Shown here piece after piece: positions 1 to 64,000 of a stretch of DNA of 64,000 nt. A program made the position numbers and the translations under genes. The stretch spans positions 29,688,781 through 29,752,780 of the forward strand of contig NC_092706.1 in NCBI RefSeq assembly GCF_964275005.1, in the 5' to 3' direction. The stretch is from Diadema setosum (Eukaryota; Echinodermata; Echinoidea; Diadematoida; Diadematidae). The notes beneath the pieces are model-generated. The model was given only the letters and a program-made list of their open reading frames with translations. It did not search any database and was not told where the DNA came from. How positions within the stretch are numbered: position 1 is the stretch's first letter; each line of letters begins with the position of its first letter.

Positions 1-347
1 CTACTGTAAAGTCATATAATGTCGTTGTGTTTCTACTGTCTTGTTCTCTCCTGTCTTTGTAAAAAAAAAAAAAAAAAAAAAGTTTAATGTATTCACAAGA
101 ATCCTTTGAGTGGTTCACAATTTACAAGCATGCTTTTCAGTGAACCTCTCAGTTTTTTCTTTTTTTTTCCCCTCCAAACATAACTTTGTATTTTGCCGGT
201 ATGCATGTATAATTTCGTATTTGTTAACCATTATCTACCATGTAAAGTCGAATTCATGCCTATGCTACATCTTCTGATACATTTCGTGTTATGTTTGACG
301 AAAAAAGAAAGAAGGAATGAAATAAATGAAATGAAATGAAAATGAAA
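1..347. repeat. Simple-sequence-rich DNA, possible retroelement tail
   Basis: An A-run at about 61-82 and a GAAAT/GAAAA simple repeat at about 315-350 are visible. Such tails are common at LINE or SINE 3' ends, but no coding remnant adjoins them, so the origin is a guess. Confidence 0.3.
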
Positions 348-660
348 TAAATAAGCATTGAATTGATCAGTGTTTTAGTAGTAGCCATGATAAAAAATCA
401 TGGGCGTACATACTCGAGTAGGATTCGAACCTACGACCTCCTGATCTCCAGACAGGCGTCATCTCCAGACCACCGAGCTTTCGCCCGACAGCAAGTGTTG
501 GTTCTAATCCTTATAACATGCAGCGGGTACTGCGTAATTATTCAAATTCATGAAATTCTTCCGTCGAGATGTTTTTCATTGCAACTGATTGACAAATTGC
601 CCTACATCGACGTAAATAAGCACTGAATTGATCAGTGTTTTAGTAGTAGCCATGGTAAAA
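348..660 (-). repeat. tRNA-derived SINE-like element between direct repeats
   Basis: A tRNA-like block lies on the minus strand at 402-486. It has a 5-bp T stem around GGTTCGAATCC (the B box) and an A-box-like AGCTCGGTGG. It is flanked by two nearly identical direct copies of about 47 bp (348-394 and 613-660, two differences seen). The same tail sequence (attgacaaattg, tcgacg) recurs at 35956-36305. A tRNA-derived SINE is the best reading; the parent tRNA is unclear because the anticodon stem is imperfect. Confidence 0.6.
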
Positions 661-889
661 GGGGATAGGTTTAGGGAAAACATTGAGATGCTAACCAGAA
701 TCCTTATAGGTTCTGATCTCTAGCAAGAAAGTCGCTCTTCTCAACTACCCATTTAAAAATACATAATTTGTACATTATACAAATACAAGCGGGGGACTTT
801 TTCTTAAATTCAAAGAGTATATGTTTTTTGTTTAAAGAATGTCTGACCCTACGTTTCCGGAGTATCGTTTGTATGCACGAATTCAAGCA

Positions 890-1287
890 TTAAAGGGATG
901 GTACAGTATTGGTGGAGATGAGAATTGGGCTTCTAACTTTTTGCGAGATACCAAGAAAACACTTATGATATAGTACATAGCATACCATTTTAAGAGGAAT
1001 TCAAAGTTTATTTGATGAAAATCGGGTTTGGAATGACTGAAACATCCAAAAACACAGTAAAACAAAGCGTGGGTAAAAGTAAAATAAAGTGTGGGTCCCA
1101 CACTTTATTAGAATCGCTCGTTTTTGGATATGTCAGGCATTTCAAAACCATTTTTTATCAAATAAACGTTGAATTCCTCATAGAATTACATGATCTTTCA
1201 TATTTCATTAGAGGTTTCTCATTATCTCACCAAAAAATGTTAGTAACCTGAAATTAGGTCTCAACCAAAACTATACGATCCCTTTAA
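890..1287. mobile_element. TTAA fold-back MITE, family A, copy 1
   Basis: The element begins TTAAAGGGATGG and ends with the complement, ATCCCTTTAA. The two halves are roughly reverse complements around a 27-nt palindrome centred on GTGGGTCCCAC. The TTAA flanks and TTAAAGG termini fit the T2/Kolobok type of MITE first described in Xenopus (TTAAAGGRR). It is highly similar to the copy at 16157-16545 and has no coding capacity. Confidence 0.85.
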
Positions 1288-2403
1288 AGTATGATATTAT
1301 TATAAGCACACGATGAGATGGTGTGGTTAAAGTAGATAAGACTATGCAGGATCTCAGACTTGAACTCCCCGCTTCAAAACCTTAGCAGCAGAGACGGTGC
1401 CTTTAGTAGTTAAGACACTTTTAGTAAAGACATAATTCTCGTAAGGACTCAAATTCATTATCCACCATTTGGAATTTACTTAGAATTCATCTAGAAAGTC
1501 AGTCAAGAAACTAACACCCATCTGACGCAATTTTCCAGGATGGTGAGTTGTGTTTGAGTATTTTGAGATCAAAAGTGTAGAAAATTCGATCGTAGTATGC
1601 GACTTTAATTCTACAGGAGGACCTCCGCTTTTAGCATTATTGGTAGGTTGAACGTTACTTGTTAGTATAGCCTACTGCATGTTGCCCAATTTGTCGATTA
1701 TCTATAATCGAATAGATGATAATAAAAAAAAAAGATACGTAGCGACCATGCCACAGGACTGTCGTACTTTCGGCAAACTTTTTGGTATTTTTGTCTTTAC
1801 CCAACTGAAATCGTATTTCTCATGGATATGTGCACAGTTTAGAGACAAAAAAAAAGTCCTTCGGAGAATACTTATGGTCCGATTGTTCCTTGGTTGATGG
1901 TTTAGCGATCAATGAATAACGTCTCAATTCGCCTGTTTAACCTGCTCCCACTTTAAGCACTTGATATATCAATGTCGGAATCTATAAATCAACAGGTAAA
2001 ACTTCCTGTGCGCTCATAGTGCAATTTTAGAAGCTTGTGTAATTGGGAACTAGTTTCTTGTTATGCGTATCGAGTATGAAGTTGCAGGTACTCTCACTAA
2101 GGCATAGAATAACGTAATGGACCCGTTGAAAGCATTACATGTACCTGGAAATTTGAGCGGGAGATACGGGATGGTTTCTGAACAGAGGGGAAAATTTGTT
2201 TATACGAGGGGGAAATTGTTGTTTATCAATGAACAGGCAGTGAATGCAAAGCAGGGGCATACGCAGGTGGACTTCCTTGAAGGGAGGTGTAATTACAAAT
2301 AAGATTGAATAAGTAAATCTTTATTATATTCACATATATATTTCGTTGTCCATATAGGCCTATATGTACCTATCAGTTCATGCATCAGATGCTTTTGGGT
2401 GAA
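1288..2403. other. No recognisable gene
   Basis: Nothing is identifiable. A 61-codon open frame at 2117-2302 (plus) has no recognised motif, promoter or splice context and is not called. Confidence 0.5.
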
Positions 2404-2407
2404 CATC

Positions 2408-3052
2408 ACGAACTCGTCACCCACGAGTCATACCGCCCAGAATCATACAACCCACGGGCAATACTGCCTACGAGTCATACAGCCCCGAATCATACAACCC
2501 ACGGGTAATACTGCCCACGAGTCATACAGCCCCGAATCATAACCCACGGGCAATTATTGCCCACGAGTCATACCGCCCCGAATCATATAACCCACGGGTA
2601 ATACTGCCCACGAGTCATACAGCCCCGAATCATACAACCCACGGGCAATACTGCCCACGAGTCATACCGCCCCGAATCATAACCCACGGGTAATACTGCC
2701 CACGAGTCATACAGCCCCGTGCACGAGTTAGATATTAAGTGAACAAGGCCCATTATCTCGATATCAGGGAAAATAGGCCCAGGAGCTATACGGTCCATTA
2801 GATCGACACTAGGCAAATAAGGCCCATGAGCCAGACATAGGCAAAAAAAAAAAAAAAAAAAAAGCCCACGAGACCGACGTTACACGCAGTGTCGTAGCTC
2901 AGGGGCCTTTTGCCGCTAAGTGTCGGTCTCGTGGTCCTTGTTTGCCTAGTGTCGAGCTTATGGGCCTTATTTGCCTAGTGTCGAGTTTATGGATTTTTTT
3001 ACCCATTGTCGAGCTCATGGGCTGTATGACTTGTGGTTGTAGAGCTCGTGGG
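2408..3052. repeat. Self-complementary CCCACGAGTCATAC array, copy 1
   Basis: The left part (2410-2720) is a tandem array with seven occurrences of CACGAGTCATA spaced about 44-50 bp, interleaved with CCCACGGGCAATACTGCC. The right part (2880-3052) carries the complement (gtcgagctcatgggc, tgtatgact), so the whole can fold back. An A-run at 2845-2862 lies between. The same family occurs at 40839-41160. It is a fold-back DNA repeat with internal tandem expansion; no coding capacity is seen. Confidence 0.75.
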
Positions 3053-3735
3053 ATGAATCCATTGTTTTGATGATACATTGTAAACGGCGGTTAAGATGTT
3101 CCCTTAACGTATTCGACCCCTCATGTTAAAGAAAGTAGTGCTTCTACATCTGCATGTGCGTGTGTGTGTGCGTGTCTGATTGTATTCTCAATTTGGTATG
3201 GGGATCCAAATGATGAGTTAGCCACTTCTATACATCTGTTACCTTAATCCCGGTAGCTGTGTGATAAATAAAAGTCATCTTTCACAATAATTTTATTTGT
3301 TGATTTGACCATTGACGAGAGAAAAACATAAGAAATCAGTATTGTCTCATTTATCATCATTCTCATTATCTCCCTGATGTTACTATCTTTACCATGTTGT
3401 GTTGGCCGTTCATGTATAATTTCCATTCCAGTTCATTTCATTTTCCAATTGCTAAAAGGAAGATACATCAAGATAACAAACAAAACACTACAGAATACTT
3501 CTAATGAGCATTCTAATGGTCAGTGACACAGTATGTTGGGGTAACAAACATTGACATAGAAGTATCAAGAAATAGGCCAGTTTTTCGTGTCTGTTTCAAT
3601 TTTTAAAAAAATAAGAGGGGGTTGATGGGATGCGGTTGTTTACCCCCATGCCCCCACAAGACCTCCTTCGCATCCTGCTTTCGTCACGTACGTCAGGCTG
3701 TCAGCCAACGACGGTGGGACGATCCGGGTTGTGCA
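3053..3735. other. Intergenic, upstream of receptor promoter
   Basis: A short GT-rich tract lies near 3155-3175. Otherwise no gene or repeat family was recognised; the 3' end is the presumptive upstream regulatory region of the receptor gene. Confidence 0.4.
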
Positions 3736-3743
3736 TATATAAA
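3736..3743 (+). promoter_or_regulatory. TATA box of the first GPCR gene
   Basis: TATATAAA in the context CATATATAAAAG lies about 35 bp before an initiator-like TTCATTC (A at 3771). A clean GTAAGT donor at 3847 then defines a short noncoding first exon of about 76 nt. Assignment to the GPCR rests on the acceptor just before its ATG. Confidence 0.6.
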
Positions 3744-3770
3744 AGTCAACAGTAATCACCTCTCTGGTTC

Positions 3771-3846
3771 ATTCGAATATTGATAGACTCCAAGTACCAA
3801 CATCCAACCACGAAAATCACGATCTGCTGAGTGCTTCTCATTTTTG
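3771..3846 (+). other. Predicted noncoding first exon of the first GPCR gene
   Basis: It starts at the presumed initiator downstream of the TATA box and ends at TTTTTG before GTAAGTTCAAC. It has no ATG-initiated frame of note. The 1.29-kb intron would end at the CCCGTTGCAG acceptor (5130-5131), eight bases before the ATG. The paralogue at 25.9 kb also has an acceptor just upstream of its ATG, which supports a shared 5' UTR intron. Confidence 0.55.
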
Positions 3847-5139
3847 GTAAGTTCAACTTTAAATAAACTTTTACGTTCTTCGTGATTCCGCTTGTTGAAT
3901 ATGCAAATCACAAAATACGAAGGACGTTTCGTATTTATTTCTCTTTATGTTTATCATTCTTTAAACTTGTTGTTGTTTCTAATTTGAGCTGAGAGCGAAT
4001 TTTCCTTCATTGTGCGGAGATGGAGGCTTGAAAGCCAAGAGTAGGGAGGGGAGACGACAAATTGGGACCTTTCGAATAACTCTCAACATATCAGTGGCAT
4101 GTGGATATGTTCACGCCTCAATTTGAGTTGAATGTACACGAGTGTGTGTGGCTGTGGGTACACGTGTGTTTGAGGGTTTGTGATATTCGTCACCAGTCTT
4201 TTTGTCCGCTCCTATTGTGGCTACGGTAATCTATTTATTTTATTTACCAATTGGACTCAAGTGGAACATGAATCTTTGCAGAATTCCAAACTTCGTATGA
4301 ATGTTTCTGCTACTTTGATTCATCTTTTTTATTCATTTGACCTCTATACAACAGGTATTTTAATCCATGAATCGCTTCAGCATATGTGTTCATCATTTTT
4401 GACGGAATCGTATCGATAAAACAGTCCCACCTGAAGAGAATACACGACGAGTTTTAGCGGAACAATTATAAAAAAGTATTATTATCATTACACCCTTAAG
4501 TTTCGGGTTATGATTTACTTTATGTGTGCTAGAGAATGGTAATTGTTTTATGGGGTTATTGGATTAAAGCTATAGTTCGTAAACAATGAATGGCACTCGA
4601 CATCCAGTAATAGTATGACATCGCGATCCACAAGATTTTATGACATATTTTGCTATTTTTATTGCACAAAAGTGTTCCCATTGATTGGGGCAGTAACAGG
4701 GAGATTTTTTTTTTCTTTTCCTGGGCAGTGTTAAGAGGAGATGATTCATCATTTCATATTCAACAGTTATCTTTCATCATCTGAAAAAGCATGTTTGGTA
4801 AATTTGGACAGCTTGATAGAATGAGGTTATTTCCATTGATCTCCAAAAGATTCCACAGTGAGAGTCCCTGTCATGCCTGTATCATTGTCAGTAATGTTAG
4901 TCATAAAGTCATCTACGTCACCGCGGGATAATCGATATTCATGAGCACATCACCAAAGGATTCACCATATTTACGCTTTATTCACGCCAAACAGTTAACT
5001 TCCTTTACTTATCTTTGAAGCAACAATTACAAAAACGTTGATGATAAATTATGTACCGAACTCTCAACCCGTCCTTTCTCTCTTTCTGTCTCGATCTTAC
5101 TGTTCTTTTCCCTACTGTTCTCCCGTTGCAGCTGACACA

Positions 5140-7179
5140 ATGACTTTCGCAAAGATGTTTGCGGCCATCGCCACCATTATCACCATCATCATTCATGTCC
5201 AACATGTATCTGGGCGATCGGTGAATACGGATGAAGTCAATAGGACCACGCCCTTTGCACGTACAATCGACAACGCCACGGAGATATCTGCAACCGGTAA
5301 TGCAACACGCGTCACGTCAGGGCCGTGCGGTGATGATGGCACAACAGCCTGCAAGTTCGCTGCAACCTCAGCGAAATACGATGACGAGCTAAAAATTGTC
5401 GAGAACACTTCTATAGAATACAACGAGTCGCTTACGAGTAAGTACCAGTTTCTTCTAAAGTTAGATATCGTTATGCTCTTTTTTTTAGTTTTATTTTTTC
5501 AAAATATAATGGTAATTTATGATATGTATATTTGTTACATGTGATCGTTTTTGTAATAATTGAAACGTTCCATATTATACTGATATTGAACATGCTTTGT
5601 GAACACACTCGATTCATGACTAATGACAACTTTCAAAGAAGGAGCGTCATCCTTCAAAGAATTTTAGAGTTTAAAGTGGAGTGTGTAAAGGTGTCTTTTT
5701 TTCAAGAAATGACAAAGGACCTCTAAGACATATCCAATTATACACTATTCTACCAAAAATGCTCTAGAATAACTGCTAAAACCATAATTTCCCATTTGTT
5801 TCATGTTCCAAAATTTTCGAATAATAAAGACGAGTATTGCTCTTTAAGAAAAGATATGAAGCTCCAGATTGGCTAAGTTGACACGTTTCATTTATTTTGA
5901 GTCCTGACGCAAAATCAGGGCGTGCGACTTTTTGTTACCTTTGTGATGCACCATCGCATTTGTTTTATAAACCTTAGAGGATTCATCATCAAACCTGTCT
6001 AATTTGCAATAATAAAATGATACATGCTTAACTTGTATGTTTAGCTTTAGACGTATAACATAAGCAGAGAACAGGACTGGTGTTATATCAACCTGAAACA
6101 TACAATAATATAAGATTTCATGCCATTTTTTAAAGTTCAACAGCCTGACTTAGTGTACATCAATTTGATTTAACTTTCAAACAGATGAAACTGATAATGA
6201 ACCCGAATGGGTGTGGGGGACGTTAGACTGGGAATGGTACACCATTCTCCAGCTTATCTCAGGGATACTGGGGTCCATAGGCAACCTCCTTGTAGCCGTC
6301 ATCATCTTCCAACGTCGCTCGTCGGCGCGATCCACCGACATCCTCATCGGTAGCCTGGCCATCGCCGATTTCCTGACGTCGATTTTCATCATCCCGTCGC
6401 CGAGTGCGAGAAGAGTTCCGAACTCCTGGACGGGCATGCTGGCCTGCCTGATTCTATACCCGGACACATTCTTGTGGATATCAGTTACCGCTTCGTCCTA
6501 CATCCTCATGGCAATCTCCATCGATCGATTCATCGCGGTTGTCTACCCACTCCACTTCAAACACATCGTGACCATCCGTCGGGTCAACATTGCAATTGCA
6601 GTCATTTGGTTGGCGGCCTTCCTGTCGCTCTCATTCACCTTCTTCGTCATCAAAGTCGACGAGACAAGCCATGAATGCACGTTCACGATCACGACAGACG
6701 CGGGTTATGCCGCCATGGGCTACTTCTGGTTTTCCGTCCGCATCATCGTCCCAGTCCTGACGATGCTTATTACGCAATCTATCATCGCCGTCAAGCTCCA
6801 CATCCAGTCGTCAACTTTCAAAGCCAACGAGACCTCGGCCGTCGCTGATGTGCACATCAAGGCTCGTAATCGCGTCATCGGAATGATGCTGATCGTCATT
6901 CTCGTCTACATCGTCTGTTGGTTGTCTAACCAGGTGGCCTTTCTCGGTTACCTTGTCGGCTTCGTCCCGTGGTCATACTTCCGGAGTCCGCTCCACCGCG
7001 TTCTGACGGTTCTCGGCTACTACAACAGCTGCGCCAACCCGTTCATCTATCTGGCTCGTAATCCGAATTTCAGAATTGCCCTTAAAGAGTTCTTCACGTG
7101 CATTACCAATAAGAATGAGTCTGTTTTCAGCCAAAAGGCCGATCCAGTCCAGGCGGGCCAAGCCGCTGCGCGCGGCTGA
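5140..7179 (+). CDS. Rhodopsin-class (family A) peptide-type G protein-coupled receptor
   Basis: Two coding exons, 5140-5437 and 6185-7179, joined across a GTAAGT..CAG phase-1 intron, give 430 residues. Residues 1-25 look like a cleavable signal peptide. The ectodomain to about 115 is rich in N-glycosylation sequons and has a Cys pair around CGDDGTTAC. Seven membrane spans follow, with GN in TM1 (N133), SLAIADFL in TM2 (D161), TM3 Cys187, SIDRF in place of DRY (213-215), ECL2 Cys264, a TM5 proline (P289), CWLSNQ in TM6 and NPFIY in TM7 (384-388). The TM6 proline of the usual CWLP is Ser347 here, although the paralogue keeps it. The split codon makes Asn100 of an N-E-T sequon. The architecture is that of a membrane receptor signalling through G proteins; the ligand is unknown. 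It may belong to an echinoderm lineage-specific expansion, such as the 'surreal' GPCRs of sea urchin, but that is inference. Confidence 0.93.
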
Positions 7180-8600
7180 AAGACCACGGACGCTCGCCTT
7201 GGGCTTCATCCAGCTGGTCAAAATAATCCAAGACCTACCGCATGTGGCGCTCATCAAGTTTCATAGCTTCGCTGCTTTTTCTCGATCAGTGGGTGAACAC
7301 TGAATCCATTTTGTGCGTTTCTAAAACTTGAACAAAACTCCTAAAAATCAATGTGTTTGTTTTATGTAAGCTCACAAGGCAGTGTGGCAAACGTTCTCTT
7401 TTGCTTTTTTATAATTATAATAGTAGGTTGCAAATTATTTTGCTCGAACCGTATGCCATGTAATGATTTTTATGCAGATGATTATAATCACCATCAGCAT
7501 TTTCATCAGTCTATTGATAAAATCTAAGGGGGGCGCGCTGCAATGTTTATCTGTGGTTTCGTAGATTGTTTGAGTAATCTATAGACTACAGTATGTTTAA
7601 TTTCAAACTGCAGAGTCACAACGATTGACAATAAGATATAGTGACCCGCAAGATTCCTTTTTGGGACCGTTATCATCTATTAGATTTTTATTCATAAATG
7701 TCATTGTTTATTCGGTCTTATTGTTATAATATATTTTGTTATGAAACAAATGATTATATTTTTCTTATCGAAAGTTTGACACTTTTTAAAGTAGTTTAAA
7801 TATTGAATCGCTAAAAATGTATTCATGGTTTGAATGTAATAAATTATCATTGAATATTTTGAAAACAATTTATACTAATGATGCGTCACATTCTCAATCT
7901 GCTGAATGTAATATCTGTATAGATGGAAATTGTTAATTAGACAAACAACGACTAATTCTTATTTTTGGAGTAGTTTTGAATGATAAAACTCGGCATGATC
8001 ATAGAGATATAACAACTGTTATCTTTCAAGACAGATTAGCATTTTGTATAAACTGCGATGTCTATTGTTATCGAAATCACATGTATTGTAATAAATTAAT
8101 TCTTCCTTTTTATGACTCATTTCATGTATTATCGTCACATTTGGCACATGGGAAGAACAACTAAACTCCACATAACCGTTTATTTGAACTTTCTCTGGGT
8201 CACCCATTCAGAGTGCTTTATACGAAAGTACAAAGAAATACATAGTACATTTTTCTTTACATTTTTTTTTCATTTTTACAAGTGTCTTTATTTGGACCAA
8301 TCAGATTTATACTTGCCACAAACCAAAAGCAAATCAAACTCCATTGTTTGTCATGGTAAAAATTTCTCAAGGTCATCACATGGGGAGCGCTATTCATTGC
8401 AGTATAAAGAAATATATTATGAGACCTAATGTATTGTTTGGTATAGGTACATGTATGGTTATTGGATCACTGACAAAGGAAGACGGACGCCGCTTTTGGA
8501 TTGTATAATGGCTATATTATTCAATCTGCAATCAAAACAAAGATGCAAAGAATACATTAGCATTCAAGCATTCAGATGAGTACATCATTTGTTGACAATG
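7180..8600. other. 3' flank of the first GPCR gene
   Basis: Very A+T-rich sequence, probably containing the receptor 3' UTR. No further gene or repeat family was recognised. Confidence 0.4.
7838..7843 (+). terminator. Candidate poly(A) signal of the first GPCR gene
   Basis: AATAAA lies 659 bp after the stop codon in A+T-rich DNA. A second AATAAA lies near 8090. Either could end the transcript; no other 3' landmark is seen. Confidence 0.35.
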
Positions 8601-8730
8601 TGTTATCTTATTACATGAGTCACTGTTTAACCAATCAATGAGTGACTGTTTCATAACTTTCAGAGTGTTATCTTATTACATGAGTCACTGTTTAACCAAT
8701 CAATGAGTGACTGTTTCATAACTTTCAGAG
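8601..8730. repeat. Perfect 65-bp tandem duplication
   Basis: Two 65-bp units (8601-8665 and 8666-8730) read identically. Each contains ATGAGTCACTG and the related AATGAGTGACTG. The second unit runs into the left arm of the adjoining palindrome: its last bases, CTTTCAGAG, are also the outer end of that arm. Confidence 0.9.
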
Positions 8731-8939
8731 TGAGACCGGTATGAGATTATGCCATATCAAAATATCGACCAGAAATTTACACCGTCAATACATCTCTTCA
8801 ATCGGTAGAGCATGGGACTCTTAATCCCAGGGTCGTGGGTTCGTGCCCCACATTGGGCGCCAAAGAGATGTATTGACGGTGTAAATTTCTGGTCGATATT
8901 TTGATATGGCATAATCTCATACCGGTCTCACTCTGAAAG
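8722..8939. repeat. Perfect 77-bp inverted repeat with tRNA-Lys loop
   Basis: The left arm (8722-8798) and right arm (8863-8939) are exact reverse complements over 77 bp, starting CTTTCAGAGTGAGACCGG. The 64-bp loop is the 3' part of a tRNA-Lys. Perfect arms mean a recent event or gene conversion. No transposon terminus or target duplication was found outside the arms. Confidence 0.93.
8799..8862 (+). pseudogene. Truncated tRNA-Lys(CTT) ending in CCA
   Basis: The stretch matches tRNA-Lys from about position 13 of the D arm to the 3' end: GGTAGAGC, anticodon loop ACTCTTAAT with anticodon CTT, T arm GGGTTCG.GCCCC, acceptor strand TTGGGCG, then CCA. The 5' acceptor strand and most of the A box are missing, so it is not a working gene. 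Eukaryotic tRNA genes do not encode CCA, so this suggests a copy made from mature tRNA. Position 58, normally A, is T here; that base is methylated (m1A) in most tRNAs and is prone to misreading by reverse transcriptase. Confidence 0.85.
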
Positions 8940-10071
8940 GGTTTTCGCTTCTCGTCCACTAAGTGGCGGTCACCAGGGATTTATCCAGCCTAGTATTAGA
9001 GTCAAGACTTTATAGCAGATAATTTCTCAAAAAAGAAAAACAACTAACAAAAACCCATAATGACTATCTAAAAAGACAAGCACACACTCATAAGCATATA
9101 AATCATTTCACTATTCTGAGTTTAGATATGAATTACTTTCTCAAGAAATAGTTGTTATCTATTCACTTCTTTGTATATTAATTGTTCATAAATTGGGTAC
9201 ATGTGCAGAAACATGAAATAGTTTATAAGTTTAAGGTATACCGAGGTGTAAGTAGGCCCTATGTCAATGTGTTTTTGAATGAACATATTGAAATTCATTT
9301 TTTTTTGTGTGTGTGTGTGTGTGTGTCTTATAAGATTAAGTAGCTATTTTATTTTCTTTCTTGGACGAGTGTGGGCGTGAAACTGACCTATCCAATGACG
9401 CAATTATAAATCCAGTGGCTACCCCTCCCCCTCCCCTATCACCTCTGTTTAAGAACTTGAGTGTAAAAGATTCGACTTTTGCATCAAACGGTGATATAGG
9501 GTTTTCCATATCCGGGGGCGTACGAAAAATTGAAAAGCTTTATTAATGTCAAGGTTCAAACTCTAAAAACGGAAACAACAAATAATAAATGCCGACATTT
9601 GTCCAGCCTTATCTATTCAAGAAATAGAAAAAGCAAGTTAGACTCACTATACCGATGTCCATTGCGTCCCACTTTATCTAATCGTCCATGCTTACTTGAA
9701 TTATTTGAAAGCAAATAATTCATAAAAGCAATGTCCAGAGTCTCTTCTCGAAGGAGGTTTCTCCGCTTTGTGTAGTCTGTTTAATATGAGAACTCAAAAT
9801 CGTATCAATACTGGTCAAGTGAATAAACCGCTTAATAGCTACTCTCTTTCTTAACAATACGCTGTAAGGAATGACTGGAACAACAACGACAACAATACCC
9901 TCTGCGCTTCCATGGAAACCATAACGTTCTTCTCGCTTGTAAGTTTTTTTTTTTCCTGATAGACGGAGAAAAAGTTTTCTGATAGACGGAGGAATAGAAG
10001 TGATAGTCCATTCTGAAAATAGATAGCAGAAGGTAAGAATGTCATCGCTACACATACATAGGCCCTATACA
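8940..10071. other. No recognisable gene
   Basis: Contains a T-run plus (GT)n at about 9298-9327. No exon, RNA gene or shared repeat was identified. Confidence 0.4.
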
Positions 10072-10134
10072 ACACACACACACACACACACACACACGCA
10101 CGCACTCACACATACATTGTATGTATGTGTGTGC

Positions 10135-10167
<33 letters not shown>
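10072..10167. repeat. (CA)n and (TA)n microsatellites
   Basis: About 13 CA units at 10072-10098 are followed by a TA run at about 10136-10167 that abuts the left terminus of the long inverted-terminus element. Confidence 0.9.
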
Positions 10168-10173
<6 letters not shown>

Positions 10174-11244
10174 GCGCTCCGACAAAATGAGTCATAAGTC
10201 GCACGGGGACTTTTCCCGTAATGAGCCGAAAATGAAGGGGAAGCACTACTCGGGTCGAAAATTTTTTATGACGGATTTTGATTCCTTGACGTTTTATCTA
10301 TTTGTACAGAAAATTTCAGCGTGTAAAAATGAGGACAAGTGTCCCAAATCACAGTTTTTCTGAGACAATTTTTTTCGGTTACATTTTTTTCGAACGCTCG
10401 CCTTTGCGCTGCGTTTCGCACCTATTGTTCTTGCCCGATTGAGACTCCGCCTCCGTTGCTAGGGCGTATGCTAATGAAGCATTGCTCTTGACCCCATTGA
10501 AGACAAAACAAAGCATGGTGCGCGCGGCGGCGTCGGCGGCGGCGAGGGCTTAATTACGCAATAACAGTGAGCTGACCAAGGCTATCGATTGCATGACCAG
10601 CGAGTTGCGTTTGATACATGCACCACATTTCATGAAGTGGTGATTGATGTGACGCATAAATGGCGCTGAAAAAAAAATTCCAACGAATGATCACGCAAAA
10701 TTTATGATACTTTATCAATGAGCTAATGATGATCACATATCGAACTTGAAACTTCTCTATGTGTGTGTGTGTGTGTACTTTTACAACTTTTATTGGCCTC
10801 ATTAATGAATTCATTCAAATGATTATGTATAACTGTCGTTCCCTGGTATGTGACTTGCTGTTTAAAGTTCATCTTTGGAGATATAGCATGGCATAAGTTG
10901 TCAATATTATTCTCGTCTTTATAAAGTCGACAATTCGCATGATAATTTAAGCCAAATGTGTGTAATGCGTAATTTTATTTCCCCGGTTAATAAAACTTAT
11001 TGCCCTATTTTCTTATGATAGTTTGGGCCGCAACGGCATGGAGAGAAATCGGACGACAAACATTATCAATGCCCAAATAGCTCGTGTTCCCTTTGGAGGA
11101 TATTCTGACTCTTGTCATTTGTGTATTTTTTAGAAGTAGGACCTATGAGAAAGTGACAGAAAGCTGTGTCGCTACTCAAAAGTGTTTTTCTTCTTTCTTT
11201 TTTTTTAAATCAGAATGTGTGTAATGATAGTTGTTTGTCGTGTC

Positions 11245-11478
11245 TTACGTGTAGCTGACATGTGAGAGGTCAAGTCTGCAAAGAATTTGACTAACAGCTT
11301 TGCGAAGTAGCAGCGCTAATTGCCTATTGAATTGTGTATTCTGAGGAATTCCGAATGAAAGAACTCGGACGACACTATTCACGCCTTGTATCCGAGTAAA
11401 CCCGGCATCAACGAAGCCTTGAACAATGAAAGGTAACTTCCTGCTATCACGGGGTGGATAATCACGCAACCAGTACAA
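11245..11478 (-). CDS. Uncertain open frame inside the 5.4-kb element
   Basis: A 77-codon minus-strand frame (start MYWLRDYPPRDSRK) of balanced composition, unlike the A+T-driven frames around it. No catalytic motif, membrane segment, promoter or splice signal is evident. It could be a decayed transposon coding fragment or chance; its position inside the inverted termini is the only reason to record it. Confidence 0.2.
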   Translation of the reverse strand: MYWLRDYPPRDSRKLPFIVQGFVDAGFTRIQGVNSVVRVLSFGIPQNTQFNRQLALLLRKAVSQILCRLDLSHVSYT

Positions 11479-14400
11479 TTCTTTTTTTCGCTATTGATAG
11501 TAGAATTAGTGACGTAACGGAGCGACAGTGTTGGAGGATCGGCATTATGTCTGCTAATTTGTAAAAGATTTTTTCAGTCCCCTTTTGTGTTCAGAACCAC
11601 AGCCAGGGACGCCAACTTACTTTATCTCCTACAAGCTATCGTTACTATCTTAAAACGTGAATTTTATGAAAGGTTGAAAGTGATCGCGGAATCAGTTCTT
11701 CTGCGCGACACAAGGCTTTTATAATAGCATACCAAGCTTAAATCGTTTACCTGTATAGAAAGGGCGGGAATACACACTTATCGCAATCATCCGGATTTGG
11801 GAGTGATACACTCTACTATTTTTCTTCATCTTCCCCCCGACAAAGACCATGGTAATTCAAAACAAACAAGCGAACAAACAAACAGACAAACAAGCAGTTG
11901 CATTATATCAGAACGTACAAAATTATTGTGGTTCATGCATAGGTCATCTTTTGATGTAACTAGTCATTTGTTGTCGTTTTTATAGCGTGTCCTAATAAAT
12001 GCCTTTAGCGAAAACCCAACATAACTTCTATCAAGGAGGGAAGGGAACTTAAATTTAAATATAACATAGTTTATAGAAATCAGACATGTAAATAAGGCAA
12101 TCATATACATCCGCATGGCCGATTGTAATCTCTTACTTTGACTATTAAACATGATCGCCTGCATTTACGTGCTTTTTCTAATTTCTTGAACTTTGCCTCA
12201 TTTCTCTTTTATTTTACAGAATTGCTCGCAACGTTTAAAAATCGTAACGCAGTCCGCTTTCCCACAATTAAATGTTCCATTTGATTCGTCACTTATTGTT
12301 GGTCGGGTGACGACAAATGTTGGAAACTCGAGCGATGATACATGGCATTTTGTTTTGTTGGTTTTCGTCTCATTGCTCAAACGAATTTTGACTACGATTA
12401 CAGAGGTATCATCTACGAGACTTATCTGATGGTTTTTAGTACAGAAATGATCATCAATCAGCAAGGATTAATCAACAAGTCATGAATTCACTTCACCCAT
12501 CATGTCTAATCGAACTACGACATTGTTGAGGTAACCGCGCCTTTTTATTTTCATAGTTCAAACTAATTCTTGGCATAATCCAAACAAATAATTCTTTATA
12601 TAGTTTCTCAAAATGCTCAAAAGATGGCCATAGTCAAAACTTTCTACAAGGATTGCATACGGCAATCTTTACTGACCTAAACAAGTTTTCTAGATCAGTT
12701 CCCCCTATGACGATGATTTCGTTTGCGTTTCGAACTTGTACCGAACTACTTTCAAAACAGCTATTACCTTTATGGTTCGATTAATGAACCAGTCTTTTGA
12801 ATTCATAACCAACATTCGTAATCGTAACCATACAGTACCATAATACTGTCAATAACAGTTGGAAAATGTAAATGCTATAATAATAGCATGAAATAAATGA
12901 GTAACGATTATCTTCATACATTCTAATTCCTAAGTGATGGCGCTGCGATAATGACACATGGTTTGACTACTGCTTCAAGCAAATAAAAGGAAAAAGGAAT
13001 GGGATATACTTCTAATGATGATACCACCCCGTACAATGCATTCCACTGTATTTGGTAACATTTGGTTACGTTTCTTTGCGCTTTACGTACGGAAAATAAA
13101 AGGCAGATTGATTCCATTAACATGCTAACACACAACGCATTCAAAATGTTTTTTGAAATACAACGTGTACAATGTAATGTTTTAGTATACGTTTTGAAAC
13201 TTTGAATTTGCGAGTCCTTTGTAAAGTTATAAGGGTTGTTACATTATCAAGCAAAAATTAAAGTATATAGGGATTCGGATTTGCTCAGAAGACTAAAAAT
13301 GCTTTATATGGCGATCGCTCGCAACAGAGACAATCCGTTTCAGGAGATATACAATGTAATTCTGTTTTCATAAAATGAAAGAGAAACGTAAAGAAGTCAA
13401 CTATTTAACTTCATTTAGCTTTCTCACCAATTGAACTTGATTTGATCTGCCACGCATGATATCGCTGTATGTTCTATTAATTCTATCAAATTATTTGATT
13501 GGCGTGCTTGTTTTTTATGCGGACTATTACAGGTAAGTATAGTCACTAATTCATTGAAGTTCATAATATTTGTACGATTATGGCGTGTTAGTTGTTTTGT
13601 ATTTTCATTTTTATGATAATATCACGTGTGTATCTGATTCTGACCACGAAAATATGGCGACTATCTAAATGCGGAGTATGTACTGTAAAACTAATGTCTC
13701 CTGCCAGTATAGACAAACTCATTTCTAGTCTATCCCCGCTTGAAATGGAATTAAAAAAAAAAAAAAAAACGAAGTTCGACTTTCAGCAGATTTCAACCGT
13801 TTTGTATAGTGCCTGATACAATTATGATTGTATCTCATGGAAGAAAACTAGTCTCCTTGCCTGAACTTTAGCTGCTTCCTTTTCAAGCTTGCGGGAAAGA
13901 AATAGCTGAACATCAATCGCAATCATAAGGTGAGGCACATCCTTAAAAATAAACACAGGAGTACTGAGACATACTATTAAATAAAAACGGGCCTTTTATC
14001 ACTATTGGCAACACATGACATTGAAATGTTTGTTCGTTTGTTTGTTTGTTTGTTTTTTTTTTTGGGGGGGGGGGGTAATACAATTGAGTATTCTGAAGGT
14101 TTGTTAATCATACAATGAAATATGGTTCGCTATTAGCTTAGGTTCGCTAAAAAACAACAACAAACAACACACATGAAATGCGGTTCCTTTTCCGGTGTTT
14201 CCTTTACCCGAAAGTAATCAAGCAATCATTTATTTTAGTAAGGTTTGTGAATACAAAACGAAATGAGGAAGGCCTAACTATCAATTTAGAATGTATGTCA
14301 TTATAATTATCTATACTCAACTTCACAAATGCAGAAAGATTGTAAAATTGTAAAGATTGTAAATGTGATGTTAAAAAAAAGATAAGCTTAAGCTACAAGT

Positions 14401-14775
14401 TAACGAGTCTTTATATGCTATGGTATTACAAAAGTGACCGAGAATAAGAAGTATATTCATGATACAGTCATAATTATAAACCCAACGTGAAGCTGTCAGG
14501 CCTACATCAACCTTTGCTTCTGATACGTATAGTACGTGCAACATTGGCAAGCTTGATAAGCGATAATTCTGTGGACGCAACGCCTATAAAGGATATGTGC
14601 CTAATATGGCGGGAATTCAGAATGTTACGGCTGTATATAGCTGCAGCAGAACAGACGCGAAAGCAGTCTTTGATGTTCTGCAACATTACGACCATGTGCG
14701 TAATTTGAGGGTTTTTAGTACACGCAAAGAATACGATCTCAAAAGACGACTATCGTTAATTAACTTCATTTTGAA

Positions 14776-15082
14776 CCCCCGCCTACAATGGGTTCTCAGG
14801 TTCTATCTAGGTATTGGTACTTGCTAAACGCATCCTCTTTAGTTTCCATTGACAACAACTGCATGGGAGGAGAATGGAAGCAATCAACGCCCTCGCTAAA
14901 AGACGCTTCTCGTAAGACGCATTGCGTGCCCGCCTATGCTACAATAGGTACTCAGGTTCGATTTAGGTATTGGTACTTGCTAAACGCATCCTCTATAGTT
15001 TCCATTGACAACAACGTGGGAGGAGAATGGAAGCGATCAACGCTCTCGCTATAGACGCTTTTCGTAATACGCATTGCGTGCC
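14776..15082. repeat. 156-bp tandem duplication
   Basis: Two units with a period of about 156 bp (landmark GG.TCTCAGG at 14791 and GG.ACTCAGG at 14947) share TATTGGTACTTGCTAAACGC and end in GCATTGCGTGCC. They have diverged moderately. They lie near the right end of the 5.4-kb element. Confidence 0.8.
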
Positions 15083-15610
15083 TTTTTTCTTTCTACTGTT
15101 TCCTATTGTTTGTGAGTTAAAAACTTGCGGCAAACTACACCGCAGCCGACACACAACGCGTACCGACTCATTCATGCGGCGGCAGCGGCACGGACACAAA
15201 CGCACCGAAGTTTACATCGGACGACCGTATTGGTCAGAATCGTTAATGATAGACCTGTCCTGCGATTGGTTAATTATCTTACACACCCAAGCTATCGCCT
15301 TATACGGTAGTGCGTGCGATGGAGCGTAAACGCCGTCGCTAAGCAGGACTGTTGTATTGTTTCGTCCCGCGAAAGAAACAGGTTGTGAGCTTGAACCTAA
15401 CCTGAACTTTGAGAGCGATTTTCTCCGTTATTTAGAAAAAGGACTGACATCGTAAGCGTAGTTAATATTCGTTTTTGTGATCTACAGGGATGTCGAAATG
15501 AGTTGTATTACATATCAGTGTAAAGCTTAGAGTCTGTAGAATTCACATATAGGCATAACTACGATTTCATTTTTTGCGACTTTTGACTCATTCCGACGGA
15601 GCGCCACACA

Positions 15611-16156
15611 TATATATATGTATTATTACACATCTGCTTACATAATTATACACAAACAATTACATACTTAAAGCGAACATAAAACCTTTATTAGCAAATT
15701 AAGACCAATGATACACATGGTATGTGCCAGTACGTAATCAGAACAGTATTTTCCCCTAACATCAGGAAGGTGTATGAAAAAAAAAATGAACGAAAATATG
15801 CGGGCATTTGTAGTGCCGTATAGTTTGTAAACAATGATAATGGGAAAAAATATGCACGTAGACATTCTAGCGAGGTGACGTCAGATATTCATTGTCTTTT
15901 TAAATAAACAAATTAAAGAACATTCTTTAAGAGACAAATGCTCATGAAAAATCAAGATTTCTTTTTGTGCGAACGTCAGCATGCGCGACATCATCTTATC
16001 CACTGAATTGTGCGTTCTTTTGCAGAAGTCCTCTTGGGATTTTCTTTTTCTTTTTTCCCTAGAAGCAAAGTTATAACTATTTCCCAAATTGCTTTCTGTA
16101 AGCATAACTGCCATTGAAGTACAGTGCGTGATCGAAGCAATTCGATCACAGAAACA
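15611..16156. other. No recognisable gene
   Basis: A+T-rich spacer between the 5.4-kb element and the next MITE; nothing recognised. Confidence 0.4.
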
Positions 16157-16545
16157 TTAAAGGGATGGTACAGTATTGGTGGAGATGAGAATTGGGCTTT
16201 TAACTTTTTGCGAGAAACCAAGAAAACACTTATGACATATTACAGAGCGTACCATTTTAAGAGGAATTCAAAGTTTATTTGATGAAAATCTGGTTTGGAA
16301 TGACTGAAACATCCAAAAACAAAGTAAACCAAAGCGATCGTAATAAAGTGTGGGTCCCACACTTTATTAGAATCGCTCTTTTTTGGATATCTCAGCCATT
16401 TCAAAACCAATTTTCATCAAATAAACGTTGAATTCCTCATAGAATTGCATGCTCTTTAATATTTCATAAGAGGTTTCTCATTGTCTCACCAAAAATGTTA
16501 GAAATCTGAAATTAGGTCTCAACCAAAACTATACGATCCCTTTAA
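16157..16545. mobile_element. TTAA fold-back MITE, family A, copy 2
   Basis: Same termini (TTAAAGGGATGG / ATCCCTTTAA), TTAA flanks and central GTGGGTCCCAC palindrome as the copy at 890-1287. The two are close enough along their length to imply relatively recent spread. Confidence 0.88.
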
Positions 16546-17555
16546 ACCTAGAGGAACTGATTTACTTCAGAACTCCGTAGACGCAGCTTTTATTACACGT
16601 CCCTTGCAGTCCCATGTAGTTTGATACCACGCTGCCTCAAGAATTGACAATTCTAACGAGAGACGAAAGTTTTCCATAAAGTCACTCGTAAATTCTGACA
16701 GCAAATTTCACCTGCAGTATCGAATTGTAGATAAAAGAGCTACGCCTTGTGATGAATGCTGTCGATGGAAATTTCCCGTATTCGTAATCTAAACCGATTT
16801 TGTTTAAAGTACCAAGTCACAGTTTATTACGCTTCCTTTAAATAATGCGCCAGATATTCTTGGAACAGCCTACTCACGTTGTGTTCTTTGTTTAGTAAAA
16901 CGGAATCAAATTTTTCTTGCCACTCTTTCTTACCATGGCTTTTAGGGCGTAAGCAGCCAGTATAGCTTGTGCGCATGCGCAGCATGTGTTAAATGTTGAT
17001 TTAATGTAGTTACTTAGCAACCACTGTCGAGGAAGATACATTCGGTGCTCTTCCGCACATGTGGAGTATGGAAATCGTTCTCAACATTGTTATGAGCATC
17101 TTAGTTGTTTGTGGTAGAGTACAATAAAATCATCGTTATCATTGATGTTGTTGTTATTATCAGTATGATTTTTTTATTGCAGTGTTCTCTTTGTTTGTTT
17201 GTGTTTTTTTTTTCTTTGAACTTGTTCTTCATTTTCATTTGTTGGTGAAATGGCACATACACATGACGGCATTTGATGTTGGCCTATAGGTAATATTACC
17301 CTCAGGTGAGTGAATTCACTTGGAAGACAACCCCAAAATTGTATTATTCATTCATTAGTAAGAATGGAGAAAGGAAAGTGTCTGCTCTACATTCTATCAT
17401 CCAATAACAGAAAATTCACTGAAGTGGAAAGGGAATGGGGAATGATGAAAATTTATTAGGAAAATAGGAGGGAAATAGTGATAAAAAAAAAGAAACATAG
17501 TCTCACTACGTACCTTCCCCAGTCACTGCCAGTAATGGAATTTGTTTTGCAAATA

Positions 17556-17587
<32 letters not shown>

Positions 17588-17595
17588 CATATATA
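16546..17595. other. No recognisable gene; (TA)n tract at 3' end
   Basis: No exon or RNA gene seen. A (TA)n tract at about 17552-17595 precedes the next MITE. Confidence 0.4.
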
Positions 17596-17838
17596 GGGGT
17601 CGGTGTAATATAGTGCTAACCCACACTTTTGTTAAAATTGAGTTAAATGCATTTTCATGATCCTTACCCTTCACTCTAGCCTCCGTGAAAATATCATATT
17701 TGAATTCAACCAATAAGATGGTAAAAAATGCATGCATTCATGTTTTATTAATGTACAATGTATGGACTTTCCAAACATTCAACAGCGTTTATCTCAAAAT
17801 GACCATTGTGTGGGTTAGCACTATATTGCACCGACCCC
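17596..17838. mobile_element. 243-bp MITE inserted in a (TA)n tract
   Basis: The terminal inverted repeats begin GGGGTCGGTG and continue through TAGTGCTAACCCACAC, about 31 bp with one mismatch. TA microsatellite lies on both sides, so a TA target duplication is plausible but unprovable. No coding capacity. Confidence 0.85.
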
Positions 17839-17910
<72 letters not shown>

Positions 17911-17925
17911 CATATATATATCAGT
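17839..17925. repeat. (TA)n microsatellite
   Basis: Near-continuous TA repeat with rare CA interruptions. Similar tracts lie at 18918-18975 and 19578-19626. Confidence 0.95.
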
Positions 17926-18330
17926 TCAGTCCAGAATACAGACCAGGGAAGAGAAATGAGTTTTCAACAGCAATGGATTTTTTGTTGCTTTTTTTGTTGC
18001 TTTTTTAAAAGAAATTTAAATCAAGATGTTAGCTATAAACCTGTGGTTGACATTTTAAAAAAGTACTTTTATGTCATTTGATTTTCTAATAGGTAGACAT
18101 GAACCAAAATAAGATAAGTATATGGAATGCTTGGAAATCAATAACTATGTACTGATATATGAAATAAGTCACTACCCTCGATTTGTTTGGTACTGACTAT
18201 TCGTTGGCGATTTCTTTGAGAAATAAGGGCAATTCATGTCACATTCAATTGGTATTTGATTGATCAAGGTCTTATAAAAAGTAGAAGTCATGTGTTTTCC
18301 CATCAAGTTAATGTAATAGGTCCAGTGCTG

Positions 18331-18363
<33 letters not shown>

Positions 18364-18919
18364 GTTACGATCTTTATCGATTTAAAATGTCGAGGCACGG
18401 GGATATGATTTTTCTCCCCATTCTGTTTATTTCACTTTCACTCCTCATTCTTAATCCAAAGCAAACCTCACCTAAAAAGATAAAAATGTACATTTCAATT
18501 GAGTGCCTTCAGCCTCACGACAAGAGAGAAACGAAAAGCGAGAAAGGACTGCTCCATTTTAGTCACACGAGATGACAGTCCGGAAGGCCAAATCAATAAT
18601 CATGAAATAGGTTCTTCTGGCTTTAAAAAAGAACCTAGAATACAACCTACTGACAAATTGACCTCCGTCGTCTGATAAAATATGATGTTGGAGGAGGTCT
18701 CAAAAACAAGACAATAGTGAATTCCATGAGTTGATTCACAATTTGGGGAAAAAACTGGACATATCATAATGTCATAATACAATTCATATCTGCCTTGTTA
18801 TGTGACATAGAGGGAAAAAGAACGAACGCCTTGAAAAGAAAGCTTTATACTCTTTAAGCGTTATATTTTTTGAAGCTTTATACTCTTTGAACTTCACTTG
18901 CATTTGCTCCGTCATGTCA

Positions 18920-18975
<56 letters not shown>
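17926..18975. other. No recognisable gene; T-run and (TA)n
   Basis: Contains an approximately 30-bp T-run ending near 18360 and a (TA)n tract at 18918-18975. No exon identified. Confidence 0.4.
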
Positions 18976-18979
<4 letters not shown>

Positions 18980-19181
18980 ATAAAAACCTAAAATGGCATA
19001 GATCTATATAAACGCTTTATCCTGGCGAGGAAAGCGCATGTTTTAGAAATAAGACACCAAACAGGTTAGTGATGAAGAATGCGATGACTAACCTGTTTGG
19101 TGTCTTGTTTCTAAAACATGCGCTTTCCTCTCCAGGATAAAGCGTTTATATAGATCTATGCTATTTTAGGTTTTTATCACA
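18976..19181. repeat. Long palindrome, 95-bp arms
   Basis: Arms 18976-19070 and 19087-19181 are reverse complements with about three mismatches (92 of 95), separated by a 16-bp spacer. The outer end is TGTGATAAAAACC. The (TA)n tract abuts the left arm. A transcript would form a long hairpin. The element type is not recognised. Confidence 0.92.
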
Positions 19182-19345
19182 CGTAATATATGATTGCATA
19201 TACATATATTACGAAAAGACTAGAGTTAAACTGGTATTTCATCGTCCAGGCTTTCGTTCCTTTGAATGAACCGTCATCAGGGCTCCCTTGACATATAGGA
19301 CAATTCCTTAATCGGAACTCTTTTCATATAGAAACACATATAAAG
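19182..19345 (-). mobile_element. Possible Penelope-like element end with hammerhead-like core
   Basis: On the minus strand CTGATGA (about 19280-19274) is followed 18 nt later by GAAA (about 19255-19252), with a weak GTTC/GAAC stem between. CTGATGA..GAAA is the hammerhead ribozyme core found in the terminal repeats of Penelope-like retroelements. The flanking stems I and III are poor, so this is suggestive only. A short AT hairpin lies at 19182-19214. Confidence 0.25.
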
Positions 19346-19577
19346 GGAGAAAAATAAGAGAAACAACACTACACCAGCGCATTGTAACAGGAGAAAGATT
19401 CAGAGTGAAATATCGAGCCAATACCATGGAAAGAATGATTTGAATAACATGCATTCACTAAGACAAGCCATGCCATTTGAAATACTCGATTATGAGAAAT
19501 GTATATAGGACCTATTATATGACATATGATATACAAACTGATGTATATATAATATATATATGTGTGTATGTATATAT

Positions 19578-19630
<53 letters not shown>

Positions 19631-22357
19631 ATTTATAAACCTGTGGATAGAAGAAACAGGGAGCTGCAAGAGAAGGTAGATTTCAACATATATTTTACTG
19701 CCCAAGCTTTTGTAAACATTACTTAACGAGCAACAATTTCTTTCACGAGAGTAACAAATAATGAATAGAATTCTCATACAGTAGGCATAGTTATACTATA
19801 CTTGAATCTCAATGCGTTAACCTTTGTATACCTTAACTTCATTTACTTCTATAGTTTTTGACATGATGCTTGCAATGTGCTTTAAAACATTCAAGCTTTT
19901 TTATGTCTATTGTCTGTAAATCCTTTCATTATGCAAAATTATCAAAGTTTCAATAAGTTCACATGAAATCCATGAAAATAACAGAAGAACAAAACGAAAC
20001 ACATCGTTCTTCTAACAGTGCTCATGAGCGCTTAATAGCATGTTAGGGAGAAAACGAAAAATCCGTTGTATTTCCTAAAATCAAGTGGAAAACTGCCTTG
20101 CAGAACTAGTCATTCAAAATTGTATATCAAAATATGTGTATAAATGAGGAATACATTTGTACTACTTTCAAATTAACCTGTTTTGTTTATATGTTTGTTT
20201 GGTTAAGTACTATAAACATGATAAGAGCGGATAAAATCTTTTGAAGAATACTTCCTATAACTACTCTTATACCTTCTTGGAGGTAAATTTTGTTCCATTG
20301 AAGTGCTTCCAGATAAAGCGTGCAATATGAAAGGTTTCTTTTTTTTTTTTGCAAGAAAATTATCCAAACAGGTACCTGTTTGAATTTATAGAGTGCTACG
20401 TCAACAGTTTGCTTGCGATACACTGATAACAACGTTTTGAAAAAAAATATGTATATTGTACCAGTACCACATAATTATGTTCGAATGTGATACAACAGCG
20501 AGCGTCAAGGACAAAAATACCGTACCAAATATGCTAGGGGAAGTAATTATTTGCGACAAGTGAAGAAACTCCGAAAAGGCAAAAGGTTGTAGACGGAAAC
20601 GGTCAAATAAAAGAAAAGACAATAAATGAAAGTTGATATTGATAACGACTGCAGCAAAGGGTGAAAGATATTAGTGAAGAGGAAATTATCTTGGAAAGCA
20701 GTTCAAAGAAATATCCGGATATTGGAATTGGATGGTGGATCCTCAGTCATCGAAGGAACAGAATAGTTGTTCATCATTTCAATATGAACAGTTGGATCAT
20801 TGTTATCTGTCTCTATCACATTTTCACGAGATGAGACAGACAGATGCTGATTCAAAGGAGTAAAGTTAATAAGAATTTTTTGTTAATTAGCTAACTTCAT
20901 TTTCCTTCTTTGAAACATTGACAGTGACAAACAACAGGATGTAGGATTCTAAGATGGAGGCCATTCAAAATGTTTACCTATACCGCTCGAGCACGTGACA
21001 CTACATGAGGAATGTATTTAATTTTAGAACTTTGACTACTTTTCGTGTCATTCTTTTCTTCTCTCGAAACAAAGGTGAAAATACTCGAGTCTTCATTTCT
21101 ATTTATCTGTCATTTCTTATCAATCTCCCTTGCTATGCGGCTATCGGAATATGATTACAAGGGCCCATGAACTGCTTTTCTTTTATTCAAATTCTTGCCT
21201 TTTGTTACCCCACCATTTGAGTCTCTTAATCAATGATCCATTATTGAGAGTCATTACAATTCTACGATTGTACACTTTTGATTATGACAGAAGTAACTGT
21301 AGAAAATAGAAAACAGCTATAGCTAACAATGCTTGAATTACATTGATTTACAAATCTGCAAATCTGCCTTCGATGCCTACACACTCTTCATAGGCGAGGA
21401 AAATTCAAACACCTCATCGTAGTTAAAACTAATGACATACTTCTTCTTTTTTTTCTATGTAATCCCACTCACGATAGCGAACTTAATCTAATGAAATCTA
21501 CATAGGGGAGGACAGATACACAACATTAAGGACAATGTAAATTTATTCCTGCTCTCCATTTTGCAATAGCTCTACACAGGCAGAAATCATTTGGATAAGA
21601 TGCGTTTGTATAGTGCTATCTCTGCCTTCACTGAAACGCGAATGGCTTGTATACTCTATTGGTATTACAGACGCAAAGTTAAATGGAAACCATAATATAA
21701 GTTGCTAATTGGTTCACGCTCTATCCATTAGACCTGTCACGGTGTGCTGGAAAACATGGAGACTACTGCTATTATTTTTAACAACACATTCGGAACGTCA
21801 CGCGCGCTTTTTGATGAAGATTTTTTGAGCCATCTGTAGCATGGCACTCATTCCATTAGTGATGGTATAGATCGTCTGTTGAGAGAGCTACAAGATATCA
21901 ACACAATTTATAAATATAAGAGTAGACAGATCGAAAGCTGGTGACATATGTGCACAAACACATAACAGACACGTGATATTATACAATATATATATGTACA
22001 TATATACCATTTAAAAACGTTTTGTGTATTTAGATTTACAGAATACACACTTAAGTTTCTTGTATCACTACACTTTAAATATGCCCTTTTCACATTTGTT
22101 TTTATGAAAATCACAGATAAGATCAGCCCAATCAAAAATAAAGTAAAAGATGAAAAGAAAGATTTTGCAACTAATTTTTTTTTTGAGAATTATTTGACAA
22201 TTGATATGATTGTCCAAGATTGTCCCACTTCCTGTAACCATGGTAACAGTAAGACCGGTTGTGGACTTGCTTTGTGAGCGGGACCCATTAAACATTTTTG
22301 TGTGCTTTGAGCTCCGATTGGCAAGGGGGACCCCATTGCTTTGTACGTACTGTCCAA
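19346..22357. other. No recognisable gene
   Basis: A+T-rich DNA with a (TA)n tract at 19578-19626. No exon, RNA gene or shared repeat family was identified across about 3 kb. Confidence 0.4.
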
Positions 22358-22600
22358 CACTCTTAAAGCATCCGAGTCAGAACTGACCCGAAACTGGGTC
22401 CGTTGGGGTCATACACCGTTCTGGGTCAAAAATGACTTGGAATTTGGTCATGAAGACCCCGAATGGGGTCACCCTGACCCAATTCATGACTCTGAATGGG
22501 TCATATCTGACCCCATTCCTTGTCATTTCTGACCCGGAACGGTGTGTGACCCCAACGGACCCAGTTCCGGGTCAGTTCTGACTCGGATGTTTTAAGAGTT
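22358..22600. mobile_element. Fold-back MITE built from GGGTCA/TGACCC blocks
   Basis: Termini read ACTCTTAAA.CATCCGAG inward from both ends. The inverted similarity extends about 80 bp per arm and continues loosely to the centre. About ten GGGTCA/TGACCC or GGTCA-type hexamers occur in direct and inverted order. It has no coding capacity; the superfamily is not identified. Confidence 0.8.
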
Positions 22601-22622
22601 AAAGTCCCTTGCACAGTAGATG

Positions 22623-22997
22623 TTAAAGGCATATGACCATTTGCAGCAGAGACAAAAATCCAGCATTAGTGCTTCAAAATAGTTCTAAAATGTGAGTTAG
22701 GGATAGAAACAACCAATGTAAAAAATTGAACCGGTATAATCGATGTTAAGTATTGTTAAATGTAAAAAAAAAAAAAAATGAACAGTGGTTACAATAAAAA
22801 TGTTTCCAGACTAAACCGTCTACGGGTATGGTTTACTAAGAAAAATATTGATATCTCCTTATATCTAATACTTTACTGCAAAAATTGCATATGGTAGGAC
22901 GTTTTGTGATACAACTGACCTACACTTATGCATCAAATGTGATATCTTTAACATTTATCAAATCACTGTTCCCAAAGGTAAACAAGGCCTCTAAAGT
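22623..22997 (+). mobile_element. TTAAAGG MITE, family B, copy 1
   Basis: Begins TTAAAGGCATA; shared landmarks are GCATTAGTGCTTCAAAATAG, ACCGTCTAC and TGATACAACTGACCTAC. It ends near a degenerate CTCTAAAG. Same family as 23452-23820, 27925-28281 and 45373-46000. The TTAAAGG termini suggest the T2/Kolobok type. Confidence 0.8.
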
Positions 22998-23451
22998 GTC
23001 GGCTTCTTTTATCCAGAAAATCAAATCGTTACAGATACAAGCACGTGTGGTGAAAGTGTCAATAAGCAAATCACAGCTGTGGTAACTACTCGTAGTTAGG
23101 ATATGATTACTGCCAATCTAACATTTCAGTAATCGAGAACATTGATAAGTATACTATAACATAAGCATCAATTATTGCAATCCCCGTTGGTTCCTACCCC
23201 AATCTTTTCTTCATACGAAAGCAGAATTACTAGTAGGCTACTGGAACAATTGAGCATGCGAATCTTACTGCATGTACTGTGATAAAAACCAAATATGATG
23301 ATATATAGAATATTCACACAAGCCGGTCTTCGCATCATTCTTTTTTTTTTCAAGCAGTGTCATCAACTGCTTATTGAGACATTCGGTGAGTTTCAAAAAT
23401 CTTTTCGAAAGAAGCTTTGCAGTAGCACAGCTGGACTGTCATTAGGAAAGG

Positions 23452-23820
23452 GTTATAGGCATTATTTACCTTTTGCAGATGAAACAAAAACCCCAACTTT
23501 AGTGCATCAAAATAGTTCTAAGTGAGTTAGGGATTGAAACAACCAATGTAAAAAATGTCAATCAGTATAATCAGTGTTAAGTACTGTAAAATATACAAAA
23601 TGTTAACAATGGTTATAATAAAAGTGTTTCTAGACCAAACCGTCTACAGTTATGGCTTATTGAGAAAAACAGTGATATCTCCTAATATTTTAGGCTTTAT
23701 TGAAAAATAATTATGGTAGGATGTTTTGTGATACAACTGACCTACACATTGGCACCAAATGTGATAACTCGAATATTTCTTTTTTAAATCACTGCTCTCA
23801 ACGGTAAGCTGTACCTTTAA
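23452..23820 (+). mobile_element. TTAAAGG MITE, family B, copy 2, abutting the second GPCR
   Basis: Aligns with the copy at 22623 over its whole length and ends TACCTTTAA at 23820, only 35 bp from the stop codon of the minus-strand GPCR. On the minus strand it offers AATAAA at 23701-23696, so it may provide that gene's poly(A) signal. Confidence 0.82.
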
Positions 23821-23855
23821 GAAGGTGTTCACTGTGGGATCGAATGGCCAAGTCG

Positions 23856-25892
23856 TCATGCCTTATTCATGATCGTTCCATGCCCGTCGTGGGTGTCACT
23901 GGTTTTCTTACTTCCCGCCGTGGTGAGTTTGGTATTGGCTGGACTCACTTTCCAGTCGAAAACTGACACATCCTTGTTTGCCGCGCATGTCAGGAACTCA
24001 CGGAGAGCAATCCTAAACTGGGGGTTACGAGTCAGGTAGATGAAGGGGTTGGCGCAGCTGTTGAGGAATCCGAGAACGGTGAAGACGTGATGAAGAGGGC
24101 TACCGATGTATGATGGCGGGAAGAAGCCGACAATGTAACCGAGGAAGGCCACCTGATTGGGCAGCCAGCAGACGATGTAGACGACAATGACGAGGAACAT
24201 CATTCCAATGACGCGATTCCGCGCCACGATGTGAAAAGCGGTGGTAGCCGAAGTCTCGTTGGCTTTGAAAGTTGACGACTGGATGTGGAGCTTGACGGCG
24301 ATGATGGATTGCGTAATAAGCATCGTCAGGACTGGGACGATGATGCGGATGCAAAACCAGGTGTAGCCCATGGCGGCATAGCCCGCTGCTGTCGTTATTG
24401 TCAGAACACACTGATGACTCGATTCGTCGACTTTGATGATGAAGAACGAGAAGGAGAGAGATAGAAAGGCCGCCAACCAAATAAAAACGATTGCAAATTT
24501 GACTCTGCGGTTGGTCACGATACGGCCGAACTGGAGTGGGAAGACGACCGCGATAAATCGATCAATGGAAATCGCCATGAGGATGTAGGACGAAGCGGTG
24601 ATCGACGTCCATAATGGAATGTCAGGAAACAGAATGAGACAGTATAGCATGCCACGCCAAGAGTTCGGTATTCTGGTTGGACGCGGTGTCGGGATTATGA
24701 AAATCGACGTCAGGAAATCGGCGATCGCAAGGCTACCGATGAGGATGTCTGTGGATCGAGCGGACGAGCGACGTTGAAATATGATGACGGCGACGAGGAG
24801 ATTGCCCAGGGTTCCCAAGATCCCAGATATTAACTGAATAATGATGTACCACGTCCACTTTAACGGCATCACCTCCCATTCAGGTTCATGGGTTTTGTCT
24901 GGTTTTAAGAAGCAACGTGAAGGAAAAGACCAATTTATATAGAAAGCTAGACAATCAATACCATTAATTTTGATCATTGAAATGACTCCGGAAAACATGT
25001 TGGGAGAATTGAAAGTAACATTAATAATGCGATCAATAAATTCATTTGCACAAAAACATAAGGATCATAGTTGTACATAATGATTGCACGTGTCATTCAG
25101 CCCTACAAAATGTTAAGTAGCAAAACAGTAACAACAGCATGCGAATTGTCTTGCAACAATACGCAGGAACCTTCCCGTTATATGTGATACTCTATTCTAG
25201 AAGATCAGAGATAACCCTGAAATATGTACGATTTGTGGTCAATTTGTCAAGTATTCTTCTATCGAATATTGTTATATATGTAGCAATGTGCTATTCAATG
25301 TTCTACTTTAAGTTTTTCTTTCAAAGCGTCTATGGAAGTATTTCCTATTTTCTACTGAGAAAATATATTTATGATTTCGAATTCCACTAAACTTTATTGT
25401 TTTATGATTGTGGTTCTCACGTTAAAGTCGATATGAGAAAGTGGATTAACACCTGACAGTCCTGATGGACCTTTTTCGGGCTTTGTTCCTTTTGTTTTCT
25501 TTTAAAGACAGTAGACATTCTTTGCCGCATATTGCTCTTCATTGAAAGGGTATGTTTCTACGGTAAATCTAGATGCGATTACAATGGTAATATATATTAA
25601 GGGGATATTTATACTCACGTCCATCCGTCTTGTTGTGCGACGCAGAAGAATTTTTGTCTTCGTCAGATGGTAGATCAGCACCGGACGTCGTGGAGCCTAT
25701 AGTTAGCATGCATTCTGATTCGTTACCATCGGCACATAATCCTGGTTGGCTAATTATGGTCATAGCATCAACAGTGGTCCCACTCCCAGTAGAGGGAATG
25801 GGCGTGGTCGTGTTGGCTCCACCCATAGGTACATGTTGAAGGATGGCGATAAAGATGAAAGCGATGCAGACAACTAAAGTGAAGGAGGCCAT
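23856..25892 (-). CDS. Rhodopsin-class (family A) peptide-type G protein-coupled receptor, paralogue
   Basis: Coding exons 25892-25619 and 24898-23856 joined across a GTGAGT..CAG phase-1 intron give 438 residues. The N-terminus looks like a signal peptide, followed by a Thr/Ser-rich ectodomain with several N-glycosylation sequons and a Cys pair (CADGNESEC) with the same seven-residue spacing as in the plus-strand paralogue. Seven membrane spans follow: GN in TM1 (N124), SLAIADFL in TM2, SIDRF for DRY, a canonical CWLPNQ in TM6 and NPFIY in TM7. The membrane core is very similar to the receptor at 5.1-7.2 kb, and intron position and phase are conserved, so the pair arose by duplication and now converges tail to tail. 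An acceptor at 25905-25904 just before the ATG predicts an untranslated first exon upstream; it was not found. Ligand unknown. Confidence 0.93.
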
Positions 25893-25903
25893 GATGTCTT
25901 TTT

Positions 25904-26905
25904 CTGGGAAATAAAGGGAGAGAGAGAGATAGAGATAGTTAGGGGCTTATCAAGTACTGTTTTAGATTATAGAAATTTCCCTTTAAACAAAAGCTTCGTC
26001 AAAGCCAATATCATAATTGTTATAGTGAAAGCTTTAGTTTACAAAATAAGTGGGGATGAATTAGCTCTTTCTTGTGACACTCACGCAAATCATTTTCATC
26101 TTTCTTTCTTTCTTTCTTTCGTGTTTTTTTTTTTTGCGGTGGTATTATTGTTAGTGTAGCACACCTTTAATATTGGGCTAAGTACATATTGTTTTTTCTG
26201 GGGTTTTTTTTTTTTTCGTTCGTTCATATTTATTTTGCTTCTCAAACCAAATCAAATCAAAATGAATTACTGAGTACTTTAAACGAAACACAACTAAGCA
26301 ATGACAAAGGTAAAGGAACAATACAAAAGTGCAGTTTATACTACATGTATAACAAAAATATTTGTAAAACGTTTATAGTTGCACATAGTATAGAAAAGGC
26401 AGTACATATGATTCGGTAAGGAAGCAGGAGACCGTCAGCATAAGCATGGCTTGAATAGGTTGATGGCCTCATTGGGAATATAACTAAGGTTTGCCTCTCA
26501 CAAAACGTAGTTTTATTTGTTTTCTATTGCAATATCACGCTGTACAGGGAAAAAGATGTGAGGGAGTGCTGTGGGTGTGCAGTGATAGGTACATTAAATG
26601 TTTGTGTTGGGGCCATATGATATATAATTATTACTCAATATATCAATACAATAATACTAGCAAAAGCAGACCATATCAGTTATCAATTATTTTGATGATA
26701 AATCCTGAGGAAATATCATTCCAAGTAACGAGCAACTAAATTAATCTTTTAGTTGTCGCCTAAAATGTAATTTGGTCTGATTGGTAGGACACTATTAATA
26801 AGAAAAGGACTCGTCTGTCTTTATTGGTTGCATGTGACGGTCGATACAAATCAAAACGACCGAAACAAAAAAGAAACGGAAACTTGCATTTTGGCATTTA
26901 CAGAC
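25904..26905. other. Upstream flank of the second GPCR
   Basis: Contains GA/CT-rich simple repeat at about 25915-25940 and a CTTT repeat near 26100. The expected minus-strand noncoding exon lies here or further upstream, but no convincing TATA-exon-donor set was seen. Confidence 0.35.
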
Positions 26906-27258
26906 TTAAAAGGGATGGTATAGTATTGGTGGAGATGAGGATTGAGCTTTTACAGCACATACAATTCCAAGAGGAATTCAAAATTTATTTGATGAAAATC
27001 AGATTTGAAATGGCTAGGATATGCAAAAACAAAGTAAAGCAAAGTGATCTTAATAAAACGTGGTTTTCACCTTTTATTCTGATTGCTTTGTTTTGGATAT
27101 CTCAGGTATTTAAAAACCAACTTTTATCAAATAAACATTGGATTCCTTTAATATGCTTACATGCTCTTTCATATTTCATTAGAGGTTTTGCTTTATCCCT
27201 TCAATAAAAGTTAGAAACCTGAAGCCAGGACTTAAACAAAACTATTTCATCCCTTTAA
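26906..27258. mobile_element. TTAA fold-back MITE, family A, copy 3
   Basis: TTAAAAGGGATGGTATAG start and ATCCCTTTAA end, with the family A internal blocks. More diverged than copies 1 and 2. Confidence 0.82.
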
Positions 27259-27299
27259 ACGGATAGAGCACTTCTAAATCTATCTGTGATGAAATGCGC

Positions 27300-27680
27300 T
27301 TAAAGGGTGTGTACAGTTCTGGTCGAGGTGAGGATTTAGCTTTTAACGTTTTGCGAGATATTCAGAAACCACTCTATGAGATGTCAAAGAGCATGCAGTT
27401 CTAAGGGGTATCAAAAGTTTATTCGATGTCAATCGGTTTTGAAATGGCTGAGATATCCAAAAACAAGGTGAAACAAAGAGATCCTAATAAAGTTGTGGCA
27501 TGTCGCCTTTTATTATTAGCACTTTTTTGGATATCTCAGCCATTTGAAAACCAATTTTCATCAAATAAACATTGAATCCTTCTTAAAATTACATTTTTCA
27601 TAAGAGGCTTTTCATTATCTCACTTAGGAATGTTCAAAACATGAATCCCCACCTCAACCAGTACTGTACAGTCCCTTTAA
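27300..27680. mobile_element. TTAA fold-back MITE, family A2, copy 1
   Basis: Starts TTAAAGGGTGTGTACAG and ends CTGTACAGTCCCTTTAA. It belongs to a subfamily with copies at 30239-30635 and 33919-34311, distinguished by GTACAGT next to the terminus. TTAA flanks. Confidence 0.85.
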
Positions 27681-27707
27681 AATAAAATAAAAAGTGATTT
27701 TTGTATA

Positions 27708-27907
27708 CAGTGGACTCCTGAAATCCTCGGGACCGGCAGTTAGGTTTTTTTTTTTTTTTTTTTTTTTGTTATGTCGAAATTTCGTTATAACCGAACAAGT
27801 AAACAATAAAAATACATAGGTGGATAATGTTGCAGCCTGAAGTTTTACTTCGTTGTAACCGGAATTTCGATATAACAACCGTGTTCTTTATAACGGGGAG
27901 TATACTG
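27708..27907. mobile_element. 200-bp pogo/Tigger-type MITE
   Basis: Starts CAGTGGACTCC and ends GGGGAGTATACTG, flanked by TA on both sides. The interior carries GTTATAACCGAA and ACCGGAATTTCGATATAAC. TA duplications with CAGT termini fit the pogo/Tigger branch of Tc1/mariner. Confidence 0.7.
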
Positions 27908-27924
27908 TATATCATCATCCACCT

Positions 27925-28281
27925 TTAAAGGTCCAGTTTACCTTTGGGAGCAGTGATTTCAAAAATGTTCAAAATATCACATTTGATGCATATTTGTAGG
28001 TCTGTTGTATCATAAAACATCCTACCATATGAAATATTTGCAATAAAACCTAAACTATAAGGAGATATCAGGGTTTTTCTCAGTAAACCGTAACTGTACA
28101 CGGTTTAGTCTGGAAACATTTTTATTATAACTATTGTTCACATTTTGTGTATTTAACAACACTTAACATCGATTATACAGATTCAAATTTTGACAGTGGT
28201 TGTTTCTATCCCTAACCCACATTTTAGAACTATTTTAAAGCACTAATGCTTTCATCTGCAAATGGTAAATTATGCCTTTAA
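27925..28281 (-). mobile_element. TTAAAGG MITE, family B, copy 3
   Basis: TTAAAGGTCCAGTTTACC at the left and TGCCTTTAA at the right. It is the reverse orientation of the 22623 and 23452 copies and carries the same GTAGGTC.GTTGTATCA and ACACGGTTTAGTCTGG landmarks. Confidence 0.85.
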
Positions 28282-30238
28282 GCTCAAAGTATCATGGTTT
28301 CTTTGTCTGGGAAATCTTGACAACAGGATGTTTTTGTTTCTTTTTGTGCTGGTAAACTTACTTGAAGGGGAAACTATAGAGGAAATGGCTTAACGAACCA
28401 AAAGGATCTCACGTATATCCGGATACCACCTATCTCGTAAATTTGCGGAATATGTCGAATGTGTTATTTCTTGCTGTCATCGAATTATGCTTTGTCATTA
28501 AAAAAGGATGCCTCAAGTGGAAAAGGAAATAAAGTGCAAGGTTTTGAAAAGAAACGCGTGTATCTTAGTCTACATAATAAATCAAGGAAGGACTTTTTCC
28601 CCTTTCGTGACCACAGCATTACATTATGGCTGATGAATTAGCCTCTTTACGTCCGGTTTTATTACTCTGACACTGTCTGAGAAGGGAAAGAGGAAAATCG
28701 ACGACTGAGTACTTTCACTTTTAAATCTTCAAGCGCCGGTAGTTTAGCTTAGAGCTGATTGAATCTCTGTGTAAAAGAACTTTGATAGAAACCTAGAAGG
28801 TTTTCAAGGCAGAAGAACTCACGCACTTACACACATTTAAACACACACGCACACATAAATAATTATTTACACACATTACATTTACATCATGCGTCATAAC
28901 ACTTGAGTCATCTGCGGACAATTGGATACTCCTTCATCTGCACGTATTATAGGCCCAGGAAGTACAAACAACGACAATAATTTAGCCAATTCGTAATTAG
29001 CTCATGCGCACTGTGGTACAAATGACATTTCCTTTTTCCCTTCTTTTTTAAATCGACATAATGCGTAAGTTTACCTGACGAAACAACGTGATCAACACTT
29101 GAAGAAGCATCCATTTCAATGTTTTTCATTGAAGCATTAACAAACGTCTTTTTTATCATTAATATTACTAAGTACCAGGCTAGTTGTCGGGTGGATGAGC
29201 TGACATGCACCATTTATAAGGATTACATGAAAAGCCATTATTTCACACATGCTTATCTCATATATAGCGAATTTAAAAACCAACATGCCTTTTAAAAACC
29301 AACACGCCCGTTAGTACAATATTTAGTGATCCTTTTCCGTTCTGGTCCAAAGTAAAACAACAAATTGGCTTATAAGATATTGAGGGTGTGATTTTAAAAA
29401 GGAGGTTAAAGTATGATGCCGACAAGGTCGCAATGCAATATCTTGTTGCTGTCACCGTGAAATTTGAGCTGCCTTCTCATTTGACAGTCTGAGACTTAAT
29501 TTAAAGTACAACGCGAAGCATACGTTTGCAGCTCTCGTAAATTTGGACCTCATAATGTATATGATCGGCCTCGATAGCACTTGTATTTCAATTTCAAAAT
29601 GGAAAATGCATAGAATATAACAAAATATGGTAATACAGAATGTCCAGCTGGGATATTAATTACAAAAACATAGTACATAGCGGTCGATGTGTCATTTTCA
29701 ATCAGAGTAAAAGAATGCTATACATAGAGAAATGCGATTGAACCTATCCTACTAAGAAGCAAAGGTTGTTGAGTGTAGGTCCCAACAAAAAGCAGTATAG
29801 AGTGAAGAACAGGATGAGGAGCACGGTACAACTAAAGACCAAACTAGAGAATAAAAAAAAGAAAAAAGAGTGACTATTAACACTCGGGTTTTGATACACT
29901 TGTATCCATGAAAATGAAATAGCTCCTCACAACGTTGTGGCAATGCTTGAAGACAGAACCACAGTCTTCGTAAGTCCCTCCAGCCTATAACTTAATCTAT
30001 TTGCTTCAAGCGACCAACATGATCAAGAAAGATGAAGCAATAATTGTATCATGCATCCCTCAGAGCTGTGAGTTCTAAAATTCAACTGGGACTATAACAT
30101 CTTGTTTTTGTACCAATTACTCTGGCTGACATCACGTAAGCACGTGCTATATTGATTTTTGGCAAATTATTTCCGAGACGAGTTTTTGTCATGCTGTTCC
30201 ACCACACATTGCCATAGAAATAAAACATTCGCCCATGC
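28282..30238. other. No recognisable gene
   Basis: A CA-rich stretch lies near 28830-28880. Open frames here lack motifs and splice context. Confidence 0.4.
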
Positions 30239-30635
30239 TTAAAGGGACTGTACAGTACTGGTTTAGGTGGGGATTCATGTTTTGAACATTCCTAAGTGAT
30301 ATAATGAGAAACCTCTTATGAAATATGAAGAGCATGCAACTTTAAGAAGGATTCAGCGTTTATGTGATAAAAATTGGTTTTCAAATGGCTGAGATATCCA
30401 CACACAAAAAAGTGATAATAATGAAAGGCGACAGGCCACGCCTTTTATTAGGATCTCTTTGTTTCACCTTGTTTGTGGATATCTCAGCCATTTCAAAACC
30501 GATTTTCATCAAATAAACCTTTGATACCCCTTAGAATTACATGCTCTTTGACATCCCATAGAGTGGTTTCTGAATATCTCGCAAAACGTTAAAAGCTAAA
30601 TCCTCATCTCAACCAGAACTGTACAGTCCCTTTAA
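30239..30635. mobile_element. TTAA fold-back MITE, family A2, copy 2
   Basis: TTAAAGGGACTGTACAGTAC start and TGTACAGTCCCTTTAA end. The long internal inverted repeat contains GGCGACAGGCCACGCC at its centre. Very similar to 33919-34311. Confidence 0.88.
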
Positions 30636-33600
30636 GTTAGGAAGCATGACCACATGACTACGTGACATGTTAAGCGCACTTAGTCTACAATGGTCTAAAG
30701 CAACTATTCACTTGTTATGATCAGCAGTTCCTTTCATGAGAAAAAAATAGTGAGAATTATGGTGGAGATTTATTAATCCATTTTAGCTATTACTTATAGG
30801 AACTAAAACTATGGTTATTCACTTTTTCTTTGTTCTATGTCAGTTGCCCTTATTAGAAACAAACACTTGATGTTGATATTGATTTATGCAAGTTTGAAAT
30901 TATCATATCATTGTCGGTAAAAAAACAACAACAACAAAACAATCAAAAAATATTCTCAATTCGAGAAAATCTATCACGTATGGGCAAAATGATGTTCCAA
31001 GGAGGAAATAAATCTTTTTGACTGTAAATTGAATGAGCCTTTCCTTAAAATTAGTGTTTGAAAGAAATGTTACGATACATTCAAAGTAAATCTATTGTTT
31101 GTTATCATCCAACATTTATTCAAGATTGTGAAAACATATATGAGTATATTTACTTTCTTACTAAAGGTATTTGGACTACTCACAAATTGATCGTAAATCG
31201 AAATATTACAGGAACAAAATAAAGAAATACTACTTATGAAGAAGTACTCTACAGAAAAAATAAAAACCCGCTTTTAATTAAATAAGGAAAACAAACAGGC
31301 AATAATGTCTTGTGTTTACTAATGACAATGTGGATGTTTTGCATTTTCAAATCATTGCTTTGCATATTATGATTTTGTGATGATATAATTTGAGTCGTAA
31401 CATCGGTTTGTACCTATCAATGTAAACCCTTATTACATAATAAGCCCTCTATATGAGGCAAAAGAAAGAAATACGATTTTCACTGTTTTCGGTCTATATC
31501 ATAATATTCTTTTTCTTATGATGGCACTAGACATGCTAGAGTACACGCACGCAAACATTCATACACAGAGACAGACATGCGTAATTACGTACATGATTAT
31601 ATATATAGCTCCCTACATGAATATAATTACATGTATATTGTATTGAAACAATGATTGGCCTCAAAATTCATTTAAAAAAAAACACGATAAATGCTAAGTT
31701 AAGACTCTTCTTAAAGGCTAATAGTCCATTCCAGAGACGGTGGTATAAAAGATAATCTTTTAGTTTCAACTTACCCAGTACCAGCAGCGTTTGACCCGTA
31801 CGTGCAGAATATCTCTCCGCTACAAAGGTGTGTACCAATGCGACGAGGATGATCCGCTTATATCTTCCATTCATTCTCACGCAAGTTGAGTCTCGCAATC
31901 ATTCGTTCATAATTTTTGTCATATGCGCATGCTCTGACTGAAATTCTCACCGCGTCTTTAGAGGATCCCCCCCCCCCCCCCCCCCCCATCCTGGGTCTGA
32001 GCGTGCTGGTATACGGGATGTGCGTCCAGAGCATCGCTTCTTTCATTAAAAGCCAATTTACAGTTAGCAATGGTTTGACCTCGTAATCACAGGCTTTCCA
32101 TATCATCCCGGATTCATGTTTAAAAAGTAGTTGAAACAGCCACGCATGCAGGAAGTGCTAATGTAGGATGTGAGTGCTACATGAATGACTTTTATCTAAG
32201 ATTGTAGAATGGATGAAAAGAATACACATTATATGTTCACTCCTATATGCGGCTAGTTCGAACATGAAAGATTTATAACATTGTCTTTGTAAAGGCTTAG
32301 TTATTTTTTTTTCTAATACCTCAGCTGTACAAACGGATTTCAAGAGAAGGTCCGCAACGATCTTTAGGTGCACATGCTCAGATTGCAAATGTGTACCGAC
32401 TTAAAGAACCTATGCTGTGCAAAATGTATGTTCACATAATAGGCATGGACTTACTACACATAATTCTCGCTATCGCCAATGATGTAAAAAAACTCGGTCC
32501 CTTGTTCGCTTCCGGTTGTCTCACGCGAGTCGCAGTTCCCATACGATTCAATGGAGTTCTTTGTCTGCTTTTCCGTTGTTAGCACTTTTTTTCTTGGCTA
32601 TAATTCAGCTTAAAAGAGTTGAAAGTGTCTAAGCTTTACTGATTTGCGGTCACTAGAGTCATGGTTCACTACAGCAAGGCTTCAATGTGCTGGTCACATG
32701 ATGGAAAGCGAAGAAATCTTCAACAAAAAATACCTCTTTATAAAGACAGAGCGTGATGTAGGTGCATGTGCAGCCAAAACCGGGGCAAGTTTGTCCCATG
32801 AGCTATCCCATAATGTATCTAAAACGCTGCTCGGCGCACGGCACCTACGTATTGGCGATACCCTCAATTATAGACCATGAACTGAGGTGTTTCTTTGATG
32901 TCATCACCATCGCCGCCACCTGATTATGTGCATCTTGATGAGTACATTCAGATGTTTGGACAATGACGATTGTGACGTCGTGCATCGTCCCTGACAAAAG
33001 AACCGTTTCCCTCATTTCGGTCTTACTTGGCTGAGGTGCCTTTTCAGGCTCAACTGATTTGAATAAACAACAATGATGGGGAGCAGCGAGTCTCAAAACA
33101 TGACAAATTTAGTTTCACAAAATTAGTAATTTATTACTGAAGTGGACACTTGTAGACACGCAAATAACGTTGCTTACGATAAGATATGCATGTCGTCTAC
33201 CGTGACTGCCTAATTTTACTCTGAAAGAATGTGAGAAAATGGGAAAAATTAGATTGAAAATCACAATCAATCTGCCAAAATATATGCTTTCTCTCATAAA
33301 GTACGTGCATTTCGCAAATGAAATTGGCTGAGCGATGATTTCTCAATATACACTACAACTGCACATGCGTTTTTCTTGATTTAAGAGAGGTGCTATCTTC
33401 TGTGCATATAATGCATTGTAATTAGATTTCTCAACGCGCCGTGTTGTTGTTGTCCATTGCAGGCTGGCTATCGGCGGTCATGATGAGATCAAAGCAGAGA
33501 AGCATGTTTGATATGATTTTGGGACGCTTTTGACAAAAACAGGTAATTACAGTGTAAATTAATTCACGAGCGATGTGTATCCATTATGTGCAATAGGTCC

Positions 33601-33918
33601 ATGATGTCACAAAATGAATATCTAAATGCTTTTTATGTTATAATCCTTTTGTTACAATTTTTTCTACATTTTTTTCTTCAGATTACTTATAAACTTTTGC
33701 TTATTAAAAAAAAAATCAACCTTCCGAACCATTATTCTGTTCTCAAAATCATCTGTGACCCATTGCTTTTTTAAAGTATCGGTGTGGTTAACAACAGACA
33801 ATGGAATGGAAATTCCCCGAGACCGAGCATAACTTTCATGTTCCGCTGCGATGTCTTTTGTTAGTGACATTAGTAATAGAGAAACATACAAGTCGATTGG
33901 AAGGTTTAATTAAGGCCA
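30636..33918. other. Mostly featureless A+T-rich DNA
   Basis: Apart from the possible signal-peptide exon at 31775-31874 and a C-run of about 20 at 31968-31987, nothing is recognised. A minus-strand frame at 32845-33096 has balanced composition but no identifiable domain. Confidence 0.4.
31775..31874 (-). CDS. Possible first coding exon of a secreted protein (signal peptide)
   Basis: From the ATG at 31874 the frame reads MNGRYKR followed by a hydrophobic IILVALVHTFVA and a polar end, which fits a signal peptide. It is followed by a strong GTAAGT donor at 31774. The exon ends in phase 1, as first exons of secreted modular proteins often do. No downstream exon was identified, so either the rest is missed or the exon is fortuitous. 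An in-frame upstream ATG lies at 31898. Confidence 0.3.
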
Positions 33919-34311
33919 TTAAAGGGACTGTACAGTACTGGTTGAGGTGGGGATTCATGTTTTGAACATTCCTAAGCGAGATAATGAGAAGCCTCTTATG
34001 AAATATGAAAAAGCATGTAATTTTAAGAAGGATTCAACGTTTATTTGATGAAAATTAGTTTTCAAATGGCCGAGATATCCAAAAAAGTAAAAAATAATAA
34101 AAGGCGACAGGCCACGCCTTTTATTAGGATCTCTTTGTTTCACCTTGTTTTTGGATATCTCAGCCATTTCAAAACCGATTTTCATCAAATAAACTTTTGA
34201 TACCCCTAAGAATTGCATGCTCTTTGACATCTCATAGAGTGGTTTCTGAATATCTCGCAAAATGTTAAAAGATAAATCCTCACCTCGACCAGAACTGTAC
34301 ACATCCTTTAA
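33919..34311. mobile_element. TTAA fold-back MITE, family A2, copy 3
   Basis: TTAAAGGGACTGTACAGTAC start; its end has decayed slightly (ACATCCTTTAA). It shares the GGCGACAGGCCACGCC centre with the copy at 30239. Confidence 0.86.
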
Positions 34312-34435
34312 CCCCTTCACTTGATAATCTTGGTTGTTCAGGACGGATGCGAGTTTCTTCGATTTGTCTCCCACTACAAATGAAATTTGTTAAGATCACA
34401 ACTGCTCATCTGTAAAATAACACACATGTCGGAAA

Positions 34436-34515
34436 GAAAGAACCGGTGGGACTCGAACTTGTCATCTATTCCGGGCAGTGACACTACCACTAGGGTGTCC
34501 CTGGTTGCCGGCAGT
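34436..34515 (-). repeat. tRNA-like sequence, probably a SINE head
   Basis: The minus strand carries CTAGTGGTAGTGTCACTG (A-box-like) and AAGTTCGAGTCCCACCGG (B box) at the usual spacing. The acceptor stem does not pair well, so it is unlikely to be a working tRNA gene. Confidence 0.45.
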
Positions 34516-34587
34516 GACACGATGAACATGGAACAAATAAATCGCATACAGATCATCGAATGTACCTATATCGACGAATCAATTGAA

Positions 34588-35083
34588 GACCTGAATATAA
34601 GAACGACCCAAGTCCAATTTTTGGCCAAATTCAGTTTGACATGGGAAATTGTAGCTTATACAAGGACTCATCTTGTGTATAAATGATAAATCCTAATTAC
34701 CCCCGGAAGTGCGTGAAATAAATGAGTTAAAATCTTATACGAATGTAATGAAGGACTTGGGTCATTCTTACATTCATATTATAGCGCCCTCTCTCGTCCT
34801 TCTCTCATCTCTATAGCAGAATATCATGTATATATATGAATCAAAGAACGACCCAAGTCCATATGATTCAGAGAACGACCCAAGTCCATCACACAAAATG
34901 GCCTCTCCACAACTAATGTAAATGTTAATTGCCATAATGATATATGTTCTAATTTGTATATACAATGTTGCCTTCCCATCACAGTTAGATAGAATATTAT
35001 TGGACAAATAAAAAAGATATGAAGTTTTTTAAGTTTACTCGAAATGGTCTTCCATGGAGTTGGGTCGTTTTTATATTCAGATA
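34588..35083. repeat. Cluster of ACGACCCAAGTCC repeats in both orientations
   Basis: GAACGACCCAAGTCC occurs near 34600, 34852 and 34873, and the complement (GGACTTGGGTC, GAGTTGGGTCG) near 34754 and 35058. The 34590/34770 pair, with AATATAAG next to it, forms a fold-back of about 185 bp. Probably ends of one short element family inserted repeatedly. Confidence 0.6.
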
Positions 35084-35955
35084 CTCAATTAAGAGTCGAT
35101 GGAAAGAGCATTGTAAGGCACTCGTCTCTTTTTTTTTTTCTTCCCAGCATGCCAAATAGCTGACAAAGCGGAGATCCTGATTTATGACCACTCTTCGCTA
35201 ATTGGAGTTTAATTTCGGTTCCAGTCAAATCAATCTTGATAAAACTCGAGAGAGCGGATTTTACCCCTCCCCAGTAATGACTATCGAAGGGAGACCATTG
35301 CCTTTAACAAGTTCATCGCTACGCCGGGTACCTTCGTCATGCCTTCGTGAACTTACTCCTTGAACGCTAGATATTATCGAGGTCTCCCGAGAATAAATCG
35401 TTTCAAAACATCCTTACAAACAACTTTATATCCACAATTATTCGCTCTTTTGCACCAGTAAAGTAGTCTGTGTTAAGTTGAGGCATCTGAAGCTAATCAC
35501 TATTCAACATGCTAATGTCAGAGATGAAATTTATTGTTTTTTGGTAGTTTCTTGTTATTCAGTGTAAGCATTTTAAGTTTGATTTTGCACATCATTAAAC
35601 CGATGCTTTTATTTGTTATTACTATTTTCGCTCTTTTCAAAATGTGATCAATAGGGCGTTAAATCTTATCCAATGCTTCATGTAACGCAGTATGAAATAA
35701 GCATGGATATTTTTGTGCGTTTTCACGGAGACTGTATAAGAAGACTAGATTTCTGCAAGAAAATGAATTGTGTCATTAGGGATTGTGGTATATTTCACCA
35801 TTGTCCGTGGACGTTTGAGAGAACTGACTTCATAAACTGTCAGACTATATACGACTTCTCCTCCTCAAGGCTGTATACACATAGAGCAAAGTGACATATG
35901 AGAAAATAAGAATTGATTTGATTTGATGATTCTTGCGTCGAGTTCTTTATGTAAA
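35084..35955. other. No recognisable gene
   Basis: Featureless apart from a GATTT simple repeat near 35912-35925. Confidence 0.4.
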
Positions 35956-36305
35956 TGAATGACAAATTGCTCTTCATCGACGAAATTAAACACGGACTGC
36001 TCAGTGTTTAATTAATGGCTATAATAGAAATCATGGGCATAAAGTACACACTCTGGTGGGATTCGAACCCACGACCTATTATTGATTGCTAGACAGGGGT
36101 CATACCTACCATAGAACCATCACTGGCTGTATGGGGTGGAAGCTCGGTAGCGGGTCTCGATGGGTATGACGTCTGTCTAAGCAATCAGGAGGTTGAGGGT
36201 TCGAATCCCACCCGAGTATTTATGCCCGTGGCTTTTTATGGCTATAACTCAGATATTGAATAAATCTTGTTTATTTACGTCGATGAAGGGTAATTTGTCA
36301 ATCAG
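35956..36305. repeat. Inverted pair of tRNA-derived SINE-like units
   Basis: Two tRNA-like heads face away from each other: minus at about 36036-36118 (GGTGGGATTCGAACCCACG) and plus at about 36141-36227 (AGCTCGGTAG, then AGGGTTCGAATCCCACC). Their tails (tgacaaattg..tcatcgacg at the left, cgtcgatgaa..atttgtcaatc at the right) are inverted copies and match the SINE at 348-660. The two halves form a 350-bp imperfect palindrome. Confidence 0.75.
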
Positions 36306-37356
36306 TTGAAAGATATAATTTTCTGATTACACGGAAGTCAATGAGAACGACGTACGAGTTCAAATTTAAAACTCTTGTCATTTGTATTACTCAGTACATT
36401 TGTCTCATTACATACTGTGAATAAGAAATTATGAGTTATTATCATTATGAGCTCTTTCTTTGAGGATTGAATGTTTTTTTATTGTTGAATGTTGGTATAC
36501 TGTAATAATTACAATCTTTATAAGCTCCTTTGTGGAAATGTTTATTATGAGCTCCCTCGTGGAGACATTTACGAGCTTCCTTTTGGAGACATTATATTAT
36601 CATAGCAATGCCAACGTAATAATAATGTTTGATTTGTTTAAGATTTATTTTGGTCTGATTGGACGTCAGTATCGTCTGGGGCAACTTTTTTGATAGGGTC
36701 CCATTTTCTCCTCTCTTTTCTTGTTCTTTTTAAAACAACATGTACTGTGAACAATAACTGTGAATTACAGATACGATCTTCCATTTTTATTCATTGTACT
36801 GAAATCTTCTAATTGATATTCTAGTCAAACTAATCAACATATAGATTCCTGAACATCTGATCACGTACTACTTTTAAATCTATACATCGAAAGAGGTTAT
36901 TCATTTACTTATGATTCAAATAAACTACTGTTCTGCTAATTTCTGTGGCCCCCCTTTCTTCACAGAATACATTGTATTTGTGTGTGTGCGTTTTTTAGTT
37001 AACTACAGTATAAACAACGACAAAATGATTTACGCCATGCATTTCCTTTTTGCAATTTCAATTATTACGTTGTATATTTTTTTTTCTTTTGCGCAAATGA
37101 AAATCAAAAACAACCCAAAAAATGAATTGACACTGGAATTTGAAATATTTATATTACACTTAACAAATTTAATTTGTAGAGGGAGACGAATTGAAGAAAA
37201 TCACATCTGAACCCTCACCCCTCTGAATAATGTTTCTTTCATTTGATATTATACTTGCTAAGAAAAAAAAAGGAAATTTCGTCCACAACTTTATCAGAAC
37301 GAGGAAAATGCTATTCAGCGTTTGCATATGTGGGACTAGGGTGAATGTGCTTGTAA
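36306..37356. other. No recognisable gene
   Basis: Contains a local threefold repetition of GAGCTCC.T.GTGGAAA at about 36526-36590. Open frames are A+T-driven and not called. Confidence 0.35.
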
Positions 37357-37510
37357 TGCGTGATGTTCGTTATCCCGAAGGTTAGTTTATCCGAAAATAA
37401 AAAAAGAAGGAAAAAGTGTGTAGGGCCTACGAACGAACCTTCGGAATTACGAGCCTCATTTCTGATTAACCAGGGAGGTGGGAAGAGAACGGACCTTCGG
37501 ATTAGGAACT
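37357..37510. repeat. TTCGTTAT.CCGAAGG fold-back, short copy
   Basis: GTTCGTTATCCCGAAGG and TTTATCCGAAAAT on the left are matched by inverted CCTTCGGAATTACG and CCTTCGGATTAGG on the right. Same family as 63078-63660. Confidence 0.65.
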
Positions 37511-38032
37511 GTAACCGCATGCATTTATCATGTCGATGAAACTTTGTACACCTTTACAACACAAAGACACACTTAAACCAAATTTCATCGTTGAGCTATA
37601 TTATGTATATTCAATTTCATTTTTCCTTTCATATATTCACTTATAAATATATCAAAAAATTTATCCTCATCTGCAAAATGAAGGCATCTGGAGATATTCG
37701 AAAATTTTATCTAAACTGTAACTTGTTTAATCGTGGCCTACTTTAGCATAAAAGTCAATGTTGGATAACGGCTGACATGACAAAGATATTGATTTCAGTA
37801 TTGATGACGCTATTTATGTCGGCCACATGCCATTTGAAATGCTAATCACTCTCGTGTATTGTTGTAAGGAAACTACGTCAACAATAATACCGTGATTGGC
37901 ATGACTTACATATTGAAATAGAATTGCGATTTGATAGCACATGTGGAGTTCAATCATGAAAGCCATTACAGAATCTTGCGATTGCGACAACCCAACCAGG
38001 CTTAAGGACCCTGGCTAATTGGCAGTAGAGGG

Positions 38033-38759
38033 TTAAATGGTGAAACTGTCTTTTTCCACGAAGTAACGGAAACCGAGCCGTCGTATGAGGGAGCTATTAC
38101 GCTCAGTCACTTGACATAACCCCGTGGACTGTTCAAAGGCGTAGGCGTGGCACTGGCCGAAAGCCAGGCAGTACTGCGAGCAGCACATGAGACTATCACA
38201 GTGATGTTCATACAAGACCGACTCTGATGCGGGGGCGCTGTTCACAGCTGCAAGTTCAAATTCTGCGCTCCTGATTCTATCGGCGTAAAATCCTGAGATG
38301 TTAAGAAAAAAAAAAGAAAGAAAATGTAAACAAATACCGATTAGAGAAAAAATCCAAACAGAACATTTACAGTCTTCCCGTACATTCAAATTTCAGAGAA
38401 GTTACTGTAATAACTTACCTTTTACTTATAACAATTATTTACAACATTCATCCAGAACATTCTGTTGCTACATTTAGGGCGTATTCTTTGTCTACAAAAC
38501 TATTCAAGGAATGTCTCCTAAATGTATACTCTGATATCTACATTAGATATGTGTGCATAATTCGGGGCTACTTTTCAAATGTCTTTTTATTTCAAAGTTT
38601 CATTAACTCTGAAACTGACTATCAAGAAAAATATCTACGTCTCTTAAAATGAGGTGCATGAAGACACAACATCAAGATTATTTAATAGGAATAACAACTA
38701 AATACACATGAATGTTACAGAGAAAAAACAAGAGAGCTTCATTCCCCATAATAACAATA

Positions 38760-38841
<82 letters not shown>

Positions 38842-41800
38842 TAATAATGATAACAACAACAATAATCAAATAATAGTAATAGTAGTAATAACAATAATAA
38901 TAAATGTATGATATGGGAGGTGAGCACAAGCAAAAGGTCGTTTTGATTTTCATATGTAACCTTATAGTAGTATTTCATAGTTTTTACATCAACATTATCA
39001 AGTCTTGTATAAATGTATATCATGCCATCGTTTGAAAGTGGTAAATCATTACAGCAAGAGCAAGGGGTCTGACAAATCCGGTTCTACATATAATTACCAT
39101 AATACAGTGCACTCCCGTTATAACGATCACAGTTATAACGAAATTCCGATTACAACGAAGCAAAAATTCAGGTCGCAAAATTATGCGCTCTTTGTTCTTT
39201 ATTGTTTATTTGTTCGGCAAAAACAACAACATTAACAACAACAACAGAAACAGACAAACGAATACACAAATACAATTAATTTTATTCGTGAATAAACCTT
39301 TTAAACCCTTCCTGTGTCAATGAGTCAAATGTGCATAAATTTTTCAGACAACACTCTAGAAAGGTAACAAAAGACTGTGTTGAAAGACTGTGACAAACTT
39401 ACCCTCTCGTTCACACAGTGCGGCATGTTTACCAGTACAATGTTTGTCCGCCCATCGATAGCCCTTACCAGGCTCTACCGCCACACAAGCCGCATGTCTG
39501 TCTAGATTCCAGAAGTTTGTGTAGTTAAGCTCCTCCCCTGTCGTCCATCTAAACTGGCCAAGGGTTGGTTGGGTCAATCCAATCCAGGAATTGTTGACCT
39601 CTACAGAGACGTAAGTTGATCATACTGAGATTAACCTATCCCATACTGAATTCTGAAATCCCCGTTGACTTTATACACAGGCTACCAGGTTCCCGCATGG
39701 AACGCGTTAAAGTAACGGATAAACTCCTAAATCATTGTCTTTAAAGATATGATAAATTCCTAATGTAACCTCAATAATGGCAAACGAATTTCAATGCTAA
39801 TTTTTGGCTAGTCAACAGACCTGGCAGACTCCAATAGATAAATCTTATGACACTTGATCTATGACCTTTGTCCCTTTTGACCCATAAGGAATGACTGCAA
39901 CCCGTGTGCCAATGTTAGAGTATTAAAATGGCAGGGCCCCTTCGGAAAACATTGTTAATACCAAAGAGACTATCGTGCGCAGAAATAACCACATCGCATC
40001 ACCATCATTATCTTTGCTGTTACTACTCTCATCAACGTAAAAAGTTTAACAAGAAACAAGAAAAAAAAAATCTCAAATATTCAAAGCAATGATAATAGCT
40101 CATTGATTTCGATGAGTATGCCCAGACAATCACCCATTCCCTGAACTGAACATGCTGAAAGACACATGATAACTAAAATTGTCTAAGGGGTAATATAATG
40201 TTATCTACTGCCAGAAGACCAACGATAACTGTACGACCAACATCTAGGATTAAAGGGATGTTGATATACTTGGTTTGAGATGGGGATTCAAGTTTTAACT
40301 TCTTACGAGATGATTAGAAACCATTTATATGAAATATAAAAGAGTATCGCTGTATCTTCCTGGTTATAAACCTATTGATTCTTCTCGAATCACTGCTTTG
40401 CCATGATCAACAACAATGGGATAATACTACTTCAAATGCAGAGGTCTTCGTAAAAGGAAAAGGTCAAAGCAGAAAATCAAACGCTTATTAAAACTTTTCA
40501 AAGTTTTAAAAAGTAGCACATTTTATCACTCCTTCAAGAAGGTAAATATTGGCGAGATTTAGATGACTTACTCAAGTTTTCCATGAGGGAAACCACGTGG
40601 TCATTTTCTTGGCTGGTTTCCAGGAAAACAAGATGACTTCCAAGAGCCATGCATTCTTCTTTTGCCTTATCTCTCTTCATTTTAACTTCAGTGTTGATTA
40701 GGTAGCACGAGGTGCCATACCTTGAGGTGAAATTTGCCGGACATGGTCCTGTAATCGGGTAGTAATGAAGATTACAACTACACGTCACTGCATGGGTAGT
40801 CTTGTAATAAATTTCATGAAAACATTTTCGGGTGCACGTCACGAGACCGACATTCACGAGCCATATAGCCCACGAGTCATACAGCTCACGAGTCATACAG
40901 CCCATGAGATATACAGCTCACGAGTCATACAGTCCATGAGTTCGACACTAAGCTAACAAGGCCTATGAGACCGACACATTAAGCCCCGTGTTGTATTTGT
41001 CGAACTCGTGGGCTGTTTTTACCTACAATGTCGAACTCATGGGCTTAATTTGCCGGTTGTCGAACTCACGGGCTGTATGACTCGTGGACTGTATGACTCA
41101 TGGACTTGTTTTTAATGTCGAACTCGTGGGCTTTATGAGTCGTGGGTGTCGGTCTCGTGAGATGACCCCACATTTTCCAGACCCCTTTGGTATGCACGTT
41201 TTTAGAAACCTGGGGCCTTTTTCATAAAGAGTTGCGACTGATCTTACGCTCGATTTATTGAGCTTAACTCACTGAATCGAGCATAAGATCAGTACTGATA
41301 GTAAGTCTGTTTCACAAAGATACTTATGTTTGAAATTAAGTGCAACTGTAATAGCCAATCGAACGTAACTTTTTTTTTAATTTCATTAATCCTAAAATCA
41401 ATTCTTGAGTCCTTGAGGGTTTTGAGATATTCAAGATTTTTTATGTCCATTTTGGCGGCCATCTTGAATATCTCAAAACCTCAATGATGCGAGAGTTGCG
41501 ATCCTTTAAATAAGGTGAAATTCAATATTTGTTACATTTAAGTGAATCATGATTATAGAAATTGCAGAATGTGGCGGCCATTTTGCATATCTCAAAACCC
41601 TAAAGAATGCAAGATTTGCATCATCCAGACTCTGATTCAGCACTCTTTAAATAGGGTAAAACAACTTTTAAAAAAAAAGGTCGAACAGTACAACAAGGTT
41701 ACGCCTCTGTCACCAAAAATGTATTACCTCCATCATGTACTTCAGTTTCGCAGACAAAGAGAGATTTAAAGGAACAACTTCTGTCATTCCATTTCCAGTT

Positions 41801-44800
41801 TGAACTTCCCTGAGAGCAGATACAATCAGTGCCTAAGTCGTGAGCTTTGTTCGCAGATACCCAGTTCGTGAAGTTTACAGGTGAGCCATCCATCCACGTG
41901 AAGACGAAGTCGTCGACCGGTTCCAGACCGATCCAAGCGGGCTTCTTGCCAGGGTAGTTGGAGAGAAAGTTCTTAATGTGGACTTGTTCTTCCTCAGACG
42001 TGATGAGGGCCAAAGACGAGGCAAGACCGGCGCAGAATTCACCCGCCTTGTCACGGTTCTTAGATGGCTCCAGTCTGTAGCATCGGGGGCCGGCTCGTGT
42101 AAAGCCCGCAGGACAAACTGGAATAATTATGGAATCAAAGGAGCTACAACCAATACTGCATGGACTGTCATACAAAGCACCATTCCAACCTTCTATTTTA
42201 CCGTTTGCCCCCTCTAGTCTCTGCCGGATGGCGTGGTCACACCAACACAATAGCGTGCTGTGCAAAACTCTGAACAGTATAACAATTATTTTCTTACTGT
42301 TCCTGTCCCTCCATTTCTAAAATTCAAAGTTTCAGGTAAAATATTATCTTCGTTGTCTGATAGATCGTACCCCTTTTACCTTCAATCAACATTTTGAAGA
42401 AAAAAAAAACCGACTTCATATTGGCCCTTTCGTCCCCAGCCTCTATCATCCAACTTAAATTTCTTCTACACTAAAATTATTACCTGCATGCCCTTTCTTT
42501 CTTTTCTTATTTAAAGGAATTTCAATCAAAGATCTTGAAAGCTATTGATGCAGAGATAATACACAGGGGTTTCTGTAAGTTTGTTTTGTTTGATAGATAC
42601 CAAATTTTCTGCAAATCAATATACATCAGTTACATAATCATAGACATGTGGGAAATATACAAAGTAAATTTGAAACGGAGTCATTTGACTTGCATAAACA
42701 GCGATATAAAAGGAAATTAATTACAATAATGTATGCATGTCTATACAGCAGGGATTACAATAACAATTGTAGTTAAGAAGTGATTATGCAGAGGGCCGCC
42801 ATTGTAAGCATTGCTTGAAAAGACGGCCGGCCCGAGGAAAAGGTAGAGACGTACTAGATTCGTAACAATACAAATTCTGCTGCGAAGCCCTCTGTCTGTG
42901 AAATTATCAAAATCTAAAGTTTAATTAGCATGAGTGGGATATGCTGAGTTGCAAAATTATATCGGACCGTGAAAGAAAAAAAAAATGTCTCCACTATCTG
43001 ACTATCCTATCTAAAGCACTGCGGTATATCAAATTTGGAAGCATACGACACTAGCGATCAGACTCTGACCTGGTTTTGCCAACTAAAATATCTTTCTGGC
43101 GTGAAGTGCGTCACTGTGTAATTACGGAGACATTATAATAATCATCCTGATTAAATCACTCACCCTTTCTATTTAGGTGAGTATATATAACGTCAGACGA
43201 CAGTAGACTCCTATCTAAACTTTTGTTGCCGAGGATAAACGCTATGTATTTGTGTCTGGTCATATTCATCATCATACTTTGTCATACGGTCATAATTTTA
43301 GCGCTCTGTCCCGATATAAGCGGCATCTAATAAAGAAATTTTGGAGATTCATGTTTTGTTATTATCATGATTACAAAAGTAAAGATACACTACTCGAAAT
43401 GATCGCGATGGAAATAAGTGTAGGACTTGGATATAATATATTGGAGAAGTTGTACAGAGAAAACTGTATATTTGGCTGTTCGTATTATAACTGAAACATC
43501 ACTAAACAAAAAGTAAAGGAAGAATGGATATAAGACATAAAAAAAAAAATTCCAATTAGAATGTATTAATTGAAGATTAGTCTTGCATCTATACTCAAGT
43601 TTCATTACTTGAACACTAATTACATGTGTTCTGGGTTAGACTTAAATTTACAGGCAAAAACAAAAAAACAAAAAAGAAACAACCCAAAACAAAACATGTG
43701 AAACAGAGGATTAGGAATTACTTCGATTAAAGTGTTCCTGAATACGTTTCGAGGAATTGTTCATATACAGAAATGATCTTGGATAGCGCTGATTATGCAG
43801 AGCAGGGCCTATTGTCCGCGTTTGGACGATAAGAAAACACTGACATTTTACAAACTGAAAATACATGTTATTATTTTTTTTTTCACTTTTTCGTCTTTTC
43901 ACTTTTTGAAATAATTGCAGCATTCTTTGTATAAATAATTATGTTTCTTTTACTGCGCTGCAGCATGTTTTAGTGACAGAATTGCGTGTGTTCGCGATTA
44001 TTAACGTGCATGAAAGGATATGCATACGTGCTGATGTTCTTTGATATGATAATTTATAAGCACTCGAATAAAAGCTTGTGCATTTGGCAGTGTTTGAAGT
44101 CTTTCGAATAAAGGCAGATGTATTGTTTTTTTTGTGAGCAGTGAAAAATGTTACACGTCCGAATCTTTTTCTGTACATTTTTGCCTCTCCATTATTTCAT
44201 TTCATAATCCTCTCTTTGTCTTGTTTTTACAAGGTTTGCATACATCGTGCAATGGCCTCTATAACCTAATTATGCACTGTGAAGTCATGACACGTTTCTT
44301 GAATGACAACAGAATGGGACAAAATTAAGCGAAATTGGCTTGAATTAATCGATGAAAGGAATGATAATACGTTCAGTAGACAGTTGTGCTGGACACAGTG
44401 AGATAGCGTGATCTAGTCTGATTCGGTACAAATCGTACATGGCGTATGGAAAGCACTGGCAACTTACGTTGTATTTTATTGCATGTTGGCAACGCGAATC
44501 AAGTGTAGGAACTACGTCAGCTCCACTTCATATTACTGAGCACTGGTGAATGTGTAGTCAGGAAGCGATCCTTAAATGATCGACCGCCACCAAATATCTG
44601 ACCTGTTTTACGGTCTGGTGTACACAGCAAGTGATACCGCTATAATATATTTCTCCACCCCACCCCCTCTCTCTTTCCTAATCCCTCTCTTCCATGCGCA
44701 TTATGTTGTTGATTTTATTGTATTTATGTTATAAATTATCGCTTGCCAAATAGTCAAGCTTTATGCTTATTCCTAACAATCGTGCTGTATGGAAATTGTA

Positions 44801-46842
44801 GATGTAACGCAATACGTGTTATTATGTTATCGATGTACAGATACAACAAAATTGTCAAAATTGTACAACATAACTATATACTGTGAAAAGCCTTTGTTGT
44901 TTGTATAGTGTTCATGAAATTGATGAAAACTTATGTAATTGTAAAGCTATGCCATATAGAGACAATATCTTAAATCTTATCAAATCAAATCAAAATCAAA
45001 ATCGACATAATAGGGCTATACGAAGATTCATATTTGAGACCAATTAAAGCAAACTACTATACTTTCTTACTTTTCATTTTCTCATAACCCCTATCTAGCT
45101 TTATTATCACGCATTCTATTTTTCAGAATGCAAAAGCGAGAAAAACATCACCAACGATTCCAACATTCCATTGTTAACTCGCAATGTAAAGTCCACTTTG
45201 TTTTACGAAATCTACAGCTATGGGCACGATAGGAGTGAACAAAATATGAGAGATATGGCACCCTAAAAAGGCCCCTTTATCATAATTCTAACGTCATCGA
45301 AACGACATTTTATCTACATTGGTGCATCACGATTAGTAATTTTTGTTCCAGCGTCAACATTTATATCTGTTGTTAAAGGTTCTGTTTACCGTTGGGAGCA
45401 GAGATTTAAAAAAAAATGTTCAAGATATCACTTTTGATGCATATTGTGTAGGTCAGTTGTATCACAAAACATCCTACCATATTATATATATATATTTTTT
45501 TGCAATACAGCCTAAAATATAAGGATATATCACTATTTTTCTTAGTGAACTATAAGTGAAGGGTTTGTTTGCAAAAACCGATAAGTCCATTTTTGAAGAT
45601 TTTGAGGTACGATCTCTGTCATAAAGTACAAAATAATACCTTTTAAATGATATATTGGTCACTACATATAAAGGTATATTTTTGAAGTTATGGTCAAAAG
45701 AAGCAAAAATTTTCTTATTATTCTCTTTATTTTTCTTGACCTTTAATCGCAAATATCTCCATTTGTCAAATATGGACTTATCGGTTTTTGCAAACAAACT
45801 CTTCAAGTGTAGACGGTTTAGTATGTAGGCATTTTTATTATGACTATTGTTCACATTTTGTATATCTAACAATACTTAACATCGATTATACTGATTCAAG
45901 TATTCACATTGTTTCTATCCTTAACTCACATTTTAAGACTATTTTGAATCACTAATGCTGGGTTTTTGTTTCATCTGCAGATGTTATATTATGCCTTTAA
46001 TGCCTATTTTCGATGATGGCCTCAACTGCACTAAAATCATTTATGTACAGTTCGTCACCGCCTTGGATTTTGAATTATAACACAAGCTATTTAATGCGTG
46101 ATTAGTATTCTTAGAGTCTGCGAATGTTTTTTTCTCTTGTTTTTTTTTTGTGGGGGGGGGGGTGTGCTTGCGTTTACACATGTGTGTGTTTGATGTTGTG
46201 AATGATGTGTGCTTTTTCCATGTAAACTCATCAACACGTCAATAATTCATGATTTTTTGATACGTATCCCAGTCGAGTGTGTACGAGTCTTTATGTCAAA
46301 GTTTGTGTGTAATGTGATCACACGAGGGATATGTGATCACACGAGGGATAACATCGAGTTATAATTGCATACAACTTTCCCTATAGACCCCCCCCCCACA
46401 CACACACACACACATACATACACACTAGTGAATGGGGCTAGAATCGTTGCAAAACAAACGAAAGGGTTATTTCATTCGGTAAAGTTGACTAGCACATAAG
46501 CATTAGTCACAATCAAAATTGGTGGAAGTGATATTTTACCCAATATTTCTCTATGGATCCAGCTCATCTTTTAAACAATAACATATTTCACAGAAATCAA
46601 CAGCAGTACGGATCGTGATATATATGAAATATATTATTTTCAGACGACCCATTTCATACTTGAGTATGAATCCTGTAACATTACGCAAGAGAAATATATT
46701 ACGCCCATTTCATATGACTATAGTTAGTGTTCTATAATGAATTTTACAATTAACTATTGCACATCTTTCGTAACTTACCAAATCCTTCAGCTACCAGAAG
46801 TGAACAGCAGGTACACAAGATAAGTGCAAATACAGGTCTCAT
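38033..46842 (-). CDS. Secreted protein with two C-type lectin-like domains and a PAN/apple-like domain
   Basis: Five exons (46842-46779, 42117-41728, 40748-40572, 39600-39403, 38292-38033) with GT-AG borders, every intron in phase 1, encode 362 residues. Residues 1-18 are a signal peptide (MRPVFALILCTCCSLLVA). Domain 1 (about 23-150) opens CPAGFTRAGPRCY and has WIGL, TWMDGSPVNFTNW and WNDRSCSFKSLFVCE. Domain 2 (about 154-275) spans two exons and has WIGL, NYTNFW and a terminal CERE. Residues 278-362 hold six or more cysteines (CDSLMCCSQYC, CHAYAF, GLCQV), fitting a PAN/apple-like fold. Neither lectin domain shows the EPN or QPD calcium-sugar motif, so binding, if any, is atypical. Introns hold MITEs. 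The ATG follows its acceptor directly, so an untranslated exon must lie upstream. A soluble recognition role is inferred from family knowledge. Confidence 0.9.
38749..38904. repeat. (AAT)n microsatellite in a lectin intron
   Basis: About 50 AAT units with GAT and CAA interruptions. The long Asn, Ile and Tyr frames it generates are artefacts. Confidence 0.95.
39105..39205. mobile_element. Truncated pogo/Tigger-type MITE
   Basis: TA followed by CAGTGCACTCCCGTTATAACG and internal TTCCGATTACAACGAA match the element at 27708-27907. No right terminus was found. Lies in a lectin intron. Confidence 0.6.
40250..40345. mobile_element. Truncated family A MITE
   Basis: TTAAAGGGATG..GATATACTTGG and the following GATGGGGATTC..TTTTAAC match the family A left end. 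The rest is lost. Lies in a lectin intron. Confidence 0.65.
40839..41160. repeat. Self-complementary CACGAGTCATAC array, copy 2
   Basis: Termini are TCACGAGACCGACA and its complement. The left arm has CACGAGTCATACAG units; the right arm has GGGCTGTATGACTCGTGG and GTCGAACTCGTGGGC. Here the inverted ends are clear, which defines the family better than copy 1. Lies in the intron between the two lectin domains. Confidence 0.8.
41210..41345. mobile_element. Probable DNA-element fragment
   Basis: GGGGCCTTTTTCATAAAGAG and the inverted GATCTTACGCTCGATTTATT / GAATCGAGCATAAGATC pair suggest a MITE-type end, a sequence style common in marine invertebrate genomes. Boundaries are unclear. Confidence 0.4.
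42580..42746. repeat. Dispersed repeat, family H, copy 1
   Basis: About 165 bp (TTCTGCAAATCA.TATACAT, GAACATGTGGGAAATATACA-type, TTTGACTTGCATAAACA) closely matches 47322-47497 in the same orientation. Family unknown; possibly a retroelement piece. Lies in the first lectin intron. Confidence 0.7.
43181..43334 (+). CDS. Possible TATA-driven small ORF within the lectin intron
   Basis: TATATATAA (about 43182-43190) is followed about 55 bp later by ATG at 43244. This opens a 28-codon hydrophobic frame (MYLCLVIFIIILCHTVIILA..) ending at TAA 43328-43330, which overlaps AATAAA. It lies antisense within the first lectin intron. It could be a membrane micropeptide, a signal-peptide exon whose donor I cannot see, or chance. 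Confidence 0.2.
43500..45372. other. First lectin intron: no coding sequence; possible retroelement tail
   Basis: About 44640-45002 has a pyrimidine-rich stretch and ends in an AAATC/AAAATC simple repeat, as LINE or SINE 3' ends often do. No reverse-transcriptase frame adjoins it. Confidence 0.3.
45373..46000 (-). mobile_element. TTAAAGG MITE, family B, copy 4, with nested element
   Basis: TTAAAGGTTCTGTTTACC at the left and ATGCCTTTAA at the right are family B ends. The copy is about 270 bp longer than the others because a second fold-back element lies inside it (45557-45805). Confidence 0.85.
45557..45805. mobile_element. 249-bp MITE nested in family B copy
   Basis: The 34-bp terminal inverted repeats (TGAAGGGTTTGTTTGC and onward) match at 33 of 34. 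The interior CTTTAATCGCAAATATCTCC resembles 57465-57530, a diverged relative. Nesting shows it arrived after the host MITE. Confidence 0.85.
46140..46420. repeat. Simple repeats and local duplication
   Basis: G-run at about 46152-46161, C-run and (CA)n at about 46387-46415, and an adjacent duplication of ATGTGATCACACGAGGGAT at about 46313-46350. Confidence 0.8.
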
Positions 46843-47321
46843 CTGGAATATTCGGTAAAGAAGAAGGAGAAGAAGAAAACCAAAACTATGACAGTTTATA
46901 TGTATCTGCCGTGAGTTGAATATGTTTGTTATTACACTTTCTTTACCGTGTTTATTTTCATTGTAAAAGTAATTGGAGACTTTTTGCTGGGATGAATGGT
47001 GTCAGCTCACACGATCGGACGTTGTGCAAATGTCAAATTTATTGCTGTTAGTAATCACACAATCTTATACATGTAGTTGTTTTACAATTCACGGACTTTT
47101 ACCCCAACCTAGACTCTGTCTGTGTATAGAGTACAATATGATTGAACGCTGAATAATCCTGTAGCATTATCTGTAGTGTGGAGAGTAGCTTTCATACCAT
47201 TATTTACTTCCTACAGCGACTTATATGTTCTCAAAACTTAAGTATTTTCTCTTTTTTTTTTTGGAAGATGCATTGAAATGCATCGTTTACAAGCTTTGCT
47301 TTTGCGGTTCCATCATATTTG

Positions 47322-47497
47322 TTTGTTTGTTTGTTTGATAGATGCTTTATTTTCTGCAAATCAGTATACATAAGTTACATAATCATGAACATGTGGGAAA
47401 TATACAAAGTATATTTAAAACAGAGTCGTTTGACTTGCATAAACAACGATATAAAAGGAAATTGATGATATAATATACAGTATGCATGTCTATGCAT
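47322..47497. repeat. Dispersed repeat, family H, copy 2
   Basis: Matches 42580-42746 closely. Lies just upstream of the lectin signal-peptide exon. Confidence 0.7.
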
Positions 47498-47829
47498 TTC
47501 ACAAGTTATAGAGAATTGTCTTTACATTATGTATGCTGACACACTCTCTATTCATGACCCGATTTATATCATATTTTGTATCTTGCTTGGTTTGTATTCT
47601 TTGTTTGATGTAGCTCGATGTCAAGTGAAATATGAAAATAAACGTGCTGGAACTGTTCACTGTGTCTCGAGTGTAAGACCAGTGCAGTTTCAGTTATTCA
47701 ATTCAATTCAATTCAAAATCAAAATTTTACGCCCGTTTGCAAGTGTACTTACAAAGTGTGTGTTTTTTTTAATTCTCTAATCCCCTCTTCTTGTTCCTAT
47801 CCCTTCCTCCTTATATCATCTTTGTTGGC

Positions 47830-48178
47830 ATTGTTATTGTTCATTTTCCATCTGTGAAGATGGCTGGATAGCCCATATTCAGCTACACTAAGCTGGTCTT
47901 CCATGGGGTCAAGTTGGATGTGAGGTGGGACCACTTCACCGGGTTAAACACCTTGCTCTTTGCGATGAATGAATGAAGCGGGATCTTTTACGTGCATGAA
48001 TTATTACTCTCTCATACACGGGACCTCCATTTTATGTCCTATCCGAAGGACAGAGTGTTTTGCCTCTTACTAGAGGGGACGGTGTGTTTACACACATTGC
48101 TCAGTCCAAACTCGGGTTCGAACCCGGGCCCTTAGGATCGTGAGGCAGACGCGCTGCCGACTGAGCCAACTCACCGCC
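47830..48178 (-). mobile_element. tRNA-derived SINE
   Basis: The head (48178-48104, minus) has GTTGGCTCAGTCGGCAGCGC (A box) and CGGGTTCGAACCCGAG (T arm/B box). The body follows with GTAAAAGATCCCGC and GTGGTCCCACCTCAC. Head and body order are classic for a SINE; the exact family is not named. The A/B spacing is good but the 3' acceptor strand is replaced by body sequence, so it is not a tRNA gene. Confidence 0.8.
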
Positions 48179-48890
48179 TATTTGAATTGGTTTATCATTT
48201 ATTTGAAAAGTCATAAAATGCATGATCCCAATTCTCATAATCATTCAATATTTGACGCGTGATATAACATTGAATTATTGATTATAATACATTTATAGGT
48301 CTATCATGACTTCATATCATACAATATATCATATCTCGTATATACTCTATTTATTTGTCATGTGAGGTGTCTGATATTTTTTTTTTCATCTTTAACAATC
48401 TACCCGTCCCTTCTCTCCCCTTCTTTCTCTCTCACTCTAATTATTTTGGTAAATTCCTTTTAAACTTACCTTTTTAAATGTAAATACTATTTTTTCGCTA
48501 TATATATATAGACATTGTTTATGTTTTTGATATACATGGATTAGAGATTATTATCAGTAGATTCATTACGTCACAAACTTTTCATTTAATCAGATATTTT
48601 TTCCTTTCTTTAGTACTACAGTTATTGATAATTGGTAATCGTAACACATTACTGAACAGTAATAAGCTAAGAAATGATTATAATTTATAACTACATAAAC
48701 TGTAAGGGGCCAGACTTGACTAGCATTCATGCTATTTTCTGGTTCCTATTATCCTCGCTTTTTTATGTAACTGATACGACTGTATGTCACAGCCGGTGAA
48801 AGCGTGTGATTGCTTGTTGGTCCAGTTTGACTCCTTGAATACAGTACTCACACAAAGTAAGCACAAAACACCATAATTCCGGAAATTATA
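48179..48890. other. No recognisable gene
   Basis: A+T-rich DNA with pyrimidine tracts at 48375-48440; nothing called. Confidence 0.4.
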
Positions 48891-49510
48891 AGCTTTATTT
48901 CCGGTCTTTCAATTTAGATACAAATAAGGTGGTGGTACAAGAAACAAAACAACACACAGACACGTCACGTACGCCCATGCACACAGTTCAGTCAATGCTT
49001 ATCATGACACCTCAAATCTCACTCTAACGACGTAATGCTTGAACGCCGGCTTCATATCAATCTCCTAACTACTCATAGCATAGAGAAAACTTAACAAATG
49101 CTTCGCAATATGGCCATGAATATTGCCTAAACTTTACTCCGGTTACTGATATGGTTTTGTATAAGCTTCTTTGATTAAACTCAACACTTGCGATAACTCG
49201 TCAGTTTCCTTTGCGCACAGTTTACAATTGGGGTTTGATTATTAGCAGTCCAAAGTGTTTCTTTCGGGATAAACAAAACCTGATATTGTCATGCTGAAGT
49301 TGTCTCCGTGATCGTCGAAGTCGAACGCGACAACAGTTCGCTGCGAATACAGAGTCCTCGTCGAGGGGATGGTTCCAACTGGACGTGTAGTACACGGCGC
49401 TTTCCTTCCTTGTCCGAAGTGGCCCGAACACATTGTCACGAGCTGGGGTTATCTTTGCACGGCGTGCACGTGTTGTCTACATACACCCGAATGACCCAAT
49501 TTAACGCCAT
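48891..49510 (-). other. Possible 3'-terminal exon with poly(A) signal, unidentified
   Basis: Between 49220 and 49510 the base composition is richer in G+C than its surroundings and several frames stay open on both strands. One is a minus frame at 49439-49242 (..TVVAFDFDDHGDNF..). Minus-strand AATAAA lies at about 48898-48893. All three minus frames have stops upstream of 49440, so if it is an exon the acceptor is at the CCCCAG near 49442. No domain was recognised and even the strand is uncertain. Confidence 0.25.
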
Positions 49511-50059
49511 CTACAGAGTACAGTAACGAAATCACCACAACATAAAAACTACTTTACTCTCTTACCATTTTATATCAGTAAACACCTATCCACACGGATT
49601 TAACACCGCAGCTATCACTTCGGTGCCTACAGAAAAGAGTTAAACATTTTCTCATGTCTATAGTCTACATTGTATGAACACAATCATTTTGAGGTTGGGC
49701 ATTTATCTTGCTTCATAATGCTCTCTTCTGTATATATCAAATATCAACATAAAAGCACTTCAGCACTCTGCTTGAAAGTAATCATTACGCCAGTAACCAC
49801 CATGTATAATCTATTATCCTCTTACACATGCAACTGCCAACGGTGTTATTAAACGGGGGGGGGGGGAATAACTTCTCTGCATTACACATTATCATAGACG
49901 GTATATAATTCAACCTGCTTTCAACTAGCTTGCTCTATACCAGAGACTACAAAAAGCTGTGCACATAATATAACACGTGGTCGGTTTACCAAAACCACTT
50001 TTCCTCTGTATAATACAACTTCAAATAATAACTGATATTTGGAAAAAGGGGATATCGTA

Positions 50060-50470
50060 ATAAAACTATTAACTTACAGTTTGGTGGCTAAAACCTGCCG
50101 GTATCTGACCTCATATCGTCTGTTCAAGCCTTTTCCAGCAGACCCTGCAGTCTAACTGCTGCCCCTGCAACTGCTGCATAGCTACTGAGGTTGCTTCTAT
50201 GAAGCCAGTATGACATGTGGTTGTATTGCCCCTATGTATTAAATCAACAAGCATTGTTCTGTGCAAACACTTGTAGCTTCCCCAGCACAGTGCTGCTCCA
50301 CACTGGCAGCCAGACACTGTATGATTTCAGCAATGTATTGTTGCTAGGCCAGATTTCTATACACAGGATTGTTCTGTCCAGGTGTTCATAACTCCCTTTT
50401 GTCTGTCGGTAGTAGCCCAGATTCTTGAGTAGGGCGTAACAATAGCAATAGGAAAATCAGGGGAGAAATG
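50060..50470. other. CAG/CTG-rich unique segment
   Basis: Contrasts with the A+T-rich surroundings and contains many CTGC/GCAG words (CAGACCCTGCAGTC, CAACTGCTGC). A 68-codon minus frame (50317-50111) is Cys-rich but has no known motif. It could be an untranslated exon or an unknown repeat. Confidence 0.25.
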
Positions 50471-51475
50471 ACTTGTAACGCTATAAACATGTACAATGAT
50501 TGTTATTGTATTGGATAACAAAAAATCATTCATTCACTCATTCAAACTTATACAAAGAATTAAAGTTAAGATTAATTGGAATCCCATTTTCTTTGCTCAC
50601 TTTTCCACTAAAGAATTAAAATGTTAGGTATGATTTCTAATTTCTTTACTGTTTTCTACTTCTGTATAATAGTACACGTGATGCGATACGATATTGTATT
50701 CTGTGAAGCGAATTGTTCCATCCTTCCGGCTGTCTATTTGACTTTTGTCCTCAATATACCCACCCCCCCCCCCCATTTCTTAGCAATGAAACATGATTAT
50801 AATCATATCATAATTACATAATAATTGTGTACAGTGCGTCGTATTTTTTTTTAAAAGTTAACATTTTATGGTAAGCTTATCAGCTCTTTGTATCAGTACT
50901 AAGAAAATTGCCACTCAAACGGGGAAACGGGAAAAAGTAGGGTTGGAGGTGAATAAGCGAAAAAAAGGCAGATTCAGATTTCTTAACAGAATATCTCAAT
51001 AATATCGAGATATCGTTAATAAGACATCGCAAACCAGTGGAGCCTCTAGCTCTTGAATGTTCTTAATTAATAGACCTCGATAGCTTGAAGCAAATTATGA
51101 TGAATATATTCAACTTAACATAAATCGTATTCTTAAACATACATACAATGTTTAGTTTTAATACATGAACCACAAAATAAGGTACCGATAACCAGATATC
51201 ATCAGTTGCATGATAATTCACGTTGCTCACCATAATGCTACAATTACAAAATCTTATGCAAATCGACAAGGAAAAGAATGATCTCAGCTGCAATGTCTTA
51301 AACAAGCACACATGACTATTATGTTACCTTCTGAACAAAATCAAGATCTAGGAGACAATAATATTATTTGCATTGATCGTTCCTTTCCCAAGCACTACAT
51401 TTATGGTAGAAAAGCTGTATCTCGAAATATATTCCAATGATTACACTCACACGTTTCAGTCTATCGACCACTTAC

Positions 51476-51541
51476 CTTGCTAACTCCTTCACAAGTCGTG
51501 TCAAGCGAAGAACATGTTTGGCTTTGCGAAAAAGTATATAG
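51476..51541 (-). promoter_or_regulatory. Candidate minus-strand TATA promoter with short noncoding exon
   Basis: On the minus strand CTATATAC (about 51541-51534) is followed about 60 bp later by CAAG|GTAAGTGG (donor at 51475). The TATA, short exon and donor layout matches the first GPCR promoter. It could drive the lectin gene, which needs an untranslated first exon upstream of 46843, or the uncertain exon near 49.4 kb. Confidence 0.3.
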
Positions 51542-52589
51542 CTGCAAGCCTTCTCAGTACACCAAAGACTCTTTGAATGAAATTTCCGAATTAAAATAGA
51601 GCGACTGCAAATTTTGGATTTGCTTCTACATCTCGGAGGTTGGCTGAGGAAAATTCATTGATATGAGTTTAGTCAAAGTTTCACCTGTTCGAGCAAATAA
51701 ACACCACTCCATTAGGAACAGAATGTCAGAAATGTCACTCAGAAGTGATAAATATGATTATCAATGATTTTGTCCATTTCAGGAGCAGTTGCTAGGATTC
51801 TCGGTGAATTCCAGCCCGGAAGCAAACACTCAACTTCTTTGTTACTGTTTTTTTTTTAGTCTGGTATCGCCTTCGTTACTGCTATAATACAGCGATTCTC
51901 CACTCGAAACACACTTTTAGGTCGTTGTAAAGCAACTCGCCATTTGGAGCGTAATGGAGCACCGACTGGATGCGTGAACATATTATATCACCCAGATACG
52001 TATAGCAGTAATCAATTGTGGCGGTACGCCAGCGTATATTTGATTTGTCGACAAATTGCTATTTGTCGAAGCTGTAGCCTTAAATGCAACGCTGTCGGTG
52101 GCAGTCTGGGAAGGTATGAAAGAAATAAATCGTATGGAGACCGACATCGAAACAAACGTTCTTTTCGGCATGCCTGAAAATTCTGAAAAGGTTGTGGGAC
52201 ACTAATTGGAGACCCAACGTAAGATCACTGAACTGATTGATATAATGTTAGACCATGTTTGAACAATGCTTATGCTAAGTGATTAAAATGGAGGAAACGA
52301 GAGCAAACCGTAATTACAAAATGCGGTAATTGAAAAAAACAATCAAGGTAATGACGATAATTACGTTGACAAAACTCATGTGCGTTTTGTTTTGTTTTGT
52401 TTTGCTTTGTTTTTTTTTAAAGGGGGTGTAACAAGATAGAGAAGAAAAATAATGACAAGAGTAGACACACAGTTCCAGACTTTTTCACGTTAATATATGA
52501 ACATAGATTGATTTCACAGTCCTTTATGATGTACTCTATGTACGTGCGAAAATTTTATCTCGTTACATTTCTTATTCCCATGGGGGAAG

Positions 52590-53020
52590 AAGGAAACATA
52601 CACACACACAACTATACACACACTCATGTATACATATATATATAAATATATATATGTATATATATACATATATATACATACATAACATACATCTCGCAGA
52701 TATACGAGGGGAGGTAATGAGTATATAATCGTCAAACTTGAAAAGACTGTTTATAATTATGTAAAATGTACGTATGATTTTACGTAGGGTGCATGAAATG
52801 AAATAAAAAAGTATATCTATCTTTATATACATATATGTATATACTGTATATATATATATACAAACATTCATATATTCATATTCGTGTGTGTATATAACAT
52901 ATATTTATACATAAGTATAATTGTTTATAGAATAAACATATGCATGTACATGTATACTGCATATATTTATATAGATATATATATGTATATATATATGTGT
53001 GTGTGTCTGTCTGTCTGTCT
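52590..53020. repeat. (CA)n, (TATG)n and (CTGT)n microsatellites
   Basis: Mixed dinucleotide and tetranucleotide tracts. The Tyr/Ile-rich frames over it are artefacts. Confidence 0.85.
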
Positions 53021-53736
53021 GTAAGTGTGCGTGTGTCTCAGAGAGATTAGTAAAATTAAAACTTTTGGTGACAGTCAAACAAAATTTACGTTGTGTTAAC
53101 GCTCTCAGGAACATACATGTATATCTCACGCAGAGTAATTATCAGTATATAATAGCAACGTTAACCATGGTGACAATAATCAAATCTTCTAGACGATCTG
53201 CGCCATTCCTCGGGCGACATATTAAACAATCAGCGGCAAAGAATCACTCATGGACATTAGCATTTCGCTCAGGCCTGCGGCAGAATGATACAGCCATTTC
53301 CGTTTATTCAATATTTGCATAATCAATGTGTCAATCATATAATTAATGTCAACATTGCAATGGGTAACCAAAAAGAGGTAATTAGACAGTCGTGAGGCCA
53401 GGAATGGCGGGAAACGTATTCCCCTCTTCAGACGATATAACAGAGTCGCTGGTTATGAAATGCGAAGCACAGGGAGAGTCAAATGTGAACGGCAGACGGG
53501 TGGATGTTAGCCTGATATATACACAGCGGTTTGCATAAAATACCGCAAGTAGCTACGCAAGCGAAGAGAAAATCGTAATATGGGAAATCATGGTAAAGGG
53601 ACTAATGATAAGCTAAATTACGACCAATTTTTGCTTCAGATTTTCATACTGTTTAGAACTCGAAGGTAACTATACCAGCATTGTATATGACAAACTGTAT
53701 TATATGACAAAATGTATTTTAAAAGAGAAATGCAAG

Positions 53737-54060
53737 TTAAAGGACAAGTTCACCTTCATAAACATAAAGATTGAGAAAATGCAGCAATATTAGTAGAACA
53801 CATCAGTGAAAGTTTGAGGAAAATTGGACAATCGATGCAAAAGTTATGAATGTTTAAAATTTTTGTGTTGGAACTGCTGGACGAGGAGACTACTACAGCT
53901 TGTGATGTCATACGAGTACAACAGTAAAGAAAATGTAAAGAAAATTCAACATATTTTCATTTTTTCTCATAACAAAAGAGCATTTGACTTGCCTCTTTCT
54001 AAAGGTAGGGGGAATAATATTACCCATGACATATGTCGGTAACGAGTCAAGGGAATGTGT
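53737..54060 (+). mobile_element. TTAAAGGAC-type MITE, 3' end unclear
   Basis: TTAAAGGACAAGTTCACC start. The body has ATTGGACAATCGATGC, GTTGGAACTGCTGGACGAG and GATGTCATACGAGTACAACA. I remember this sequence type from sea urchin introns, which is the main support for an echinoderm origin. No matching right terminus was found. Confidence 0.55.
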
Positions 54061-54335
54061 ATGTTATGCTGTTGGTGCCCAGCGGGAATGCGATGATTTC
54101 TGAATCATTTCCGCTGTAATCCTATACAATGTATGATCGTTGCGTCCGAAGGGATTAAAAAAAAAATCGTTCTTTATTTTCTTCCAAAAATCTTTTCCCG
54201 TTTTGTACACCCGTTCTTGAAAAATATGCGACAAGGTTGAATTTGGAATGTTGTGATCATTTTGCGCAAATCTGTACCTCATATAATAGACCATTCTGAA
54301 AGAAAGAAATTCTTCATTGTGAAATGCAGTTTTAA

Positions 54336-55000
54336 ATGATAATGAACAAACGCAGATCTATTGAAACTGTTAAATGCGTTTGTTTCTTTTTCGGAACACC
54401 AACTCAATTAAGTAGATGAACATGCTCTATTCAACTATTTTTACGCTACTGTCACTCGGCGGGATTGCGATGATTTCATTAATTATTTCGGTGTTTTAAT
54501 CATACACACTCATATCTATGTAATCATTTGTTATTCAACTATTTTTACGCTACTGTCACTCGGCGGGATTGCGATGATTTCATTAATTATTTCGGTTTTA
54601 ATCATGCACACTCATATCTATATAATTATTTGTTACATGATAATGAACAATCCCAGATCTATTCAAACTGTTAAATGTGTTTGTTTCTTTTTCCAAACAA
54701 GGACTCAAGTAGATTAACATGCGCTGTTCAACTATCAGTACGTGACTATTTTTACGCTACTGTCACTCGGCGGGATTGCGATTTCGGCTTTAATCATACA
54801 CACTCATATTTATATATCATTTGTTACATGATAATGAACAAACGCAGATCTATTCAAACTGTTAAATGCGTTTGTTTCTTTTTCTGAACACCAACTCAAT
54901 TAAGTAGATTAACATGCGATATTCAACTATTTTTACGCTACTGTCGCCCGGCGGGATCGCTATGATTTCATTAATTATTTCGGCTTTAATCATTATACAT
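54336..55000. repeat. Complex minisatellite, about 190-bp unit
   Basis: ATGATAATGAACAA recurs at 54336, 54637 and 54828, and CTATTTTTACGCTACTGTC at about 54434, 54538, 54744 and 54926. The first unit contains an extra 104-bp internal duplication. Units are 85-95% alike by eye. Confidence 0.9.
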
Positions 55001-55295
55001 TCATAATAGTTACTTGCCAGCAAAACAACTGGAAGTCGGAACTAAAATGGAAAGGGTATAATGATGAGTTGCACACGCATTTCAATACTATTGTCCATTT
55101 TGGCCACGAGTGTCGCTACATGAAAAGTTTTTGAATGCGTTATATTTTTTTTTTCTCTCGTTGCGCTGTGGTCTGACCTATCACGCACGCGTATCTCGCG
55201 AAAAACAAAATCGAATGATTTTATTCAATAACTTAGTAGGAACATCGGAAGGTATTTCTGTGTCTTATCGCGTGGTTAAGAAGAAAACATGAACT

Positions 55296-55910
55296 ACTCT
55301 GCAAAACGGGAAAGAGACATGGACAGCGTGAATTTGGTTTTCAATGTTCCGTTTGTCGCGTGTTTGAAAGCGGCAAGTCAGGAAATGGAACCTCGCAAAA
55401 AAGAAAATGGAATGATTATGATATGTTATGTGGTTTAACATGGAAAGAACCGTGTAGGCCCTACTCGGTTATTCGTCACTTATAATGGATGGTAAAGAAG
55501 GATAACGGTGGGACTAAAACATGTTTGTTTCCGAGTCTTCATGCTTCAGATAGTACATGCAGATATCGAGACGGGACGGGCACTTGTGCAGTGCGTTGCT
55601 GCGTTCTACACTTTACGTAAAACGGAGATCGTAAAAGTGAAATCGCTTTTCAATGTATCGTTCGTGGCGTGATTGAAAGCGACAGGTCAAGAAATGGAAC
55701 CTCGTTATATCCGATCAAATTGCTTATGTTTTTCTTTATCATGATGCACCGAAAATGTCCTCGTCATAACCGGAATCTCGTTATAACCGAACTCGTTATA
55801 ACCGGTTCGTTCTGCCATAGGTTTACACTCAAAGGAAAACGGGACCGACGCGATCACCTCGTTAGTGCGGTTCACGTTATAACCGAACTCGTTATAACGG
55901 GGTTTCACTG
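55296..55910. mobile_element. Diverged duplication ending in a pogo/Tigger-type terminus
   Basis: Two related blocks (55320-55400 and 55640-55700) share TTTTCAATGT.TCGTT.G.CG and CA.GAAATGGAACCTCG. From 55757 onward repeated GTTATAACCGAACTC leads to the terminus CGTTATAACGGGGTTTCACTG, followed by TA at 55911. The left end is not defined. Confidence 0.5.
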
Positions 55911-55911
55911 T

Positions 55912-56217
55912 ACAATTCTACAGAGAAGTCCACAGTTTATTTGACGAAAATTGGTTGGTTGAGATAACCAGAAACAAGGAGGTCCTAATAAAAGGTGGAA
56001 CCCACTTTTTATTAGGACCAGTTTGTTTTTCCTTCTTTTTTCCTGGGGGGGGGGGGGGAATATCTCATCCATTTCAAAACCAGTTTTCATCAAATTAGCT
56101 TTGAATTTCTCTTAGAATTGTATGCTCTGTAATATTTCATAAGTAGTTTCTAATTATCTCGCAAAATATTAAAATCTGAATCCCCGATCTCAACCCAAAC
56201 TATACTATCCCATTTAA
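55912..56217. mobile_element. 5'-truncated family A MITE
   Basis: The family A interior (TTTATTTGACGAAAATTGG, central GGTGGAACCCAC) and right end (CTATACTATCCCATTTAA) are present. The left end is missing where it meets the preceding pogo-type terminus. A G-run lies at 56045-56057. Confidence 0.75.
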
Positions 56218-56251
56218 ATCGTAACCCAAGTAAGAATATTGTGAATTTCAT

Positions 56252-56271
56252 ATAATGATGATGATAATGAC

Positions 56272-56315
<44 letters not shown>

Positions 56316-56340
56316 TAATAATAATAATAATAACAATAAT
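56252..56340. repeat. (AAT)n microsatellite
   Basis: ATG/AAT triplet repeat of about 28 units. Confidence 0.95.
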
Positions 56341-56505
56341 GGATACTTGTATAGCGCATAGGTACACCTTTCAGAGCTCATGGAGCTTCAAAAATGAAAA
56401 GATAGATATATACATGTATATACACGTTCAAACACGACAACAGAGAAGAAAATGGCAAACAACAAACAAACGCGTACCAGATAAAGAATACAATTGTTCC
56501 GAACA

Positions 56506-56543
56506 TTATTTCGTTATTACATCATGATGTAATAACGAAATAA
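56506..56543. repeat. Perfect 38-bp palindrome
   Basis: The half-site TTATTTCGTTATTACATCA is followed directly by its exact complement, with no spacer. Related to no other repeat seen here. Confidence 0.95.
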
Positions 56544-58082
56544 CAATATCGGTTGCAACAAACATTCAAGTTTGAAGAGGTGATAATGTCACGAACTCAA
56601 AGCTTTCTCAGAGGTTTGTGTACAAAAAAAAATGAGAAAAACCACGTTAATTCAAACACTTAGAAATTACATCCTTCACCCCATGTCTTGCTATCAGTGA
56701 CATCATGGGTTACTCCAACAAAGAGAAACCATATTTCATTCGAAGGTAATAAGTTATGTTTTATTTCATGCTACCCAACCCCCCCCCCCCCCTTAATTCA
56801 GTGAAGATGTGTGTAATATTACAGGAGACTATACAAACAAATAAAAAAACAAATAAATCACTATCTCAAGTAATGTGCACATGAGATGCCCCAAAAATAT
56901 ATTTTCTTGTAAGAAGGTATGAAATTTTAAAGGAATATAAAGAAAGTATCAATGTCTGTTATTTTGTTTTATTGATAATCTACTCTGTTAACTAATAGTT
57001 AGAAAGTACAATAGTAAAACGAACCCTGAACGAAATTGTTTTTGATGAGGCAAACTAAAATGTGTCAAAACCGTTAAAAGAGGAACTTGCAGCCAATATG
57101 TGTTTTCCATAACAATTTCGTTACTTTTGCTTGACCTCCGTCAAGTTTGCTTACAGTCTATCCCTGCAAGATTTTATTCCTGGAGATGACGTCATTCCCT
57201 CATCAATTTAGATGCAGTTGTAACAAATATCACTACTAGTAGTTCGTAAGAACGTAATGATGAAGAGTGTGATAGCAAAGTGGGCTAAGTGATATTTTTA
57301 AACATTTGAAAGAAAGTCCATCATCAAATCAAGCAAAATAAAGCCTTTCCAGTAATACTTTGAATTCACTTCTAAAATACATGTAATAAGGAATATTCCA
57401 AACGTTCCTGATTAAAAATATTCCATAGTTTCTTTCTATTCTCTTTGTTTTTAGCCAGCTTTAATCGAAAATATCTCAACTTAACAAGAATGGAGTTAAC
57501 TCATTTTGCTATAAAACTCTTCATATGATCCTTTGAAATTCCACCCTCTGTTGATACGTGTCAAATTTCATCAAAAGTCAACTTGCTATGCACGAAAGTT
57601 GTCTCTAGCGAGTCCAGATTACCAAGCATAATACTGCGTAGAATAACATTTCCACAAGTCAAATTCTTTATCAGCTGAGCTCTAGATTATAATCTAAATC
57701 TGTTTATCCAATCATGTCAATCTTGTCAAATAAGGCAAGTGAAAAAAAAAATTGCACGCAAGTATGCAAATGTATCTGTCATTTACACTGACACTAGCGC
57801 ACTGATTAACCTAACCTAGCACACCAGAGTACAGAATAACGGAATAAGTGATTCGTAACATCTTAACTCAGATTTTGATAGTGCTGACTTCACACAAAGA
57901 GTCAGTTCTCGCACTCTACAGATGCGAACGTGCTCCGTAACCAAGTAACCAATCAAAATGCAGCGTCCAAATATTACAATCTAAACAAAGGATGACCATG
58001 ATGACAGGTGACACTACAGGTGTCACGTATTTTCTCGACGCCGTATATTGGCAAAGTGACATCATCAGAGCCTTCGTTCATT

Positions 58083-58123
<41 letters not shown>

Positions 58124-59935
58124 TTACGTGTGCAAGCAACGACGTCAAGATAGATCATATTATAAAGAATAATGATCACTTACAGTTTAAATAAATCTTA
58201 TAGGTTTCATAACATAATGCATTTTGATTCAGAATCGTATCGCTTGAATTGTGCAAGAAACGAAAAGTAATCACATGAATGTCATTTCATGTTTACTATA
58301 CTATAGTGACATTATGATACACACACTCACAACATCATTTGATCGCTTGATTCCGAATCTCTTCAATTTCTCGGCCTATCTTAAAATGACAAGGAATGTC
58401 ACACAGTTAACCATTCATATTATAACAATAACCCATTACTGTAAACATTTGATTTTTTATATCATGCAAATTATGAAAAGAATCTCATTTTCAGGGTTGC
58501 AAAAGGGACACACAAAGTGTAAAACTACGCCCAACTTCACGAGATAAATAGCAGCACTGATTATCATTATTATGTGTTATTATTTTTGTTGGACGTACCA
58601 GTAGTATCAGTGTCTGCGCTTACAAAGGCCCAATATATCTCACTTGATTTCTTTTTGCCTAAATTATAGAAATTAACTGCTTGCTATGAGCCACAAAAGG
58701 TTATAATTTCCCCATCGTAGAAGATTCTGCTCTGTTTCCGTGACTTTTGGTAGCCACGGGCAACTCTTGCAGCAGTGACCTTTTTTTTCAATACTTTATC
58801 TACATCATTGAACACTGTCAATTTTGGGACGCTGCACAAATATTATAATTAATTTCGGACAATATTGCAATTAATACTTTCCTTTAGAATTTTCAAATAT
58901 GTATTTAAATTATGTAATATAATTAAATAATTTAGATTATATAATTTAATAATATTAAATATGCATACAAACGTTGATACATACGCTTCCGGTTGATAAG
59001 AACACGTTTAGCTCCTGACCTTCCATGTACAATAAATTGATATTATTCTCTGTCACGGTAGTTATAATTACAATGCTCACATAAACAATCATGGGTCTCG
59101 CAGACATAGTACATTAGGCTCCTCCAAAGCATCACCATAGTCCATAGTATGTATACGAGGTGTTAAATTTCTCTTTATACTATAATATCATTTCCGCGTA
59201 ATGATTTGAAAAATTCGAGTATATACAATTCTATTATCTAGAGTATAAACAATGCAGTTCAGCCATTACATTTGTATAGCGCTCTTATAAACCTTTTGTG
59301 TTGTTTAACAAAGCTTTACACTATATTATCGTCTACAGCGCAACTGCTGTATACATACACTCCATGTCTATCTAATTTCTCTGCATCAATTCATACCCAA
59401 AAACAATGTCAAATTTCCGTACAGTTCACTTTGACTGCGTAATCATTTTTGTTTCTTTTTTTTTTTTGATAGCACGCCTCTTGAAATGACAAAAAAAAAA
59501 AATGCTACTACAAGCACCCTGTGGATTATCATCTGACTGAACTAACCTTTTGAAATCTTCGCAAATCTCAAGGAGACGGTATTTGGCAAGGGCAACCTGA
59601 GAAGCTGACCATAAACATCAACGGCTATATGTTGTGTTTCCGTTTACCAATAAAAGGTAAGATTGCTCGCAGTGAGTGATATTGTTATTATCATGAACAA
59701 TTTATGTGAATGACAGTTATAATACACATCGGAAATCATAAAGGGCTATAGCTTAGGAATGTAGACTTTCTCCTGATAAAGAGTTTTTTCCTAAAAGTTC
59801 ACCCTTCCCCTCTTGAGAAAGGTGATTTCAATAATGAATTTATCAAAAATCACCTGTGATCAGGCAAAAAAAAAAAAATTCTATGATCCGCTCCATCGAG
59901 GCTGACAACTTCACTTGAGTTACAGGCATATGAAA
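56544..59935. other. Intergenic, 3' of the CUB receptor gene
   Basis: Contains a C-run (56779-56792), a diverged relative of the nested MITE (about 57300-57545) and (GT)n at 58084-58122. No exon was recognised. The first few hundred bases below 59936 probably include the CUB gene 3' UTR; no AATAAA was pinned down. Confidence 0.4.
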
Positions 59936-62900
59936 CTATCTCCTTGTAGATCTAAGTGTTTCAAACTTTTGAACAATTGCGGCTGTTTTCCCCTGTCGGT
60001 ACGACGGTGAATCTGGAAACGTCGTGTCGTCGAAATTTGAGTCTTCTTCCGATGGAGAATGCCTATTTGCAACTCCACCAAAGTAAATGTGATGTACCGT
60101 AGACTCATCATTCTTTCCGTTAACATAGTTTGGATTGATAGAAGAATTTGTGGCCGGTGATGAGCTCATAGGCGACTTATTCCTAAGTTTGATTGCAGGC
60201 AGATGCTCGGGTGCCTCAAAGTCTGCCGGAGTGTCCATTGGGGGCGCCGATGGTTCGATGGAGTTAGGAGATGGTGTTTGCTCTCTGAGATGGTGCGACG
60301 TTGCGTCGTCGTAAAAAGATTCGTGGGTAATGGTAGGAACCCCTTCGTGACACTGATTCGTAAACTTCCCTTTACCAAAGTAGATGTGATGTATTTTACG
60401 CCCATTCGGATTCCCATTGCTAGGCAACGATTCAAGCGAGGAAGACGGAGTTACGTACTCTCCAGAAGTCTGAATAACTGCCGGGGATATTTCTGCTGTT
60501 TGTAAGTCTTGAACGTCTCCAAGAGCTTCAAAATAATCTTCAACTGAAAGTTTGAAATCTGATTTTGCTTCATCATAAATGCACTCTGCGGGAACCGAAG
60601 GAGTGGAGATTGCCCTGAGCTGGTTGAAACCAACTCCCCGGAAGTAGGTATGGGTGATTTTAGACCTTTTCTTGTTCTCCCCCAGAGGAGGTTGTCCGAA
60701 GGGAGAAAAAGCTGAATGAGTAAAGCGTGTTACATTCGTCTGCTTTCTTGCTGGTGTTGCCTCGATCAAAGATTGAACAGACCCTATCAGGTCGGGAAGA
60801 TGGCGGGACTGTGCCATGCTATCAGGGGATAATCTTCTGGGTTCACATGGCACTCTGTAGCATGGATTCAAGGCTTCCATGGCTCTTCCGTGGTCCATGG
60901 CTTTTTGAGAGAGCGTATCATTCTTTTCGGACTGCATATCCAAATACACATTTCTTGACGATGGTGTATTCCCGAAATCTTTCTTTGTCTCTTTGTTGGG
61001 CATAGAATAAACGGGACATATTTCCTCGACTCCTGCTTTTCGGTCACCGCAGCGGAGAGCAACATAGGAGTCGATATCAGGATCCCTTCGATGGCCCTCA
61101 TCCTGCACAGAGTTATCATCGGTCATTGGGCTTGTCTGACTTGCCGTAATATCGCTGTCACAATTTTTCGTGTGCAATGGACACACCATTGTACCTGGTC
61201 CATGAGGGCTCATCGAGGAACAATCGAAACCCGGGAAATAGGAATGCCGTACTTTTCTCGTCACTGCTGGTTCATTAGCTACGCCGATGTCGTCATCAGA
61301 GTATCCTCCTAATGTCAAGGAATCGTTTACTTCTGGATATTGAGTCTGAACTTGCGATCCTGTCAATAGATTCTCGGAACTTCCAGAGGGAAGGGAACCC
61401 TGCGGTTGATTCATCACGAACGGACTCCTTGTCTGTGACGACATAATCGAATGTTCTGACCCTGTGGCCATCCTTCTTTCTGAAGGAGTGGATTGCCCCT
61501 GAGAGCGAGAGTCAGACAGGTCTTCGCTTGAATCATGGAGAATCATAGATCCGCTGGAAAAACTTGTCTGTGGAAGGAAACGGGAAGCAAAAAACATGAG
61601 ATCATTGACACAAAATGTCATTTCGAAAGTCTCTTTTGAGGTCCTAACCTTTAAAGGGATGGTATGGTTTTGGTTGAGATTTGACTTCAGGTTTCCAATT
61701 GTTTTGTGAGATAAAGAGCACAAATAATTCTGAGAAGAATTCAAACTTTATTTGATGAAAATCGGTTTTCAGATGGCTTAGATATCCCAAGTAAAGCAAT
61801 GCCAATAGAAGTGCGACCCATAAATTATTTTATCAGGCTTGCTTTGTTTTTGTTTGTTTTAGGATATCTCAACCATTTCAACAACAACAAAAAAAAAGAT
61901 TTTATCATATGAATTTTGAATTCCTCTTGAAATTGTGCAGTCCTTAACATTTCATAAAAGTGATTTCCAAGCATCTCGCACAAAGTTAAAAGCTGGATCC
62001 TCATCTCAGGCAATGACTTTATGAATACCATCCTTTTAACCATATTCTGTGACAATAATATATGGGAGGGGATTCCACTGAACTGTTACTTAAAATCCCA
62101 CTGATTATGATAGGTCTTGCGTTTGGAAACATTGTCTACTTACGGAAAAGTCGGAATCTTCGGAAGAAAAGTTGTCACTGAGGTAAGAATTGCTGGATGC
62201 TTGTGGTTGCTTGCGTCGATATTTCCTTGTACCACAAACAATCGCCAAGACGTTAAAAGCGGCGAAGATAGCTAAAACTGCGGCTACCACCCCTACGATG
62301 ACGATGCGGAGCGAAGTGGTGTGCCGGACTGGATGGGCTCGCATAGCTTGCATATCCGATACACGTGGATGGCTGGTAGAAGTACCTGTTTCAGGAACCA
62401 GATGAAGATGTGCACATGCTGAACAAGATTTTAGGAAAGGGCATAGGGTATCTAATGGCAACACATTCGTGATAGAATAAATATCGTACTGCCACTGGGT
62501 ATGTAAATTCACTGGCCAAGATTGCATAACTTTTCGCTTGTCTTGATAAGTATAGTTCGAGAGCTGTGTATGATTCCTTTCAAACTAAAGGGATAGAAAA
62601 TGTGAATGTCTTCCTGGTGTCACTATCCCTTCCGATGAGAGGATATTGTTATTTACATGTTGTTGTTTTTTTTTTTTGCCGGGGGGGGGGGGGGGGGGGT
62701 TAGGGAGTGAACTTCCTCGAAATGCAGCTACTTCGACAACTGCTGCTGACAGTATTAACGTAAATATGAGGGGTGAAAGTGAAAGTGAGGTCCAAAGGTA
62801 TATGACAAGTTCCTTCATAGGTCTTTTTTAAATTTTTGTATTTTGCTATTCATAATTTTTATCCACTTTTCATGCAAAGATACTCAGATGAACCTGAACA

Positions 62901-64000
62901 CATCCATGTATGTGCACGGGAAGTATAGATGGCAGCTTGTGTGTAGTCTGTCTACAGAGTGAAGCAAACACAAACATGACCTATATTCCACAAATAATCA
63001 TGGTGTCAATCATAAGGTACTAGCATGCTGAACCGCACATGTAACATATTGCTTTACGTTCAGTAGTATATCGTATTGGGCTACAGTTCATTATTCCGAA
63101 GGTTCGCTATTCCAAAGGTTTTTATTCTGAAAGTTCGTTATTCCGAAGGTTCGTTATTTCGAAGATTCGTTATTCCGAAGGTTCGTTGATCCGAAAGTGA
63201 AATAAGGTTTGTTATTCCGAAGGATCATAAATCCGAAAATGAAACAAGATTCGTTATTCCGAAGGTTCGTTAATCCGAAAACGAAATAAGGTTAGTTTAT
63301 CCGAAAATATAATAGGGTTCGTAATTCCAAAGGTTCATTAATCCGAAAATGAAATAAGGCTCGTCATTCCGATGAAACAAAGAATACAGAACGAAAACGA
63401 AAACGGAATAACGAACGTTGTTTCATTTTCAGATCAACGAACCTTATTTCCTTTTCGGATTAACAAACCTTCGGAATAACGAATCCTATTTCATTTTCGG
63501 ATTAACGAACCCTACTTCACTTCCGGATTAACGAATCTTCTGAATAACGAACCTTCGGAATAACGCCACAAATGACGAACCTCTACGTATAAGGAATTTG
63601 TTTGTTGTGGATTAACGAATCTTTGGAATAACGAACCTTCGGAATAACGAACAGCGCCCATCGTAGTGATAGACATCGCTAGGTCATTTACAGTGAACAA
63701 CAGTGACCACGTGAAACTCATTTATTTTACAGTCTGGAAAAGATACTGTATGCACAGAATGTTCCAAAACAAAAATGATCATGAATTCGCACTCACTTAT
63801 ATTTTTGTTAGTCTCAGTCTGAGGAGAGCACGAAGGGCTTGGTGTTTCAGTCATATTACTCTTCGGTAAAGCTTTCAAGTAAAAAATAAATCCAGCTTTT
63901 TTCTTGGTAGCGTCTGCGGTGAATATGATAGCGAGGCGATTTGAGTCAGACTGGAAAGAATCATTCGTCATTGATCCAGTCAGTTTACGCCAGTCCTTGG
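59936..64000 (-). CDS. CUB-domain single-pass membrane protein with repeated H-x-Y-F-x-G cytoplasmic tail (5' part outside window)
   Basis: Three exons are visible: 64000-63797 (partial), 62418-62144 and 61567-59936, with GTGAGT, GTAAGT and CAG borders, phase 1 then phase 0. The first holds the end of a CUB domain (WRKLTG.., SDSNRLAIIFTAD, GFIFY). The second gives a short linker, a 26-residue membrane span (LRIVIVGVVAAVLAIFAAFN..) and a basic stop-transfer GTRKYRRKQ. The third is a 543-residue Ser/Pro/Asp-rich tail, probably disordered. The tail repeats HSYFPG, HTYFRG, HIYFGK and HIYFGG, each preceded by basic or polar residues; the last three are followed by an acidic YDEA, YDDA or FDDT box. 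A degenerate fifth copy (HSAF) lies between copies 1 and 2. YLDM, YVNG and YSMP resemble SH2-docking sites. An additional exon between the first two cannot be excluded. A signalling receptor is inferred; I know no named homologue. Confidence 0.88.
61651..62039. mobile_element. Family A MITE in the CUB receptor intron
   Basis: TTAAAGGGATGGTATGG start and ACCATCCTTTTAA end. It sits wholly between the transmembrane exon and the tail exon and does not touch splice sites, although it extends the tail exon's open frame upstream and so creates a false start. Confidence 0.82.
62679..62700. repeat. G-run beside T-run
   Basis: About 21 G preceded by about 14 T, in the intron upstream of the transmembrane exon. 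Confidence 0.9.
63078..63660. repeat. TTCGTTATTCCGAAGG fold-back element, long copy
   Basis: The left half is about a dozen direct copies of GGTTCGTTATTCCGAA and GTTAATCCGAAAATGAAA; the right half is the complement. The ends GGGC..TGTTC.TTATTCCGAAG are inverted. The whole 580 bp can fold into one hairpin. Lies in the intron following the CUB exon. Same family as 37357-37510. Confidence 0.85.

Follow-up and report, generated by a model that had tools for sequence, protein, structure and literature searches.

The 218-bp palindrome described here, present in the assembled genome of Diadema setosum, appears to be the scar of one compound copying event in which a tRNA-Lys(CTT) copy became the loop of a hairpin, and its likeliest setting would be a chromosome break that was repaired through templated insertion combined with fold-back synthesis. 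We give this reading a probability of roughly 0.6. The features on which it is founded are collected in Table 1, numbered within the window, that is the whole stretch of 64,000 nucleotides that was analysed (C24:29688781-29752780, from a genome of 912.7 Mb in 102 contigs). The genome searches scored the best candidates and skipped common words, and the copy counts and absences reported below are therefore provisional.

Table 1. Position and strand of the features at the palindrome locus, numbered within the window.
Feature	Position	Strand	Remark
Presumed left half of a 5-bp target-site duplication, GTTAT	8458..8462		Directly before the TG of the repeat
First 271 nt of the ~1.64-kb repeat (336 with the duplication)	8463..8798	+	Remaining ~1.36 kb missing
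65-bp perfect tandem duplication, unit 1	8600..8664	+	Only in the window copy; one unit in the 7 other aligned copies
65-bp perfect tandem duplication, unit 2	8665..8729	+	GTG at both edges of the duplicated segment
Left palindrome arm	8722..8798	+	Repeat in sense orientation
Loop, nt 13-76 of mature tRNA-Lys(CTT)	8799..8862	+	A15 at 8801, T58 at 8844, CCA at 8860-8862
Right palindrome arm	8863..8939	-	The left arm's 77 nt of repeat, inverted
Flank immediately beyond the right arm	8940..9300		No second copy found

Elsewhere the window holds two rhodopsin-family 7TM frames (6169-7176, plus strand, and 23859-25064, minus strand; Pfam 7tm_1, E 5.8e-39 and 9.2e-38), which are alike by eye and possibly reflect a local duplication, as well as a C-type lectin domain frame (41702-42316, minus strand; Pfam Lectin_C, E 2.1e-17). 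A tRNA-Ser(GGA)-like gene (409-480, minus strand) is the sole tRNA called in the window.

The palindrome and its tRNA-Lys loop

Comparison of the two arms in the assembly shows that they are exact complements over 77/77 nucleotides, with 64 nucleotides between them. Folded as DNA, the structure reaches -101.8 kcal/mol (z = -25), a value equalled by 0/200 shuffled sequences. This arrangement corresponds to what fold-back synthesis leaves behind, an exact inverted copy adjoining a DNA end and a short loop, and the inverted microhomology at the loop edge amounts by eye to at most one A:T pair. The palindrome was found once, with none detected elsewhere in the genome by a search that scores best candidates only, so that this count is also provisional; a search with 8930-9300, skipping simple repeats and very common words, returned the self match only. 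A weak SNORD27-like match lies to the right of the palindrome (9052-9123; 27.5 bits against a gathering score of 52, E 0.03) and is probably due to chance. Models of microRNA precursors also match the structure (MIR8675 with 54.2 bits, MIR2646 with 46.2 bits), as would suit a functional hairpin, either microRNA-like or a regulatory inverted repeat under selection. However, these scores are far under the respective gathering cut-offs of 90.8 and 245, long hairpins are expected to match such models and the structure was found a single time; a microRNA precursor was rejected on these cut-offs, and we judge a selected hairpin to be very improbable.

The loop departs from nt 13-76 of tRNA-Lys(CTT) at two sites: nt 15 is A in place of G, and nt 58 is T in place of A. 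It ends at the exact mature 3' terminus of the tRNA, and T12 of the tRNA is common to the loop edge and the arm. The Rfam tRNA model matches 8796-8851 with 27.2 bits, slightly under its gathering score of 29, and ARAGORN called no tRNA gene at the loop. A genome search using the tRNA-Lys(CTT) gene yielded at least 18 matches, which comprise 10 intact genes, the window copy and 7 sequences at 80-88% identity; the gene counts are lower bounds, and G15, A58 and CCA were scored in the 10 intact genes, which are 100% identical to the query over 73-75 nt. G15 and A58 are present in 10/10 of these genes and a genomic CCA in 0/10. Since the loop carries CCA and T58 whereas the genes carry A58 and no CCA, it was copied from a processed mature tRNA, and its derivation from a mature, reverse-transcribed tRNA-Lys(CTT) is supported. 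These observations are those expected of the RNA intermediate of a templated insertion, and the template is also a distant one, as the 10 genes sit on C2, C5, C14, C18 and C20 and the palindrome on C24; their transcription we assume. Best-candidate searches found no further copy of the tRNA with CCA elsewhere in the genome. Position 66 of tRNA-Lys is G in the form from other animals; A66 is present in all 10 genes and is therefore not a copying error.

Most of what the sequence-only reading had put forward is upheld by these results. The 77-bp perfect palindrome is as described, its loop is indeed tRNA-Lys(CTT) from about nt 13 through CCA, and the statement that nothing else in the window matches the arms is borne out in the 3 kb scanned around the site and in the genome search, apart from the 8 nt by which the left arm overlaps the 65-bp duplication. 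That the CCA is not encoded in the genome and T58 is not genic withstood the search for genes that would refute it, and the same figures argue for the proposed reverse transcription of a mature tRNA-Lys and its capture as the loop of a hairpin.

As to the origin of the two changes, no modification can be named behind A15, and position 16 beside it is often dihydrouridine in tRNAs. The change to T58 fits a copy made over m1A, a base at which the assays of PMC11019740 yielded A-to-T more often than any other mutation. In the same account HIV reverse transcriptase gave no A-to-T on untreated m1A and three other enzymes gave little, and because the product depends in this way on enzyme and treatment, T58 is consistent with m1A but no proof of it. 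Two changes are present in the 64 nt of the loop, compared with 0/77 mismatches between the arms; the chance of both changes landing in the loop is 0.018 when the repeat fragment, the duplication and the arms are counted (477 sites), and 0.085 over the palindrome alone. There is moderate support for the view that both are copying errors rather than later mutations.

The repeat carrying the arms

Genome searches place the arm sequence within a low-copy, dispersed and non-coding LTR-like repeat of ~1.64 kb. At least nine other copies exist, which we designate C7 (C7:6487094), C3a (C3:36983542), C3b (C3:9498011), C3c (C3:9274055), C3d (C3:14961007), C16 (C16:26906014), C13 (C13:29897750), C2 (C2:879274) and C4 (C4:7164433). 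The left end, TGGATCAC..., occurs at least 7 times at up to 3 mismatches, the window counted, and the right end, ...GAAACA, at least 9 times, the window not among them. The copy C2 is devoid of the left part of the repeat, and both C2 and C4 of the arm region. An exact 5-bp target duplication flanks 5/8 of the scorable copies with both ends (C7, C3a, C3d, C16 and C4), among which C3d starts with TA and not TG; C3b and C3c, themselves a duplicated pair, are set in GTTTG-rich sequence and have an inexact target duplication, and C13 shows no match. TG...CA ends and a target duplication of a fixed length within 4-6 bp, as in LTRs, are thus present. Among the at least nine other copies, no arrangement of two LTRs around an interior was found, the one copy read, C7 (L009), contains no ORF of 90 aa or more, and an exact 16-nt primer-binding site for tRNA-Lys(CTT) occurs only in the window. 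As no copy with two LTRs and no sizeable ORF was found, the LTR identity is taken from the ends and the target duplication, and the repeat is best called LTR-like, the copies being probably either solo LTRs whose family has been lost or a relative that is not autonomous. CCAAT, AP-1-like and AATAAA motifs are presumably part of the repeat, with the outer end of the arm, at repeat position ~195, as candidate transcription start, and these points were not used in our verdict.

Other classes of element were considered and rejected. For a DNA transposon with inverted ends TCACTGACA-AAGG / TCATTGAAACAAGG, 39/500 shuffles were as good over 30 nt and 409/500 over 60 nt; a tRNA-derived SINE, which would exist as dispersed copies of a tRNA-headed unit, is at odds with a palindrome and a tRNA+CCA copy that were each found once in the genome searches; and an autonomous element was dismissed on the genome-wide repeat searches. 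Separately, a weak direct similarity exists between the repeat ends (L009 4795-6430), equalled in 1/300 shuffles over 150 nt, 4/300 over 300 nt and 13/300 over 400 nt; it stems from a post hoc look and would be of interest if real. The copy C4 (L033, C4:7164433-7164677) has been shortened by internal deletion to 245 bp, keeps both ends intact and has the exact 5-bp target duplication ATCAT; it is possibly a miniature derivative of the repeat. The regions C3:9268800-9278700 and C3:9492800-9502700 (L014 and L013), separated by ~224 kb, share 95-97% identity across several kb, the repeat included, and are evidently a segmental duplication. Also, the left flank of the window copy (8250-8426) and the surroundings of C7 (L009 3218-3395) have another repeat in common, at 79% identity over 181 nt.

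The window copy differs from this family in several respects. It breaks off at ...ACATCTCTT, a point at which all 7 others continue into TTAT[A/G]TC, and the missing ~1.36 kb was not found nearby in the genome search. The right half of the GTTAT duplication was not found intact; GTTTT at 8941-8945 matches at 4/5 positions, which is within chance. The left arm is identical to C7 and C3a at 75/77 nt, and to the 5 other aligned copies it matches over 68-73 nt at 79-93%, these having ~30 extra nt near the inner end. Judged against C7 and C3a, the window copy has 0 changes of its own in 271 repeat sites, with 4 each in C7 and C3a, and its one difference from both, at site 181, is the state of the 3 other copies compared. 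With no private substitutions in this copy, there is no basis for placing the event later than the insertion of the repeat. Between the edge of the 65-bp duplication and the outer end of the palindrome there are 7-10 nt.

In the alignment, 0/7 of the other copies with the arm region have the tRNA or the inversion, and the palindrome therefore looks like a single event, one rearranged copy of the repeat and not a class of element. The earlier statement that the structure fits no element class thus stands for the palindrome itself but not for its arms, which are recognisable as the left part of a dispersed LTR-like repeat, and the search of the assembly for the arm with and without tRNA returned the 7 copies without it and a single tRNA-bearing copy. 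Long-read and amplified libraries are known to give rise to perfect inverted repeats as artefacts, and a fold-back produced during assembly or library construction has to be considered. However, a loop with a post-transcriptional CCA and an m1A-type change would be unexpected from a library of genomic DNA, and an artefact would also have to account for the absent 1.36 kb of the repeat and for the 65-bp duplication peculiar to this copy, so that it seems to us highly improbable.

Proposed course of the event and its setting

In the break-repair reading, a mature tRNA-Lys(CUU) would first be reverse transcribed from its CCA end, with A-to-T at 58 and a stop at nt 12/13 in the D-arm; the mature origin and the end points are indicated by the sequence, and we infer the modification and the enzyme. 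A DNA end located 271 nt into a recent repeat copy would then be extended with the tRNA copy, with ~1 nt shared on each side, the junctions being observed and the polarity deduced. The extended strand would fold back with the tRNA copy as loop and copy 77 nt of its own 3' part, which would yield the perfect arms, and the new end would finally be joined to the present right flank with loss of the other ~1.36 kb of the repeat, a loss which is itself seen in the assembly. The 65-bp tandem duplication would probably result from the same run of template switches. We assign the parts to one event because the arms start at the edges of the tRNA copy, because arms and duplication are free of differences compared with the two changes of the loop, and because the edge of the duplication is only 7-10 nt away. 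At the joints no poly(A) is present and ~1.36 kb of the repeat is missing, but the GTTTT at 8941-8945 resembles GTTAT.

The coincidence of edges also weighs on a course in two steps, in which a LINE enzyme would insert a 5'-truncated tRNA retrocopy into the repeat and a fold-back inversion would later pivot on the tRNA. Hundreds of mammalian tRNA retrocopies are attributed to LINE-1 in PMC5322556, and 21 tRNA/LINE-1 chimeras in the human genome are reported in PMC13174262, which gives the first step a precedent. However, each arm begins exactly where the tRNA copy ends, at the mature 3' A on one side and at nt 12/13 on the other, which would require independent events to coincide to the base, and there is no target duplication around the loop besides the arms; such a course appears improbable.

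The orientation of the tRNA speaks against break repair. Relative to the left arm, the tRNA copy is in sense orientation, and this is the weak point of the reading, because a left top-strand 3' end copying the tRNA directly would leave an antisense tRNA. The observed polarity could be explained if the tRNA cDNA strand was itself copied, if a tRNA fragment was ligated, if synthesis proceeded from the other strand, or if the loop was inverted later. The same orientation suits a different setting, in which the palindrome was formed before integration, within a retrotransposon particle, during reverse transcription of the LTR-like element. There the tRNA-Lys, as primer or as template, would be copied beyond m1A58, strand transfers would produce a snap-back cDNA, the TG end would be integrated and the malformed end sealed by the host. 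The locus would then be an integrated snapshot of misfired reverse transcription, with the 3' end of tRNA-Lys joined to antisense element DNA and copied past m1A58 with an error signature, an origin that we consider unlikely, although not far-fetched.

Indeed, the CCA is followed directly by antisense repeat, which is the polarity of a tRNA-primed minus strand, and reverse transcriptase, tRNA and element DNA would be together in one particle; the intact TG left end, the lack of own substitutions in 271 sites and the resemblance of GTTTT to GTTAT would also suit integration. As reported in PMC13191261, copying beyond A58 occurs in m1A58-methyltransferase mutant cells and minor products with native tRNA stop at ms2t6A37, beyond m1A58, but the main product with native tRNA stops at m1A58; in PMC10986323, tRNA-Lys-primed HIV cDNAs are reported to jump to many positions in vitro. 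Against the particle setting stands the repeat family, in which no two-LTR copy with interior was found and no sizeable ORF in the copy read, and in which the tRNA-Lys primer-binding site was likewise missing: in the 5 scored of the 7 arm-region copies, the 18 nt that follow the arm agree with a tRNA-Lys(CTT) site at 5-7/18 positions, and the exact 16-nt site occurs in the genome only in the window's own loop. A canonical tRNA-Lys-primed LTR, in which the arm would be R-U5 followed by the primer-binding site, was rejected on these grounds. With one mismatch the 16-nt pattern gave 7 hits, of which 3 at tRNA-Lys genes and the other 4 (L034-L037) without LTR- or primer-binding-site-like junction by eye, and its reversed control gave 5 hits against 8, which places one-mismatch hits near chance.

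The locus suggests that a DNA end, in the course of its repair or malformation, can take a mature and probably modified tRNA as template, and that the strand so copied is able to fold back; precedents exist for every step. If the misfired cycle is true, modified bases of the tRNA would be readable from DNA as they were at the moment of insertion. With the signature of CCA and T58, assembled genomes can also be screened in a simple way for further cases of RNA-templated repair.

Comparison with known systems

A literature search, limited to titles and abstract openings among the best matches listed, returned no perfect palindrome whose loop is a tRNA copy that includes CCA; the systems closest to the locus are compared below. 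In the readthrough of primer tRNA during retroviral plus-strand strong-stop synthesis (PMC13191261), tRNA-Lys is likewise copied from CCA past position 58; unlike there, no primer-binding site adjoins the arm in other copies of the repeat, and the tRNA here is inside a palindrome. A reverse-transcribed piece of tRNA in the genome is also what tRNA retropseudogenes and tRNA/LINE-1 chimeras represent (PMC5322556, PMC13174262), but the tailless copies described there are 3'-truncated and selected ones have target duplications, whereas the present copy is 5'-truncated, with CCA intact and no target duplication of its own. The templated-insertion fold-back inversions of oesophageal cancer (PMC9588063) share with the locus a templated segment within a fold-back; in contrast to the 218 bp with a tRNA insert found here, they are somatic, accompanied by copy-number gain and telomere loss, and have genomic inserts.

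Closer likenesses are found among the products of break repair. Fold-back inversions at breaks in yeast range from 2 to ~150 bp, most being under 14 bp, with a 41-nt loop (PMC11724301), and these local insertions resemble the locus in having an inverted copy adjacent to the end, in the range of its length, in a loop of tens of nucleotides and in the joining of the other end at nearly no homology. The differences are that the loop is here a reverse-transcribed RNA and not local DNA, that 77 nt falls towards the upper limit of the yeast range, and that priming would have relied on ~1 nt of pairing compared with 10 nt of imperfect pairing in yeast. Class 2 templated sequence insertions (PMC5110952) are templated by RNA and arise at breaks without target duplications. 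The human class 2 TSIPs of that account agree with the locus in an RNA-derived patch, no intact target duplication, a loss of sequence and ~1 nt of microhomology at the joints, and differ from it in that the patch is here a mature tRNA together with an inverted copy of the broken end. The steps are individually known, and it is their combination that is unusual.
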